In this document: one piece after another, positions 1 through 64,000 of the stretch
Position numbering within the stretch: the stretch's first letter is position 1
How the letters are laid out: each line of letters starts with the position of its first letter
Assembly: GCF_000367765.1 (NCBI RefSeq)
Contig: NZ_AORI01000001.1
Span: forward strand, 62,001 to 126,000
Reading direction: 5' to 3'
Source: Metamycoplasma auris 15026
GTDB taxonomy: Bacteria > Bacillota_I > Bacilli_A > Mycoplasmatales > Metamycoplasmataceae
Length of the DNA: 64,000 nt
Translations under genes and position numbers: made by a program
The notes under the pieces: model-generated
The model's input: the letters and a program-made list of their open reading frames with translations, nothing else
Told to the model about the DNA's origin: nothing
Database searches by the model: none

Positions 1-549
1 CTTATTATTGTAGGTGATTTAATTTCTAAATTAACTAATAAAATTCAACTTGAAACACTCAACAAATTAAATCAATATATTTTAAGTAAAGAAGGTCTTG
101 GCATCTATCTTTTAGACAAAATTGAAGTTGCCTCAAGAATTACTACTGATTTAAATATTATTTATAACTCCATTACAATTGAACAAGGAAAAACAAATAA
201 AATCATTGATAATCCAATCAATCCTTATCTAAAAACAATTTTAAATAAAGAAACTGCTGATACAAAAGAAGAATTGGATAACTTTCTTGAAAAAAGCAAT
301 AATGTTGAAGGTATTTTTAAATACGAAATTGAACCTGATCATTATGTTTGATGTAATTGAAGTCAGTTAACTAGATGAGTAGAAAGTAATAATATAAAAA
401 ATAAAAAAATAAGAAACCTTCTTTTATTAGATGAAAATCAAAACAAAAGCCCAGCTGAAATAAATGACAAATATGAATTTGAAGAAGAAACAATAATCAA
501 TCTCGAAAAATCCAATAAAAAAACGCAAGAGCAAAAAGAAGAAAAAGAT
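1..549 (+). CDS. Partial reading frame fused in frame to valS (unknown domain)
   Basis: From the window edge to the conventional valS start there are 183 codons with no TAA or TAG, in the same frame as ValRS, and no stop separates the two. In-frame UGA codons are read as Trp (for example in the stretch YVWCNWSQLTRW). The first ~130 residues look like a folded, helix-rich, Lys/Asn/Ile-rich domain. The last ~50 are acidic and charged, like a linker (EFEEETIINLEKSNKK). I do not recognise the family. It is either an N-terminal extension of ValRS or the end of an upstream gene that has lost its stop. The start lies outside the window. No convincing ribosome binding site sits before ATG 550, which favours one continuous protein. 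Confidence 0.55.
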
Positions 550-3060
550 ATGGATAAAAATTTCGATCATAAACTAGTTGAAAAAAATAGAAATAAAAAA
601 TGAGTTGAAATGCAAGCTTTTTCAACTCATGATTTAAGTAAACCTCCATTTACTATTATTCTTCCTCCTCCAAATGTTACCGGACAACTTCATATTGGTC
701 ATGCTCTAGATACTTATATTGCCGATACAATAATAAGATACAAACGCAATAAAGGTTTTGATGTTAAATGAGTAGCAGGTAAAGACCACGCTGGTATAGC
801 TACACAAGTTGTTGTTGAAAAAAAATTAGCTAAAGTTGGACTAGATAAATACAAACTTGGAAGAGAAAAATTTATTGAAGAAATTTGAAACTGAAAAACT
901 GAATACTCCAATAGAATTAGTGAACAATGAGCTAAATTAGGACTTGCATTGGATTATCCAAGCGAACGTTTTACTTTAGATAAAGAAGCTAACGAAGCAG
1001 TACTAAAAGTCTTTGTTTCAATGTACAATGATGGCTTAATTTATCGTGATACAAAAGCGATTTCATGGGATCCAAAACTTAAAACAGCCTTATCAAGTAT
1101 TGAAGTTATTCCAACCGAAGTAAAACAAAAACTTTATTATGTTAAATATCCAATTAAGAATAAAAATGAAGATCTTGTTGTTGCTACAACAAGATTAGAA
1201 ACTATGTTTTCTGACGTTGCAATTGCCATTAATCCAAATGATTCAAGATTCAAACTTCTAATGAATGAAACAATCATTCATCCGCTAACAAAAAAAGAAA
1301 TTCCAATTATTGCTTCTCAGTTAATTGATCCTTCTTTTGGTACTGGAATTATGAAAGTTTCAGCGCATGCTATTGATGATATTGAAATTATTAAGCAAAA
1401 TAATTTGGAAATCATTGAATGTATTGATGACCAAGGTAAAATGAATGAAATCGCCAAAAAATACCAAGGATTGGATCGCTTTGAAGCTAGAAACTTAATT
1501 GCAACAGAACTAATCCAAAATAATTTGATAGAAAAAATAGAAGACATAGTTTCAAATGTTGGCTATGGTGAAAGAAGTAACGAACCAATTGAAATTCTTG
1601 TCAAACCACAATGATTTGTCAAAATGAAATCATTGTCAGAAAAAATTCTTAAAAATCTAGAATCATCAGCAGCTGTAAAATTCATTCCTGAAAGATTTGA
1701 AGATGTTTTAATCAAATGAATGGAAAATGTTCATGATTGAACAATCAGTAGACAACTTTGGTGAGGACACAGAATTCCAGCTTGATATAAGGATAATGAA
1801 GTAGTTGTACAAATTGAAAGTCCTGGTGAAGAATGAATACAAGATAGCGATGTTCTTGATACTTGATTTAGTTCAGCTCTAGCTCCTTTTGTTTTCTTAG
1901 GATGACCACAATCTAATGAACAAATCAAAAGATATTTCCCAACTAGTTTATTAGTTACAGGTTATGACATTATTTTCTTTTGAGTTTCAAGAATGTATTT
2001 CCAAAGCTTGCAATTTATGAATGATATTCCTTTCAAACAAGTGCTTCTTCATGGTCTTGTAAGAGATGCCCAAGGAAGAAAAATGTCCAAATCACTTGGT
2101 AATGGTATTGATCCAATTTCAATGATTGATCAATATGGTTCTGATGTTTTAAGAATGTCATTAATCTTCAACTGTTCTCCTGGAGCTGATATTAATTTTG
2201 GCGACGATAAAATTCAAAGTGCTAGATTATTTATTAATAAATTCTGAAACATTGCAAGATTAATCAAACCAATAGAAATCAATCTTGATGAAAAAATAAA
2301 ATATGAAAAACTAGATGAGTTTGATTTCTGAATTCTTTCTCAATTTAATCTAATGAAACAAAATATTGATAATTCTATGAATAAATATGAATTTTCAATC
2401 ATTTATAAGCATATTTATGATTTTATTATTAATAAGTTTTCAGCATGATATTTGGAATTTCTAAAATTTAAAAATAATAACTACTTTATTCATTATTTAT
2501 TTAGAGAAATTTTAATTACCCTTCATCCATATATGCCTTTTTTAAGTGACTTTTTATTTGAAGATATTTATAAAGAAGAGCTTCTTCAAACTAAAAGTAT
2601 TGAATATAATCCAAATAAGAATTTTAATTCCAAGAATATTGATAATCTAATTGAATTAATTACGCTTTTAAGAAAATATCGTGAAGATAAAAGAATTTCA
2701 AAAGCAATTAATCTTAACTTCTTTGCCGAAGAATATGAAATTAATCAATTAAATGCATTAATTATTAATAAATTATCTAACTTTAGTATTAAAGAAAATA
2801 CTGATTTTCTAATTCAAAGTTCATTTGCAAAAATTTTTATTGAACAAAGCAAAGAAGATAAGAATAACGAATTGGAAGAACTAAAAAAACTAATTGAAAA
2901 AACGAAAAACGAAATTGCTTTCAACGAAAAATTCTTAAATAATCCACAATTTCTTAAAAATGCACCAGCTAAACAAGTTTCTGATAAGAAAGAAAAGCTT
3001 GAATTTCATAAGAAAAATCTTCAACTTTATTTAGATGAATTAAAACAAAAAGAAGAATAA
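550..3060 (+). CDS. valS: Valine-tRNA ligase
   Basis: Class Ia aminoacyl-tRNA synthetase that charges tRNA-Val with valine in the cytoplasm. From ATG 550 it is 836 residues, close to the usual ~880. The ATP-binding HIGH motif is at residues 48-51, after PPPNVTGQL, and KMSKS is exact at 511-515. The connective editing domain lies between them, and the C-terminus ends in a Lys/Glu-rich coiled coil (about 760-836) typical of ValRS. Several UGA codons encode Trp, so the standard code splits the gene into pieces. The frame stays open upstream to base 1, so the true protein may be at least 1019 residues. It is followed directly by a terminator shared with the convergent exonuclease gene. Confidence 0.95.
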
Positions 3061-3090
3061 AAAATTAGCCTAGTTTTTGGCTAATTTTTT
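3061..3090. terminator. Bidirectional terminator between valS and the exonuclease gene
   Basis: Inverted repeat AAAATTAGCC / GGCTAATTTT with an 8-base loop and a T-run on both strands. It begins one base after the valS stop and overlaps the last codons and TAG of the minus-strand exonuclease gene. Confidence 0.85.
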
Positions 3091-3960
3091 AATAAGTTTT
3101 TCTGCATTAATCTTAATTGAATTAAGACTATATTTTTCAATTAGAAAAGTAGCTTCTGAAGATAAAAAAATATTTTTTAAATCAAGGAAATCTTCTTTAA
3201 TATCATCTAAATGAAAATCAAAGACTAATTGTGCAATTACTTTGTTTCTAAAAGCAAAATCTTTATATTCAATAAATTTCGAAGCCCAAGTGCTTTTAAT
3301 GTCTTCTAAATTTGCATAAATGTTTTCTAAATTTTGATATTCATTTAAGAGTTTTGAAGCTGTTTTTGGACCAATGCCTTTTATGCCACTAAAGTTATCA
3401 CTACTATCCCCAATGATTGCTTTATAATCAACGACTTGATATGGTTCAATGCCGTATGAAGTCTTAAAATTTGCATTATCTAATATGAAATACTCATCTT
3501 TATTTTTTTTAATAATTGACGTTTTTTCATCAATTAATTGGTTCAAATCTTGGTCAGCTGAAAAAATCAATTTATTTATATTTTTATATTCAAAACATAA
3601 TTTGGCAATAATATCATCAGCTTCATAGCCATTTTTTTCAATATTTCTTATTTTTAGGGAACTTAAAATTTGTTTAATTAAATCAAGTTGGAAATAGAAA
3701 CTTGGTTCCATTTTGCTTCGATTTGCCTTATACATATCATACATTTGGTGTCTAAAAGTTTTTTCTTTAGCATCAAAAGCAACAAACAAATGTGTTGGGC
3801 GATGTTCATTAATTAAATTAAAAAGGCTTTTAAAAAAAAGCACAACTTCATTTGTTGAAAAACCATTTTCATCCGTAAGCATAATATTGGATTTGTTTAA
3901 AGCAAAATATGACCGGTAGGCTAAATATGTTCCATCTATAATTAATAGTTTATTATTCAT
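3070..3960 (-). CDS. polA: 5'-3' exonuclease (DNA polymerase I N-terminal domain only)
   Basis: Structure-specific 5'-3' exonuclease/flap nuclease, 296 residues, for RNA primer removal and repair. It begins LLIIDGTYLAYRSYFAL, the classic PolA N-terminal strand with its first metal-binding Asp, and continues with VAFDAKEKTFRH, GYEADDIIA, SADQDLNQL and a helix-hairpin-helix region GIKGIGPKTA. No polymerase or proofreading domain follows, so this is the stand-alone form usual in mycoplasmas. Its ATG overlaps the dnaE stop by one base (TAATG), so it is probably translationally coupled to dnaE. The stop lies inside the terminator shared with valS. Confidence 0.92.
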   Translation of the reverse strand: MNNKLLIIDGTYLAYRSYFALNKSNIMLTDENGFSTNEVVLFFKSLFNLINEHRPTHLFVAFDAKEKTFRHQMYDMYKANRSKMEPSFYFQLDLIKQILSSLKIRNIEKNGYEADDIIAKLCFEYKNINKLIFSADQDLNQLIDEKTSIIKKNKDEYFILDNANFKTSYGIEPYQVVDYKAIIGDSSDNFSGIKGIGPKTASKLLNEYQNLENIYANLEDIKSTWASKFIEYKDFAFRNKVIAQLVFDFHLDDIKEDFLDLKNIFLSSEATFLIEKYSLNSIKINAEKLIKKLAKN

Positions 3961-6941
3961 TATTTAATAACCTTAAAATCTATTAAATCAATTCAGTTTT
4001 CTTTTCTTCTTATAAATTTAATTTTTACAATTTTATTTTTTAAATTTTTTAACTCTTCATTGTATTTGTATTGCACGGCAATTACTTTGTAACTTGAATC
4101 TTGGAAGTATAAGATTTGTTGTTTGCTTTTATATTTACTTAATTTTTCAACCACGTCCACACATTGGGCAACTAATACATATTCATTATTAATTCTTGTG
4201 TTAATTAATCTATTGTTGTCAATTTCATATTTAGATGTAATGAAATAATTATAAGCTTGTCCAAGAAGCTCAATTTCATTAGCTTGCAAATCTTCTTCGT
4301 TATCTTGTTTTGTATCTAATAATTGATAATTTGCAATCTTATTAAGAATTTCTTCATTACTCTTGGAAAGATTTTCTTTGATAAAAATATTCAAATTAGA
4401 TTTTGGATCTAGTTCATCCAGCATCGTTTGTTGACTTAATTTAAAATCCCTAAAAGTCCCAGCTTTAATTAAAAGTTCTTCCGTTGCTTTGCCTAGAGAT
4501 TTGATCTTAGAAAGATTTAAAATACAGTGTAAAAAGTTTTGATATTGCCCAATAGCATTTCTATTTTCAATAATTAACTTAATTATTTCTGGACCAATTC
4601 CTTTAATTAATCCAAGTGGAAGAATAATTTTATTATTTTCAATATTAGCTATCTCAAACGATTTATTTATATGTGGACTAATAAATTCAATCCCCATTGA
4701 TTTTGCTTCATTTACATATTTAGCAATTGTAGCTTGCGCACCGTTAGCTGATGAGATACATGAAGCATAAAATTCAAGTGGATAATTAGCTTTTAAATAT
4801 GCCATTTTAAATGTTAAAGTTGCATAAGCAATTGCATGCGATTTATTAAAGCCATAATCAGCAAATTTTTCAATATTATTAAAAATTTCAGTTGCTATAT
4901 CTTTTTCATAACCATTATTAATTGCTTTATTTATAAATTCATTTTTTATTTGAAGCATTTGGGAAGACTGTTTTTTAGAAATAATTTTTCTTAATAAATC
5001 AGCTTCTTCAAAAGACATGTTAGCAATTCTTTGAGCAATTTGCATAATTTGTTCTTGATAAATTATGATGCCATATGTATCTTTTACAATCTTGTTATAT
5101 TCATTTGAAATTGAAGGAATTTTTTCAATTCCTTTTTTTCTTTTAGCATAATTAGAAACATAAGCAATTGGCCCTGGACGATTCAATGAAATAACAGCAG
5201 CAATATCATTGAAACTATCAATGCCAATTTCTTTAAGTCCTTTAATCATTACTGGACTTTCTACTTGAAATACTCCTAACGTATTTCCATTTGAAAGAAG
5301 TTCAAAAGTTTTTTTATCAAAATAATTTATCTTATTTCAATCAATCTTATTATTAGGATTTTTGTTGTTAACATAATTTTCAATTTCTTTAATTGTTGTT
5401 AGTGTTTTTAAACCTAAGACATCCATTTTAATAAGTCCAAAATACTCAAGATATTCTAAACTAATTTGGGTTTGTAAGAAATCATCAGTGTTTTTTGAAA
5501 TCGGAATTGATTCAATGATTGGATTTGAAGAAATTACAATCCCTGCTGCATGTGTGCCAATTTGCCGATAGAAACCTGAAATTCTTTCAGTTTCAGCAAC
5601 AATTTTGTTTGCAAAATTTGCATCCTTAACATTAAGTTGTTCAAGTTCTTTTTTTAGGTAAATATTTTTTTTAAATTCATCAAATAAATTTGTTTCACTT
5701 GAAGAAATTAATTTCGAAATAACATTGATTTTAGATGGAGCTATTTCATATGCTCTTAAAACATCTCTAATTGCTGATTTTTTACCTAAGGTAGAAAAAG
5801 TTACAATGTTATTAACTTTTTCATAGCCATATTTTTCAATCAAATAATTAATAACCAAATGTCTTTTATCATCTTGCACATCAATATCAATATCCGGCAT
5901 AGAAATTCTTTTAGCATTTAAAAAACGTTCAAAAATTAAATCATACTTAATGGAATCAATTTCAGTAATACCTAAAACAAAGCAAACTAAAGAACCTGCT
6001 GCTGACCCTCTACCAGGGCCTATTGCAATATCATTATTTTTAGCTCAATTGACTCAGTCTTGCACAATTAAAAAATAATTAGCAAAATTTAGTTTGCTTA
6101 TTGTTTCTAGCTCTTTCTCTAATCTTTTAACATATACTTCATTTTTAAATAAAAGACTTAAGTCATTAGATTCTTTAATTTTTTTAAGAACTAAAAATTT
6201 CAAATACAAATGAGATTCCAAATTCTTTTCATTTTCAAAATTTGGCAATAAATAATTTCTTTTTAATATAGGAAAATATAAACTTTGAACCAAAGAATTT
6301 GTTTTAGATATTAGATTAGTTATAACTTCTTCTTTAGAATTAAAATCAAAAAATAATGGTGTTCCTAAATCTAGTTGATTTTTATTAGTCATTTTGTTAA
6401 GCAACTCAATAATGGAATAATCTTCTAGACTTAAAATATTAAAGTTATTAAATACTAGGATATTCTCATTATTTTTAATTAAATCTAAAAAATTATTAAT
6501 TTCTTCTAACTCAAGGCCAATATAATAGTTGGAATTTTTGATTATTTTTTTAGTTTCCTTGAAATAACTTAGATGTGGATTTTCAATAACAATAATATCT
6601 TTATAATTTTCTAATATCTCATCTAATGTTAGTTTTTTATTGTCCAATAAAAAATAAGAAATAAGTTTTAAAAAATAAAAAGCATCTTCATTTTTAGCAA
6701 ACAAATTATATCTATATAAAGATCCATCAACCTCCAGGAACACATCAAGTCCAAAAATGGGCTTTAGATTATTTTTTAAACATTTTTCATTAGCCTCGCC
6801 TAGGCTAAAAAAATGATTTTTTTCGCTAAAAACTAAATAATCAACACCAGATTCTAAGGCTTTTTTTATTGCATCTTCAACACTTATTGTGCTACTTAAA
6901 AAAGAGTAAGTTGTATTTAAATGAACATTTAATAATTTCAT
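3960..6941 (-). CDS. dnaE: DNA polymerase III alpha subunit, DnaE type
   Basis: Replicative C-family DNA polymerase, 993 residues. An N-terminal PHP-like region (about 1-270) is followed by the polymerase palm with catalytic PDIDID (Asp350, 352, 354), the fingers region, and a C-terminal OB-like segment. Several UGA codons encode Trp. The PHP domain looks inactive: where active relatives have HxH and a DHG motif, this has NVHLNTTYSFL and SEKNHFF, so metal ligands are missing. A second replicase, PolC, is encoded at the right of the window; in Firmicutes DnaE extends primers before handing over to PolC, and the same split is likely here. The start at 6941 is the first ATG of the frame. Confidence 0.93.
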
Positions 6942-7339
6942 AGTTTAATTATAATCAAAAGCAAAAATTAAGTTTCTAATTGAGACTCTAAGAAACTTAA
7001 AAAAAGCCTTATTTTTCTAGTTACTGACATATTAATTTGCTGTTTTCAACTCAAATTGAAAAGAGATTTTTAAAATTCTTAATTTATTTTTAAAAATGAC
7101 CTAAATTATTAGTTTTTTGTTAATAAATCTATGTCAAAAAAGTGTTTTTAAAAATAAAATGCCCTTAATTTAAGATGAAAAATGCAAATGTTTTTTGTCT
7201 ATAAAAAGGACATTTGTACCAATAAAATCTGAAATTAAAAAAATTTGAGACTTATTGCTTTTTTAGTTTCTTAAAATTATTTACAAGACAGTCAAAAGCT
7301 GGATCTAACACATTCTAATTAATAAAAAAAGGAGGTAAA
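6942..7339. other. Gene-free divergent intergenic region with several hairpins
   Basis: No coding frame is convincing here. It separates divergent dnaE and the DnaB/DnaD-like gene and must hold both promoters. Visible structures: AAGTTTCT / AGAAACTT (6970-6994), and a 12-pair hairpin (two G-T pairs) with arms CAAATGTTTTTT and AAAAAGGACATTTG at 7185-7216. The octamer TTGAGACT occurs twice (6980-6987 and 7245-7252). A strong Shine-Dalgarno GGAGG is at 7331-7335. Confidence 0.6.
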
Positions 7340-7344
7340 ATGTC

Positions 7345-8220
7345 ATGCAAAACTATAAATTTGTAATTGATAATGCAAGTATGATTAGTTCCAAAGATTT
7401 AGTTAACTTAAGAACATTTTATACTCCTATAATTGGAAATAATGGTATTGCTTTTTATCATCATTTATATGACTTATATAATATTAATAAAGAAAAAAAA
7501 TATGATTTATTAGCAACAATGAATTTTTTAATTTTAGATTATAAACAACTAAAAAAGACTAAGGACGAACTGGAAGCTATAGGTCTAATTCAAACTTACC
7601 AGGATTTAAATGGTGATCTTCTTTTTAGATTAATAAAACCTTTGAATGCAAATGAAATTTCTAATAATATTTTGATTTCTAGCATGCTTCAAGAAAAACT
7701 AGGTAAAGATAACTACTACCAAATTATAGAAAGAAATGCTAGCTATACTTTTGATGAAAATAAATTAAATAACGTTTCAAAAACCTTTTTTGATGTTTTT
7801 GAAACCAAAAACTTATTATCTCAGCAAGATAATAGTTTTGATTTTAAATTAAAAAATGATTACCAATTAATTAATTCTTTAAGTGCTGAAGAATATATTC
7901 ATCACTTTACAAAAAAAGAACTAAGTCCTTCTCAATTACTTATGCTTAAAAAAATTAAGTTAATGAATTTTAGGGATAATGCAATTAATTGCATAATTAA
8001 ATATTCAATTGCAATCAACAACGCAATTGTATGCAACTATATAGAAAAAATAGCCAATGATTTTGCCAAAAGAAATCTTTTTGAAGCAGATATGATTGAT
8101 ACTGAATTAAACCAAGCTTCTTTTTTTAAAAATAAAAATACATCGCATTCAACATTAAAAAATAAAAATAATCCTAGCTTTGATGATGGCTTTTGTGATG
8201 GGCTGGCTTGAGATGATTAA
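7345..8220 (+). CDS. Replication initiation protein, DnaB/DnaD-like
   Basis: Protein of 291 residues resembling the Gram-positive DnaB/DnaD family, which helps load the replicative helicase and attach the origin region to the membrane. It has an N-terminal winged-helix region (SSKDLVNLRTFYTPIIGNNG, then a YDLLATMNFLILDYKQL segment) and a C-terminal helical DnaD-like part ending GFCDGLAWDD, where UGA is Trp. The start is ATG 7345, 9 bases after GGAGG. An earlier ATG at 7340 is only 4 bases from the Shine-Dalgarno and out of frame. The next gene is a DnaI-like loader 19 bases on, the same pairing as dnaB-dnaI in Bacillus, which supports the assignment. Family assignment is by overall resemblance and context. 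Confidence 0.75.
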
Positions 8221-8239
8221 AAGGAGATAAAAAAGAATT

Positions 8240-9151
8240 ATGGATAAAAAAATACTCAACTCCGTTTTTTCATTAAATGATGAATTAGATATTAATAAAC
8301 TGCGTCAAGAAGTTTTATCTGATCCATACATAAAAAAAGAAATCGAGCGTTTGGAATTAAATGAGCAACAAATAAAAAAAGGCATGGGTATCTTGCAGCG
8401 ATACCATGATTTTATTTTAGAAAATAACCACAAACCTTATTATGAGTTATATGTGAATATGTATGGCTTTTTAGATGAAGATCACTCCAAAAATCCGATA
8501 TTTGAAAAATCTAGACAACTTGAAAATTTTTGACTCACTTCAATTACACCACTAGATCCTATTATTGAAAGCTATTTTTTAGAAAACAAAACTAACAGAG
8601 TTTTTAGTCCTTTTAAAGCCACACTACAAACTTTCTTAGATAATCTTATTAATACAAAAGAATCCCAAAGAATCAATACATTATTTAAAAACATTGCTTC
8701 AAAAGGGATTTTTGAAGACAATATTTGATTATTTGATGCTAAAAATAAGTATGCAAGCAACATTCTTAAATATATTTCTTCTGTTAGTGCTCTTGGATTT
8801 AATAAAAGTGTCGCTCTTTTAAATTCAAATGATTTATACAGTTATATTTCTTCAAATCCTGAAGAAAAAAAATCTATCATTTGGCATCTAAACCGTGTTG
8901 ATGTTTTAATTATTAACAACTTAACTCTTGGAATTAAACCTCAATGATATTTAGATACACTAATCAATATTTTTGAAACACGTGCAGCTAAAAAACTTCC
9001 TATTTTAATTTCTTCATCAAGAGATATAGTGTCATCTAAAACAAAACTTTTAAGCTCTTATTATTATTCCAAATTTGACCAATCAAATGATTTGGAAGAT
9101 TTATTTAAGCAAACAATTTCTGAAAAATTTGAAAAGATTGTAATTAACTAG
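8240..9151 (+). CDS. dnaI: Primosomal protein DnaI-like helicase loader, apparently without ATPase motifs
   Basis: A 303-residue protein placed directly after the DnaB/DnaD-like gene, with ribosome binding site AAGGAG. The N-terminal ~130 residues (IKKGMGILQRYHDF, KPYYELYVNMYGFLDEDH) fit the DnaI helicase-interaction domain. The C-terminal half keeps the order of an AAA+ module, but the P-loop position reads IWLFDAKNKYASNILKYIS, without a GxxGxGKT/S pattern, and the Walker B position reads VDVLIINNLTLG instead of hydrophobic-DD/DE. A sensor-like LPILISSSRD is still present. It therefore probably does not hydrolyse ATP in the usual way. Two UGA codons are Trp. The stop codon lies in the middle of a 20-bp palindromic terminator. 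Confidence 0.7.
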
Positions 9152-9180
9152 TTAATTACTATTTTTTTAGTTTTTTTTAG
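9140..9180 (+). terminator. Palindromic terminator spanning the dnaI stop
   Basis: The perfect 20-bp palindrome GTAATTAACTAGTTAATTAC (9140-9159) contains the dnaI TAG at its centre and is followed by two T-runs (T7 and T8). It serves the plus strand. Confidence 0.7.
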
Positions 9181-9197
9181 GTTCGGAATGACTTTAA

Positions 9198-9821
9198 TTA
9201 TTGTTTACTTTTAGTAAAGGCTTCTTTAACAACTTTAAATGTTTCAATAAAGGATTCATCTTCATTTAAATCTTTTTTATCTTCTATAAATGGATAGAAA
9301 TCAAGTAAATCTTTTAGTGGCCCAACTTCAACCTTATATTCTTTTAAGAAAGATTCATCTTTTAATTTGTCTTTATATTTATTTGATATATCATAAGCTT
9401 TTTTAAAATCACTTTTGAATTTAGCAAAAGTTTCTTTAGTCAAATTTAAACTGTTCAAGATGTCTAACATTGTTTTAATATCTTCTTTAGTAGAATCTCT
9501 CTTAGGTTCCTTTTCTTTAGGCTCTTCATTTTTTTTAGGCACTGATTGATTGCTGGACTGATCTGAATTCTTATTTGGTTTTACTTCATTCTTCTTATCT
9601 TCTTTAGGATTTTGATTTTTGGCAGTTTCTTTATTTAATTCAGATTTTTCTTTATTTATATTATTTTTATTTGAATCCTTATTATCTTTATTATATTCTT
9701 TGGTTTCATTGCTTTTTTCAATCTTTTTGTTTGCTTTTGTACAAGAAACAACTACAAGTGGCATTAATGCAGCTACTGCAACAAAACCTAAATAAATTAA
9801 TGAATTTCTTTTAGTTTTCAT
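9198..9821 (-). CDS. Surface lipoprotein, Lys/Asn/Glu-rich
   Basis: A 207-residue predicted lipoprotein. It has a short positively charged start (MKTKRNSL), a hydrophobic segment and the lipobox VVVSC, with the lipidated Cys at about residue 27. Residues ~28-110 are a low-complexity Lys/Asn/Glu/Ser segment that probably extends from the membrane. The C-terminal ~95 residues are more ordered and helical (IKTMLDILNSLNLTKETFAKFKSDF). I do not recognise a family. It stands alone between dnaI and a divergent second lipoprotein, and the 211 bases separating the two lipoproteins must hold both promoters. Function unknown; surface exposure is inferred from the lipobox. Confidence 0.85.
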   Translation of the reverse strand: MKTKRNSLIYLGFVAVAALMPLVVVSCTKANKKIEKSNETKEYNKDNKDSNKNNINKEKSELNKETAKNQNPKEDKKNEVKPNKNSDQSSNQSVPKKNEEPKEKEPKRDSTKEDIKTMLDILNSLNLTKETFAKFKSDFKKAYDISNKYKDKLKDESFLKEYKVEVGPLKDLLDFYPFIEDKKDLNEDESFIETFKVVKEAFTKSKQ

Positions 9822-10032
9822 AATTATTTTTTGCTTTCAACTTCTTTAAAATACTTGCAATTAGTATACAAAAAGATTGCACTAAAAAGTTTTTTATTGC
9901 AAAAATTATGCAAATTTAGTATACTTTTCTTTTTATTTTTATATTCATAATAAATGAAATGTTTAGTCTCAATTTTTTTAGTTCTAAGAAATCTTAGGTT
10001 ACAATTTTTTTATATTATTTGGAGGTTTTTTT

Positions 10033-12363
10033 ATGAAGAAAAAAAATATTTTTGGAATTCTTGCAGCAGCAAATGTTGTTGCTTTTAGTACTATTGCAAT
10101 TAGTTGCATCACAAAACCTAATTCCTATATTAAAATCAACAACCCAAATGGTAACTATAATGCAAATATTGCTAATAGTGATGCCTATACAATTTATCCA
10201 GATATTAAGCCAAGTAAACCTGAAAGTAATATAAATAAAGAGCTATATAAGGATTTCAATACTCCTTCTAATAATTCTTCAAATACTCCAGTTGAGACTT
10301 TTTCTGAAAATTCAAATAATATTCCCAATAATACCCAACCAACTGAAACTCCAAATAATACTACAAATTCAAATTATTCTCCTAATAATCATTCAAATGT
10401 AGCACCAGATTTTGATCACAATAGAATAAGTGACATACCTGAATCATTTCTTAAGATAACAAATGCTTCCTATGACATTCAAAGCTTTGATAGAGATTAT
10501 ATTGATAGTGTGACTAAAGAATTTAAGCAAAAAAGTTTAGATGAAGAATCAATTAAAAAAATGATCTTAAATGATTTTCTTCCTATAAATTTCTATTCAC
10601 ATCCAAGATACAAATTACAAACTACAAGTTTATCAATAGGGACTAATGAAAAAGTAAAACTTTCATTGTTTGATACACAAACTAATTCAACAGTTACAGA
10701 TAATGTCAACTGATACCAAAGATTAAGATATCCTAATACCGAAGTTATCAAAGGTGGTAGTGATAATGACAATACAAAATTCAAACTTGATTCTGATGGG
10801 ACTATAACTGGTAAAGAACACAAAAATAATGACTATGGTACTACTCAAATTTGAGCCGAATATAAAGGATATTTGTATTCAACTTTCGTTGATGTAAAAT
10901 CAGTTGAAAATACTAAAAAAGATAAAGAAGAAAAAGAAACTAGAGAAGAAGCTAAGAAAATTGTTAAAAATTGACACAATTTAACAGTCTTAGAAAAAAT
11001 TACTGAAGCTTATAAATGAATAACAAAAAATGTTAGATATGATTATGACCTTAGTTTAGAAAATGTTTTACTTAATCAAACAGCATATTCTGCCTTAATA
11101 GATAAACATACTGTATGTACTGGTTATGCTAAAGGATTCAAAATGCTTTTAGATGAACTTGGAATTCAGAGTCGTTTAATTGATGGGCAAAGTAGTCGTG
11201 AAAATGCAGCAAGACATGTTTGAAACTTAGTAGAAGTTGATGGTGAATGATACCATTTAGACCCAACTTCTGACCGTGTTGAAAATAGACGTGGTGGAAC
11301 TCCAATGACTGAAACTGAATTTAGATTCTTTATGAATACTAAAGATGATTTCGATAAGAATGATAAATTCAACCGTGATATTGGTAAACAAGGAACTCGT
11401 CTAAGAAATTACAAATATAAGGAAGCTTTTGTTAGCACAAAGGATGAAGTTCTAGCATTAGTAGACAATACCTTAGGGGAATTAACTAATGCTAAATCTA
11501 AGTCATTAACTTTAACATCAGATAATTTTGTAAATGTTGTTAATGCTTTTAAAGAAAGAGGTTTAGAACTTCAGTCTGCTCTTACATTAGCTAATAACAA
11601 AATTAATAAAAAAGTTATATATACATTTAATAATAAAGAAATTAATCTTCAAAATGTAAATGTTAATTTAGAACAATATAGCACTGATTCAACTTTAGCC
11701 ATCAAAGTTAAATTTGATAAAAATGTTGAAGTAGGTGATTTAAAAGTTGGTAACTTCAATGTTGAAAATGCAATGATAAAAGAAGTTAAGAAAGTTGATG
11801 GTGGATATCTTTTATTACTTGACCACTTTAAAAACTTTGGTAACATTGAAGTTACTCTTAAATCAATTAAGAAAATGGGATTTAAATTCAATATAAAATC
11901 AAATAATAAATTTAATTTTAAAGTTGAAGCGCACACTAAACCAAATGCCACCTTAGAAGCTATATCACCTAACCAAGTTATTTTAAGAAATGTTTCAGCT
12001 GGTATGGAATTCAAAAGAAATCAAGGTACATGATATGAAATTCCTAACGATAATTTCTTAGTAAATAATGCAACCTTAGGAACAATTTCAGTTCGTTGAA
12101 AAAATAGCAATAAAGTTGATTCATATGTGCAAACTTTAAGTATTGATAGAGCAAGAGAAGTTGATAAACAAGTTAAACAAATTAACAACAATATGCTTAT
12201 TGGACTTGATTCTTCAATGGAATATAAACTTAAAGATGCTAAAGAATGAACTAATGTAACAAGCCAAGTTATGTCTGATTTAACCAAAGGCATCTATCTA
12301 GTTAGAAGAAAAGCTCATGGCAACACTTTAGCTTCTGAAACTTCAGAAATAACAGTCCTTTAA
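10033..12363 (+). CDS. Lipoprotein with transglutaminase-like (cysteine protease fold) domain
   Basis: A 776-residue predicted lipoprotein: charged start MKKKNIF, hydrophobic stretch and lipobox IAISC. An Asn/Pro/Ser/Thr-rich low-complexity region covers about residues 35-135. The middle holds a transglutaminase-core domain with TAYSALIDKHTVCTGYAKGF (Cys362), ARHVWNLVEVDGEW (His395) and YHLDPTSD (Asp410), an intact Cys-His-Asp triad in the usual order and spacing. The C-terminal ~300 residues look like beta-rich repeats (for example TLEAISPNQVILRNVSAGMEF). Such domains can be peptidases or amidases as well as cross-linkers, so the substrate is open. Start ATG 10033 follows GGAGG at 10021-10025. 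Many UGA-Trp codons. A strong terminator follows. Confidence 0.85.
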
Positions 12364-12378
12364 TTTCTTATAATAAAC

Positions 12379-12420
12379 AAAAAGCAGAAAATGCATTGAT
12401 TGCGTTTCCTGCTTTTTTTT
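12379..12420 (+). terminator. Terminator after the transglutaminase-like lipoprotein gene
   Basis: Stem AAAAGCAG..AATGCA / TGCGTTT..CTGCTTTT with a 5-base loop, ending in T8. It begins 15 bases after the stop, and its A-run would also serve the convergent DUF1846 gene. Confidence 0.85.
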
Positions 12421-12432
12421 ACTGCTTTTAAA

Positions 12433-13887
12433 TTATAAAATGGTTTCTTCAGTGAGTTGAATATCAATGTTTTTTAGTGTTTCGCGGTCTGAATCACTTG
12501 AGATTGAAGTACGATGTAAAAATAGTCCTGATAGATTTTTTAGTTGTAAATATGCTTGTTTTGCTACTGCTGAATTATTTGCACTAACTGACAATGCAAA
12601 AAGAGTTTCTTTTAAATCTAAACTTAGTTGGTTATAGTGTAAGGATTGTTTTAAATTTTGAACTAATTCAATAACAGAAGGTTCTAAGACATCAATTTTC
12701 TTATCAATCTTAGCAAAGTACTTTAAGGCATTAAGAACTGCTGCACTATTAGAATTTAGAAGATTTGATTCTTTACCAATAACAATATTATTTTCATCAA
12801 TTTCAATTGCTGAACAAATAATATTGTTTGCAACACTAAATTCATTTGCTTTTTTAATTGATTTAATAAGATTAATATCAATATCGTTTTCTTTGATTAT
12901 TTTAGCTAGTCTTGTTACATGAATTTTTGGACATTTATCTTGTTGATAATTGATATTTGTTTGGTAGTATCTTCTTATTATTTCTTTTTTAGAAGCATTT
13001 CTTACTACTTCATCATCAATGATACAGAAACCAGCCATATTTACTCCCATATCAGTAGGAGATTTATACATTGAAGTTTGATAAATAGTACTTAGTATTT
13101 TATTTAAAATAGGAAATGCTTCAAGATCCCGATTATAATTTGTTGCTTTAATTTTGTATGCTTTGTAATGATAATAATCTTCCATATTTAAATCATTTAA
13201 ATCAACAGTAGCAGCTTCATAAGCTAAATTAATTGGATGCTTAACGTCTAAATTTCAGATAGGAAAAGTTTCAAATTTAGCATAACTTGATTTGATATTA
13301 TGCTTATAATCATGGTATAGTTGTGACAATATTGCACTTAGTTTTCCCGAACCTGGTCCTGGTGCTGTGACAATTGCTAATTTCTTATTAATTTTGGTAT
13401 ATTCATTTTTACCAAAACCTTCATCAGAAACAATTAAATCAACGTCATTTGGATAGTTTTTTATCTTATATTGTCTAACTACTTTAATTTTTTTCTTATT
13501 TAACTTATTAATAAAAGCATTAATTTCATCGGAATTTTCAAATTGCGTAATAATAACGCTATTGATTTCAAGTCCATTTTTTTTAAACTTATTTATTAGT
13601 CTAAAAACATCTTCTTCATAAGTTAGATTAATATCAGATCTTACTTTTTTATTTTTGATATCCAAACTTGAAATGACAATAATCATCTCAAGTTCATCTT
13701 TTAGTTTTAAAAGCATATTGAATTTGGTGTTATGTTGAAAGCCAGGAAGTACTCTTGTAGCATGAAAATCATTGAATAATTTTCCACCAAATTCAATATA
13801 CAACTTGCATCCAAATTTATTAATCCTATTTCTAATTGCTTCCGATTGCAAATCTATATATTTTTCATTATCAAAACCTTTAATCAT
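12433..13887 (-). CDS. DUF1846 (UPF0371) family protein
   Basis: A 484-residue cytoplasmic protein matching the DUF1846 family in length and sequence from its first residues (MIKGFDNEKYIDLQSEAI, EFGGKLFNDFHATRVLPGF). It carries the Gly-rich loop VTAPGPGSGKLSAILSQLYHDY, which resembles a nucleotide-binding P-loop, followed by [27 protein letters not shown] (UGA read as Trp). The biochemical role of the family is not settled as far as I know. It sits alone between convergent and divergent neighbours, with only a weak Shine-Dalgarno (GGTG) before ATG 13887. Confident of the family, not of the function. Confidence 0.88.
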
Positions 13888-14015
13888 AAATAAACACCAC
13901 TTGAGCCTTAAATTATATTTTTAAATTATATTTAAATTAAATTGAAATTTATTAAAAGAAATTCCTTTATTTTTCTTAATAAAAACTAGCATTTTAATTT
14001 ATTGTAAAATTTTTA

Positions 14016-14021
14016 TATAAT
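14016..14021 (+). promoter_or_regulatory. -10 promoter element of pyk
   Basis: TATAAT, about 38 bases before the chosen pyk start. Transcription would begin near 14028, leaving a short leader with AAAGG before ATG 14054. Confidence 0.6.
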
Positions 14022-14053
14022 GCAAAAATATGAAGATTGAAAGGCAAAAAGAG

Positions 14054-15475
14054 ATGAAATTTAATGAGCAAAGAACGAAGATTGTTGCAACAATTGGACC
14101 TGCTAGTGAAAGCTATGAAACAATGAAAGAATTGATTGAAGCTGGTGTGACAACAATTCGTGCTAATTTTTCCCATGGTAATAGAGAAGACCACCAACAT
14201 AAATTTGATATTGCAAGAAAAATATCAAGTGAATTAGACCGTCCTATTTCTTTAATGTTAGATACAAAAGGCCCAGAAATTAGAGTTGGAAAAATGCAAA
14301 ATGGCAGCTGCTTAATTCCTGCCAAACAACTTCTATCAATTAGAACTGATAAAGAATCATATGAAAATCTAATTGGTAACGAGAAGCAAATTACAGTTTC
14401 ATACCGGATGGATTTAGATGTTAAAGAAGGCAATAAAGTATTATTGGATGATGGAAAACTAGTTACTATAGTTAAAAAAATTAAAGATGCAGAAATTATT
14501 GTTGAAACAATCAATTCACACATTCTAAAAACAAATAAGAGAGTTAATATTCCAGGTGTTGATTTTTCACTTCCTTTCTTAAGCCAAAAAGATATTGATG
14601 ACATTGTTTGAGGAGCAAAATACAAAGTTGATTACATTGCTGCTTCTTTTGTGAATAATGCAAATCAAGTTAAAGAAATTAGAAAAATTCTTGATGAAAA
14701 TAATGGGAAACATATTCAAATTATTTCTAAAATTGAATCCCAAACTGCAATTGATAACATTGAAGAAATAATTCGGGCATCAGATGGAATTATGATTGCC
14801 CGTGGTGATTTAGGTCTTGAAATTCCTTTCTATGATGTGCCATATTATGAAAAAAGAATTATTCGTTCAGCAAGAATGCAAGGTAAAGAAGTTATTGTTG
14901 CAACACAAATGCTTGATTCAATGGAAAATTCTCCAATGCCTACAAGAGCTGAAGTAACTGATGTTTATTATGCTGTTGAACTTGGTGCTGATGCTACAAT
15001 GCTATCTGGCGAATCAGCAAGCGGTAAATATCCAGTGCAAGCAGTTAAAGTTATGTCTCAAATTGTTAAGAGAGCTGAAAAAGAATATTTCACTGAATTA
15101 TTCTATGAAAAACAAATTCAAAAAGTTGCTAATGACCAAAGTTCCAGAATGCTTATTTCATACGAAGTTGCCTCAATTTTACAATCTGGAGAATACAAAT
15201 ACGCAATTGTTTTAAGTCATAGTGGAAAACTATTAAAAGAAGTCGCTAAATACCGTCCTAATGCGTATATTATTGGTGTAGTAAGCGATGATAAACTTGT
15301 TTGAAGTTATGGCGTTACTGCGGGAGTATTTTGTGAAAAACACTCCGAAGCAGTAAGAGGTTTAATCAAACACGACCATGAAGCTGGACGTCAAATTCTA
15401 GGTGCATATGGCGCTAGAAAAGGTGATAAATTCATCGTTGTTGATAGTTTAAATATCACAATGCATGAGTACTAA
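14054..15475 (+). CDS. pyk: Pyruvate kinase
   Basis: Glycolytic enzyme converting phosphoenolpyruvate and ADP to pyruvate and ATP; 473 residues, the normal short bacterial length. Motifs: RTKIVATIGPAS at the N-terminus, RANFSHG, the active-site run ISLMLDTKGPEIRVG, the signature DGIMIARGDLGLEIP, QMLDSM, RAEVTDVYYAVELGADATMLSGESASGKYP, and a C-terminal allosteric-type domain ending SLNITMHEY. The start at 14054 is preferred over ATG 14030: it has AAAGG upstream and gives the family N-terminus, while 14030 lies almost on the predicted transcription start. It is a single-gene unit with its own -10 element and terminator. Confidence 0.96.
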
Positions 15476-15484
15476 AAAAGAATT

Positions 15485-15537
15485 AAAAAAACTCCAAAAC
15501 CTATGTTACTTACTTATTTAGGATTTGGAGTTTTTTA
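15485..15537 (+). terminator. pyk terminator
   Basis: Stem ACTCCAAAACCTA / TAGGATTTGGAGT (one bulge) flanked by an A-run and T6. Next to it (15562-15594) is a weaker inverted repeat ATACTAA / TTAGTAT between the convergent pyk and lipoprotein genes. Confidence 0.85.
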
Positions 15538-15613
15538 TTATACCAATTTAATTAAATTTGAATACTAAAATGAGACTTATACATGTATTAGTATCAAAAA
15601 ATAGTGTACAAAT

Positions 15614-16465
15614 CTATCTAGTAATTTGGTAATTTAAATTACCTTTCTTTTCTTCTTTTTTGAAATGTTCTTTTAAACGGCTATCTTTGATTTCTAATTT
15701 AACAACTTTTTTATTATCTTGAGAGGATGGAATATAGAAAAATAGTTTTTCTGAAACACTACCAAATTTTAGATTTTCAGGCAAGGTTAGATTTTCAAAC
15801 TTATTCATAGCCAAAGCTGATTCTTCAATTTCAATAATGTTACTTAAATCAATATTGCTCAATTCATTATTAGCAAAAACACCGCTGCTTAGTTTCTTAA
15901 GACTTTTTAGTTTATCTAAATTAACTGAAGTAATTCTATTATTTTCAAATGCATTTTTTCCAATGCTAATAATTGATTCAGGTAAATCTAAGGAAGCTAT
16001 TTGATTATTTAAAAATGCACTATCTTTAATAGTAGTTAGATTGCTTGTTGTCTTATCAAATTTAACTTCTTTTAGACCTAAACCTTCAAACGCACCATTT
16101 TCAATACTTTTAATGCTACTTGGTAAAATAATTTTTTCAATATTAATAGTTCCAGTTGGACGGTCAAAAATTCCTTCTGGTAATGCAAATTGTGGGTTAG
16201 AAAAATTAGTTGAAGTATGTGTAAATAAAATTCTTAGTGCACTAGCAGAAAAAGCAGCTTGCGGAATACTTGTTAGATTTGTAGCTTTGCTTAAATCTAG
16301 TGTTTTAGTTTCCTTATTGTAATTTGTAATTCCACTGTTTCCTAAAACATAACTTTTTGCAAAGTCGTTAGCTTTTTCTCCCTTACCACATGATACAACA
16401 AAAGCAGAAGCTATGATTGGTGAAATTGAAGCGATTGATAATAATATTTTGTTTGAGTATTTCAT
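15614..16465 (-). CDS. Lipoprotein with BspA-type leucine-rich repeats
   Basis: A 283-residue predicted surface lipoprotein with signal sequence MKYSNKILLSIASISPIIAS and lipobox FVVSC. Residues ~70-250 contain repeats of about 22-24 residues of the BspA/LRR_5 type (for example LPSSIKSIENGAFEGLGLKEV, then LPESIISIGKNAFENNRITSV), in which xxIxxIxxxAFxxxx recurs about five times. Such repeats usually mediate protein binding or adhesion. The C-terminus is short and charged. It is a single gene convergent with pyk; the region upstream holds several inverted repeats. A role in host contact is inferred. Confidence 0.88.
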   Translation of the reverse strand: MKYSNKILLSIASISPIIASAFVVSCGKGEKANDFAKSYVLGNSGITNYNKETKTLDLSKATNLTSIPQAAFSASALRILFTHTSTNFSNPQFALPEGIFDRPTGTINIEKIILPSSIKSIENGAFEGLGLKEVKFDKTTSNLTTIKDSAFLNNQIASLDLPESIISIGKNAFENNRITSVNLDKLKSLKKLSSGVFANNELSNIDLSNIIEIEESALAMNKFENLTLPENLKFGSVSEKLFFYIPSSQDNKKVVKLEIKDSRLKEHFKKEEKKGNLNYQITR

Positions 16466-16794
16466 AATTGCTATTTATTTTATCATAATTTAGCAACAAA
16501 AAATATCGAAGCTTAATTTAAAAATTAAGCCTTAATTAAGCATTATGATTTTTTCATTAAGTTAATAATAATTTCAAACCTAATTTAGTATAAAAAAACT
16601 AATTTTAAGGCTTAAAAAATCCTTTTAATTTCACTAATTCAATTTACTTAAGAAATATTGATTTTTCAGCCTTAAAAAACAAGATTTTTAGTGAAAAAAA
16701 ATTAATAAATTAAGTTGAAAAATCAATAAAGGCTGACTTTATTTAAAAGCAATTTATAGTAATATAATAATTAATGTATATTAATGGAGAAAAC
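16466..16794. other. Divergent intergenic region rich in inverted repeats
   Basis: No plausible gene. It contains GCTTAATTT / AAATTAAGC followed at once by the palindrome CTTAATTAAG (16511-16540), and a 12-bp inverted repeat ATTGATTTTTCA / TGAAAAATCAAT (16657-16668 and 16716-16727) whose 5' arm is followed by GCCTT and whose 3' arm is followed by AAAGGC. The deoB -10 element is near the right end. Confidence 0.55.
16763..16768 (+). promoter_or_regulatory. -10 promoter element of deoB
   Basis: TATAAT, 27 bases before the deoB ATG and ahead of GGAG at 16785-16788. Confidence 0.55.
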
Positions 16795-17979
16795 ATGAAA
16801 TTCAAACGTATATTTTTTATTGTAACAGATGGATTAGGTATTGGACCTGAACCAAGACAAGAAGAATTTGGAGATAAGGGAGCAAATAGCTTACTACATG
16901 CCTCAGAAGCGCTTCCTTTAGAAATTCCAACATGAAAATCACTTGGAATTACTGAAATTGCAAAAGTTGCTGGACACAATGCAAGAGTTAAAAAACCTTT
17001 AGCTTATGTGGGAACTATTCATGAAATGTCAAATGGAAAAGACACCTTAACTGGACATTGAGAAATGATGGGAATTTATACAAAAACCCCTAACCCTCAA
17101 TTTACAGAAAAAGGCTTTCCGGATGATTTAGTAGCTGAATTATCAAAAGCTTGAGATGGAAGAAAAATCATTGGTAACAGAAATGCTTCAGGAACAGTTA
17201 TTTTAGCTGAACTTGGTCATCAACATATGGAAACTGGAGATATGATTATTTATACTTCTCCTGATTCAACCTTACAAATCATTGGTGATGAAAAGACATT
17301 AGGTGTTGAAAAATTAAATGCGTATGCTAAAAAAGCAAGGGAAATTTGTTCATCAAAACCTGAATGAAATGTTGCAAGAGTTATTTCAAGACCTTTTGTT
17401 TATGAAAATGGTAAATTTACAAGAACATTCAACCGCCATGACTTTGCTAACAAACCTACAGGCCACATTATCATGGAAGACCTACAAAAAGCTGGTATTG
17501 AAGTTGTTGCAGTTGGAAAAATCAATGATATTTTTACAGGAGTTGGAGTAGATAAAAACTACGGTCCTGCTTCCGATGATGAAAATATGGACATTGCAAT
17601 TGATATTGCAGCATCAGATTCAAAAAACCAATTTATTTTTGTAAATCTAGTGCAATTTGATAGTCACTATGGACACCGTGAAGACCCTGTTGGATATAGT
17701 CAAAATGTTTCAAGATTAGATATTAAATTAGCCAAGTTAATCAATGCAATGAAAGAAGATGACTTACTAATTATGACTTCTGACCATGGTAATGACCCAA
17801 CATTTGGCCCAGATCACACAAGAGAAGCACTACCTCTAACTATATTTTCTAAATCATTTAAGAGTCCAAAAGTTTTAGGTACTCTAAAAGGTTTAGGTAC
17901 AGCAGGTAACATTGTTGCTAAAAACTTCGGAGTTCCACTTGTAGAAACTGGTGAAGATATTTTTGATATCCTAGTATAA
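16795..17979 (+). CDS. deoB: Phosphopentomutase
   Basis: Interconverts (deoxy)ribose 1-phosphate and 5-phosphate in nucleoside salvage, feeding pentose from nucleosides into glycolysis. At 394 residues it has the normal DeoB length and belongs to the alkaline phosphatase superfamily. Visible: the N-terminal metal site FFIVTDGLGIGP, GANSLLHASEALP, the active-site region SNGKDTLTGHWEMMGI with the phosphorylated Thr, and the C-terminal metal ligands FDSHYGHREDP and TSDHGNDPTFGPDHTRE. The family differs from phosphoglycerate mutase by the shorter cap and the LTGHWE motif. It is preceded by a -10 element and followed by a terminator, so probably a single-gene unit. Confidence 0.95.
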
Positions 17980-17989
17980 TTTAATTTAT

Positions 17990-18032
17990 ACTAAATTAAA
18001 GCAGGTAAAAAGGCCTGTTTTAATTTAGTTTA
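17990..18032 (+). terminator. deoB terminator
   Basis: Long stem ACTAAATTAAAGCAGG / CCTGTTTTAATTTAGT with a 7-base A-rich loop, starting 10 bases after the stop. Confidence 0.75.
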
Positions 18033-18062
18033 AAAATCAAAAAATCTATAAAATTATTAATT

Positions 18063-19496
18063 ATGAAGAAACTAGAAAAAATTACAACACAAGAAGAAAA
18101 TTTCGCCAAATGATATACAGATGTAATTCAAAATGGCGATTTGATGGCATACGGTTCTTCAAAAGGTTCAATTATTTTTAAACCTTTATCGTTTGGAATT
18201 TGAGACAATATTCGTCTAATTCTGGATAAAGAGTTTAAAAAAATTGGCGTTAAAAATGTCAATTTGCCGCTTCTAATTCCTGAAAGTTTGCTAAATAAAG
18301 AAAAGAATCATATCGAAGGTTTTAATCCTGAACTAGCAACAGTAACTGAAGTTGGTGGCAAAAAATTAGCTGAGAAATTTTTTATTCGGCCAACTAGTGA
18401 AGTTTTATTCGGTGACTTTTTTAAAAATGAAATTGAATCCTATAATGACTTACCTTTAATTTATAATCAATGAGTTAATGTTCTAAGATGAGAAAAAACA
18501 ACTAATCCATTTTTGCGAACACGTGAATTTCTTTGACAAGAAGGTCATACAATTCATAACTCACAAAAAGAAGCTGAATTATTAACTACAAAAATGTTAG
18601 ATATTTATACATCTTTCGTCCAAGATTATTTAGCGATTCCTGTTATTAAAGGACAAAAAACTGAGCATGAAAAGTTCGCTGGTGCAACATATACTTATAC
18701 CATTGAAGCAATGATGAAAGATAAAAAAGCCTTGCAAGCAGGAACAAGTCATTATCTAGGTCAAAATTTCACAAAAGCATTTGATATTACATTCAAAAAT
18801 AAAGAAAACAAACTTGAAAATCCTTATGGGACATCTTGAGGAGTTTCTACTAGATTACTAGGGGCATTAATTATGACACATGGTGATGACCGTGGCATAA
18901 TTATTCCTCCTAAAATCGCTCCAGTGCAAGTTGATATTATTGAATTATTTGCAAACAAAGATCCTAGAGTAAAAGAAGTTTCTTTACAAATATCAAACTT
19001 ATTAGAATCTAATGCAATATCAAATGAAATTGATAATAGCAACAAAAGTGCTGGTTTCAAAGCGGCCAATTCCGAAATTCATGGCACTCCATTAAGAATT
19101 GAAATAGGACCAAGAGATTTAGAATCTAATTGCGTAACCTTGGTTAGAAGAGATACTCTACAAAAATACCAAGTCACAATTTCTGATATCTTAGAAACTA
19201 CTAAAAAACTACTAGAAGATATACAAAATAACTTATTTAATCAAGCTAAATTAAGACTTTTAGATAATATTAAAGTGGCTAATAACTACGATCAGTTTAA
19301 AGAAATCATTAATTCAGGATACTGAGCCATTGCAAAATTTTGCTGTGATGAAGCAGCTGAAGATGAAATTAAAAAGGAAACTGGCGCAACTTCTCGTTGT
19401 ATGCCATTCAATTTAGATATTGAAATACAAAGTAATAATTGCTTTTATTCCAATAGAAAAACTGATAAAATTGTAATTTTTGCAAAATCTTATTAA
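18063..19496 (+). CDS. proS: Proline-tRNA ligase, eukaryote/archaeal type
   Basis: Class II synthetase for tRNA-Pro, 477 residues. It is the short ProS form without the bacterial INS editing domain. Signatures: [10 protein letters not shown] (motif 2 region), [32 protein letters not shown]-like region (here [17 protein letters not shown]), [32 protein letters not shown] (motif 3), IAPVQVDII (anticodon domain), and the C-terminal zinc-type domain with [21 protein letters not shown]. Several of its tryptophans, including the one in the REFLWQEGHT motif, are encoded by UGA. It heads a short series with trxA and a HAD phosphatase downstream. Confidence 0.95.
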
Positions 19497-19518
19497 GGTA
19501 ATTTAAGGAGATAAACAT

Positions 19519-19824
19519 ATGTATAAAAAATTATTAAAAGAAGAATTAAATAACGCACATTTAAACGGAAAAGCAATCGTTGCTTTTAGAGCTACATGAT
19601 GTGGTCCTTGCCAAATGATTGGTCCAGAATTACAACGTCTTGCAAATGAAAATGATGATATTAATGTGTTTGATTTCGATGTAGACCAAAATGTTGAATT
19701 CGCACGTGAAATGGGAGTTAGTGTAATTCCTTCATTATTCTATTATTTAGATGGTAAATTAGTAAATGCTACAAAAGGCTACTTACCAGTTGAAGAATTA
19801 AAGAAACAATTTATTCAAAAATAA
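19519..19824 (+). CDS. trxA: Thioredoxin
   Basis: Small cytoplasmic dithiol-disulfide oxidoreductase, 101 residues. The redox-active site is RATWCGPCQMIGPE with Cys28 and Cys31; the Trp before it is encoded by UGA. The cis-proline is in VSVIPSLFYYLDGK. Ribosome binding site AAGGAG lies 8 bases before ATG 19519. It is 22 bases after proS, so probably co-transcribed. Reduction partner (thioredoxin reductase) is not in the window. Confidence 0.96.
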
Positions 19825-19834
19825 TAAATAAATT

Positions 19835-20644
19835 ATGATTAATTTTAGACCAAAAGCCTATTTTACAGACTTAGATGGTACTTTATTAGATTTACCAAAA
19901 ACAAAAGAAAAAATTAGTGAAAATAATTTGCAAATCTTAAAAGAAAAAAATGACTCTGGAATTCCTTTCATCATTGCCACTGGCCGTTATGCTTCTGATT
20001 TTGTTTTAGACTTAGCTAAAAAGACTAATTCTAAATATGTAATCTGCCAAAATGGTGGAATCATTGTCAATTCAGAAGGACAAATTATTGCCAAACATGA
20101 AATAAATAAAGATACAGTTATTGATATCTTGAATTTAATCAAACAAAAAAATTTGTTTTTCATTTTAAATAGTGGTAACACAATTTATGGCAATAAAACC
20201 AAATTGAAATTAATTAGACCATGAGTGCGAAGCATGACTCAGAAAAACTATGATGATTTAGAAATCATTACTGATTGCACTAAAATAATTGTTTTTGGTA
20301 CAACTAAAAAAGGAATTAAAAAACTTAAAGAAGAATTAGAAAAAGAATTCAAAAACATTTCAATCTTTATTGTTTCAAAAGGATATGCAATTGAAATCAA
20401 TGATATCAATGCAAGTAAAGGCAAAGCAATTGAATATGTTTCTAAATTACTTGATATAAATCCTAAAGAAGCAATTCATTTTGGAGATTCAGGCAATGAT
20501 ACATCCTCAATTCCCTATGTCGGAGCTTTTGTTGCAATGAAAAATGCCTTAAGAAATGTTAAAAGTCAAGCAGCATGAGTTGCTGGATCTTATAAAAATT
20601 CTGGTGTCTATAATGCTGTTAAAAAAATTGAAAATTCGAATTAA
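19835..20644 (+). CDS. HAD-superfamily phosphatase, Cof type
   Basis: A 269-residue member of the Cof-type (IIB) haloacid dehalogenase-like hydrolases. Motif I is AYFTDLDGTLLD (Asp12 nucleophile, Asp14), motif II is FIIATGR, the Lys of motif III lies in NASKGKAIEYVSKLL, and motif IV is AIHFGDSGNDTSSIPYVG. A type II cap occupies about residues 85-190. These enzymes dephosphorylate sugar phosphates, nucleotides or FMN, and sequence alone does not fix the substrate. It is 10 bases after trxA, in the same operon. Mycoplasmas typically carry several paralogues. Confidence 0.92.
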
Positions 20645-20653
20645 TTAATTGGA

Positions 20654-20700
20654 TATAATTTTTATGTATGTATTAATTTAAATCAAAGATTTAAGTTAAT
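20654..20700 (+). promoter_or_regulatory. gapA promoter and leader hairpin
   Basis: TATAAT at 20654-20659 is followed by a 13-pair hairpin (20672-20700) with arms ATTAATTTAAATC and GATTTAAGTTAAT (one G-T pair) and loop AAA. It lies 10 bases upstream of the ribosome binding site AAGGAG (20712-20717) and has no T-run, so it looks like a leader structure rather than a terminator. Confidence 0.5.
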
Positions 20701-20721
20701 ATAGTGCAAAAAAGGAGAGAA

Positions 20722-21723
<1,002 letters not shown>

Positions 21724-21732
21724 AAATAAAAC

Positions 21733-21770
21733 AAAAAATTAGCCTTTATTTAGAGGCTAATTTTTATTTG
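21733..21770. terminator. Bidirectional terminator between gapA and lon
   Basis: AAAAATTAGCCT / AGGCTAATTTTT with an 8-base loop, A-run on the left and T-run on the right. It serves both convergent genes. Confidence 0.85.
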
Positions 21771-21773
21771 CAT

Positions 21774-24284
21774 TTATTTAAAAAGTACATCAAAGATTTC
21801 TTCATAATATTTAACAGGTATGAATTCAACTTCTTTTTTAACTTCGTCAGGAACATCAATTAAATTTTTAGCATTATCATATGGAATAAAAATCTTTTTA
21901 ATACCAAATTGTGCCGCAGCTAGGGATTTTTCTTTTAATCCTCCAATTGGCAGTACTTTTCCTCTTAGTGTAATTTCACCTGTCATTCCAACATTTGCTG
22001 GAACTGGTTTTTTAGATAGAGCACTAATTATTGAGGTTGTAAATGTTACCCCTGCAGATGGACCATCTTTTGGAATTGCTCCCGCTGGTACGTGAATATG
22101 AATTGATTTATTTTCAAAATCAAAATCAATTCCAAATTTTTCAGCATTTGCACGAACATAAGCAAGGGCAATTTGTGCTGATTCCTTCATGACATCTTTT
22201 AAATGCCCTGTTAGTTTTAGACCTTCTTTTCCTGGAAAAGTAGTCACTTCAATTGCTAGAGTAGAGCCACCAAAACTAGTATATGCTAGTCCATTAACAA
22301 CACCTATTTGGTCTTTGTTTTCATTTTCATCTTCTTCGAATTTAATTGGGCCTAAGAAATCAATAATTACTTTTTCATCAACTACAAATTGGTCTGCAAC
22401 TTCCTTATCTAAAATCTTTACTACAATCTTACGGGCAATACTATCTAATAAACGTTTTAATTCACGCACTCCGCTTTCTCTTGTATATGCATGAATTAGA
22501 AACTTAAATGCCTCATCTGAAATTTGCATTTGTGATTCATTAAGCGCATTTTGTTCTAATACTTTAGGCATTAAATGCGTTTTTGCAATTTCAATTTTTT
22601 CTGATGTTGTATATGTTGAAAGTTCAAGTAATTCAACTCTATCAATTAAGGCTGCAGGAATGCTATCATAATAGTTTGCAGTTGCTATGAATAAAACTTT
22701 TGATAAGTCATATTCTAAATCTAAGTAGTGATCTTGGAAGTTTGCATTTTGTTCAGGATCTAAAACTTCTAACATTGCACTTGTTGGATCACCTCTAAAA
22801 TCAGAAGACATTTTATCAATTTCATCTAGTAAAATAACGGGGTTAGAAACTCCTGCTTTTTTAATTGCAGAAATAATTTTTCCAGGCATAGCTCCCACAT
22901 AGGTTCTTCTGTGACCTCTAATTTCACTTTCATCCTTTACACCACCTAAAGAAACTTTAATGAACTTTCTTTGCAAGGCTTCTGCAATAGATTTAGCAAG
23001 TGTAGTTTTTCCTGTTCCAGGAGGACCAATTAAAGTAAGAATTGGAATGTTATTTACTGGATTATTTAGAGTATCACCAGTTTTGTGAACAAATAAATTC
23101 TTATCTACAAAATGTTCACTGTCATTTTTAATTGCAAGATATTCTTCGTTAGCATTTTTAGATTTTGTATGAGTTAAAACAGAAATAAATTCAAGAATTC
23201 TTTGTTTTGGTTTTTCTAAACCTGAATGATGTTTATCTAAAACTTTTCTAACATGATTTATATCAATTAATTCTTTGCTTACTTTTCTTCATGGCAACGC
23301 TAGAATTAAATCAATATAAGTTTTTGTAACGTTAGCTTCTGGACTAGATGCCATCATAGAAGCAAGTCTTGCTTGTTCAGCTTTTAATGCTTCTAGTACA
23401 TAAGTAGGAAATCTTTTACTTTCTTCTGGATCTTTTTCAATATTTTCAGCATCATTACTTGCTTCATCACTAAGCATGGATCTTAGTTGTTTAATTTTTT
23501 CTCTAACTAAGAAATCTCTTTGAGAATTTTCCATTTCTTCATTCATTTTTTTGCTTAGTTCAAAATCAACATTGATTGCTTCAAATTTTCATGATAATCT
23601 TGAAACTATTTCATTAATTAAAGCATCATTTTTTAGTGGTAGAAGTTTTAATAAATCTTCTCTTGTTAAATGGCTTTTAATTATTTTTATAATTGTTCAA
23701 ATTTGTTCATTTAGCTGAGGTTCTTTGTATTCTTTAATTTCTTCATTAATAATTTCATTTTTAATGAATTTTCTAAGAGTTTCAGCAACTGCAAAATCAA
23801 AAGTATTTGGACTAAAGAATTTATCTTCGCCTTTAGGAGCTGGTTTCTTAGCAATGAAATCATCTAGTTTTTTTAGTGATTTGTTTAAGTCTTCGATTGA
23901 AACTAAATTTTTAGTATTAATAATTGGTTCATATTCCATTAAAACTAAAGGGCTGTTTTGATTAGTTTCTTCTAAACGTATTAAATCAGTGATTTTAACA
24001 ACTGATGCACAATTTAATTTCAAAGCATAAACGCCATTGTTTTCAAGCGGACTTTTTATTGATGCAACTACTCCATAATCTTCTAACATATCCTTGTTAG
24101 TTATTTCAGGTTCATTAGCAAAAGCATCCTTAATAAAAGCTATAACGATTTTATTTTTATATTGACTTTTATTTTCAATGCTTAAATTCATTGCTAAAAC
24201 TGAATTAGGTTTTCCAACTCTAATTTGATCTGAATCATATGGCAGAAGAATTTGCTTTTTAATTGGTATAAAAGGTAATATCAT
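21774..24284 (-). CDS. lon: ATP-dependent protease Lon
   Basis: Cytoplasmic AAA+ serine protease that degrades damaged and regulatory proteins; 836 residues, near the usual length. The N-terminal substrate-binding domain (about 1-200) is followed by a coiled coil, the Walker A motif GPPGTGKT at 420-427, Walker B VILLDEIDKM, and the protease domain with catalytic Ser743 (DGPSAG) and Lys786 (GGLKEKS), spaced 43 residues apart as in E. coli Lon. UGA is Trp in LALPWRKVSK. It lies 75 bases downstream of grpE on the same strand without a terminator between, so it is probably part of the HrcA-controlled operon. Confidence 0.96.
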
Positions 24285-24359
24285 TTTTCCTCTTTCAAAT
24301 TTGTTTTTATTTTAGTTAATATCTTGCAATATTGTTAATTTTTAAGAAAAAAATAGGAA

Positions 24360-25184
24360 TTATTTTGCAACAATAACTAGCGCTGGCTTAATTACACGAT
24401 CATGTAGTTTATAACCAATATTTTTAATTTCAATAATTGTATCTTTTTCTAAGTCCGAAGTGACTAATTCATAAACCTGATGAATATTTGCATCAAACAT
24501 ATCACCAATATTTGGAATTATTTTTGTAAGTCCAGCATTGATTAAAACATCTTCAACTTGTTTGTAAAGCATACTAAATCCAACTATAAAATTATTTAAA
24601 ACTGAATTATCAATTTTTTTGGCAGCATTGATTGCAATTTCAAAATTATTAAGTGGCAAAATCAGTTTTTCTAAAAATGATTGCAAAGCATACATTTTTG
24701 CTTCTTTGATTTGTATATCTTGGTGATCAGTTGCTTTTTGCTTATACTCATTGATTGCTTCTTGTGCTTTCTTTTGAATACTCATTACTTCATTTTTAAA
24801 GATATTAGCATCCAAAATTGCTTTTTGCTTTAAATTTTCAATTTCTTCATTTAGTTTCTTAATTTCATTTTCTTTAGTTTCAAGTTCACTTTGAATTTGT
24901 TTTAAATTATCTAATAAGAATTGATTTTTTTCAAGAATGCCTTTTTCTTTTGGACTTACTTTTCTTTTGGAAATTAATTTAAGCTTATAAACAATTTTTT
25001 TATTTTTTAAAACTCATTCAGATTCACTTTGTTTTTTACCATTACTAATAATTTCAAGAATTAATGGATCAATTTCATCATAATCATAAATATAAGAGAA
25101 CTTTTTAATTTCTTCTTTTTGATTTGAATTATCTTTCTTTCTTAATTCAAACAAAAGATTTTCATATTTTTCAAAAATTTCCAT
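24360..25184 (-). CDS. grpE: GrpE co-chaperone with long N-terminal extension
   Basis: Nucleotide exchange factor for DnaK. The protein is 274 residues against about 190-200 for E. coli GrpE. Residues ~120-274 form the conserved part: a long coiled coil (MSIQKKAQEAINEYKQKA), then FLEKLILPLNNFEIAINA, FSMLYKQVEDVLINAGLTKI, and the C-terminal beta domain FDANIHQVYELV. The first ~85 residues (MEIFEKYENLLFELRKKDNS, with one UGA-Trp) and the following coiled coil are an extension whose role is unclear. Start ATG 25184 shares its A with the hrcA stop (TAATG); ribosome binding site AAGGAG lies inside hrcA. Confidence 0.92.
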
Positions 25185-26176
25185 TAGTTATCTCCTTTTT
25201 TAATTAGTATTGATAATAAATCAAGTGTTTCAAGGGATTCTTCAATATCAATATTTTTAGGCCCCATGATTGATATTTCTTTAATATTCTTATCATTTTC
25301 AAAATCAATTCTTTTACTAATAATATTTAGATTTTCTCTTGAGAAATCAAGTTTGATTTTGTTATCTTCATCTAAATTATTTTCAATTGTTGACCAAACG
25401 GAGTGTTTTTCAATTAGTTCAAGCAGCCCGACTAATTCTTCTCTAGAAATATTTTTTGATAAAATCATGGCATCTTTGTTATATGTTTTGTTTTGGGTTT
25501 TTTCTTCAAAAACAAAGATTGTTTTAATAAATCTTTCAAGAAGGCGTTCGTAGTTGCCAATTCTTTCTTTAAATAAAGGAAGGAGAGCTTTTGCTCTAGT
25601 AGCTAGTTCAATCATTGGTGTATCAATAAGACGTTCTTTAAATAATCGAATTGCAATTCTTAAATCATTAAGTTCAATGCCTTCTTCAAAATCAAAGAGT
25701 TTATTTTGCACATTTCCAGAACTAGTAACTATAACAATAACAGCAGATTGCATATCAAGGGGAGTTAGTTGAATACTTTTTAGTTTTTCATCCTTATTAT
25801 TTGAAGTTGCAACAACAGTAAAATGCGCCATTTTGCTAATTAAATTTGCAGCTTCATCCAAAGTGGTATCAACACTCAATCTTTTTTTAATTAGAATATC
25901 ATTAAGGCTTCGATTAAAAAATTTTTTTGGATTATAGGCAATATATTTTGTGTAATACTCAAGTCCAAAAGTTGTAGGAATTCTTCCGCCAGAAGTATGC
26001 GGTTTTTCTAAAAAACCTTGTTTTTCTAGCTCTGACATGATATTTCTAATTGTTGCTGATGATAAATCTAAATTTTTTGCTTCAACTAATTTTTTAGAAC
26101 CAACCGGCTCGCCAGTTTCAAAAAAAGTTTCAACAATCATTTTAAAAATATCTAGATGACGACTTTTTAAATCCAT
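25184..26176 (-). CDS. hrcA: Heat-inducible transcription repressor HrcA
   Basis: Repressor that binds CIRCE operators and shuts off chaperone genes at normal temperature. At 330 residues it has the usual length. The N-terminal winged helix reads LKSRHLDIFKMIVETFFETGEPVGSK-like (seen here), followed by DLSSATIRNIMSELEKQGFLEKPHTSGGRIPT, the strongest HrcA signature. GAF-like dimerisation regions follow, ending with EISIMGPKNIDIEESLETL. A CIRCE-like operator lies about 50-85 bases upstream, so the gene is probably autoregulated. It is translationally coupled to grpE. Confidence 0.96.
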   Translation of the reverse strand: MDLKSRHLDIFKMIVETFFETGEPVGSKKLVEAKNLDLSSATIRNIMSELEKQGFLEKPHTSGGRIPTTFGLEYYTKYIAYNPKKFFNRSLNDILIKKRLSVDTTLDEAANLISKMAHFTVVATSNNKDEKLKSIQLTPLDMQSAVIVIVTSSGNVQNKLFDFEEGIELNDLRIAIRLFKERLIDTPMIELATRAKALLPLFKERIGNYERLLERFIKTIFVFEEKTQNKTYNKDAMILSKNISREELVGLLELIEKHSVWSTIENNLDEDNKIKLDFSRENLNIISKRIDFENDKNIKEISIMGPKNIDIEESLETLDLLSILIKKGDN

Positions 26177-26224
26177 AATTGAAATAATAAAATAACTCCT
26201 TTTAGTTTTATTATCTCAATAATT

Positions 26225-26262
26225 TTAGCACTAAATTAGCACTTTAACATTTTAATTGCTAA
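26225..26262 (-). promoter_or_regulatory. CIRCE operator with an extra half-site
   Basis: Plus-strand 26236-26262 reads TTAGCACTT-N9-AATTGCTAA. Against the CIRCE consensus TTAGCACTC-N9-GAGTGCTAA this matches 15 of 18 half-site bases with exact spacing. A further left half-site, TTAGCACTA, lies at 26225-26233, 11 bases (one helical turn) away. The operator's right half overlaps the last codons and stop of the upstream gene plsY (26252-26254). It lies just before hrcA, as expected for autoregulation of hrcA-grpE-lon. Confidence 0.85.
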
Positions 26263-26932
26263 ATTTCTTTAAATTCAGTTTTGATTCTTCTTTGTTAACT
26301 AATCTAATATAGTTAGGGATGTGCTTTAGAAGAATTATAATTGAAGCAAAAACTAAAATATAACTATGGGATCATAGTGGGATATCTCTATTAATAAATG
26401 AAAGCACTCAGGTATCATAGTAATATGGAATAAAACTTAAGAAAGCAAAAATTACAGCTGAAATAACAGAAGTTAGGGATACATATCTAATAATTAAAAC
26501 TAAGGACAAATAAAATAAGGCTAGCATTAAAAAAGTAGTTAAGTCAAAAGCTAAGATCATGCCAAAAAATGTAGCTACACCCTTCCCACCCTTAAATTTA
26601 AAAAGACAAGGAATTATGTGTCCTATAAATGCTCCAAGTCCGCCAAAAAGTGGAATTATAAATTTAGTACCTGCATTATTTAAATAATTTTTAAATAAGA
26701 AAACAATCATAGTTGGTATAAATGCCTTCAAACAATCAAAAGCAAAAACTAAAATAGCAAACTTAATGCCAAATACTCTAAGAGCATTAGTTGACCCTGC
26801 GTTATGAGAACCATGCTGTCTAATATCTTTATTTCATTTTTTGGATATTAAAATACTTATATTAATTGATCCAATTAAATATGAAATAAGAAAAATGATT
26901 AAATTTATTCAGACATATTTTCAATCAAACAT
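26252..26932 (-). CDS. plsY: Glycerol-3-phosphate acyltransferase PlsY
   Basis: Integral membrane enzyme that transfers an acyl group from acyl-phosphate (made by PlsX, also in this window) to glycerol 3-phosphate, the first step of phospholipid synthesis. It has 226 residues and several transmembrane segments. The three family motifs are visible: ISYLIGSINIS, DIRQHGSHNAGSTNALRVFG, and FKFKGGKGVATFFG. UGA codons are Trp in FDWKYVWINL. Start ATG 26932 gives a normal N-terminus; an in-frame ATG at 26947 would add five residues and cannot be excluded because neither has a clear ribosome binding site. The 3' end is part of the downstream CIRCE operator. Confidence 0.93.
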
Positions 26933-27014
26933 ATAAAAATAATACATATTTTTATATAAAAAATATGGAATTTAAGAAATAAGAATGCATAAGGTATAAA
27001 TACTTAACCTAAAT

Positions 27015-27064
27015 AAAAAAGTGATTTTAAAAGTCTTAGTTTTAGCTTCTAAAATCACTTTTTT
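27015..27064 (-). terminator. Terminator after the racemase gene
   Basis: A perfect 15-bp stem, AAAAAAGTGATTTTA / TAAAATCACTTTTTT, with a 20-base loop, placed 20 bases after the minus-strand racemase stop and giving a T-run on that strand. Confidence 0.85.
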
Positions 27065-27084
27065 ATTTTAAAAATTTAGTTTGT

Positions 27085-28153
27085 TTATTTCTTAAATTCT
27101 TTTTTTACATAATTTGAATTAAATAAATAAAGTAAACTGCCTCAGTCTAAATCAAAAGCAACTATGTCACCTGGTTTGTAAGTAATTTTGCTATCTTGGG
27201 CATTAATAATTAAATGATCAGAAGAGCCTCCTAAGATTTTTAGGTTTTTATCTCTTGGAAACATTGCATCAAACATTGTATCTAGTTTTCCAATTCCTAA
27301 AATTAGTCTTTTAATATCACCAATATCCTTAAAATATGGCACATGCCCAAAAGCATCAATCCCACAAGCTCCAACTGGTAGAGAGGACTTATAATCAACC
27401 TCAATTACTTCAGCTTCGCAATAAAAAGCATCACGATACATTCCATCTATAGTTAAGCGATACATATCTTCAGTGCCAAAAATCATTGCAAATCCCATTC
27501 TTAAGAAATTAATTTCTTTAGGCATTCTATTTTCTCAAACCATATGTAAACTTAAGGAATTTCCTCCTGACATGTGGCTTAATTTAATTTTTAATTCATC
27601 TTCAATTTCATGTTGTAATGCAACAAATTGAGCCATAAGTTCATTTGAAGGAATTCTTGCACCATAACATCCAAAATTGCAACCTAAACCAATTAGTTTA
27701 ACCCCTTGTAGTTCATTTATTTGTTTTGTTATTTGCAGCGTTTCTTCTGGTAGATAACCTTCTCTTCTATCTCCTAAATCAACCATTAAAATAATTTCAT
27801 GTGGTTTAAGATTTCTAGAAATAACATATTCACTAATTTTCTTAATAACATTAATATCCCCTTGCAACGATGAATCACATAGTTCAAGCATCCTTGGAAT
27901 TTCAGAAATCATAGGAATTCTTAGAAGCTGCTTGTGACCTGGTATATCTTTATAAACTTCAAAATTATCCAGTCTTGAATCACCAAAATATCTAATTCCA
28001 GCTTCATAGTATAGTTCCACCATTCTTTTATTGCCACAAAATCCTTTAGTAACAGCTAAAACTTCGATACCTTTTTTACTACAGATTTCAATTGCTTTTT
28101 TAACATTGTTTATAAACTTCTTTTCATCAATAACAATTTTTAGGAAAACTCAT
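27085..28153 (-). CDS. Alanine/ornithine racemase-family PLP enzyme, frameshifted near the start
   Basis: PLP-dependent racemase of the alanine/ornithine racemase family (fold type III TIM barrel), about 355 residues. The PLP-binding Lys lies in LAVTKGFCGN, and later family features are RYFGDSRLDN, LLRIPMISEIPRM, ILMVDLGDRREGY, GLGCNFGCYG, HMSGGNSLSLH and LRMGFAMIFGTE. A good Shine-Dalgarno (AGAAGG) stands 6 bases before ATG 28153, which begins MSFPK. The main frame then requires one base fewer: a run of five A (plus-strand T 28137-28141) should be four to give MSFPKIVIDEKKFINN. As written the gene has no usable in-frame start ahead of the PLP Lys. Cause: real frameshift, switchable homopolymer or sequencing error. 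Confidence 0.8.
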
Positions 28154-28470
28154 ATATGCCTTCTTTTTTTAATAATTAATTTAGTTTAGTTTTCTATAAA
28201 TTAATTATATTTGATATTTACAACCCTATTGATAATGATTATTTTTTAGCATTCAAAAAACTTCATTTTTATTTTTTTATTGCCTAAAAAATAAATAAAA
28301 ACAGATTGAAATTCAATCATTATTTCCAATGAATTTAAATCTTTTTCAATACTTTATTCAATCATTTATTGAATTATTTACTTATAATTCTTGGTTTAAA
28401 TAAGATCTATAGGTCAATTATTGAAATTAGATCTTAAATACCTAAAAACTAAAATTTAATAGGAGATAAA
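28154..28470. other. Intergenic region with a cluster of TTCAAT/ATTGAA dyads
   Basis: No plausible gene over 317 bases. It is exceptionally AT-rich. Three dyads, GATTGAA-A-TTCAATC (28304-28318), ATTCAAT-N5-ATTGAAT (28356-28374) and TCAAT-T-ATTGA (28414-28424), have centres 54 bases apart. A -10 element and a leader hairpin lie at the right end. Confidence 0.55.
28383..28436 (+). promoter_or_regulatory. -10 element and leader hairpin of the poly-G lipoprotein gene
   Basis: TATAAT at 28383-28388, then a 9-bp inverted repeat TAAGATCTA / TAGATCTTA (28401-28409 and 28428-28436) whose loop contains the palindrome TCAATTATTGA. The hairpin would begin about 6 bases after the expected transcript start. 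AGGAGA at 28461-28466 is the ribosome binding site. Confidence 0.5.
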
Positions 28471-29236
28471 ATGATTAAGAAAATTGCATTACTACTAAGT
28501 TCATTTGTAACAATTAGTCCAACATTGATTGCTGCATCATGTCAAAATAGCAATAATGCCAATGTTGACAAATCAAATGATCCTAAAGAAAATAAATCAG
28601 AAAAAACTGCCAATGAAAAAGATACAAAGCAAAATTAAGGTGGTGTGTATACAACTCCAAAGTCAACTCCTGAAGGAATAATACCTGAAAAGGAAAATGA
28701 AAATGAAACTAATAGGGGGGGGGGTTGAGAGTCAACCATCTACTCCTAATTTAGGTGGTGAAGCTGAGTCAGAAAACTCATTAGGTGATTCTTCTTCAGG
28801 TATTGAAACTCCTGAAGAAAATAAACAAGAAGAACCACAAACTCAAGGTGATTCTTCAAATGAAATTACCAATGAATTACCGAATGAAAATGAAAAAATC
28901 CATAAGGAAAATGAAGATTTTTTCAATAAAATAAAGAAATACAATAAAGAAAAAAACGAAGCCTGAAAGGGTAAACAAGGTTCTTTAGGTCATAAGTTTG
29001 AAGACCACATTCGTAACTATGTTGATCTTGTTGGTTTTTCATCCCGTTTATTTGAAATTGTAGGTGACATAGCTGACTATAGCACATATTCAGAGTACAG
29101 ACAAAAAGAAAACTATACCGATTCAGAAGCTAAAAAAGATAATTCCAACTGAGCTGAAATAGTTAAAAACTATGAAAAAATAATGGATCCTTATATTCCT
29201 AAACTAAAAGAATTCGTTGAAAAAAACATTAAGTAA
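28471..29236 (+). pseudogene. Lipoprotein gene interrupted by a stop codon and a G10 tract
   Basis: ATG 28471 follows AGGAGA and starts a clear lipoprotein signal, MIKKIALLLSSFVTISPTLI, with lipobox IAASC. That frame runs into TAA at 28636 after 55 codons, yet coding-like Pro/Glu/Thr-rich sequence continues in the same frame to a run of ten G (28715-28724). After the tract the coding frame shifts: 28697-29236 encodes a further ~170 residues (VESQPSTPNLGGEAESEN... then an ordered C-terminal part ending KLKEFVEKNIK). A tract of 9 or 12 G would join the frames, but the TAA would still block translation. It is a decayed gene or a phase-variable one now off. Family not recognised. Confidence 0.7.
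28715..28724 (+). repeat. G10 homopolymer tract inside a lipoprotein gene
   Basis: Ten consecutive G in very AT-rich DNA. It would encode Gly-Gly-Gly in the coding frame and is the kind of tract that slips during replication. Confidence 0.95.
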
Positions 29237-29256
29237 TTTTCTTGATCAGTTAAGAA

Positions 29257-29286
29257 AAAATCTAGGTCTAAAAAACCTAGATTTTT
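29257..29286. terminator. Bidirectional terminator after the broken lipoprotein gene
   Basis: AAAATCTAGGT / ACCTAGATTTT with a 7-base loop, A-run before and T-run after; its right end overlaps the stop of the convergent minus-strand gene. Confidence 0.85.
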
Positions 29287-29662
29287 AATTGATAAAAATT
29301 AATTTTGCTGTATTTCTTACAATAATATTTTTATTTTGTAATAAGTCATAAGTAAAAGAAATCTCTTCTTTGCTAATTATTACTTTAATTAAATATACTT
29401 CTAAAAAAATTCAATCTTTTTCTGAAATATTTAGTTTATTTTCAACATATTGATTTTTTTTCATACTTAGACTTTGGGCTGCATAACTAATATTAATTTC
29501 ATCATCACTAACATCTAGTACACAATGCATTCCTTTTTTATCATCAAATTCAATATGACTGAATTTGCCTTTTTCTTCTTCTAAAAAATCTACGTATTCT
29601 GTTTCAATGACTTTTTCTTCATAAGTGCTAAATGAAGAAATTAAAACGTATTTTAATTTCAT
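29285..29662 (-). CDS. Small hypothetical protein downstream of gltX
   Basis: A 125-residue cytoplasmic protein with alternating beta-strand patterns ([59 protein letters not shown]) and no signal or membrane segment. The size and all-beta look recall the DUF1934/YwiB calycin-like family, but I cannot confirm this. One UGA is Trp (EKDWIFL). Its ATG lies inside the end of gltX, overlapping by 10 bases, so it is probably translated from the same mRNA. The stop falls in the terminator. Confidence 0.7.
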
Positions 29663-31044
29663 TTTGAAAGTCTTTCAAAAATGATTTCTTTGCCAAATAA
29701 AAAGATTGCTTTTGCTAATTCGGGCCCATGTTCTTCAAGAGTAGAAGCAATTCTTATTGGCATAAATAAATCCTTACCTTTTAGATTTAGTTTTTGCTTT
29801 GTTTTTTCAATTGCTAACTGAATGTTTTCAATGCTAAAACTTCCTTCTTTTAAATAACTAAAAAATGTTTGAACTACTTCTAAGTTAGGTATTTCTAAAT
29901 TAGTTTCTTTTTTTGGAGAAGTATATATTAAAAGGTTATTTTTAATTTCATTGATAGTTGCAGCTGATTGCTTATAAGTATCGACAAATAACTCATTTCA
30001 TTCTGCTGAAAAAGGTGAATTAATTTGGCTAATTATTTCTTGGTTATCTGTTTTTTTCATATATTGTTTTGAGAATCATTCCATTTTTACAATATCAAAT
30101 TTTGAAGGAGATTTTGAAAGTCTTTCATAATCAAAATTCTCAATTAATTCAGCATGACTCATAATCTCTTTACTATCTTTAGAAGTCCAACCTAAAAGCG
30201 ATAAGAAATTAAAGATAGCATGTGGTTGGTAACCTTCATTTTTGTAGTCTTCAATAAATTGTTTAAGAGTCTTATCTCTTTTAGAAAGTTTTTTACCTTC
30301 CATATTTGTAATGATAGTTAGATGTCCAAAAATTGGCATATCCCAATTTAAAGCTTCATAAATAGCTAGTTGTTTAGGAGTATTTGTTATATGTTCTTCA
30401 CCTCTTAAAACATGAGTTATTTCCATCATATGATCATCAACTACGACAGCAAAATTATATGTAGGATATCCATCACTTTTCATGATAACAAAATCCCCAA
30501 TATCATCACTATTAACTTCAATTTTGCCACGCACTAGATCATTCCAAGCATAAACGACATTCTTTTTTAATCTTAAACGAATGGAGTATTGATTGTTATC
30601 ATCTCTTTTTTTTCTTTCTTCATCTGAGATTTTTAGTCAATTTTCATCATATCTAAATGAGGCAATTTTGGCTTCTTCTTGTTCTTTTCTTTGCAACTCA
30701 AGTTCTTCAGGTGTGTCATAAGCTTTGTAAGCTAAATTTTTTGCTAGTAATTTATTAATCACTTTTTGATAAATATCAAGTCTTTCGGATTGCCGATAGA
30801 AACCATATTTTTTATTTGGATTAAGAGGACTTTCATCTGGAATTATACCAAGTCATGCAAGATTATCTAGTTGGCTTTTTTCACCACCTTCAACGTTTCT
30901 TGCTACGTCTGTATCTTCTAATCTAAAAACAAAATCACCTTTGAAATGCTTAGCAAATAAATAATTAAATAACGCCGTTCTAGCGCCTCCTATATGCAAA
31001 TAACCTGTGGGACTTGGGGCATATCTTGTTCTAACTGTTTTCAT
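29653..31044 (-). CDS. gltX: Glutamate-tRNA ligase
   Basis: Class Ib synthetase charging tRNA-Glu, 463 residues. The HIGH-type motif is in [21 protein letters not shown] and the KMSKS-type motif is KKLSKRDK. Other family marks: FRLEDTD, the YSIRLRL region, and [22 protein letters not shown]. The start at 31044 is chosen because AAGGAA lies 8 bases upstream and the family starts right at [11 protein letters not shown]; no upstream ATG is available. Because UGA is Trp, the protein ends RLSKWN, past the UGA, at TAA 29653-29655. It follows a lipoprotein-like gene by 4 bases and overlaps the next small gene. Confidence 0.95.
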
Positions 31045-31048
31045 AAAT

Positions 31049-31729
31049 TTATTCCTTATCAAAAACTAAAACGACTGGTTCTGTAATATTTTTTCAAGTT
31101 TCTTGACTAATAATACCTTTTACAAAAGGTCATGGTGCTTCTTCTTTTCTATCAGCACTATATGGCACATTTAAATGCGCAGCAGCAGGACTTACAATAT
31201 CTCTTACTCAATTTGGCGCTGCTTCATTGGATTTTTCAATTCAATATAAAACAATGTAAACTGCTTTAGGATTATTTTTGTAATCTGTATATTTTTTTCT
31301 TGTTGCAACTCCTGGAATATTTGTCACTAATTCAGGATATTTAAATGAATAGATACGATAACTGTGTGGTGCAGTTAAATTATTAAACTTAAGAAATTCA
31401 AAATTTCCTTTGATTTTAGGTTTATGTTCTTGGTTATGTTTATTATTCAACACATTTGGATTATTATCTTTAAAAATACTATAAAAAGGATCAGAAGGAT
31501 CAATTGGGTTAAAAACTCCAGAGCGATTTGTGTTATAAAATTCCGAAGCGCTGCCTTTAATAATTCTTTCATTATTTTCATTTATATAGCTATATTTGCT
31601 ATCTTCTTTAATGGAAATTGTTGGGCGATCATATCCACAAGTTGCAGCTAAAACTAAGGGAGATAAAGTTGCAGTAACTGCTCCTAAAAAAGGTAAACAA
31701 AGTGATAATTTTTTATATTTGTTATTCAT
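31049..31729 (-). CDS. Predicted lipoprotein upstream of gltX
   Basis: A 226-residue protein with a signal sequence ([20 protein letters not shown]...) ending at LAATC, a plausible lipobox with Cys31. The mature part is rich in Tyr, Asn and Pro and has no family I recognise; the C-terminal third ([18 protein letters not shown], then [19 protein letters not shown]) includes UGA-Trp codons. It is separated from gltX by 4 bases, and the gltX ribosome binding site lies in its last codons, so the two are co-transcribed, an odd pairing for a surface protein. The upstream 87 bases are shared with the divergent exporter gene. Confidence 0.8.
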
Positions 31730-31816
31730 AACAAATAATTTTAAACAAAATAATGTTTTTCGCTTTTTTTTCGCTAATTATCTAGTTTAGCTGCTTTTGT
31801 GTTTCACAATTAGATT

Positions 31817-33829
31817 ATGCAAATACGAATTCAAGAAGACATTAAAGATTGCGGACTTTATGCCTTGCAAGCAGTATACAAATTTTATTGAAAAAAATGG
31901 CTTGATATCAATAAATTAAAATACCTGTGTCCTTACTCACAAAATGGCATATCAATTGCAGATTTGATTGAAAGTGCAGAGCAACTTTCAATTGAAATTG
32001 AGCCATATAAGATTGCTTTTGATGAACTTATTTCAATGCAAATTACAAGCCCTTGTATTTCAATTATCAAGATTGATAATTTTATGCATTATATTATTAT
32101 AAAAAATATTAAAAATGGCTACGTAGAAACCTATGATTCAGTTAATGGCAAAAGAAAAATTAAACTCACTATTTTTAAAGAAATGTATACCAATATCATT
32201 CTTTTTACTAAAAAGAAAAAAGAAAAGAAATCCAATAAAGAATTTATTGAAAAATTTCGTCTTCCTTTCAAAATTTATTTTGGTTTTATTTTCTTTTTAA
32301 TCCTTCTTAGTTTAATCATTGTTTCACTGAATTTCTTTTTATCATTTATCAATAAGTTTATTTTTCTATACATTCAAAGTTTTGCATGAAACAATGCTTT
32401 AAAAAGTATTCTTTTTTTATTTTGAATATCTATTGCTTCAGTAATAGCTAATTTAGTAAGTGCTTTGTTTTTAAATTTTTTAAGGATAAATATTGCTAAA
32501 AAAATAAAAAATAATTTTATTTCAAAATTAGAAACTGGTAACTACAACCAAATAACTAAGATTGAACAAAACGAAATTATTTTAAGGTATTTATCAATCA
32601 ATATGATTTCTAATTTTTATGCTTCAATTTTAATCTTTTGGCCTACGCTTATTTTTACATTATCTTTCTTAATTCCGCTTATTTTCTATGTGAATTTGCA
32701 TTCAATAATAATTATTTTTAGTAGTAATTTAATAAAGGTGCTATTAACTTACTTAATTAATTCAAGAATATATCTAGCCTCAAAAAAATTGATTACTACT
32801 AATCTTAATGAAATAAATGAATTAAGTTTTTTAGCCAAAAACTATGAGCCTTATGGGAAAGAAGTTTGGAAAAATGTTTCCTTGTTTAACTATTATGACA
32901 CACTCAATCTTAATGCTTCAATTGAAAAAACAATTAATAAACTAAATGCCTTAAAAAACTCATTATATTCATTTTTTACAATTATTAGTAATAGTCTTAT
33001 ATTTTTAATTTTTATCAATATTAAAAATAGCAATATCTCAGATCTTCTTTTTATATTCCAATTGCAATCACTTTTGAATGAGCCTCTTAACAATTTTCAA
33101 ACATTTTTAACAGAAAAAAAGATTAATAGAATCAACATTGAACGTCTCTTTTTTATTCTGAATATTCCAAGCAATCAAAATATTGAAAAAGTGTCTTTAA
33201 ATGAAGAAATAAAAATGATAGAAATTAAGAATTTAAACTTTGGTTATTCATCTAAAAAAATTATTTCAAATATGAATTTAAATATTGATTCAAACTATGT
33301 TCTTGAAGGAAAAAATGGATCTGGAAAAACGACATTTTTAAAAATTCTTTCTGGTTTATTTTTTGATTTAAATAATAGTGTTTTAATTAATCAAATTCCG
33401 ATTGAAAAGATCGATAAAGATTGAATTGCAAATAACATTTTTATGATTGACAAAGATAATAATTTTCCTAATGTTGATTTATATACTTATTTGTTTTTTG
33501 AAATACCTGAACAACAAAAAAATGAAATACTAAAAAACAAAGAATTTATTAGTCTTTTAGAGAATTTAAATCTTGATTTATTTGCAAATTTATTTATGTT
33601 AAAAAACAAACTTTCCATGGGACAAATTCAAATAATAAAATTGCTTCCTTTGATGATTAGAAAATTTCAATTAATTTTACTCGATGAGTCATTAGAATTT
33701 ATTGCAAACAATCTTCTTGAAAAAATAAGAAATTTAATTTTAAAAAAACAAAAGACTTCAATATTTATTGAAGTAAGTCATACAAATAGATTCATCACAA
33801 AAGACCACAAAATTTATAAGTTTTTATAA
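31817..33829 (+). CDS. Peptidase-containing ABC exporter (C39 peptidase, membrane domain, ATPase)
   Basis: A 670-residue one-chain transporter of the bacteriocin/ComA type, which cuts double-glycine leaders from peptides and exports them. The N-terminal C39 peptidase starts IQEDIKDCGLYALQ with Cys12; His91 (NFMHYIIIKN) and Asp107 (VETYDSVNGK) complete the triad, spaced 79 and 16 residues, the same as in ComA. Hydrophobic membrane segments occupy about 150-400. The ATPase has Walker A GKNGSGKTT (about 498-506), signature LSMGQ (599-603), Walker B LILLDE (to Glu624) and switch His655. All motifs look intact. There is no clear ribosome binding site at ATG 31817. No precursor peptide or immunity gene is recognisable nearby. 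Confidence 0.9.
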
Positions 33830-33862
33830 ATATTTAATATTTTTTTTCATTAATTTATAATT

Positions 33863-34321
33863 ATGCGTATGAATAATTTGAATATAAAAAATTGCAGTCT
33901 TTTTGCATTTAAATTTAAGGAAGATTTTTTAACTATTTTAGCTGAGTCAAAGAGGGAATTTAATGCCCCCAAGGACATATCAGTTGACTTATTATTTGTA
34001 ACTAAATGTAAGATGAAAAAACTTAATTTCTTACACCGCCAAAAAAACTATACAACTGATATTTTAAGCTTTCCCTTAGAAGCACAAAAAGAACTCGATT
34101 TTTTAGAATTATTGGAACTTGGACAAATCATAATTTCACCTTGAAAAATAATTAAACAAGCTAAAGAATTTAATCATAGTTTAAGAAGAGAATTTTGTTA
34201 TATTTTTGCCCATGGAATTGCACATTTATTTGGCTTCGATCACCAAACAGAAGAAGAAGCTAAAATAATGAACCAACATGTAGAAAATATAATGCAAAGA
34301 TTAAATATTACAAGATATTAA
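33863..34321 (+). CDS. ybeY: Endoribonuclease YbeY (rRNA maturation)
   Basis: Metal-dependent RNase that acts in 16S rRNA 3' end maturation and ribosome quality control; 152 residues. The zinc-binding signature HGIAHLFGFDH is at 117-127 (consensus HGxLHLxGYDH). Upstream, NFLHRQKNYTTDILSFPL matches the conserved NxxYRxxxxxTDVLSFP. One UGA is Trp. A TATAAT at 33856-33861 would place the transcript start at or just after the first ATG, so translation may begin leaderless at ATG 33869 (MNNLNIKNCS) rather than 33863. It is 13 bases before era, a common ybeY-era pairing. Confidence 0.92.
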
Positions 34322-34334
34322 AGTGAGGTTAAAT

Positions 34335-35225
34335 ATGAAAAAAGTTTGCTATGTTGGCCTTATTGGCAGACCTAACGTAGGCAAAAGTACATTATTAAAC
34401 AATATATTGAATTTCGATTTATCAATTGTTACTAATCTAGCACAAACAACTAGAGATAATATCAAGGGTATTTATAATGACCATGATAGTCAACTTATCT
34501 TCATTGATACACCAGGAATTCACAAAGCTGAATTTCTATTATCTGAAAAATTAAATGAAAAAAGTTATAAAACACTTAAAGATGTTGATGTTGTTTTATT
34601 TGTTACTGCTGCAAATGAAAAATTAGGCACTGGCGACAAATACGTAATTAATAAAATTAAAGAAACAACAGATGCAAAATTAGTTGCTGTTATAACTAAA
34701 ATTGATTTAATAGATAAAAAAGAACTACTAGATGAAAAAGCAGCTCAACTAAAAGAGCTTGGTTTTTTAAGTGTATTAGGTGTTGGCTTAGGATACAAAC
34801 AAACTTATTATGATTTGGTGGATGAAATTAAAAGTTTTGCTTATCCTTCAGAATTAATTTATGAAGAAGACCAATATAGCGATGTCTCATTGCGTTTTAT
34901 GGCAAAAGAAATCATTAGAGAAGCTGCAATCAATAATCTATATCACGAAGTTCCTCACTCAGTTGCAATCACAATTGATGAGTTTATTGAAAACGAAAAT
35001 GATGATAGCGTGCCATATAAAATCTATGCTACTATTTTTGTTAAAAGTGAATCACAAAAAGGTATTCTTATTGGAAAAGGTGGTTCAAAAATAAAAACAA
35101 TTTCTATGTCTGCAAGACAAAGAATGATTAGCGTTTTTCAACACCCAATCATATTACTTGTAAAAGTTAAAGTCGATGAGAACTGAGTTGATGATGAACA
35201 AAAAATTAAAAACGCAGGTTATTAG
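34335..35225 (+). CDS. era: GTPase Era
   Basis: Essential GTPase in 30S ribosome assembly, 296 residues. The G domain has G1 GRPNVGKST (11-19), G2 TTRDN, G3 DTPGIH, G4 TKIDL. The C-terminal KH RNA-binding domain carries ILIGKGGSKIKTISMSARQRM. One UGA codon is Trp near the end. ATG 34335 follows GAGG; GTG 34323 is rejected because it precedes the ribosome binding site. The stop TAG is followed at once by the ATG of the PotD-like gene, linking rRNA maturation and polyamine transport genes in one string. Confidence 0.96.
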
Positions 35226-36890
35226 ATGAAAAATCTTTTTTTAACTCATCGGATTAAATTAATTCTCCTCTCGATTTTATTTTCTATTTTATTTATTTTG
35301 TTTTTTGTCATTCTTTTTGTTAAATTAAGTAACCCATACAAGGTTAGCATCTACAATTATGAGTCTTATTTAAGTAGGCCTATAATTGATAATCTAAAAA
35401 AGAATTACTCTTATCATGTGTTTAAAAATCTTGATGAATTTACTCGCGCAATTAAAAATAAAAAAGCCGTTGCTGGTGTTCATTCAGATTACCAAATAGC
35501 ACAATTAATTCTTGAAAAAGAACTAAAGAAAATAAACTTTAAAAAAGTTTTCGGCGATGATTTTAAATACAATGAAGATGATTGACAAGATAAGAAAAAT
35601 CAAGTCTATGCTTTATATCCAGAAGAAGTAATAAATCAATTTGAATACTTTAATAACTGAATCATTGATGAAATTAAAAAAATAAATCCAAAAAGAGAAA
35701 CAAATAAGCCTTATGTTTTTTATGATAAGAATGATAAAAGCAAAGCCATAGGTTTTGATATTGATTTGGATGGAAAAATTGATAACTTCTATGAATACAT
35801 TATTCCATACTTCACACTTGACAAACTAATTGCATATAACCCACAAAATACTGATATTGCTAAAAAAACAAGAAATAATCTTGTAGAAAATGCTACTTTT
35901 GATGATATTGTGGATGGAAAAAGTTGAACTGAAACTTTATCTAAACTTGTAAAAAAATACAAAAATCCTAACATTTATTGAACTCATTATTTTTTAGATA
36001 ATGCAATGATCGGGCAATTTTATACACAAGATAAAAATAAAAATCAATTAGATAAAGATGGAAAATGAATTCTTTATAATCTTAAAAATTACAGAGATGT
36101 GTTTAATGACTTTAGTAATTTAGTTTTAGAAACAACAAAAAAATCAATCGAAGATACAACAAGAAATAAATTAGTAACAGATGGTCAAGAATTAGTATCT
36201 TCAATTATAGAACCTAAAAGAAATAAGGCTGATATTGCTATTATGTATAATGGAGATGCACTTGATGCTTATTATGGACAAGATAACTTTGCATCATTAC
36301 CTGAAACAGATAACATTTCCTTTGTAAGACCAAATTATAGTTATCTAAATATTGATGGTTGAATCATTTCAAAAGATACAAATGATAAACAAGCAGACTT
36401 ACTACTAGAAAATCTTCACGATAACCTTTATAAAGATGCATCATTTAATGTTGCGCAACTAGAAACACAATATCTTAAAAATGTTTTAGAAACATTAAAT
36501 GAAAAAGATTCATCAAAAAAAGATTTCTATATAAAAAATCTTTTTAAAGATAGCAAACTCGAATCTCCTAAAACATTAGAAGAAATAGATAAAGAATTTT
36601 TCAAAGAAAGTTACTCTTCATTTCAAGATGCTTGGGAATCATTTAACTCACCATTTATCTTAAATTTCCATCATATCAATTACACTCCAAGTTTTAAAAA
36701 TACAAAAGATTTCTTGAAGAAATGATATTTCTTAGATGAAGAAAAAACTCCTGATAAAAAAGCCTTAAAAATCTTTGATATAAATGACACAGAAACTAAA
36801 GAAAAAACAAAGTTTAGAGCATATCAACCTCTAAGTCTTGAATTAAAGACCAAAATGATTGAATACTATTATGAAATAACTAATTCTTAA
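35226..36890 (+). CDS. potD: PotD-like membrane-anchored substrate-binding protein, copy 1
   Basis: A 554-residue extracytoplasmic binding protein for the polyamine ABC importer encoded by the next three genes. It has a single N-terminal membrane anchor (about residues 9-33) and no lipobox Cys. PotD-like features: YKVSIYNYESYLSRPIIDNL (first strand), AVAGVHSDYQIAQLIL, IAYNPQN and DIAIMYNGDALDAYYGQ, then IDGWIISK. It is about 200 residues longer than E. coli PotD, with insertions and a long C-terminal part. It begins directly after the era stop. A paralogue of similar build lies at the far end of the same operon. Confidence 0.85.
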
Positions 36891-36916
36891 ATTTATTAAT
36901 AAATTGAAAGGAAAAA

Positions 36917-38281
36917 ATGGAAAAGAAAAAAATCAAAAAAGAAGATTCATCCATTATTGAATTAGTTGACGTTGTTAAAGAATTTGAAGATAAAACTGTT
37001 CTTGATAATGTTAATCTACAAATTAATAAAGGTGAATTCATTACTCTTTTAGGTCCTTCTGGATCAGGTAAAACTACGATCCTTCGTATTATTGGTGGTT
37101 TTGAATGAGTTACACGTGGTGAAGTTAAACTACATGGTAAAGATATCAAGGATTTATCCCCACACAAAAGAGATGTATCAACCATTTTCCAAGACTATGC
37201 CCTTTTTAGCCATCTTAATGTTGAAAATAACATTAAATATGGACTAAGACTTAAGCGAATTAAAAAAGAAAATGTTCCAAAATCATTCAAAACAAAACTA
37301 ACATCCCAAAAGACTAAATGAAAAAAATACGCTCAGCAAAAAATGGCTGCGCTTGATAAAGAATTTGAAATCTACGAAAAAGAATTAAGTAGCAACACTA
37401 AGCTTTCAAAGAAAAAAAGAGAGAAATACCAACAATGAATTGATGACATGGATTTCAAATATTCATATTGAGAAAACTATGTTGATTTAAAAACTGAAAG
37501 CTACGAAAAAAGATTTTTAACTCGTCCTATTAGCAATGCTGAAATGGACAAAGAAGTTAAAGAAATTATGGAACTTGTTGGTTTAAGCGGCAACGAAAAG
37601 AAAAATGTTAATTTCCTATCTGGGGGAATGAAACAAAGAGTTGCTCTTGCTAGATCATTAGTTATTGAGCCTGAAATTCTTTTATTAGATGAACCTCTAA
37701 GTGCTTTAGATGCAAAAATTCGTGAAAAAATGCAAGTTTTATTAAGAGATATCCAACAAAAACTAAAACTAACCTTTATTTTTGTTACTCACGACCGGAA
37801 TGAAGCTTTGCAACTAAGTGATCGTATTGCTGTTATTAGAGATGGTAAAGTTGAACAATTTGCTACTCCAAAAGAGTTATATGACTATCCTATAAATAAA
37901 TGAGTAGCCAATTTTATTGGTGACTCAAATTTCTTTGATGCAACATTTTTAGAAGAAAATAAAGTTAAATTTATTTCCAAAACATTTGAAACAATTCATA
38001 CTGAATTTAGTCCAAATGAAAAAGTCGATGCTTTAATTCGTCCTGAAGATATCATTATTACTAAAACAAAAGCAAAAGCAAAACTAACTGGGGAAATTAT
38101 TAAATCAACCTATAGTGGAATTTATTACAATTATGATATTAATGTTAAAGGACATATCATTAATGTTAAAACTCCATCAAAACATGATGTCGGAAAAGAA
38201 GTTTATTTAACTTGAGATGTGGACGCAATCCATTTAATGAAAAAGGATAAGAAATTTAGTGAACAAGAACCTGAATCTTAA
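36917..38281 (+). CDS. potA: Spermidine/putrescine ABC transporter ATPase with an inserted coiled region
   Basis: ATP-hydrolysing subunit of the polyamine importer, 454 residues. Walker [11 protein letters not shown]-loop FQDYALF (Gln92), signature LSGGMKQR (from residue 234), Walker [12 protein letters not shown], switch His in [10 protein letters not shown], and a C-terminal TOBE-like domain ([11 protein letters not shown]). Between Q-loop and signature there are ~140 residues instead of the usual ~50. The extra ~90 residues are strongly charged and probably coiled coil ([20 protein letters not shown]). Longer PotA proteins with such insertions are known in mycoplasmas. Four genes of the importer are closely linked; the 3' end overlaps potB. 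Confidence 0.93.
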
Positions 38282-39152
38282 TTCTAAAAAAGAAATTAAG
38301 ATACCCAAGAAAAAGAAAACTTATTTCACATCTCCAATTCAAAAACTTCAACTTTCATTAATTATTCCATACGTTATTTTTACAATTCTATTTATTATTC
38401 TTCCAATGGTTTTTGTTTCTATTTATGCATTTAAACCACTTGAAGGACAACAAAAACAACTAGAAAACTGAGCAATTGCTTTAAGACCTTCAACATGAGT
38501 TATCATCGGTAGATCACTTCTAACTGGTGGTATTGCGGCCATTTTAAGCCTTATTATTGGCTTTCCTTATGCCTACATTGTTTCACGTTCAAAATATTCA
38601 GTTATTAAGATTTTAGGATTAACTTTAATTCTAAGTCCTCTAGCTATTTTTACAATCTCAAAAGCTCTAGCTGTTAGAGGTTTATTCTCAGCTATCTTTG
38701 ATGAAAATCATTTGAATAATAATTTCTTTATTATCTTTGGGATGGTTTATTTGTATCTACCTTTTATGGTACTTCCTTTATACCAAGTGCTAAAAGATAT
38801 GCCTAATAATATTCTTGAAGCATCCCAAGATTTAGGCTATTCAAAATTTAAAACTGTTTTTACTGTAATTATTCCTTATTCTGCAAAAGCAATTTTAAGT
38901 GGTTTAGGAATTGTTTTAATGATGGCTGCAACTTCCATTATTATTTCAGACAAACTACTACCAAATGGCAGCCAAAAACAATTAATTGGGAATTTAATTA
39001 ATCAATTTGCAAACACAGCTAATCCATTTGATTTGGCAAACTCATCTACTTTAGTTATTATTACTCTTTCAGTGCTATTAGGCATCTATGGAATAATTTA
39101 TGGTATTCCATATCTAATTTCAAAGAAAAAACAAGGAAGTCACTATGAATAA
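38259..39152 (+). CDS. potB: Spermidine/putrescine ABC transporter permease PotB
   Basis: Inner permease subunit of 297 residues and about six membrane segments. The family coupling loop is DMPNNILEASQDLGYSKFKT followed by FTVIIPYSAKAILSG. The start is GTG 38259, overlapping potA by 23 bases, with AAGGAT 9 bases upstream; no ATG fits in frame before the first membrane segment. A basic N-terminal tail (KKEIKIPKKKKTYF) precedes membrane segment 1. UGA-Trp codons split the frame in the standard code. The stop overlaps the potC start. Confidence 0.92.
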
Positions 39153-39993
39153 ATTTAAAAGTTTTCTTAAGTACTCATATGTGTTTGTAATTCTTGCATT
39201 TCTTTATATTCCAATTATTTTTGGAAGTATTTATAGCTTCAATGCCCCATCTGACAAAGGGATTTTTTCAGTAACCACCTGAAATCGAACATCTTTTGAA
39301 GCATATAGAGAATTATTTTCTAAATCAAACTTATTAGCATTTGCTAACTCATTTCTTTTAGGTCTTGCTACTTCCGTTTTAGTTATTTCTTTATCTTTAC
39401 TTACAGTTTTTGCTCTTTGAAGACACAAAAACAAAGTAGCGCGTTCATTTGTCCAAACTACATCAAATATTCCTTTAATTAATCCTGATGTTATTACTGG
39501 ATTAACGCTTGCTATTGTTTTAAACTTCCTTTTCTTTGGTACTCTTAAGGCTACTAGTGAAGGTTTCTTTAGAGCTATTATTGGGCATACTGTTATGTGT
39601 TTACCTTATGGAATTCTTATTATGCTTCCAAAAAGTGACAAATTCTCAAAAAACGTTTTTGAAGCAAGCCAAGATTTAGGTTATTCAAAATTTAAAACCT
39701 GATTCAAAACTTATTTTGTTTACATGTTAGGTTCAATTGGTTTTACATTTGTAATGACAATGACACTTTCTTTTGATGATTTTATTATTACAAGAATTGT
39801 TTCCAATACCCAAACCTTAGGAACTAAGTTATACGAAGGACAATTCCAAGCTTGGTCGCTTGCAATTGGTGCAATTTCATTAATTATTGTTATATTTTCA
39901 AACACAATATACATTGTCTTTAAAAAGAGTCAAAATATTAAAACTAAGAAAACCATTTTATTAACAAGAAGACAACAACAAAAAGATTTTTAA
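39145..39993 (+). CDS. potC: Spermidine/putrescine ABC transporter permease PotC
   Basis: Second permease subunit, 282 residues. It has about six membrane segments, with the coupling loop NVFEASQDLGYSKFKTWFKTYF, and SIYSFNAPSDKG after the first segment. ATG 39145 lies in the end of potB (overlap 8 bases, ATGAATAA), so the two permeases are translationally coupled, as expected for a heterodimer made in equal amounts. The last residues are strongly basic. The second PotD-like gene follows after 15 bases. Confidence 0.93.
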
Positions 39994-40008
39994 GGAGGTA
40001 CTTATAAA

Positions 40009-41763
40009 TTGCATAGAAAACTTTTTAAAGCTTTAATCTTTTCTTTTGCTAGCATTCTAATTCTATTTTTATTTATTGGTTCCTTAGCCTTAAAATTAAA
40101 CAATAAATACCGTCCCAGCATTTATAACTACGAATCATATTTAGCTCCTGGTATCATTAAAAAACTTAACCAAAATTACCACTATAAACAATTTAAAGAA
40201 GTCAATGAATTCACACAAGCTCTTGTCCAAGATAAAGCCATCGCTGGTGTTGGTAGTGACTTTCAAGCAGCGCAACTAATTCTTGATAAAAAAATTAAAA
40301 AAATAGATTATTCAGTTGTTTTTGGGGATGAAAACAAAGACTGAAACAAACGTAAAAACTTATTTACTGAAACAATCCAAAATCATCTTGAAAACTTTGA
40401 TCAATTAATCTATAACAAATTAGCATCAATGACAGAAGATGATTTAAAAAGAATTGGCTTTGAAATTGATCCACAAAAAAAAGCTTGAAGAATGCTTGAT
40501 GAAACAAAAGCAAAAAATGAAAAAGAATGAGACCATTTTGCTGATTTCATTATCCCATATTATTCTCAAGACAAAGGTATTGCTTATAACATTAATAAAG
40601 ACACAAGACCGCATTTAAAAGACCTAAATGACGATGGTGAAATAGAAGAATTAAAAGAAGCCAACCTTAAAAAAGATTGACTTGATATTTTTAAAATTCT
40701 ACATAAACATAACTACCAAAGAATTGGCTGAACTAATGCTTATGTTGATAATTTAATGATTGGCGCATTCAATTCTAGAAAAGAATGAACAAAAGAATTC
40801 ACAGCAAATGGTGAAGGAAAACTTTTTGACTTTAATGAAAAAAATTACAAAGATGCAATTGATTCTTTTGTTAGTTTTGTTAAAAATGCATCGGGTTATG
40901 AAATAAGAAATACAATGCATAATTTCTTAAGTGGTGATGGTCTTGAATTAGTTAATCATTTAATCGAACCAGCTTCGGGAAGAAGCGACGCAGCTGTTGT
41001 TTATAATGGTGATGCCTTAGATGCATATTATTCAAAAGATAATTTTGCAAGTGTTGAAGAAGGAAAAATTCGTTTCATTCGTCCAAAACATAATTACATT
41101 CTTATGGATGGCTGAATTATTTCTCATAAATTAAGTGAAGAAGATACCAAGAAATTTCTAGAAGCTCTTAAAGAAAATGTTTATCATAATAATGCAAAAT
41201 TCAATAAAGAAGATGGATTAATGAATCTTGAAGAAGAATTCATTGCAAAAATTATTGAAAACATTGGTGATAAAGAAATAAAAGAAGCTAAAGAAATTCT
41301 TGCATCAATATTTGAAAATGAAGAAGCAAAAAAAGAAATCATTGAACAATTAAACAAAAATGAAACTTTAAAAACAACTGACTGAAACAAACTAGATGAA
41401 TGAACTAAGAACATTAATCCAAAAGAAGTTGATAATAAAAAATTCAAAGATTTTCTTCATATAGTAAGATCACATTCAGACGATGGATACAAACTTTTTG
41501 AAGATATATTTAGTGATGTTTTTTCAGATATTGAACTTTCAGAAATAGGAAATTTTGATTACATTTCATATACTCCAGCAGATGCTTTAACTTATGCATT
41601 TATTGATAAATGATACTTTGGAAATGATGAAATTGCAAAAGGTATTTTTGAACAACCTCATCCAGAAAAAGATAGTGAATACCAACTATTCACATATCCT
41701 CTAATTGAAAATAATTTAAGAACAAAAATTGTTTCATACTACTTTGAAAAAACTAAAAACTAA
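40009..41763 (+). CDS. PotD-like membrane-anchored substrate-binding protein, copy 2
   Basis: A 584-residue paralogue of the PotD-like protein at 35.2 kb, with the same build: N-terminal membrane anchor (about 8-30), PSIYNYESYLAPGIIKKLNQ, AIAGVGSDFQAAQLIL, IAYNINKDT, DAAVVYNGDALDAYYSKDNFAS and MDGWIIS. The two differ most in the C-terminal third. The start is TTG 40009, 10 bases after AGGAGG at 39993-39998, with no ATG nearby in frame. It closes the operon and is followed by a terminator. Whether it binds the same ligand as copy 1 cannot be told from sequence. Confidence 0.85.
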
Positions 41764-41826
41764 TTAAATTAATTTCAAAACATTGACCATTAATTCATAT
41801 TCTTTTTTTCTAAAAGAAATTAAATA

Positions 41827-41871
41827 AAAAAAGGCTAATTTTCAATTTAAATTAAGCCTTTTTTGTTTTTT
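41827..41871 (+). terminator. Terminator of the pot operon
   Basis: AAAAAAGGCTAATTT / AAATTAAGCCTTTTTT with a short loop and T-run, 64 bases after the last pot gene. Confidence 0.85.
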
Positions 41872-41962
41872 ATTGGAATTTTAAACACAAATATTCTTAT
41901 CAATAATTAAGATGATTATTTATCCAAATTCCTATATCCTAAACGCTAGTAAAATAATTAAG

Positions 41963-41968
41963 TATAAT
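41963..41968 (+). promoter_or_regulatory. -10 promoter element of asnS
   Basis: TATAAT, 52 bases before the asnS ATG, with AAGGAA at 42000-42005 as ribosome binding site at wide spacing. Confidence 0.5.
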
Positions 41969-42020
41969 TAATTATTAATTAATAATATATTTGAATTAAA
42001 AAGGAATATTAAATAGCATT

Positions 42021-43370
42021 ATGACAATTAAAGAATTATTACTAAAACAAAAAGAAAATGCGATTTCTGAAGGTCTTAAATTGAGTATTGAAGGTTGAAT
42101 TGTTTCAAATCGGGGAAATGAAAAAATTAGATTTTTAACAATAAATGACGGAAGTAGCATTTCTAATCTACAAGTTGTTGCTAAAAATGAAGATATTGAA
42201 AAATTTTCAATATCAAATATTTCTTTAGGAACTTCTTTGGTTATAAATGGTTATATCCATCTAACTCCAAATGCTAAACAGCCTCTTGAACTAATCTTAG
42301 AATCACTTACAATCATTAACTCAGTTGATGAAGATTTTCCTATCCAAAAAAAAGAAACTTCGCTTGAATTCTTAAGAGAAATTCCTCATCTAAGAAACAA
42401 AACTAATCTTTTTAAATGCATAATGTTAATTAGAAATTCCTTATCCTTTGAAATTCACAAATACTTTCAAGAAAATAGCTTCTTATATATGGCATCACCT
42501 ATCATTACATCTAATGATGGCGAAGGCGCTGGCGAAACTCTTTTAGTAGATGATGAAAATAAAGAATATTTCTTCAAACAAAAAGCATTCTTAGGAGTAA
42601 CAGGACAACTACATGCGGAATCCTATGCTCAAAGTTTTAAAAAAGTTTATACATTTGGCCCAACTTTTCGAGCTGAAAATTCACATACTTCAAGACACCT
42701 TGCTGAATTTTGAATGATAGAACCAGAAGTTGCTTTTTATAAACTTAAAGATATTGTTTTGCTAGCTGATGATTTATTAAAAACTGTAATTAAAAATACT
42801 ATTCAAAACTACAATGATGAAATGAATTATTTAGATTCAATAAATCCTGGTTTATTAGATAATCTAAACAAGTTTCTAAGTAATAAATTAACAATTATTG
42901 AATACAAAGATGTTGTTGAAAAACTTAAGGAATTTAAAGATCAATTTATAGAAAAAGATATTCATTTTGGCATGGACTTAGCTTCAGAACACGAAAAATT
43001 CTTATCTGAACAAATTATTCAAGGCCCAGTTGCAGTTATTAATTATCCTAAAGATATTAAAGCTTTTTATATGTATCAAAATGATGATAATCAAACTGTT
43101 GCAGCATTTGATTTATTAGTGCCAGGAATTGGAGAATTAATTGGGGGCAGTCAACGGGAAGAAAGATATCAAAAACTTCTAGATCGTATGAATGAAATCA
43201 AAATTCCAATTAAGCCTTTGCAATGATATTTAGATTTAAGACGCTTCGGTTATGCGCCATCTTCTGGTTTTGGTATTGGTTTTGAAAGACTTATTATGTA
43301 TGTAACAGGTATTTCTAACATAAGAGATGCAATACCTTTCCCAAGAGTTGCTGGACAAATAAAAATGTAG
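42021..43370 (+). CDS. asnS: Asparagine-tRNA ligase
   Basis: Class IIb synthetase for tRNA-Asn, 449 residues. The N-terminal OB-fold anticodon-binding domain includes [24 protein letters not shown]. Then [19 protein letters not shown], motif 2 [27 protein letters not shown]-type sequence (here [17 protein letters not shown]), and motif 3 [16 protein letters not shown]. The [12 protein letters not shown] form and ending [10 protein letters not shown] distinguish AsnRS from AspRS. Several Trp are UGA. It is followed 8 bases later by a glycosyltransferase-like gene. Confidence 0.96.
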
Positions 43371-43378
43371 GTTAAAAT

Positions 43379-44380
43379 ATGAATAAAAATTTGACAATCA
43401 TAATTCCAATATATAATCCCAACATTCAAGTTGATAAGATTTTACACAACATAAATAAGCAAAAAAATAATAATTTTGATGTTATTATAACAATTGACAA
43501 TCCAACTAATGAACAAGTTTTTGAACTTGATAAGTTGCAAACTAAGCATAAGGAAAAAACTAAAATTATTATTAATTCAGCACACCAAAACCTTGATTTA
43601 ACACTGAAAACCGCAATTGATTTAGTACAAACTCCTTATGTTCATATCCTAAAACAAACTTATAAAATAAAAAGTGAATTCATCCAACATATTAATTCTT
43701 TTTTAGAAAAACTTAATTATCAACCTGACATTATTGAAATTCCTTTTTCAAAAAAAGAAAACATATATTCATGTTACAAAGATGAAATTCTTCCTGAGCT
43801 AAATATTATTGATTTAGAAAAAAATAATTTGCCGCTTGCTTTAGCTTCATCTTCAAATTCAAATTACATTATTAAAAAAGAAATTATTTCTGAAGTAATT
43901 AAAAAATCAAAAATTAAAAATCTTAATTTCGAAAGTGCAACTAAATTTATTTTTGATTGTTTATTAAAAGCTAAGTCATATGTTTATTACAAAAACACAT
44001 GAATTAGTGATCTAAATGGCAAATTTATTTTATTCAATATCAATTCTTTAGTAAGAGTTTGAAATGCTATTTTATCCTCATACAATAAAGATGATATTGA
44101 TAAAAAAAATGCTCTTATTTTTGCAAATTTAATTTCATTTTGCTACTATGTTGCAGGTTATTTAGGAGTTTTTAAAATCAAAAACGATCCACTAAAAGAC
44201 AAAGTATATAACAACATTAAAGCTGCTCTTCTAAAGGAAATCAAAACTCAAAAAGAATTTTGATTAAACGAAATCAAAACTAATCCTTACTTTAAAAAAT
44301 TTAAAATTAATGATTTAAATAATTTAACAGATGGTTTTAGTAAAAAATGAAACTTAATCTTTAAGAAATTTACATGATAA
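43379..44380 (+). CDS. Glycosyltransferase family 2-like protein, catalytic motifs degenerate
   Basis: A 333-residue protein starting like a GT-A fold glycosyltransferase: NLTIIIPIYNPNIQVDKILHNI, then DVIITIDNPTNEQVFEL. In active family 2 enzymes the second strand ends in DDGSTD-like sequence and a DxD follows the region where this has TPYVHILKQTYKI; neither acidic motif is present. The C-terminal half is helical and not recognised. It may be an inactive relative or a divergent enzyme. It overlaps the following RDD gene by 7 bases and follows asnS closely. UGA-Trp is the final residue before the stop. Confidence 0.6.
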
Positions 44381-45030
44381 TAAAGAAAAACATTCGCGCT
44401 AATTTTTGAATTAGATTGCTTGCAACTTTGATAGATTTATTACTTTTTGTTATCTTTTCCCTTGCTTCTTCATTTATTGTTTTCAATTACAAAAAAATGG
44501 ATTTCTTTACAAACAATATTATTTATAAAGAAATTATTTTCCGCATTTGGTTACTTGCAATTATTCTTTTTATTATTCTAGAGTACATTTTAATTCCAAT
44601 ACTTCTAAAAGGCCAAACTCTTGGAATGTTAATTTGCAAAATCAAAATTATTTCAGTAGATAAGCAAAAAAAATTATCTAAATATATTTTTGATCGCCAA
44701 CGTTTATTTGCTTTACTTTGAATCTTTGTTTTTTTAGCTTTTATGCTTATTTCAGCTGATGGTTTTCTTAGTGCAGCAAAAGGAAATAAACTTAATGTTG
44801 CCCAAAAAATTATTCTAAGCATACCTTCAATGCTAGCCACTATTGCAATAAATATTGAATTTCTTATTCTTCTTTCAGGCATTAGTGCAACAAGGTTAAA
44901 TTGGAATGATAAATTATCAAAAACAGAGACTGTTTGAAAAAATAAATTTGAAGAATTTGAAGAAGAAATAGACAATAAGTTAATTCTTCCAAAAAAAAGA
45001 GAACTTCCCAAAATTAATTGGTTTAAATAG
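44374..45030 (+). CDS. RDD-family membrane protein
   Basis: A 218-residue membrane protein with about four hydrophobic segments. The N-terminus FWIRLLATLIDLLLFVIFS fits the RDD pattern (Arg and Asp in the first segment), and LLKGQTLGMLICKIKII fits the loop xxxGxTxGKxxxxI of the family. Role unknown; RDD proteins have been linked to ion transport. It ends with a charged cytoplasmic tail (FEEFEEEIDNKLILPKKREL). ATG 44374 overlaps the end of the glycosyltransferase-like gene. The TAG stop is inside the terminator hairpin. Confidence 0.8.
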
Positions 45031-45049
45031 CTAATTATAGCTATTTTTT
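45025..45049 (+). terminator. Terminator overlapping the RDD gene stop
   Basis: AAATAGCT / AGCTATTTTTT, with the TAG stop codon in the left arm and T6 at the end. Confidence 0.75.
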
Positions 45050-45080
45050 AATAGTACTATTCCCCACATACTTAATAAGA

Positions 45081-45086
45081 TATAAT
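45081..45086 (+). promoter_or_regulatory. -10 promoter element of pcrA
   Basis: TATAAT, 35 bases before the pcrA ATG, followed by the ribosome binding site AGGAGG at 45105-45110. Confidence 0.6.
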
Positions 45087-45115
45087 TAAATAAGTTATAA
45101 CATCAGGAGGATTTT

Positions 45116-47335
45116 ATGCTAGATTTAGATAATTTAAACGAACAACAACGTAATGCTGTTCAATATAATGAAGGGCCTCTGCGAATTATTGCTGGTGCAG
45201 GCTCAGGAAAAACAAGAGTTTTAACATACAAAATTACTTATCTAATCAAAGAATTAGAAATAAATCCTTTGCGCATTTTAGCCCTTACTTTTTCTAACAA
45301 AGCAGCTAACGAAATGAAATCGAGAGTTGCTAGTCTTCTTGATGATGAATCTGAATTGCCAACAATTACAACATTCCATTCCATTTGTGCAAATATCTTA
45401 AGACGCGATATTCATTTTTTAGGATATAGCAATGATTTTCAAATTGTTGATGAAATTGACCAGAAAGCAATTTTAAAATCAGTTTATGCTGAATTAGAAA
45501 TTTCAAATATTGAATTTAGCTACAATTCCATCTTAAGCTTCATTCAAAACAAAAAAAATGCTTTATTTGATTTTTTAAATATTGAATCAGAAGAAAATGA
45601 CCCAACAATTTCTGAAGAAGAAAAAAAATCACTTCAAACAAAAGAATTAATTTATAAAAAATACCAAGAAAGACTTGAAAGATCACAAGCTCTTGACTTT
45701 GATGATCTTTTAGTTTTTGTTTATAAGTTATTTTATGACCCTAAGTTTTATCGTACTGCTAACAAATGAGCTAGAAGATATGATTATTTATTAATTGATG
45801 AATTCCAAGATACAAGCATAATTCAATATAAGATTCTTCAAAAACTATGCTCCACTAACAATCTAACAATTGTTGGTGACCCAGACCAAACAATTTATAG
45901 TTGAAGAAATGCTGATATTAATATCATTATTAATTTTCATAAAGACTATCCAAATGCTCTTACTATCAAATTAGAAGAAAACTATCGTTCAACAAAAACA
46001 ATTCTCAAATATGCTAATCGTCTTATTACAAATAACAAAATTAGATTAGACAAAAAACTATATACATACAATGAAGAAGGCGAAGATATTGATTTCTTTA
46101 GTGGTTATTCTGAAGAAGATGAAGCCAGATGAATTGCTCAAAATATCTCAAAACTAAAAAGAAATCGTATTCAATTAAAAAACATTGCTATTTTATTTCG
46201 GACAAATAGTTATTCAAGAGCTATTGAAGAAGCATTAATTAGAGAAAATACAATTTACAAACTTTTTGGATCAATTAAGTTTTACCAAAGAGAAGAAATC
46301 AAAGATGCCTTAGCTTATTTAAGAGTAATTCATGATGGCAATGAATTAATGTTTCTTCGCATTATCAATAAACCATCAAGAAAAATAGGTGAAGTTACAA
46401 TTGAAAAACTACTTAATTTTGCACGTGAAAGAGGCATTGATTTATTTAGTGCAATTGAAAGCCATTTTGATGAAATTCAAAAAACTCTGCACATCTCTTC
46501 AATAACAATTCAACAAATAGCTAATCTAGTAAACAACATCCGCTGAGCTAGAGTAGCGCTTAAATCTAATTCAATTAGCATTATGCTTAAAGAATTTATG
46601 CTACAAGTTATTGGCTACTTTGAACCTTTTAAGAATGTTGAAGAAGAATATGAAAGCAAAAAAGAAAACTTCTTAAGTTTAATTAGTGCTATTGAAAGAT
46701 GAGAAACTAAAAATAAAAAGGGCAGCATTGATGAATATCTACAAGAAATAACACTAATTACTGATAGAGATGTTGAAGATGATGCTACAAGTTTTGTATC
46801 TTTAATGACAGTACACAATGCCAAAGGTCTTGAATTTGATTATGTTTTTATTTGTGGACTTGCTGATGGGATTTTTCCTTTAAGAAGATCAATAATTCAT
46901 TCCCCTCATCGTGAATTTACTTTCATAAGAAATCTAGATAACTATAAAGAAGATATTGAGGCTCTTGAAGAAGAAAGAAGATTGATGTATGTAGCTATAA
47001 CAAGAGCTAAAAAGAAATTGCATTTATCATATGCGATTAATCGTTCTGGTTTTACAAAACGAAGTCGTTTTATTGACGAACTTGGACTTCGTAGTAAACA
47101 AGATTCAATCAATCTTGCTTCAGATTTTGCTTTTAGTAAAGAAAATGATTTGAATAATGCTGATTTAATCGTTGGAGATTGCATCATTCATAAGACTTAT
47201 GGAAAAGGTGAAATCATCGATCTAGTTGGCTCAATTATTACAGTTAAATTCCAAACTAATAAAGTAATTAAACAATTTGAACGTTCTCACCACTCAATTA
47301 AAAAATGGGATGGTAATCTAAATGAGTTCGAATAA
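45116..47335 (+). CDS. pcrA: UvrD/PcrA-type DNA helicase
   Basis: Superfamily 1A 3'-5' helicase for repair and replication-transcription conflicts; 739 residues. Motif Q LNEQQRNAVQ, Walker A AGAGSGKTR (26-34), motif Ia LALTFSNKAANEMKSR, Walker B YLLIDEFQDT, motif III VGDPDQTIYSWR, motif IV NYRST, motif V TVHNAKGLEFDYVFICGL and motif VI EERRLMYVAITRAKK. The C-terminal ~60 residues (VGDCIIHKTYGKGEIIDLVG) match the Tudor-like tail of PcrA. UGA is Trp in several motifs. It overlaps the next gene by 14 bases. Confidence 0.95.
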
Positions 47336-48926
47336 TGCTTTGATAATTCTTATTTTATTGCTTATTAGTTTAGTATGTGTTATTACTTTTTTACTTATTT
47401 ATTTCATTGACAAAAGAAAATGAGATATCAATAATACTAATGGACTGATTTTTTTAGAAGTTGATATTGAAAAACAAAGAATTAAATATCGTAGCGATAT
47501 TCAAAATCTCTATACTCAACCTTTCTTTTTAAAAAAACTTTCATTATGAAATAAAAAATGAAAAAAGCTTGAATCGTTTTTAAATTTATTAGATAAAAAA
47601 GCTTCCTTTGCATTTGAAAAAGCTCTTGAAACAAGAAAGAATATTATTATTGATTTTAATAAACAAAAAAATAAATTATCAACTAGTATTACTAAAGTAA
47701 TTATCGAACTTAACTTCATTGATGATAATAAACTGCTTTTAAATCTAAGTTGAAAAGAAATTACAAAAGTTGAAAAAACAATCATCGAAGGACTAAATAC
47801 AAATATCAATTATTTGATTAATCCTGAAAATCATTATGTTGCTTGCGTATTAATTTTAAATATTAAAAATATCAATACTTTTGATGGTTTAATAAAGATT
47901 TTTAAAGACTTATTTATGCAACAAAAAATCATTGGAGTTAAAACTATTTTAGATTGAAATAAACTCTTTTTTGTTTTCCCTAAAAACAAATTCAGTCTAA
48001 GCAAAGCACACAACATTATTCGCATTATCAAAAACTATTATTCTTATTGATATAGCAGCTTCTTTAAATCTTTTTATGCCTTTGATAGTTCGCTTCTTCT
48101 AAAAAAAGAAGATACATATGAAGCTATTTCTAATTATGAGCTAATCTTTGATTATTTGAAACTTGATTTAAATTTAGAAAACCCTTGATTATCAAATAAT
48201 TTTCTTGTTTCTGAAGACTTTAGTGCTTTTAAAAATAAATATAATTCAATCAAAAAATATCTTCAAGAAAATGCTATTGATACAAAACAAATCTATCTAA
48301 ATGATTTAGAAGATTCAAACAAAAAATTAGATATTCTTTTAATTGATAAAAAATTCAAAAATGAATTTAAAAATTTTGATAAACAAAATAAAGAACTTTG
48401 AAATTCATTTGATTTGTATAAGAATTACTTTTTAAGTCTTTACAAAAATTTAAATAAACAATCTTTTGATAATAAAATTCTCAACATTCAAGATTTTATT
48501 TTCAACACTATTGATAATGCCACAATTAATGAATTAAATTCTAATTCCAAAGATTTTCTATCACTTATTAAAATTAATAGCAAAAAAACTCTTGCTAGAA
48601 CAAAGAAAAAAGTAGAACAAATAAAAGATATTAATAAGTCTTTTAAAGCAAAAATTCGTTTAACTCAAATCAATGAAAGCATCATTTTAAATATTGGTTC
48701 TTGAATTGATATGATTTGAATTGATGAAGAAATTGTTAAAAAAATTGATGACCCAAGTATTACTATTTTTCTAAAATTTCTTTTAAAGAAAGCTGAAGAA
48801 TTAAAAATTTCAGTTGTATTTGAAAAAATGAACTACAAGAATTACAAAAAAACACTTTCTTTCAATAACTTAAAATTGTTTTATACAAAAAATAAGATTG
48901 ATAAAAAATTCGCTTCCAAAAAATAA
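47322..48926 (+). CDS. Membrane protein resembling a degenerate GGDEF-EAL protein
   Basis: A 534-residue protein with one N-terminal membrane segment (about 5-29). A central region beginning EKTIIEGLNTNINYLINPEN, then VACVLILNIKNINTFDGLIK and KTILDWNKLFFVFPKN, follows the strand-helix order of a GGDEF domain without the GGDEF or metal residues. The C-terminal ~75 residues (SWIDMIWIDEEIVKKIDD, FLLKKAEELKISVVFEKM, LKLFYTK) follow the end of an EAL domain (the D-x-I-K-I-D, A-x-x-L-x-I-x-V-V-x-E and Q-G-Y-x-F parts), again without the catalytic acids in order. No EAL motif is seen. This resemblance is mine and weak. It overlaps pcrA by 14 bases. Confidence 0.6.
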
Positions 48927-48939
48927 AGAAAGGTAATTT

Positions 48940-50850
48940 ATGAATAAAAAACTTATAAAAGATAACTTTTTTGAAGCAATAAATGGTGAATGACTAGCTA
49001 AGCATAAAATTCCAGATAACAAATCTTCCGTAGGTTCTTTTGAAAGACTAGATGAAGAATTGGTTAGATTAAAAATTAAGCTTTTAGACAAATGAATAAA
49101 AGATTCTTCTGATATCAAAAACAATCCAACTCTTTTAGAGATGGTGAAGTTTTATAAGTTATTTACCAATTGAAATCAAAGAAGAATAAACGGAATTAAA
49201 CCGCTTCTTCCAATTCTAAAGCAGATTGAATCTCTGCAAAGTTGAGCTGATTTAGAAAAAAATTACAAAGATTTTTTATTTGCTGGCTTTGAGCTTCCTA
49301 TTCCTTTATTCATTGAAACAGATTTTAAAAACTTCGAACAACAAATTCTTTTTGTTTCTTGCCCTAATGTTATTCTTCCAGAAAAACAATATTATGCAAA
49401 CGAAGAAAAAAAGAATTCAATGTACAAAATTTGAACAGCGATGGTAAAAAAACTTCTTTTAAAAATCAACAAAGATACTAAATGAGCTGAAAATCTAATT
49501 AACAAAGCACTTCTATGAGATTCAGAAGCTGCTAAGTATATTTTATCTGCAGAAGAATGAGCAATCATTACAAATATCTATAATCCAAAAAAAGTTTTTG
49601 AATTTGATACAAAAATTAAAGAACTTAAATTATCAAATATCATTAAAAGTATTTATAACAAAGAAATTGAAGATGTAATTTGTGTTTCAGACAATTTAGC
49701 AAGTGACCTATCTAAATTAATTACTGCACCAAATTTTGAAAACTATAAAGCTTTTTTATACATTAACACAATTCTTTCTTTAGCTGCTTTCTTAGATTAT
49801 GATAGTTTAGTTATTGCTGGAGAATTCTCAAGAGCTTTAAGAGGACAAATAAAAGCACAACCTAAACAAAAAATTGCAGTTAAACTTGTAGCTGATGGTG
49901 TTTACAAAATGCCTTTTGGTAAATACTATGGTGAAACTTTCTTTGGAAATGAAAACAAAAAAAATGTTGAATCTATGATTACAAAAATGGTTTCAATATA
50001 TGCAAATAGATTAAAAAATAATGATTGATTATCACAAACAACAAAAGAAAAAGCAATTCTAAAACTTTCAAAAATTGGTGTTTATGTAGGTTTCCCTGAT
50101 TTATATGAAGAATACTATGACAAATTAATTCTTAAGGAATATGAAGGCTATAATGACTTACTTATGAATGTTATGGACTTCCAAAAAATTGAAGGTGAAT
50201 ATAGATATTCGCAATATGGCAAAAAGAAAAATAAAGACTTATGGTCTATGACTCCTGCCATGGTAAATGCCTACTATAACCCAACTAAAAATATCATTGT
50301 TTTCCCAGCTGGTATTTTACAAGCTCCTTTCTATAGTAAAAAACAATCTTCTTCAACAAATTATGGTGGAATCGGTAGTGTTATTGCGCACGAAATATCA
50401 CACGCATTTGATAATAATGGTGCTAACTTCGACGAAGTTGGAAACATGGTTAACTGATGAAGTGAAAAAGATAAAGAAGAGTTTGACAAACGTGCGAAAA
50501 AAATGATTGATTTATTTGATGGCAAAAAAACAGAAGCAGGAAAATGCAACGGAAAATTAACTGTTTCAGAAAATATTGCTGATGCTGGCGGAGTTTCTTG
50601 TGCACTAGAAGCAGCAAAGCAAGAAAAAGATTTCAGTGCCAAAGAATTTTATATAAATTATGCAATCAATTGAAGATCAAAATATCGTAAGGAATTACAA
50701 AAACTTTTAATTGATACTGATGTGCATGCGCCTGCTATTTTAAGAGCTAACATTCAAGTTCAAAACTCCGATGATTTCTATGATGCTTTTGATATTAAAA
50801 AAGGCGATAAGATGTATCTAGCTCCAAACAAAAGAGTTAAAATCTGATAA
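48940..50850 (+). CDS. pepO: M13-family zinc metallopeptidase (PepO-like)
   Basis: A 636-residue endopeptidase of the neprilysin/PepO family that cleaves short peptides. It has no signal or membrane anchor, so it is cytoplasmic like bacterial PepO. Zinc site: HEISH at 484-488 (VIAHEISHAFDNNGANFD) and the third ligand in ENIADAGG (544-548). The Asn-Ala-Tyr-Tyr substrate motif is seen as VNAYYNPTKN, and the family ending is KRVKIW, with Trp (UGA) as last residue where many relatives end CxxW. It follows the GGDEF-EAL-like gene by 13 bases and ends in a terminator. It probably supplies amino acids from imported peptides. Confidence 0.93.
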
Positions 50851-50852
50851 TT

Positions 50853-50878
50853 AAAGCAAGTTAATCCTTGCTTTTTTT
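50853..50878 (+). terminator. pepO terminator
   Basis: AAAGCAAG / CTTGCTTT with a 6-base loop and T7, 3 bases after the stop. Confidence 0.85.
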
Positions 50879-50899
50879 ATTTCCTCTAAAAATAGTAAT

Positions 50900-50949
50900 A
50901 TGTCAATAATTTCTTAGTTTTTTGCTTTTAAAAACATAATTATTGACAT
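50900..50949. repeat. 12-bp perfect inverted repeat between pepO and mnmE
   Basis: ATGTCAATAATT (50900-50911) and AATTATTGACAT (50938-50949), separated by 26 bases. The 3' arm is not followed by a T-run immediately. The remaining ~190 bases before mnmE are very AT-rich with no gene. Confidence 0.6.
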
Positions 50950-51142
50950 TGTTTTCTTCTTAAATTAAGGAACTTTTTAAATTTTTTTAATTAATTACAT
51001 TTTTTATTAATATTATTAATTTAACAAACATAAACTTTACTTTCCCATATTATTTTTTTATTTAGAAATTAGGAATTCAAGATTAAAAAAAACAAATTAT
51101 TCATATAAAAAACAAAACTTAATTTATTCTATAATTTAATCT

Positions 51143-52486
51143 ATGAAAAATATTTATAACGATACAATAGCAGCTATTTCTTCAGGTAATATTAACCAAG
51201 CTATCTCTATAATTAGAATATCTGGACCAGATGCAATTGAAATAATAAAAAAAGTCTACAATGGAAAAATTGGAACTGATAAAACAATAACTTATGGATA
51301 TATTGTGGATCCAAATACTAAAAAAGTTGTAGACGAAGTTTTAGTTAATTTCTTTATTGGAAATAAAAACTTTACTGGTGAAGATACAATCGAAATCAAT
51401 GCGCATGGTGGAATAATAGTTACAAATAAAATTTTAAATTTAATTCTAGCTAATGGCGCAAGAATGGCTACTCGTGGCGAATTTTCCAGAAGAGCTTTTT
51501 TGAATGGAAAAATTAGTTTAGAAAAGGCAGAAGCAATAAACTCTCTAATACATGCACAAACTAATATTCAAGCAGAAATAGCTATTACTCAATTCAATGA
51601 TAAAGATGCAGAAATTATTGATAAATTAGAACAACAACTTCTTATGATTATTTCAATCATCGAAATAAATATCGATTACTCAGATTACAATGATATTGAA
51701 CAGATGAATAGTAATAAATTACTAACTATGATTACTAACTTAAAAAATAACATTGAAATCATCGTAAAAAAATCTGAAAATGCATCTGATGTTTATAATG
51801 GAATAAAAGTAGCTATTGTAGGTCAACCTAACACTGGAAAATCATCAATTTTAAATAGATTATTAGGTAAAGAAAAAGCAATCGTTACAGATATTGCAGG
51901 AACAACAAGAGATATTGTTGAAGATACTTATGAATTGAATGGCATTCTATTTAAAATAATTGATACAGCTGGCATTAGAAAAACACAAGATAAAATTGAA
52001 TCAATTGGAATTGAACGTTCAATAAAAGCAATTGAAGAAGCTAAAATTGTTGTACATCTAACAAGTCCTGCGCACAAAGAAAACGAAGAAGATAGATTAA
52101 TTAAAGAATTATCAAAAAATAAAATTTATATTCCAGTTATTAACAAAAGTGACCTTTTAAAAGAAAAAGCACCTGCTAACTATGTTTTAACATCTGCAAA
52201 AAATGGATATCTTTGAGAGCTAAAAAATGCCCTTATAAAAAACTATCTAAACTTAGATTATGAAGATCCAGAATTAATTTATAACACAAGAAGATTAGGA
52301 CTTCTAAAGCAATGTATAAATGAATTAAATAATGCAATTGAAAGTCTAAATGCGGGATATGGACCTGAAGTTGTTATTTTAGATATTAATAAAGCTTGAG
52401 GAATTCTAAGAGAAATTCTAAATAAAGAACATGATAACGAAGCTCTTTTAGATAATATGTTTAGTAAATTCTGTTTAGGTAAATAA
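51143..52486 (+). CDS. mnmE: tRNA modification GTPase MnmE
   Basis: With MnmG it makes the 5-carboxymethylaminomethyl modification of wobble uridine in certain tRNAs. It has 447 residues. N-terminal tetrahydrofolate-binding domain (TIAAISSGNINQAISIIRISG, ITYGYIVDP, GEDTIEINAHGG, TRGEFSRRAFLNGKISLEKAE), then a GTPase domain with G1 VGQPNTGKSS, G2 GTTRD, G3 DTAGIR and G4 NKSD, and the C-terminal FCLGK with the catalytic Cys (444). The ATG of the next gene shares one base with the stop (TAATG). No ribosome binding site is obvious, so the leader may be very short. Confidence 0.96.
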
Positions 52487-53847
52487 TGGAAAATAAAATT
52501 GAATTAAAAAAAGGATTAATTCTAAAAAATATAAAAAACAATAATTCTTTATTTGATGGTTTAAGTTATGAAGGACTTTGCATAATTAGAGATTTTGAAA
52601 TCCCTATTTTTGTTTATAATCTTCTTCCTAATGAAAGTGCAAATATAGAAATAACTTATTATTCAAAAAAATGTTGTTTTGCTAAAGTTATAAAACTTTT
52701 AAATGTTTCAAAAGAAAGAAGAATACTAAATGAATATGAAAAATTACTTTATGAAAGCGGAAGTGCTCCACTTCTTTCTTTAGATTATTCTAAACAAATT
52801 GAATTTAAAGAAACATTAATAAAAAAACTATTTGCAAGAAACTTAAATATAAAAGAAATTAATCCAATAATAAAATCTCCAAAAGAATTTTTTTATCGTA
52901 ACAAAATAACTCTTCAAATTGAATACAAAGAAAATGAAATTTTATTTGGTTTTTTTAAGAAATATAGTCATTCATTAATTCCGCAAATAAATCTCTTATT
53001 AGCTAATAAACAAATAAATAACTTTTATAAAAATATACTTCTAAATCCACAAACAGAAATAGATATTAAAATCAAAGAAACAATCTTTTCTTTGGGGCCA
53101 AATAAAATAACTTTGCGCTCAAGTAATTTAGATAACAATATAGAAATAGTGTTAAATATCAATAAAAAGATTGAAAAAAGATTGATAGATGAATTAATCG
53201 AACTTAATAAGCTTAAGAAAAATTACAAAATTAGCATCTTTGATGAATTAAAAAACAAATGAATTAATTTACTAGAGCATCAAGGAATTAAATATCAAAT
53301 TGATAATATATTTTTTGAAGTAAAAAATGATAGTTTTTATCAGATAAATGAAGAATTAGCGAAACTTATTTATAAACAAATATTAGATTGAATCCCTAAT
53401 AAGAATCTAAATATTGTTGATGCTTTTAGTGGCGTTGGAACAATTGCTTGTTTCATTGCTAATAAAACAAAAAAAGTTTATTCAATTGAAATAAATAATA
53501 ATGCAACTACACAAGCAAAAAGAAATATAGAAATAAACAAAATTTCCAATATTGAAATTATTAATGCTGATGCAAATGAATGAATATCAAAAAATAAAGA
53601 AGCAATTGATTTAGTTATTTTTGATCCTCCAAGAGAAGGCTTAAAAAATAAAAGCATTGAAGCAATAATCCAATCACAAATAAAACAGATTATTTATTTA
53701 AGTTGCGATCCAAAGACACTAATTAGAGATTTAAAAGAATTTACTTATAGTGGATATTCAATTAAAAAAATTCAATCTTATGATATGTTTCCCCAAACAC
53801 CTCATATTGAAACACTTGTTTTGATTGAAAGAAAAAATGAGACTTAA
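52486..53847 (+). CDS. rlmD: RNA (uracil-C5)-methyltransferase, RlmD/TrmA family
   Basis: SAM-dependent enzyme making 5-methyluridine in rRNA (family members modify 23S rRNA or tRNA); 453 residues. SAM motif VDAFSGVGTIACFIA, DLVIFDPPREGLKN, catalytic Cys407 in YLSCDPKTLIRDL, and the end SYDMFPQTPHIETLVLIER. The N-terminal part has the conserved KEFFYRNKITLQI. The four-cysteine iron-sulfur cluster seen in E. coli RlmD is not evident. Substrate position is not determined by sequence; the gene symbol follows the family. Translationally coupled to mnmE. Confidence 0.85.
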
Positions 53848-53868
53848 CAATCCTTTGTCTCATTTTCT
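53834..53868 (+). terminator. Hairpin overlapping the rlmD stop
   Basis: AAAATGAGAC / GTCTCATTTT with a 13-base loop; the TAA stop begins just after the left arm. The T-run is short (T4), so termination may be weak. Confidence 0.6.
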
Positions 53869-54038
53869 TAGGTAAATTCAAATCAAAAATAAATTAAATA
53901 AGCCAATTAAAATTTCATCTAATACTTAACAAAACAATAGAAAGTTTTAATACTTTGCTATTAATTTTTTCTTAAGTTTTTTATATTAAAATTTATATAA
54001 ATAAATAGAATTAAACTATTAATTTTCTAGGAGAAATA

Positions 54039-55094
54039 ATGGGTTTTTGGTCAAATTTAAAAGATAAACTTTTTGGAACTAAAGAAGAAAGAATTGCAAA
54101 AAAACAAGAAAAAATTGAAGCAAAAGAAAAGAAACAACTCGAAAAAGAATTAAGAAAGAAAAATAAGTTAGACAAGTATATAGCTGGCCTTTCAAAATCA
54201 AATTCTTCTTTTGTTGAAAGCATCAAACAACTTCAAAACAAACACAATAAAATTGATGAAGAATTTTTTGAAGAACTTGAAGAAATACTAATAATGGCTG
54301 ATATTTCAATGAAATTAGTTCAAGTTATCATTGAAGAGTGTAAGAAAGAAGTAAAAAACGAAAACATAATTGATCCGAAATTAATAAATGAAATTATTGC
54401 TGATAAGCTTTTTACAATCTATACGTCTAACTCAATAGTTGATACAACTTTAGATGTAAAAAAAGGCAGAATTAATGTTATTTTAGTTGTTGGTGTTAAT
54501 GGGTCAGGAAAAACAACTTCAATCTCAAAAATAGCTTACAAACTAATTAATGAAGGTTTCAAAGTCCTAATTGCTGCAGCAGATACATTTAGAACAGCAG
54601 CAGTTGAACAACTTGAAATATGAGCAAACAAAGTTGGCGCTGATATAGTTAAGCCTCTTCCTAATGAATTAGATCCAGCTGCTGTTGTTTATCGTGCGAT
54701 TGATAAAGCTAAAGTTGATAATTATGACATTTTAATCATTGATACTGCTGGAAGATTGCAAAATAAAGTAAATCTAATGAATGAGTTATCTAAAATAAAT
54801 AAAATAATTAGTTCAAAGGTTGAAGATGCTCCTCAAGAATCACTTTTAGTCTTAGATGCAACAACAGGGCAAAATGGAATTTCACAAGCTAAGGCATTTG
54901 GTGAAGCTACAAAACTTAGTGGAATTGTTTTAACGAAAATGGATGGAACTTCCAAGGGTGGAATTATTTTAACAATTAAAGATGAAATAAATTTGGCTGT
55001 TAAATATATTGGTCTTGGTGAAAAAATTGAAGATTTAGAAGAATTTGATTTAAATTCATACATTTTTGGGTTGATGAAGGGTATTAATGAATAA
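54039..55094 (+). CDS. ftsY: Signal recognition particle receptor FtsY
   Basis: GTPase that receives SRP-ribosome complexes at the membrane; 351 residues. It has a charged Lys/Glu-rich N-terminal A domain (about 1-50) that contacts the membrane, a helical N domain, then the G domain: G1 VVGVNGSGKTTS, DTFRTAAVEQLEIWA (UGA-Trp), G3 IDTAGRLQ, VLDATTGQNG and G4 LTKMDGTSKGG. The C-terminus ends DLNSYIFGLMKGINE. The start follows AGGAGA. The next gene, ylxM, begins in its stop codon (TAATG). Confidence 0.96.
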
Positions 55095-55324
55095 TGCAAG
55101 ACTTAGAAGAAAGAGATAATTTAATAAAATTATTTGAAAAATATGGTCAACTTTTAGCTCAATCCCAAAAACAAGTTCTTTATTTGTATCTTTTTGAAGA
55201 TTTATCTTTTCAAGAAATAGCCAATGAGTTAGCAATGAGTCGCGCTGCTGCATATGATGCACTAAAAAAAGGTAAGCAAAAATTATTGCTTTTTGATAAA
55301 AAAATAAATGCAAAATCTTTATAA
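55094..55324 (+). CDS. ylxM: SRP-associated helix-turn-helix protein YlxM (UPF0122)
   Basis: A 76-residue protein with a sigma-70 region 4-like helix-turn-helix: LIKLFEKYGQLLAQSQKQVLYLYLFEDLSFQEIANELAMSRAAAYDALKKGKQ-type sequence (core SFQEIANELAMSRAAAYDAL). It matches the UPF0122/YlxM family, which stimulates the SRP GTPases and is usually linked to ffh or ftsY, as here. It is coupled to ftsY by a one-base overlap, so the two are made together. A short basic tail follows the domain. Confidence 0.9.
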   Translation: MQDLEERDNLIKLFEKYGQLLAQSQKQVLYLYLFEDLSFQEIANELAMSRAAAYDALKKGKQKLLLFDKKINAKSL

Positions 55325-55384
55325 AAGCATTTTAAGTTAAACTAATATATAATTTTGCTTAGATTATATACAAATATTTAATAG

Positions 55385-55406
55385 ACTAAATTTATATAAA
55401 TTTAGT
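55385..55406. promoter_or_regulatory. Perfect 22-bp palindrome in the pyrH leader
   Basis: ACTAAATTTAT followed without a gap by its exact reverse complement ATAAATTTAGT, 15 bases before the pyrH GTG and just ahead of the Shine-Dalgarno GAGG. A possible -10 (TATAAT) is at 55348-55353. It is not followed by a T-run, so an operator or leader hairpin is more likely than a terminator. Confidence 0.55.
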
Positions 55407-55420
55407 TTAATGAGGTTATC

Positions 55421-56146
55421 GTGAATTATAAATATAAAAGAATTTTAATCAAATTATCAGGTGAAGGGCTAGCGAATAAAGATAAACATTTAGCAATTGA
55501 CTATGAATTGGTTAAAAAGTTCGCAAGTCAATTAAAGACAATAATAAACAATAATGTTGAAGTTGCAATTGTTGTTGGTGGTGGAAATTTCTGACGTGGC
55601 ACTAGCGCAGCTAAAAACGGAATTAATCGTGTAAGAGCTGATTATATTGGAATGCTTGCAACAACAATGAATGCCTTAGCTCTTCAATCTGGTTTTGAAA
55701 ATAATGGATTAGCATCACGAGTTTTATCTTCATTAACAACCGATCCAAAAGTTTGTGAAGTATATATTAATGAAAAAGCAAAAAAATACTTGCGAGATGG
55801 AGAAGTTATTATTTTTGCCGGCGGAACTGGGAGACCTTTTTTTACAACAGATACTGCTTCAACATTGTATGCATCTGAGATTGAAGCTGATGCAATTCTA
55901 ATGGGAAAAAACAATGTTGATGGAGTTTATGATAGTGATCCAAAACTTAATAAGAATGCAGTTAAATTTGACAAAATAACATATGATGAATTGCTTGAAA
56001 AAGATTTAAGAGTTATTGATCAAACAGCAGCCTCGATGGCAAAAGATAATAATATTGACATAATTATTTTTGATATCAATGAAGAAAATGCACTGCTTAG
56101 AGCAATTGAAAACAAAATCCCAAATACAGTTATCACAAAAAAATAA
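55421..56146 (+). CDS. pyrH: Uridylate kinase
   Basis: Converts UMP to UDP with ATP; 241 residues, amino-acid kinase family, hexameric in bacteria. Motifs: ILIKLSGEGLA at the start, VAIVVGGGNFWRG, ADYIGMLATTMNALALQ, EVIIFAGGTGRPFFTTDTAS, LMGKNNVDGVYDSDPK and the conserved DQTAASMA. UGA is Trp in NFWRG. Start is GTG 55421, 5 bases after GAGG; no in-frame ATG gives the family N-terminus. It is followed by frr, the very common pyrH-frr order, and then cdsA. Confidence 0.96.
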
Positions 56147-56172
56147 AGGAATAGAATTTACAAGGAAAAAGT

Positions 56173-56724
56173 ATGGAGTTGAATTTTTATATCGAAGAAT
56201 TACAAGAAGGCATTGAGAAAACTATTAACAATTTTGAACACCAATTATTAAAAGTTGCTGTGGGAAAAGCAAACCCAACATTGATTAATAAAATTAAAAT
56301 TAATTACTATGATTCATGAATGAATTTAGAAGAACTAGCTTCCATAAGCCCTAATGGCCCATTAGAATTATTAGTTAAACCATATGACATGGGAATTCTA
56401 AAAAACATTGAAAAAACCATTATGGATCAAAAGCTAAACATCACAATCGTTAACGTAGGTCACCAACTTAGATTGATATATCCACAAATGACTACTGAAA
56501 AACGTGTTGAAATGACTAAGGTTCTAAATCAATTATCTGAACAAGCAAAAGTAGGAATTAGACAAATTCGTCAAGATACAAATAAACAAATAAAGGCAGA
56601 TAAAGAATTATCTGAAGATTTGCAAAAGAATTTCTTAGACCAAATTCAAAAAGAAATTGATAAAGCAATTGAAAAAATTAATAATCTAGTTAAAGTAAAA
56701 GAAAAAGAATTAATGACAATATAA
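56173..56724 (+). CDS. frr: Ribosome recycling factor
   Basis: Splits terminated ribosomes together with EF-G; 183 residues, tRNA-like shape. The conserved hinge and helices are seen in KVAVGKANPTLINKIKINYY (family VGRASPxxLxxIxVxYYG), ELASISPNGPLELLVKPYD, KRVEMTKVLNQLSEQAKVGIRQIR and the final helical bundle. ATG 56173 has AAGGAA nearby and gives a standard N-terminus. It lies 26 bases after pyrH and 54 before cdsA. Confidence 0.95.
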
Positions 56725-56778
56725 TCTTTTCTTCTTAACTATTTTTATATCAATTTATATTAAAAAATAGGATAAAAA

Positions 56779-57759
56779 ATGAAAGATATAAAAGTAAGAT
56801 TAAAGTCTGCAATTATTTTGTTATTAATACTTATCCCTTTCTTATTTGTAGTATATTATGGAAAAATTTCAGGAAAAATAATTGGAATTGTCTTCTATTC
56901 CATAATTTCAACATGAGCTGTTTATGAAGTTATTTCACACCGGATTCTAAAAAAATGAGAAAGTATCATAATTGCAATATCTAGTGTTTTAATTTGACTA
57001 ATGCCGCTTGATTGATTTTTAAATCAACCAAGTCAAATAGAAACCAATTCATTTCTTAATTTAGCAAGCAACACAGGAATTAATGCTGCAAGTCTAATTG
57101 CGCAAATTAAAGAAACTTTATTTTTTGGATACGATTCAATAACAAAATTTAGAGTGTTGCAATTACTAATTTTAATTACCTTAATTTCTTTCATTTATAT
57201 AATTGAACTTTTTGTTTCAAAAGCAAAGTTAAAAAGAAAAATAAATTCCTATTTAATTGTTCTTTTTGTAACATGATTTATTCCTTTAGCATTCAAAACA
57301 ATTTTTGTTTTTAATGCCGCAAATATATATTTATTATTTGCTATGGTAACGATTCCAATCTTTACTGACTCAATGGCATATGTTGGCGGCTCATTAATAG
57401 GACGTAAAATTATCAAAAGAGGTTTTGCTCCAACAATAAGTCCTAAGAAATCTTGAGAAGGCGTAATTATTGGTTTTATATCTGGTGCTATTTTTGTTTT
57501 TATTACAATGTACTTAGGGCATCTAACAAAAAGCAATGAAATATTTAGAGTATTTAGTAATTGGAAACAATTAGTTGTAGGTTTAATAGTATTGCCAATT
57601 GCTTCAATTGTTGGAGATTTGATTTTTTCAGGAATAAAAAGAATATTAGGAATTAAAGATTTTTCAAATTTAATTCCAGGTCATGGTGGTTTCATGGATC
57701 GATTTGATTCAATGTCACTTGTTGCCATCTCATTAGCTGCAATTCTATTGATTAAATAA
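56779..57759 (+). CDS. cdsA: Phosphatidate cytidylyltransferase
   Basis: Membrane enzyme forming CDP-diacylglycerol from phosphatidate and CTP, the branch point of phospholipid synthesis; 326 residues and about eight membrane segments. The family signature is at the C-terminal end: [21 protein letters not shown] followed by [14 protein letters not shown]. The earlier [16 protein letters not shown] region also matches. Together with plsY and plsX this gives three phospholipid-synthesis genes in the window. Order pyrH-frr-cdsA-polC is typical of Firmicutes and mollicutes. UGA-Trp codons are frequent in membrane segments. Confidence 0.95.
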
Positions 57760-57778
57760 TTTTTAAGGAGATATTTTT

Positions 57779-60700
57779 ATGCTTGATAAAAGTTTTGAAA
57801 ATCTATGTAAGGAAATAAACTTTAAGCCTTCAGGTGTTTTTGAAGGAACAAAACTTTTATCTGTGCAACCTGCCTTAGCAACTCTTAAAAATTGAATTTT
57901 TGATATTCAATTTGAGGAACATATTGAAATTTCGCAATATCTTGAATTTAAAAAAGCCATGCGCCTTAAATTTCCTGATTGCAAAATCAATTTAATGATT
58001 CAAAATGTTATCTTAGATAAAAAAGTTATAGCTGATTATTTAAAATACACAATTGAGACTTCATTTCACAAATTACATTCAATTTCAGGGTTTATTAATC
58101 CTGAAATTTTAGACTTAAATGATAATCAAATAACATTTAATATTCCAACTAAAAAAGCCTATGATGCATTTAAAAATTTTGATACTGAAATCAAATTATG
58201 TCTTGCAAAAATTGGCTTTGAATTCCTTATTCCAATCTACAAATTAAATCAAAAAAAAGAAACCAATGAAGGCAAAGAAATTGTTAAAGGACTAATTAAT
58301 TCTTTTGATTCGATTAAAAAAGAAGAAAAAAATAAAACTTCAAACAAAGAAGAAAACAATCCTTTTTATAGCAAAAAAAGAAATAACAATCAAAATCCTA
58401 TTGAAATGAGTATTTCTGATGCTCTAATAACTTTTGAACAAATCAAAGTTATGCTTAAGGGTGAAATTTTCTTTTTAGAATATCGAACAACAAATACCAA
58501 TAGAAGAATTTTGAATCTTCGAATCTCAGATTACAAAGAAGCAATTGCTATCAAATGCATTCAAGATATCAATGATGAAAAACCTAATTTAAAAATAGGG
58601 GATACAATCTATGTCCAAGGACTTCTAAGTGATGATGCATATACAAAAAGTAAATTCATTCTTACTTCTGGAAAAAATTGGTATACACTTACTGAATCAT
58701 TGATTTCTTTAACACCAGACAATGAAAAAGAAAAAAGAATTGATTTAGCAGTCAGAACAAACATGAGTGCGCAAGATGGAATTTCTTCTCCTGAAGAATA
58801 TATTGAAGCAATGGAAAAATTAGGCCACGAAGCAATTGCTATTACTGATTTAGATAACGTGCAAAGTTTTCCTAGTTTCTATAATCTTTTAAAGAAAAAT
58901 AAAAAAATTAAGCCAATATATGGAGCTACTCTTTCAACAATTTCAAACAAAAATACAATCTTTATAGGTTATAGAAATTTCAATCTTGGTGATGCTGAAT
59001 ATGTTGTTTTTGACCTTGAAACAACAGGGTTATCTTCAAGATTTGATGATATTATTGAATTTGGTGCTTCCATCATTAGAAATGGCAAACAAGTTGAAAA
59101 AATTCAATTCTTTTTAAAAACAAATAAGCCATTGACTGAAAAAATCAAAGAATTAACTAACATTAATGAATCAATGTTAGCTAATGGTTATGAGCAAGAA
59201 GAAGGCATTAGAAAAATATATGAAATTTTAAATAATAAAATAGCTGTAGCTCATAATGGGAGCTTTGATATGCGAATGTGCTTCCAAAAATTCAAAGATT
59301 ATAATTTGGATATAAGCAATCTAGTTTGCATTGATACATTAAGAGTTTCTTATTTACTTGATACTGAAGATAGACTGCATAAGCTTGAAAGAGTATGTAA
59401 AAGATTTAATATTGCTTATGATGTCGCTGAAGCACATAGAGCTGATTATGATGCTAATGTTTTAGCACAAGTTTGATTACGCATGATATCAAGACTTGCC
59501 TTAGAAAAACAAATATTTAATGCAGAGCAACTATTCAACTACGACACTTCATTATGAGCTAAAAGAAAAAGACCTTCCGAAATAAGAGTTTTAGCTAAAA
59601 ATCAAAAAGGTCTAAAAGAACTTTTTAAAATTTTATCTAATTCGTTAACTGATGATTTTGCAGAAGGTCCAAAATTCTATATAGAAAATAAGAATAAGTA
59701 TCCTAATCTTTTATTTGGTTCAGCAACAAATCAATCGCTTCTTTGGGACAAAGTTTTGTTTGGAACTGATGATGAAATTCTTGAAGAAATAAAAAACTTT
59801 GATTATATAGAACTCCCTCCTATTGAATCATTTATTTATTATGTTAAGCTAGAAGATATATCTTGATCTGATTTGAAATTTGCATACAAAGATTTAATTG
59901 AAAAATGTAATGTTTTAAATAAAATGTGCGTTGCCACTTCGGATGCTAGATATGTTTATGATTATCAAAAACAAATTCATGCAATCTATATTAATGCTCC
60001 TTCTTTAGGGGGAGGAAAACATTGACTAAAGGGAAGAGCGCAACCTGGATTTAAATATCTTACAACCAAAGAAATGATTGGCCAATTTATTTTTTTAAAC
60101 GACGAAAAAATAATTAAGGATATTGTTATTAATAATCCAAAAAAAATTGCAAGTCAAATTGAAGATATTCAAGTAATTAAAGATAAATTATATGTGCCAA
60201 GTTTTGATAATTCTCCAATTAAACTAAGAGAATTAGTTTACAAGAATTTATATGAAAAATATGGAAATAATCCAGATAAAAAAATCATTGACCGTGTTGA
60301 AAAAGAACTAAATCCGATTATTAAATATGGATATTCAGCAATTTATTGAATTAGTCATAAATTAGTAAAAAGATCTAATGAAGATGGTTATTTAGTTGGA
60401 AGTAGAGGGTCAGTTGGTTCTTCTATAGTTGCAAACTTATCCCAAATATCTGAAGTTAATCCCCTTGAACCACATTATTTATGTTTAAAATGTAAGTATT
60501 TTGAATGAAGTGATAATCCAGAAATTTATTCAGGATGAGATTTACCTGACAAAAGATGTCCAAAATGCAATGAAATTCTTTCAAAAGATGGACATAATAT
60601 TCCATTTGAAACATTTTTAGGTTTTGAAGCAAATAAAGTTCCTGATATTGATTTAAATTTTAGTGGGGAATATCAACCTACTATTCATAATCTTGTTAAG

Positions 60701-62089
60701 GAATTATTTGGTGAGGATCATTCATTTAGAGCTGGCACTATTTCTAAGATTGCCTTAAAAACAGCTTTTGGTTTTTGTGAAAAATATATGCATGAAGAAA
60801 GAAAAGAAGAAATTCCATGGTCAAGAGCTTTTTTAGATTTTTTAGCTTCCAAAGCAGCTGGCGTTAAAAGAACAACAGGACAGCATCCTGGCGGAATAAT
60901 TGTTATACCAAAAGAATTTGATGTTGAAGATTTTACGCCGGTTAATTATCCAGCAAATGATACTAATAGCAGCTGAAAAACAACACATTTTAACTTTGAA
61001 TCCATTCATGATAATGTTCTAAAACTTGATTTACTTGGTCATGATGATCCAACAACAATTAAAATGCTTGAAGATCTAACTGGTATAAGTGTTAAAAGTA
61101 TTCCAAAATTTGATGAAAATGTAATGAAGTTATTCTATACTACTGAATCAATGAAAATAAGTCCAAGCATGATCGATAATGAAACAACTGGTGCATATGG
61201 GCTACCTGAGTTTGGAACTAGTTTTGTGCGAGGTATGTTAAAGGATGCACAACCTAGAACATTCAATGACTTAATTCTTTTAAGTGGACTTAGTCACGGG
61301 ACAAATGTATGAGCTGGTAATGCTGAAGAATTAGTTAAAAAAGGCTTCAAATTAAAAGATTGTGTCTGTTGTCGTGATGATATCATGCAAGAATTAATAA
61401 GAAGAAAAATTGAACCTTTAGTTTCTTTTGAAATTATGGAAAGAGTACGGAAGGGAAAAGGTTTGAGTGCTGAACAAGAAGAACTTCTTATTAATAATAA
61501 AGTTCCTGATTGATACATTAATTCACTTAAAAAAATCGAATATATGTTTCCAAAAGCTCATGCTACAGCCTATGTTATTATGGCTTGAAGAATTGGTTGA
61601 TATAAACTATATTATCCACTTGAATTTTATGCTTCGTATTTTTCAATTAGACCAGATGCTATTGATATTGAAGTCATGGCTAATGGATATAACAAGGTTA
61701 GTGAAGTTTTATATGATTATAAGAATCGTAAAAATGATAAAGCAAATCCACTTTCAACAAAAGAAGCAGCACTAATTACAACATTTGAAATTACTAAAGA
61801 AATGTATGCAAGAGGTTTTAGTATTCAAAATGTTTCACTTGAAAAATCAGATGCTAAAAACTGAATTGTTGATAAGAATAAAAAATCCTTAATTCCGCCA
61901 TTTAATGTTGTTGATGGCCTTGGAGATACAGTTGCTGAATCAATTATTAAAGCAAGAGCAGAAGCACCTTTTCTATCAATTGAAGATCTAACTGAAAGAG
62001 CTAAAATTAACATTAAAATTTGTAATGAATTAAGAAGACTAGGCATTCTAAAAGACCTAAATGAAACTAACCAAGTTGAACTATTTTAA
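57779..62089 (+). CDS. polC: DNA polymerase III PolC type, alpha subunit with proofreading exonuclease
   Basis: The main replicative polymerase of low-GC Gram-positives; 1436 residues. N-terminal domains, then an OB fold ([19 protein letters not shown]), a PHP domain split by the exonuclease, and a DEDDh 3'-5' exonuclease with FDLETTG (Asp412, Glu414), AHNGSFDMR and HRADYDANV, all intact. The zinc-binding region [14 protein letters not shown] and the polymerase core follow, with catalytic PDIDLNF (Asp956, Asp958). The duplicated exonuclease acids and the C4 zinc motif distinguish it from DnaE. Start ATG 57779, with AAGGAG 10 bases upstream. Last gene of the pyrH-frr-cdsA-polC string. Confidence 0.96.
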
Positions 62090-62093
62090 AAAT

Positions 62094-62134
62094 AAAAAAG
62101 CAATCAAGTTTAATTACTTAAGATTGCTTTTTTA
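62094..62134. terminator. Terminator between polC and rnc
   Basis: A perfect 12-bp stem AAAAAAGCAATC / GATTGCTTTTTT with a 16-base loop. It is A-rich on the left and T-rich on the right, so it can work for both convergent strings. Confidence 0.88.
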
Positions 62135-62202
62135 TTGAAAAGATTGAAAAAAGATTGAGTTTTTATTGACTTATAAGAATATTTCTTGTTATTTTTGGTT
62201 AG

Positions 62203-62922
62203 TTATTTAACAATTGTTTTTAATTTTTTTAATGCATCAATAGCAGCATTAGTTTCAGCTTCTTTTTTAGAGTAGCCAATTCCTTCACCATATTTAACTC
62301 ATTCAAACATTACAGTAGCGCGGAATGTGTTGTTAGGGAGTTTTTCAGTTGTATATACAACATTAGAAGTGCTTGATTGTTGGAAGTGCTCTTGTAGCAC
62401 ATTTTTTGGATGAGAATGTTGGGAATAATAATGTGAATCAAATGTTTTGCCTAGTGTTTGCTTAGTGACTTCCATTGCAACATTAATGCCAAAAACAACA
62501 TAGATAGCACCAATAAAAGCTTCATAAAGGTTTGAGATTGTTTTTTTATTTATGCCATTAATAAAGGCAGCTTTTGAGTGACGTAAGTATTTAAATAATT
62601 CATATTCTTCAGCTAAATCAGAAAGATTATTTTTATCCACAATAGAGCTTCTTAATTGTGTTGCAAAACCTGAATCTCAAGAAGGATTTTTTTTGGCAAT
62701 TCAAGCAGTGACGATGAATTGTAAAACGCCATCACCAATGAATTCTAAATAGTCATTGTGCTCAGCGCTCTTATTTTCATTTGCATATGATTTATGCGTA
62801 AAGGCAGTTATTAAAGTATATTTTTGTTCTTCTGAAAGATAATAAATATTTAGTCCAAAATTCAATAAAAACTTAGATAATGAATTCCAAAAAATTTGGT
62901 CTTCTTTATTCAATCTTGTCAT
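62203..62922 (-). CDS. rnc: Ribonuclease III
   Basis: Double-strand-specific endoribonuclease for rRNA and mRNA processing; 239 residues. The catalytic signature is [17 protein letters not shown] (family NERLEFLGDAVL) and the second acid cluster is [16 protein letters not shown]. The C-terminal dsRNA-binding domain runs from [11 protein letters not shown] to [22 protein letters not shown] is Trp in several places. Its start overlaps the end of plsX by 17 bases. rnc next to plsX is a common arrangement. Confidence 0.94.
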
Positions 62923-63931
62923 TATTTATGTTACTCAATTCCTTTTTTAATTCATCCATAAATGTTTCTTTATCTAAGATATTTTTAATTTGGTTCAAGG
63001 CATTTTCAAAAGCAATTTCATCTGAACCACCATGTGCTTTAACAACGACTTTGTTAAGTCCAATGATATAAGCACCTCCAACATTACGATAATCAAAATC
63101 GTCCTTCATTTTTTTAAGACGTTTTTTAAGAAGAAGACCGCCTAATTTGGTTAGGAAATTGGTTTTAATAATATCTTTTAGCATCTTTCCAAAACCAAGG
63201 AAGGAAGATTCTAATGTTTTTAAAAAAACATTTCCGCTTTGCCCATCAGCTAGAATAATATCAATTTTTCCTTCGATTGCATCTTTAGGTTCAATGAATC
63301 CATAAAAATTGATATCTTTGTTTTCTTTTAGAAGTTTATAAGCTTCTTTGTTTAGAACACTTCCTTTATATTCTTCACTTCCTATATTTAAAAGCCCAAT
63401 ACTTGGGTTATTTTTTGTATTAAAAATTAGTTTGTAGTAATGATTTGCTAAAATAGCTCAGTTATTTAGATATTCAGCCGTAGTTTCAATGTTAGCACCT
63501 GCATCTAAAAGTAGAGTATGCTTACCTATTAATGTTGGAAGAATTGGCATAAAAGCAATTCTTTCTACATTATTAAGTCTTTTGATTTTTAGCATAGAAA
63601 GAGTTGTAAAGGCTCCACTATCACCACTACTTAAAATTGCATCATAATCATTTTCATCTAGATAATTAAATGCATCAAGCATTGAAGAAGGAGTTTTTAG
63701 GGCTTCTCTTGGGGATGATGTAAGATGAATGATATTTTTTGAATCAATAATTTCAAAAGCATCCTCTGCTATTAGATTGCTACTTTTTGCAAGTTCGCTT
63801 TCAATAATTTCTTTATTACCAACTAAAGCAATTTTGTAATTAGGATTTTTTAGTTTGAAAGAAATAGCGCCCTTAATTGCTTTATAAATTCCATTATCAT
63901 TATTCATTACATCAAAAACGATTTTTTTCAT
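62906..63931 (-). CDS. plsX: Phosphate acyltransferase PlsX
   Basis: Makes acyl-phosphate from acyl-ACP for PlsY (also in this window); 341 residues. Features: [11 protein letters not shown] (family DxMGGD, altered), [102 protein letters not shown] and [26 protein letters not shown]. The canonical DAMGGD is replaced by DVMNND, worth noting but the other motifs are normal. It overlaps rnc and follows a FakA-like gene, a logical order for incorporation of external fatty acids. Confidence 0.93.
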
Positions 63932-63941
63932 TACTTACTCC

Positions 63942-64000
63942 TTATTCAGCCGCAATTAGATATGGATAAATTTCTTGTCCACCATTATGAATTTCAAATT
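63942..64000 (-). CDS. End of a FakA/DAK2-like fatty acid kinase (partial)
   Basis: The last 18 or so codons of a minus-strand gene that begins outside the window: EFHNGGQEIYPYLIAAE followed by TAA. The ending GGQ-x-x-Y-P-Y/L-x-I-x-x-E is what FakA/YloV-type proteins with a DAK2 domain carry, and fakA commonly precedes plsX in Firmicutes. Too little is present to be sure. The ribosome binding site of plsX (AAGGAG) overlaps its stop. Confidence 0.6.
   Translation of the reverse strand, partial: FEIHNGGQEIYPYLIAAE

Follow-up and report, generated by a model that had tools for sequence, protein, structure and literature searches.

A ten-G tract in an interrupted lipoprotein gene of Metamycoplasma auris: probably a former switch, now locked off

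A run of ten G residues inside a lipoprotein gene of Metamycoplasma auris 15026 raises the question of whether the gene is phase variable or decaying, the two possibilities named in the first-pass annotation that drew attention to it. The run lies in a 64,000-nucleotide stretch of contig NZ_AORI01000001.1, which we call the window and to which positions refer unless stated otherwise. Direct reading of the sequence places exactly ten G at 28715-28724 on the plus strand, at the point where a linker gives way to a C-terminal part and the reading frame changes. The draft genome of this strain, which had been swabbed from the ear of an Alpine ibex, was assembled with Newbler from Illumina and 454 reads (PMC3707572), and with 454/Newbler data the count of ten G may be off by about one.

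The tract had been called extraordinary for DNA this rich in A and T, and the numbers bear this out. No other run of G or C in the window exceeds five residues, and the 767,867 bp (18 contigs) of the M. auris genome contain no second run of at least nine G. Markov models of orders 0 to 2 predict between 5e-5 and 3.5e-4 runs of this kind in each window; above order 2, the tract contaminates the model. The gene thus carries a homopolymer in its coding sequence that is far above chance expectation.

M. auris reads TGA as tryptophan (code 4), and with this code positions 28471-29236 can be read as a single gene consisting of a lipoprotein signal, a low-complexity linker and a helical C-terminal part. 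The first 55 codons (28471-28635, plus strand) encode the signal peptide (MIKKIALLLSSFVTISPTLIAASC) and the start of the linker, and they score +0.40 bit/codon as coding sequence, in the N-terminal frame only. A good Shine-Dalgarno sequence (AGGAG) precedes the ATG at 28471, and the lipobox, AASC, is shared with other M. auris lipoproteins. A signal peptide with a lipobox is therefore present, but the earlier description of it as perfect was slightly strong, because its scores with the NCBIfam models for mycoplasma lipoprotein signals narrowly miss the cut-offs (18.3 against 22 and 18.4 against 19.3). Codon 56 is an in-frame TAA (28636-28638, plus strand), upstream of the tract, as the first-pass annotation had reported. 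Past this stop, the linker (GGVYTTPKSTPEGIIPEKENENETN, 28639-28713, plus strand) keeps to the N-terminal frame with a coding score of +0.44 bit/codon, which was unmatched by any 25-codon sample in a wrong frame. The frame then changes at the tract, at codon 82, and the remainder of the linker and a predicted helical C-terminal part of about 115 amino acids follow at 28727-29236 on the plus strand, with the stop codon at 29234-29236. Taking the N-terminal frame as reference, the C-terminal one (28727-29233) is at +1, and so the earlier arithmetic, that ten G shift the frame and nine or 12 G would restore it, is right. The C-terminal frame is open for 169 codons, which would happen by chance with a probability of about 1e-6, and its codon usage is normal (+0.39 bit/codon).

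Each of the three segments (N-terminal, TAA to tract, and C-terminal) lies near the 72nd percentile of working genes, and the codon score of each exceeds all 4000 samples drawn per wrong frame. Because the codons from the TAA to the tract have kept the N-terminal frame, we are dealing with one gene that has two lesions; by codon statistics, 28471-29236 is one interrupted gene. A probable intrinsic terminator follows the stop codon at 29256-29291 on the plus strand, where the RNA can be folded into a hairpin (AAATCTAGGT / ACCTAGATTTTT) followed by a T run; the fold of 29237-29300 has an energy of -17.3 kcal/mol. A consensus terminator scanner did not list this hairpin, and consensus promoters around the gene were no more frequent than expected by chance.

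Beyond its signal, the lipoprotein appears to be an orphan, as judged by sequence comparison. Searches for homologs of the C-terminal part in 97 relatives and in 135 genomes of the family returned weak matches only (E values up to 1). The best of these were to seemingly unrelated proteins, namely RNase R-like, rRNA-methylase-like and membrane proteins, and they were rejected. The Pfam and NCBIfam collections contained nothing credible for the lipoprotein, and plasmids, viral contigs and the PDB contained no match to it. A structure model of the C-terminal part is helical and of low confidence (pLDDT 52). The protein also falls outside the Mbov_0729 or Vsp-type family, with 18.3 bits against a cut-off of 22 for NF033817 and no match to NF046046.

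Slipping G tracts were said to be a known way to switch surface proteins, and there is precedent for this in M. bovis P68 and in the P48-like gene of M. agalactiae (PMC2824730). The P68 tract has 8-10 G among four strains, and nine G give the full-length protein, and the P48-like gene (MAGa1620) has ten G, from which switching has been inferred (PMC2824730). Like them, the M. auris gene encodes a mollicute lipoprotein with about ten G in the coding sequence, and the length of the tract sets the frame. However, P68 and the P48-like gene have their tract close to the signal peptide, at the 5' end, with no other lesion reported, and its length differs among M. bovis strains. The M. auris tract comes later, in a linker beyond codon 81 and past a nonsense codon, and the protein is unrelated. 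A CpG methylase of M. agalactiae also has a coding poly-G tract (6-11 G) whose length decides truncation, and variation in its length within cultures was measured directly (PMC9465063). That system is a DNA methylase with switching shown by fragment analysis, whereas the M. auris gene encodes a predicted surface protein. M. fermentans P78 (cited in PMC2831843) resembles the M. auris gene in that a homopolymer in the coding sequence turns a surface lipoprotein on and off by frameshift, and it differs in that the tract is poly-A, is at the 5' end and has been demonstrated experimentally to switch.

The lipoprotein gene has a divergent neighbor encoding an alanine-racemase-like PLP enzyme (alr, 27085-28154, minus strand), and comparison with relatives indicates that this gene is frameshifted. 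Its fifth codon has A5 where the relatives have A4, so that the start and the first codons are out of frame. The two genes are inserted together between orf125 and plsY (27000-29290). Three close relatives (G021, G009 and G011) have the gene order gltX-orf125-plsY without this segment, and in two more genomes, G010 and G020, different lipoprotein genes lie close to the orf125/plsY junction. In the relatives examined alr is preceded by tyrS, which is on another contig in M. auris, and an alr-like gene was not found in 8 of the 24 Metamycoplasma genomes at an E value of 1e-20. A search for repeats flanking the relocated segment gave weak AT-rich matches and no clear insertion element. The two genes with broken frames that a crude screen of the window picked up adjoin each other in this one segment.

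As the gene stands, translation would end at the TAA (codon 56), before the tract (codon 82), and the 55-codon product is the same however many G the tract has. Tract length alone does not decide between a full-length and a truncated protein, and slippage alone cannot now switch the M. auris copy because the TAA precedes the tract. Programmed frameshifting and transcriptional slippage at the tract were also considered and set aside, since the TAA comes first. The gene has the multiple inactivating lesions of a pseudogene (the TAA and the frame change) and has kept the codon signature of a working gene. Since the gene's roughly 255 codons contain no lesions beyond these two, the inactivation looks recent. 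The original alternative, phase variable or decaying, seems to be a matter of succession: the tract is of the class associated with phase variation in the genus, the present copy is unswitchable by slippage with a TAA upstream of the tract, and alr is broken too.

The reading that we favor as probable is that 28471-29236 was formerly a switchable poly-G lipoprotein gene that is locked off in the sequenced strain and is starting to decay. The gene would have encoded a surface lipoprotein whose lipid anchor was joined to the C-terminal part by a linker, with the poly-G tract in the coding sequence of that linker. As long as the frame was unbroken, slippage of the polymerase on the G residues would have toggled the full-length protein through frameshifts, in the manner of M. 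bovis P68. The TAA at codon 56, ahead of the tract, would then have locked the gene off. This presumably happened recently, and the other gene of the relocated segment, alr, is likewise frameshifted. We infer the past switching by analogy, and surface exposure and the order of the two lesions are also deduced. Against this reading, the protein is without a homolog, so that the expected frame is not displayed by any intact relative, and the tract length comes from a 454 and Illumina Newbler assembly, in which it may be off by about one.

An alternative is that the species still has a working phase-variable lipoprotein here, which most cells or strains switch through the G tract. The TAA would then be peculiar to this isolate, or a minority state, or an error in the sequence. 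Codon usage and open frames on both sides of the lesions that equal those of working genes would agree with this, as would the intact Shine-Dalgarno sequence, the probable terminator and the activity of the same class of tract in relatives. However, a substitution error is unlikely at about 50x coverage and the adjacent alr is broken too, and we consider a live switch unlikely.

What kinds of gene carry such tracts in related organisms bears on the favored reading and on a second alternative, namely that this is an ordinary pseudogene and its G run a coincidence. A search for G9 in 24 Metamycoplasma genomes found 17 distinct tracts of at least nine G in nine of the genomes, two of them intergenic and 15 genic. 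All 15 of the genic tracts, the M. auris one included, are in restriction-modification (R-M) genes or in genes for surface or secreted proteins, that is, in gene classes that are switchable in relatives. Nine are in R-M genes (three N6/N4 Mod, three HsdS, HsdM, GmrSD and a C5 methylase). The other six are in genes for surface, secreted or repeat proteins, which comprise, besides the M. auris gene, an endonuclease I lipoprotein and a lipoprotein with the tract inside its signal peptide; three genes of this class have no family name and were assigned by signal, anchor or repeat structure. The reading frame shifts at the tract in most of the genic cases. Within M. auris, genic runs of six or seven G are in housekeeping or ordinary membrane genes (among others secY, secA and nadE, as we take them to be from their sequences), and the G8 and G10 runs are both in lipoprotein linkers. 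From this survey, poly-G tracts seem to be commonly used as switch elements in the R-M and surface genes of Metamycoplasma.

Two lesions and a broken neighbor within one relocated segment are what an ordinary pseudogene might show. But drift would not be expected to produce ten G in DNA of 27% G+C, none of the genic tracts of at least nine G in the genus falls outside the R-M and surface-type genes, and the codon signature is still intact, all of which make an incidental run a poor prospect.

A third alternative is an assembly artefact, in which the homopolymer has been miscounted and the frame really runs through the tract. The 454/Newbler data and the one-base difference in the A run of alr are in its favor. 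However, the 52 open reading frames of at least 150 amino acids in the window contain 916 A or T runs of five or more, which implies that homopolymer errors are rare there, although the screen for broken genes was a crude one; moreover, the TAA would halt translation ahead of the tract anyway. We therefore regard an artefact as highly improbable. Barely credible is a pair of separate genes, a 55-amino-acid lipopeptide and a 179-amino-acid cytosolic protein starting at ATG 28697, since, although both frames are open and coding-like, the coding signal in the N-terminal frame between the TAA and the tract would be left unexplained and the downstream frame would have no signal and start within a surface-type linker.

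If the gene was indeed formerly switchable and is now locked off, the locus would be a Metamycoplasma addition to the poly-G lipoprotein switches known in M. bovis and M. agalactiae. It also illustrates that a slip tract alone does not make a gene switchable, because a stop codon ahead of the tract can disable the switch. M. auris and M. agalactiae have the caprine ear canal in common, and gene exchange there has been suspected (PMC3707572). More speculatively, the orf125/plsY junction might be a turnover site for lineage-specific lipoprotein genes in Metamycoplasma, at which a poly-G switch gene is being retired after relocation. If this were true, the locus would show directly how switch loci are gained and lost.

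The second-longest G run in M. auris, a G8 at positions 3333-3340 of locus L101 (G000:C2), falls within the linker of an Mbov_0729-family variable surface lipoprotein (110.6 bits to NF046046 and 39 bits to NF033817), whose gene is intact and in tandem with a similar lipoprotein gene. The G8 and G10 genes have a matching layout, with a lipoprotein signal, a Gly/Pro/Thr-rich linker with a G run, and a C-terminal part; they differ in that the G8 is in frame in an intact gene of family NF046046/NF033817, and the two C-terminal parts are without detectable homology.

Some other tracts deserve mention. The tract inside a lipoprotein signal peptide is an in-frame G9 in genome G012 (locus L048, 1501-1509). 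The R-M genes with G9-G12 tracts (loci L025, L035, L029, L030, L040, L045, L047, L027 and L032, each near position 1501) are candidate phase-variable methylation or restriction systems across Metamycoplasma. Finally, tracts of A13-A16 precede several of the Vsp-like lipoprotein genes in M. auris (L097 at 2492 and 3447, L099 at 1984 and L101 at 2679), and in three of the Vsp-like genes the arrangement TTGGCA-A(13-16)-GTAAAAT is found about 90 bp before the ATG, a context that resembles the promoter-spacer switch of the M. hyorhinis vlp genes.

Follow-up and report, generated by a model that had tools for sequence, protein, structure and literature searches.

A candidate double-glycine substrate for the orphan C39-peptidase ABC exporter of Metamycoplasma auris and its relatives

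Our comparison of sequences provides a strong candidate for the substrate of a common exporter previously noted as an orphan, together with a testable link to the control of recombination. The exporter, encoded at positions 31817-33829 of the window (the whole stretch of 64,000 nucleotides that was analysed, from contig NZ_AORI01000001.1 of Metamycoplasma auris 15026), is a PCAT1-like C39-peptidase ABC transporter, and its main, perhaps only, substrate is very probably a protein of some 80 residues whose single-copy gene is unlinked to it, in this genome a 79-aa ORF. The literature treats the missing substrate of mycoplasma C39 exporters as an unsolved problem. Gene 0401 of JCVI-syn3A was described as such a transporter, with no apparent double-glycine peptide there or in other mycoplasmas (PMC6609329), so that the orphan state itself is not new, and the missing substrate led the minimal-cell model to a guessed lipoate-importer role for this gene. 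With a named candidate for the whole order, a single peptide and a single peptidase domain suffice for a direct test of the substrate. If the candidate is correct, most mycoplasmas and their relatives would secrete a processed small protein that is so far unannotated or unexplained.

The exporter and its genomic surroundings

Under genetic code 4, the ORF on the + strand encodes 670 aa with four in-frame TGA codons read as Trp, and the following features were located on and beside it (window coordinates).

31817-33829, + strand: C39-peptidase ABC exporter of the NF045998 / Mbov_0121 family (ORF, Pfam, NCBIfam and relationship to PCAT1)
31823-32221, + strand: peptidase C39 domain, residues 3-135 (Pfam PF03412, E 3.6e-22)
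31850-31852, + strand: catalytic Cys12 (37 of 38 orthologues, a gap in the remaining one)
32087-32089, + strand: catalytic His91 (38 of 38 orthologues)
32135-32137, + strand: catalytic Asp107 (38 of 38 orthologues)
32270-33160, + strand: transmembrane domain of six long helices, about residues 152-448 (AlphaFold2 model)
33308-33334, + strand: Walker A, GKNGSGKTT, residues 498-506 (sequence and orthologue conservation)
33611-33625, + strand: ABC signature, LSMGQ, residues 599-603 (sequence and orthologue conservation)
33671-33688, + strand: Walker B, LILLDE, with catalytic Glu624, residues 619-624 (sequence and orthologue conservation)
33779-33781, + strand: switch His655 (36 of 38 orthologues)
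33863-34321, + strand: ybeY, the conserved downstream neighbour (Pfam and gene-order comparison)

The original prediction had described a complete C39-peptidase ABC exporter with no visible substrate, and had taken such a system as remarkable in a wall-less organism. Pfam, NF045998 and the conserved motifs agree with the first part: the protein also contains an ABC_tran domain (Pfam, E 1.3e-15), belongs to NF045998 with 559.2 bits against a curated cut-off of 500, and falls outside the TIGR01193 bacteriocin_ABC family (76.4 bits, cut-off 523.9). The proposed triad, with spacings of 79 (Cys-His) and 16 (His-Asp), is upheld by the alignment of 38 orthologues from the order, in which His91 and Asp107 are invariant and the only gap at Cys12 arises because the start of that orthologue was placed too late; GKNGSGKT, LSMGQ, LLDE and the switch His are likewise present and conserved. 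A transmembrane domain, a complete nucleotide-binding domain and a C39 domain with its Cys-His-Asp triad are found in one chain, as in a peptidase-containing ABC transporter (PCAT). PCAT1 is the best solved relative both by sequence and by fold, since a search with the AlphaFold2 model (mean pLDDT 82) placed it at the top (TMq 0.77, E 8e-30), substrate-bound forms included, although its identity to the M. auris exporter is about 20%. ComA has the same triad and spacing.

The second part of the description held within the window, where a profile scan of all six frames under code 4 yielded no double-glycine protein. The implied rarity among wall-less organisms did not hold, since the exporter is near-universal in the order, with a C39 match in 131 of the 148 genomes. 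In almost every relative examined, distant families included, ybeY and era follow downstream of the exporter. The space between exporter and ybeY holds a gene of 118-151 aa in the majority of the other genera, and several of these genes are members of NF045999 (MAG1140 family). Thus, the reported lack of a second transport gene is right for the M. auris genome (768 kb in 18 contigs), in which NF045999 has no match, but relatives carry one directly downstream. Most relatives' exporters resemble ComA, which has ComB, in being accompanied by a second small membrane protein, unlike the M. auris exporter. A model of a MAG1140-family neighbour displays one N-terminal helix and a beta barrel (pLDDT 87.7), and the barrels of MacA, EmrA, BesA and Spr0693 appear in its fold search, all with E >= 0.03 and none significant; a membrane-fusion protein of the HlyD/ComB type is a suggestion from this model. 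Note that NF045998 and NF045999 are both silent on what the pair does and what it transports.

Some loci displayed further peculiarities. In three relatives, the gene next to the exporter on its upstream side, in the same orientation, encodes a small protein with two hydrophobic segments (L035:9984-10349, L038:8172-8588 and L043:7918-8268); these were rejected as substrates, as they contain no GG, and the likeness of one to an ICE pilin (Mbov_0395 family) reaches E 0.03 only. In genome G050, presumably M. penetrans HF-2, the exporter does not lie beside ybeY, and upstream of it is a tandem array of five paralogues (152-187 aa) that contain coiled-coil-like repeats (locus L065). Two frameshifts interrupt the exporter gene in each of G004 and G016 (loci L060 and L061), the rest of which reads through, so that recent decay or sequencing error may be the cause. 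Within the window, 28471-29236 has the appearance of a lipoprotein gene that is either broken or phase-variable: an ORF with a lipoprotein signal peptide (28471-28638) precedes one of 179 aa that is read in a different frame, and about ten consecutive G occur near 28716. In addition, a 125-aa protein adjoining gltX (29285-29662) keeps its place in many congeneric genomes (cluster c7) and matches no family above cut-off.

An unlinked double-glycine protein

The exporter's substrate is very probably encoded elsewhere in the genome, as an unannotated protein of 79 residues, MEKLNKEECNNLSGG|FAISAIITSILGALPLVFSTVASTASLIKSLSASKGEIKTKDFSAKWENEDNKMGFNVGFHYCV, where the bar marks the predicted cut after Gly15. 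Its gene is flanked by apparent lspA and rpmE genes.

G000:C9:47024-47263, - strand: double-glycine (GG) protein, 79 aa (profile search; another contig of the M. auris genome, outside the window)

The guess in the original prediction that the substrate might be a conserved, unannotated small peptide encoded elsewhere thus has a concrete candidate, but a leader-pattern search of the proposed kind turned out to be a poor tool. Our version of the pattern (hydrophobic residues at -12, -7 and -4 followed by GG or GA) gave 64 matches over the M. auris genome with no credible small peptide among them, and missed the candidate because its residue at -7 is Cys. Profile searches were required. TIGR01847, a leader model of 15 positions, was run on 40 relatives and gave weak matches that included five small proteins of like build. 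A profile of those five, none of which came from M. auris, found exactly one match in the M. auris genome (47024-47257 of the contig given above, - strand, E 2.3e-14) and one in each of 23 other congeneric genomes (24 of 24 with M. auris); an additional stray match occurred in G015 (E 0.4). The same M. auris ORF was again picked by a profile built from other families only (E 9.1e-8). No other leader-bearing small protein was found in this genome by pattern or profile search. Among Pfam and NCBIfam, no relevant model matches the M. auris protein, leader and bacteriocin models included, and some relatives' proteins match TIGR01847 weakly; its similarity to a model of a light-harvesting protein (19 bits against a cut-off of 335) was put down to chance.

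The GG protein is the product of a real gene, as judged from its codons and start regions, since nonsynonymous change is well below synonymous change in 15 of 15 close pairs and a Shine-Dalgarno-like stretch precedes most copies. The M. auris leader has Met at -15, Leu at -12 and -4, and GG at -2/-1, as expected of a double-glycine leader. Among 100 family members, position -12 is hydrophobic in 97% and position -4 in 79%, whereas only 36% are hydrophobic at -7; position -15 is hydrophobic in 96% of the 79 members that are long enough, start codons having been set by a rule that may make some too short. Position -2 is Gly in 82% of the 100 members and otherwise Ala, Pro, Val or Thr. Gly or Ala at -1 was part of the rule for picking the site and was left out as evidence.

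We infer leader binding, cleavage and export, as well as an exporter dimer and its topology. The hydrophobic residues of the leader MEKLNKEECNNLSGG would serve as contacts for the N-terminal C39 domain, which would cut after Gly15, and the remainder of 64 residues (a hydrophobic segment, then KGEIKTKD..KW..GFHYC) would cross the sole membrane, driven by ATP hydrolysis. The system would resemble that of PCAT1 and CtA in combining a one-chain C39-TMD-NBD exporter with a substrate that bears a double-glycine leader, as predicted here, and would differ from it in that the genes of substrate and exporter are far apart, both being conserved over the order.

Some relatives may export more than one protein with a GG leader, judging from their ORFs: two neighbouring ORFs of this kind are present in each of G101 (L373, L295) and G099 (L372), and two separate GG-protein matches in G088 (L374).

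Co-occurrence and alternative explanations

The order-wide search for the GG protein used three profiles at a threshold of E <= 1e-3 on 148 genomes; none of these was specific to family f5 or f9, and an exporter was called broken on our own judgement from stops and coverage. The protein was found in 106 of the 119 genomes with an intact exporter, in 4 of the 12 with a broken or fragmentary one and in 1 of the 17 without an exporter. Fisher's test of the co-occurrence gives p 4e-12, a value uncorrected for relatedness and based on phylogenetically non-independent counts. The 13 exporter-bearing genomes without a match at this threshold include seven with weak ones up to 0.017, and either the profiles are insensitive or the protein is absent in some of them. 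Outside the order, the main profile gave short, weak matches only (best E 1.7e-4).

Genomes that lack a working exporter are natural experiments on the cut site. G115, the sole genome with the GG protein and no C39 match, has SGV in its leader, against SGG in the near-identical, exporter-bearing G105, a difference of one base (GGC to GTC) at the cut site. In G089, whose exporter is a pseudogene with many stops, EV replaces the GG that is present in the leaders of five sisters. Loss of the cut site does not always follow loss of the exporter, since G004, G016, G038 and G083, with broken or fragmentary exporters, retain GG or AG.

The exported peptide could be a bacteriocin against competing bacteria, since leader and length suit class II bacteriocins, the hydrophobic segment behind the leader could insert into membranes, and the cerein 7B class IIb model scores the protein of G127 exactly at its threshold (21.5 bits, cut-off 21.5). 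Bacteriocins are usually patchy in distribution and linked to immunity. The GG protein is single-copy and near-universal in the order, its gene has housekeeping genes of various kinds around it and no immunity-like neighbour that is conserved, and the M. auris protein matches no bacteriocin model, all of which makes this role unlikely. Because the protein is single-copy and nearly universal, a conserved surface or signalling peptide is more likely than a bacteriocin.

It is improbable that the exporter serves some other substrate, or many, with the GG protein merely co-distributed. The two genes are indeed unlinked (non-adjacent in the genomes examined), the 13 unmatched genomes would fit such an arrangement, and the genomes with two GG-leader ORFs hint at a wider substrate range. 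Against this, the GG protein bears the leader type recognised by this peptidase class, its cut site has changed in two genomes whose exporter is absent or defunct, and no further leader-bearing small protein turned up in M. auris. The import of lipoyl-lysine or lipoyl-peptide, with the peptidase domain transferring the lipoyl group, was put forward as a tentative model for gene 0401 of JCVI-syn3A in the absence of any known double-glycine substrate (PMC6609329), and is hardly credible for an exporter-type fold and motifs closest to PCAT1, now that a strong candidate for the supposedly absent substrate exists in most exporter-bearing genomes.

RrlA and a possible signalling circuit

In genome G045, which we take to be M. 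genitalium G37, the exporter gene spans about 491.5-493.5 kb, and the GG-protein gene lies just upstream of mraZ, mraW, MG_223 and ftsZ. The interval of the exporter gene is that given for MG_390 (PMC5745988), and from gene order we infer that the GG protein is MG_220. According to PMC9262362, mg220 is RrlA, a transmembrane sigma accessory protein, and both rrlA and rrlB are required for the activation of sigma-20 and of recombination, which involves a feed-forward loop. RrlA begins MYKLEKAQAKQVVGG, which suggests, as a prediction from its leader, that MG_390 exports it; this prediction transfers only weakly to M. auris. If it is true, RrlA, a recombination regulator, becomes a predicted secreted peptide.

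The role of RrlA hints at a possible peptide-signal circuit. In a likeness to the system of ComA/ComB and ComC, a recombination-driving sigma factor of M. genitalium is reported to depend on MG_220/RrlA (PMC9262362); unlike ComC, the mycoplasma protein is longer than a pheromone. A ComC/ComAB-like circuit throughout the Mollicutes, in which the exported peptide would feed back on a sigma factor driving homologous recombination and DNA exchange in the manner reported for RrlA and sigma-20, is a speculative and rather doubtful extension.

The M. genitalium protein scores 130.7 bits with NF045747 (MPN313 family; cut-off 100) and is a member of it, and other proteins of its bacterial family resemble it; the function of NF045747 is unknown. 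Its mature part (family f3) is not alignable with that of the M. auris protein (family f1), the leader alone being aligned, and a homologous mature domain shared by RrlA and the M. auris protein is unsupported (hhalign 4.5%). For families f1 and f6, on the other hand, the profile comparison favours a shared ancestry of the mature parts (94.9%).
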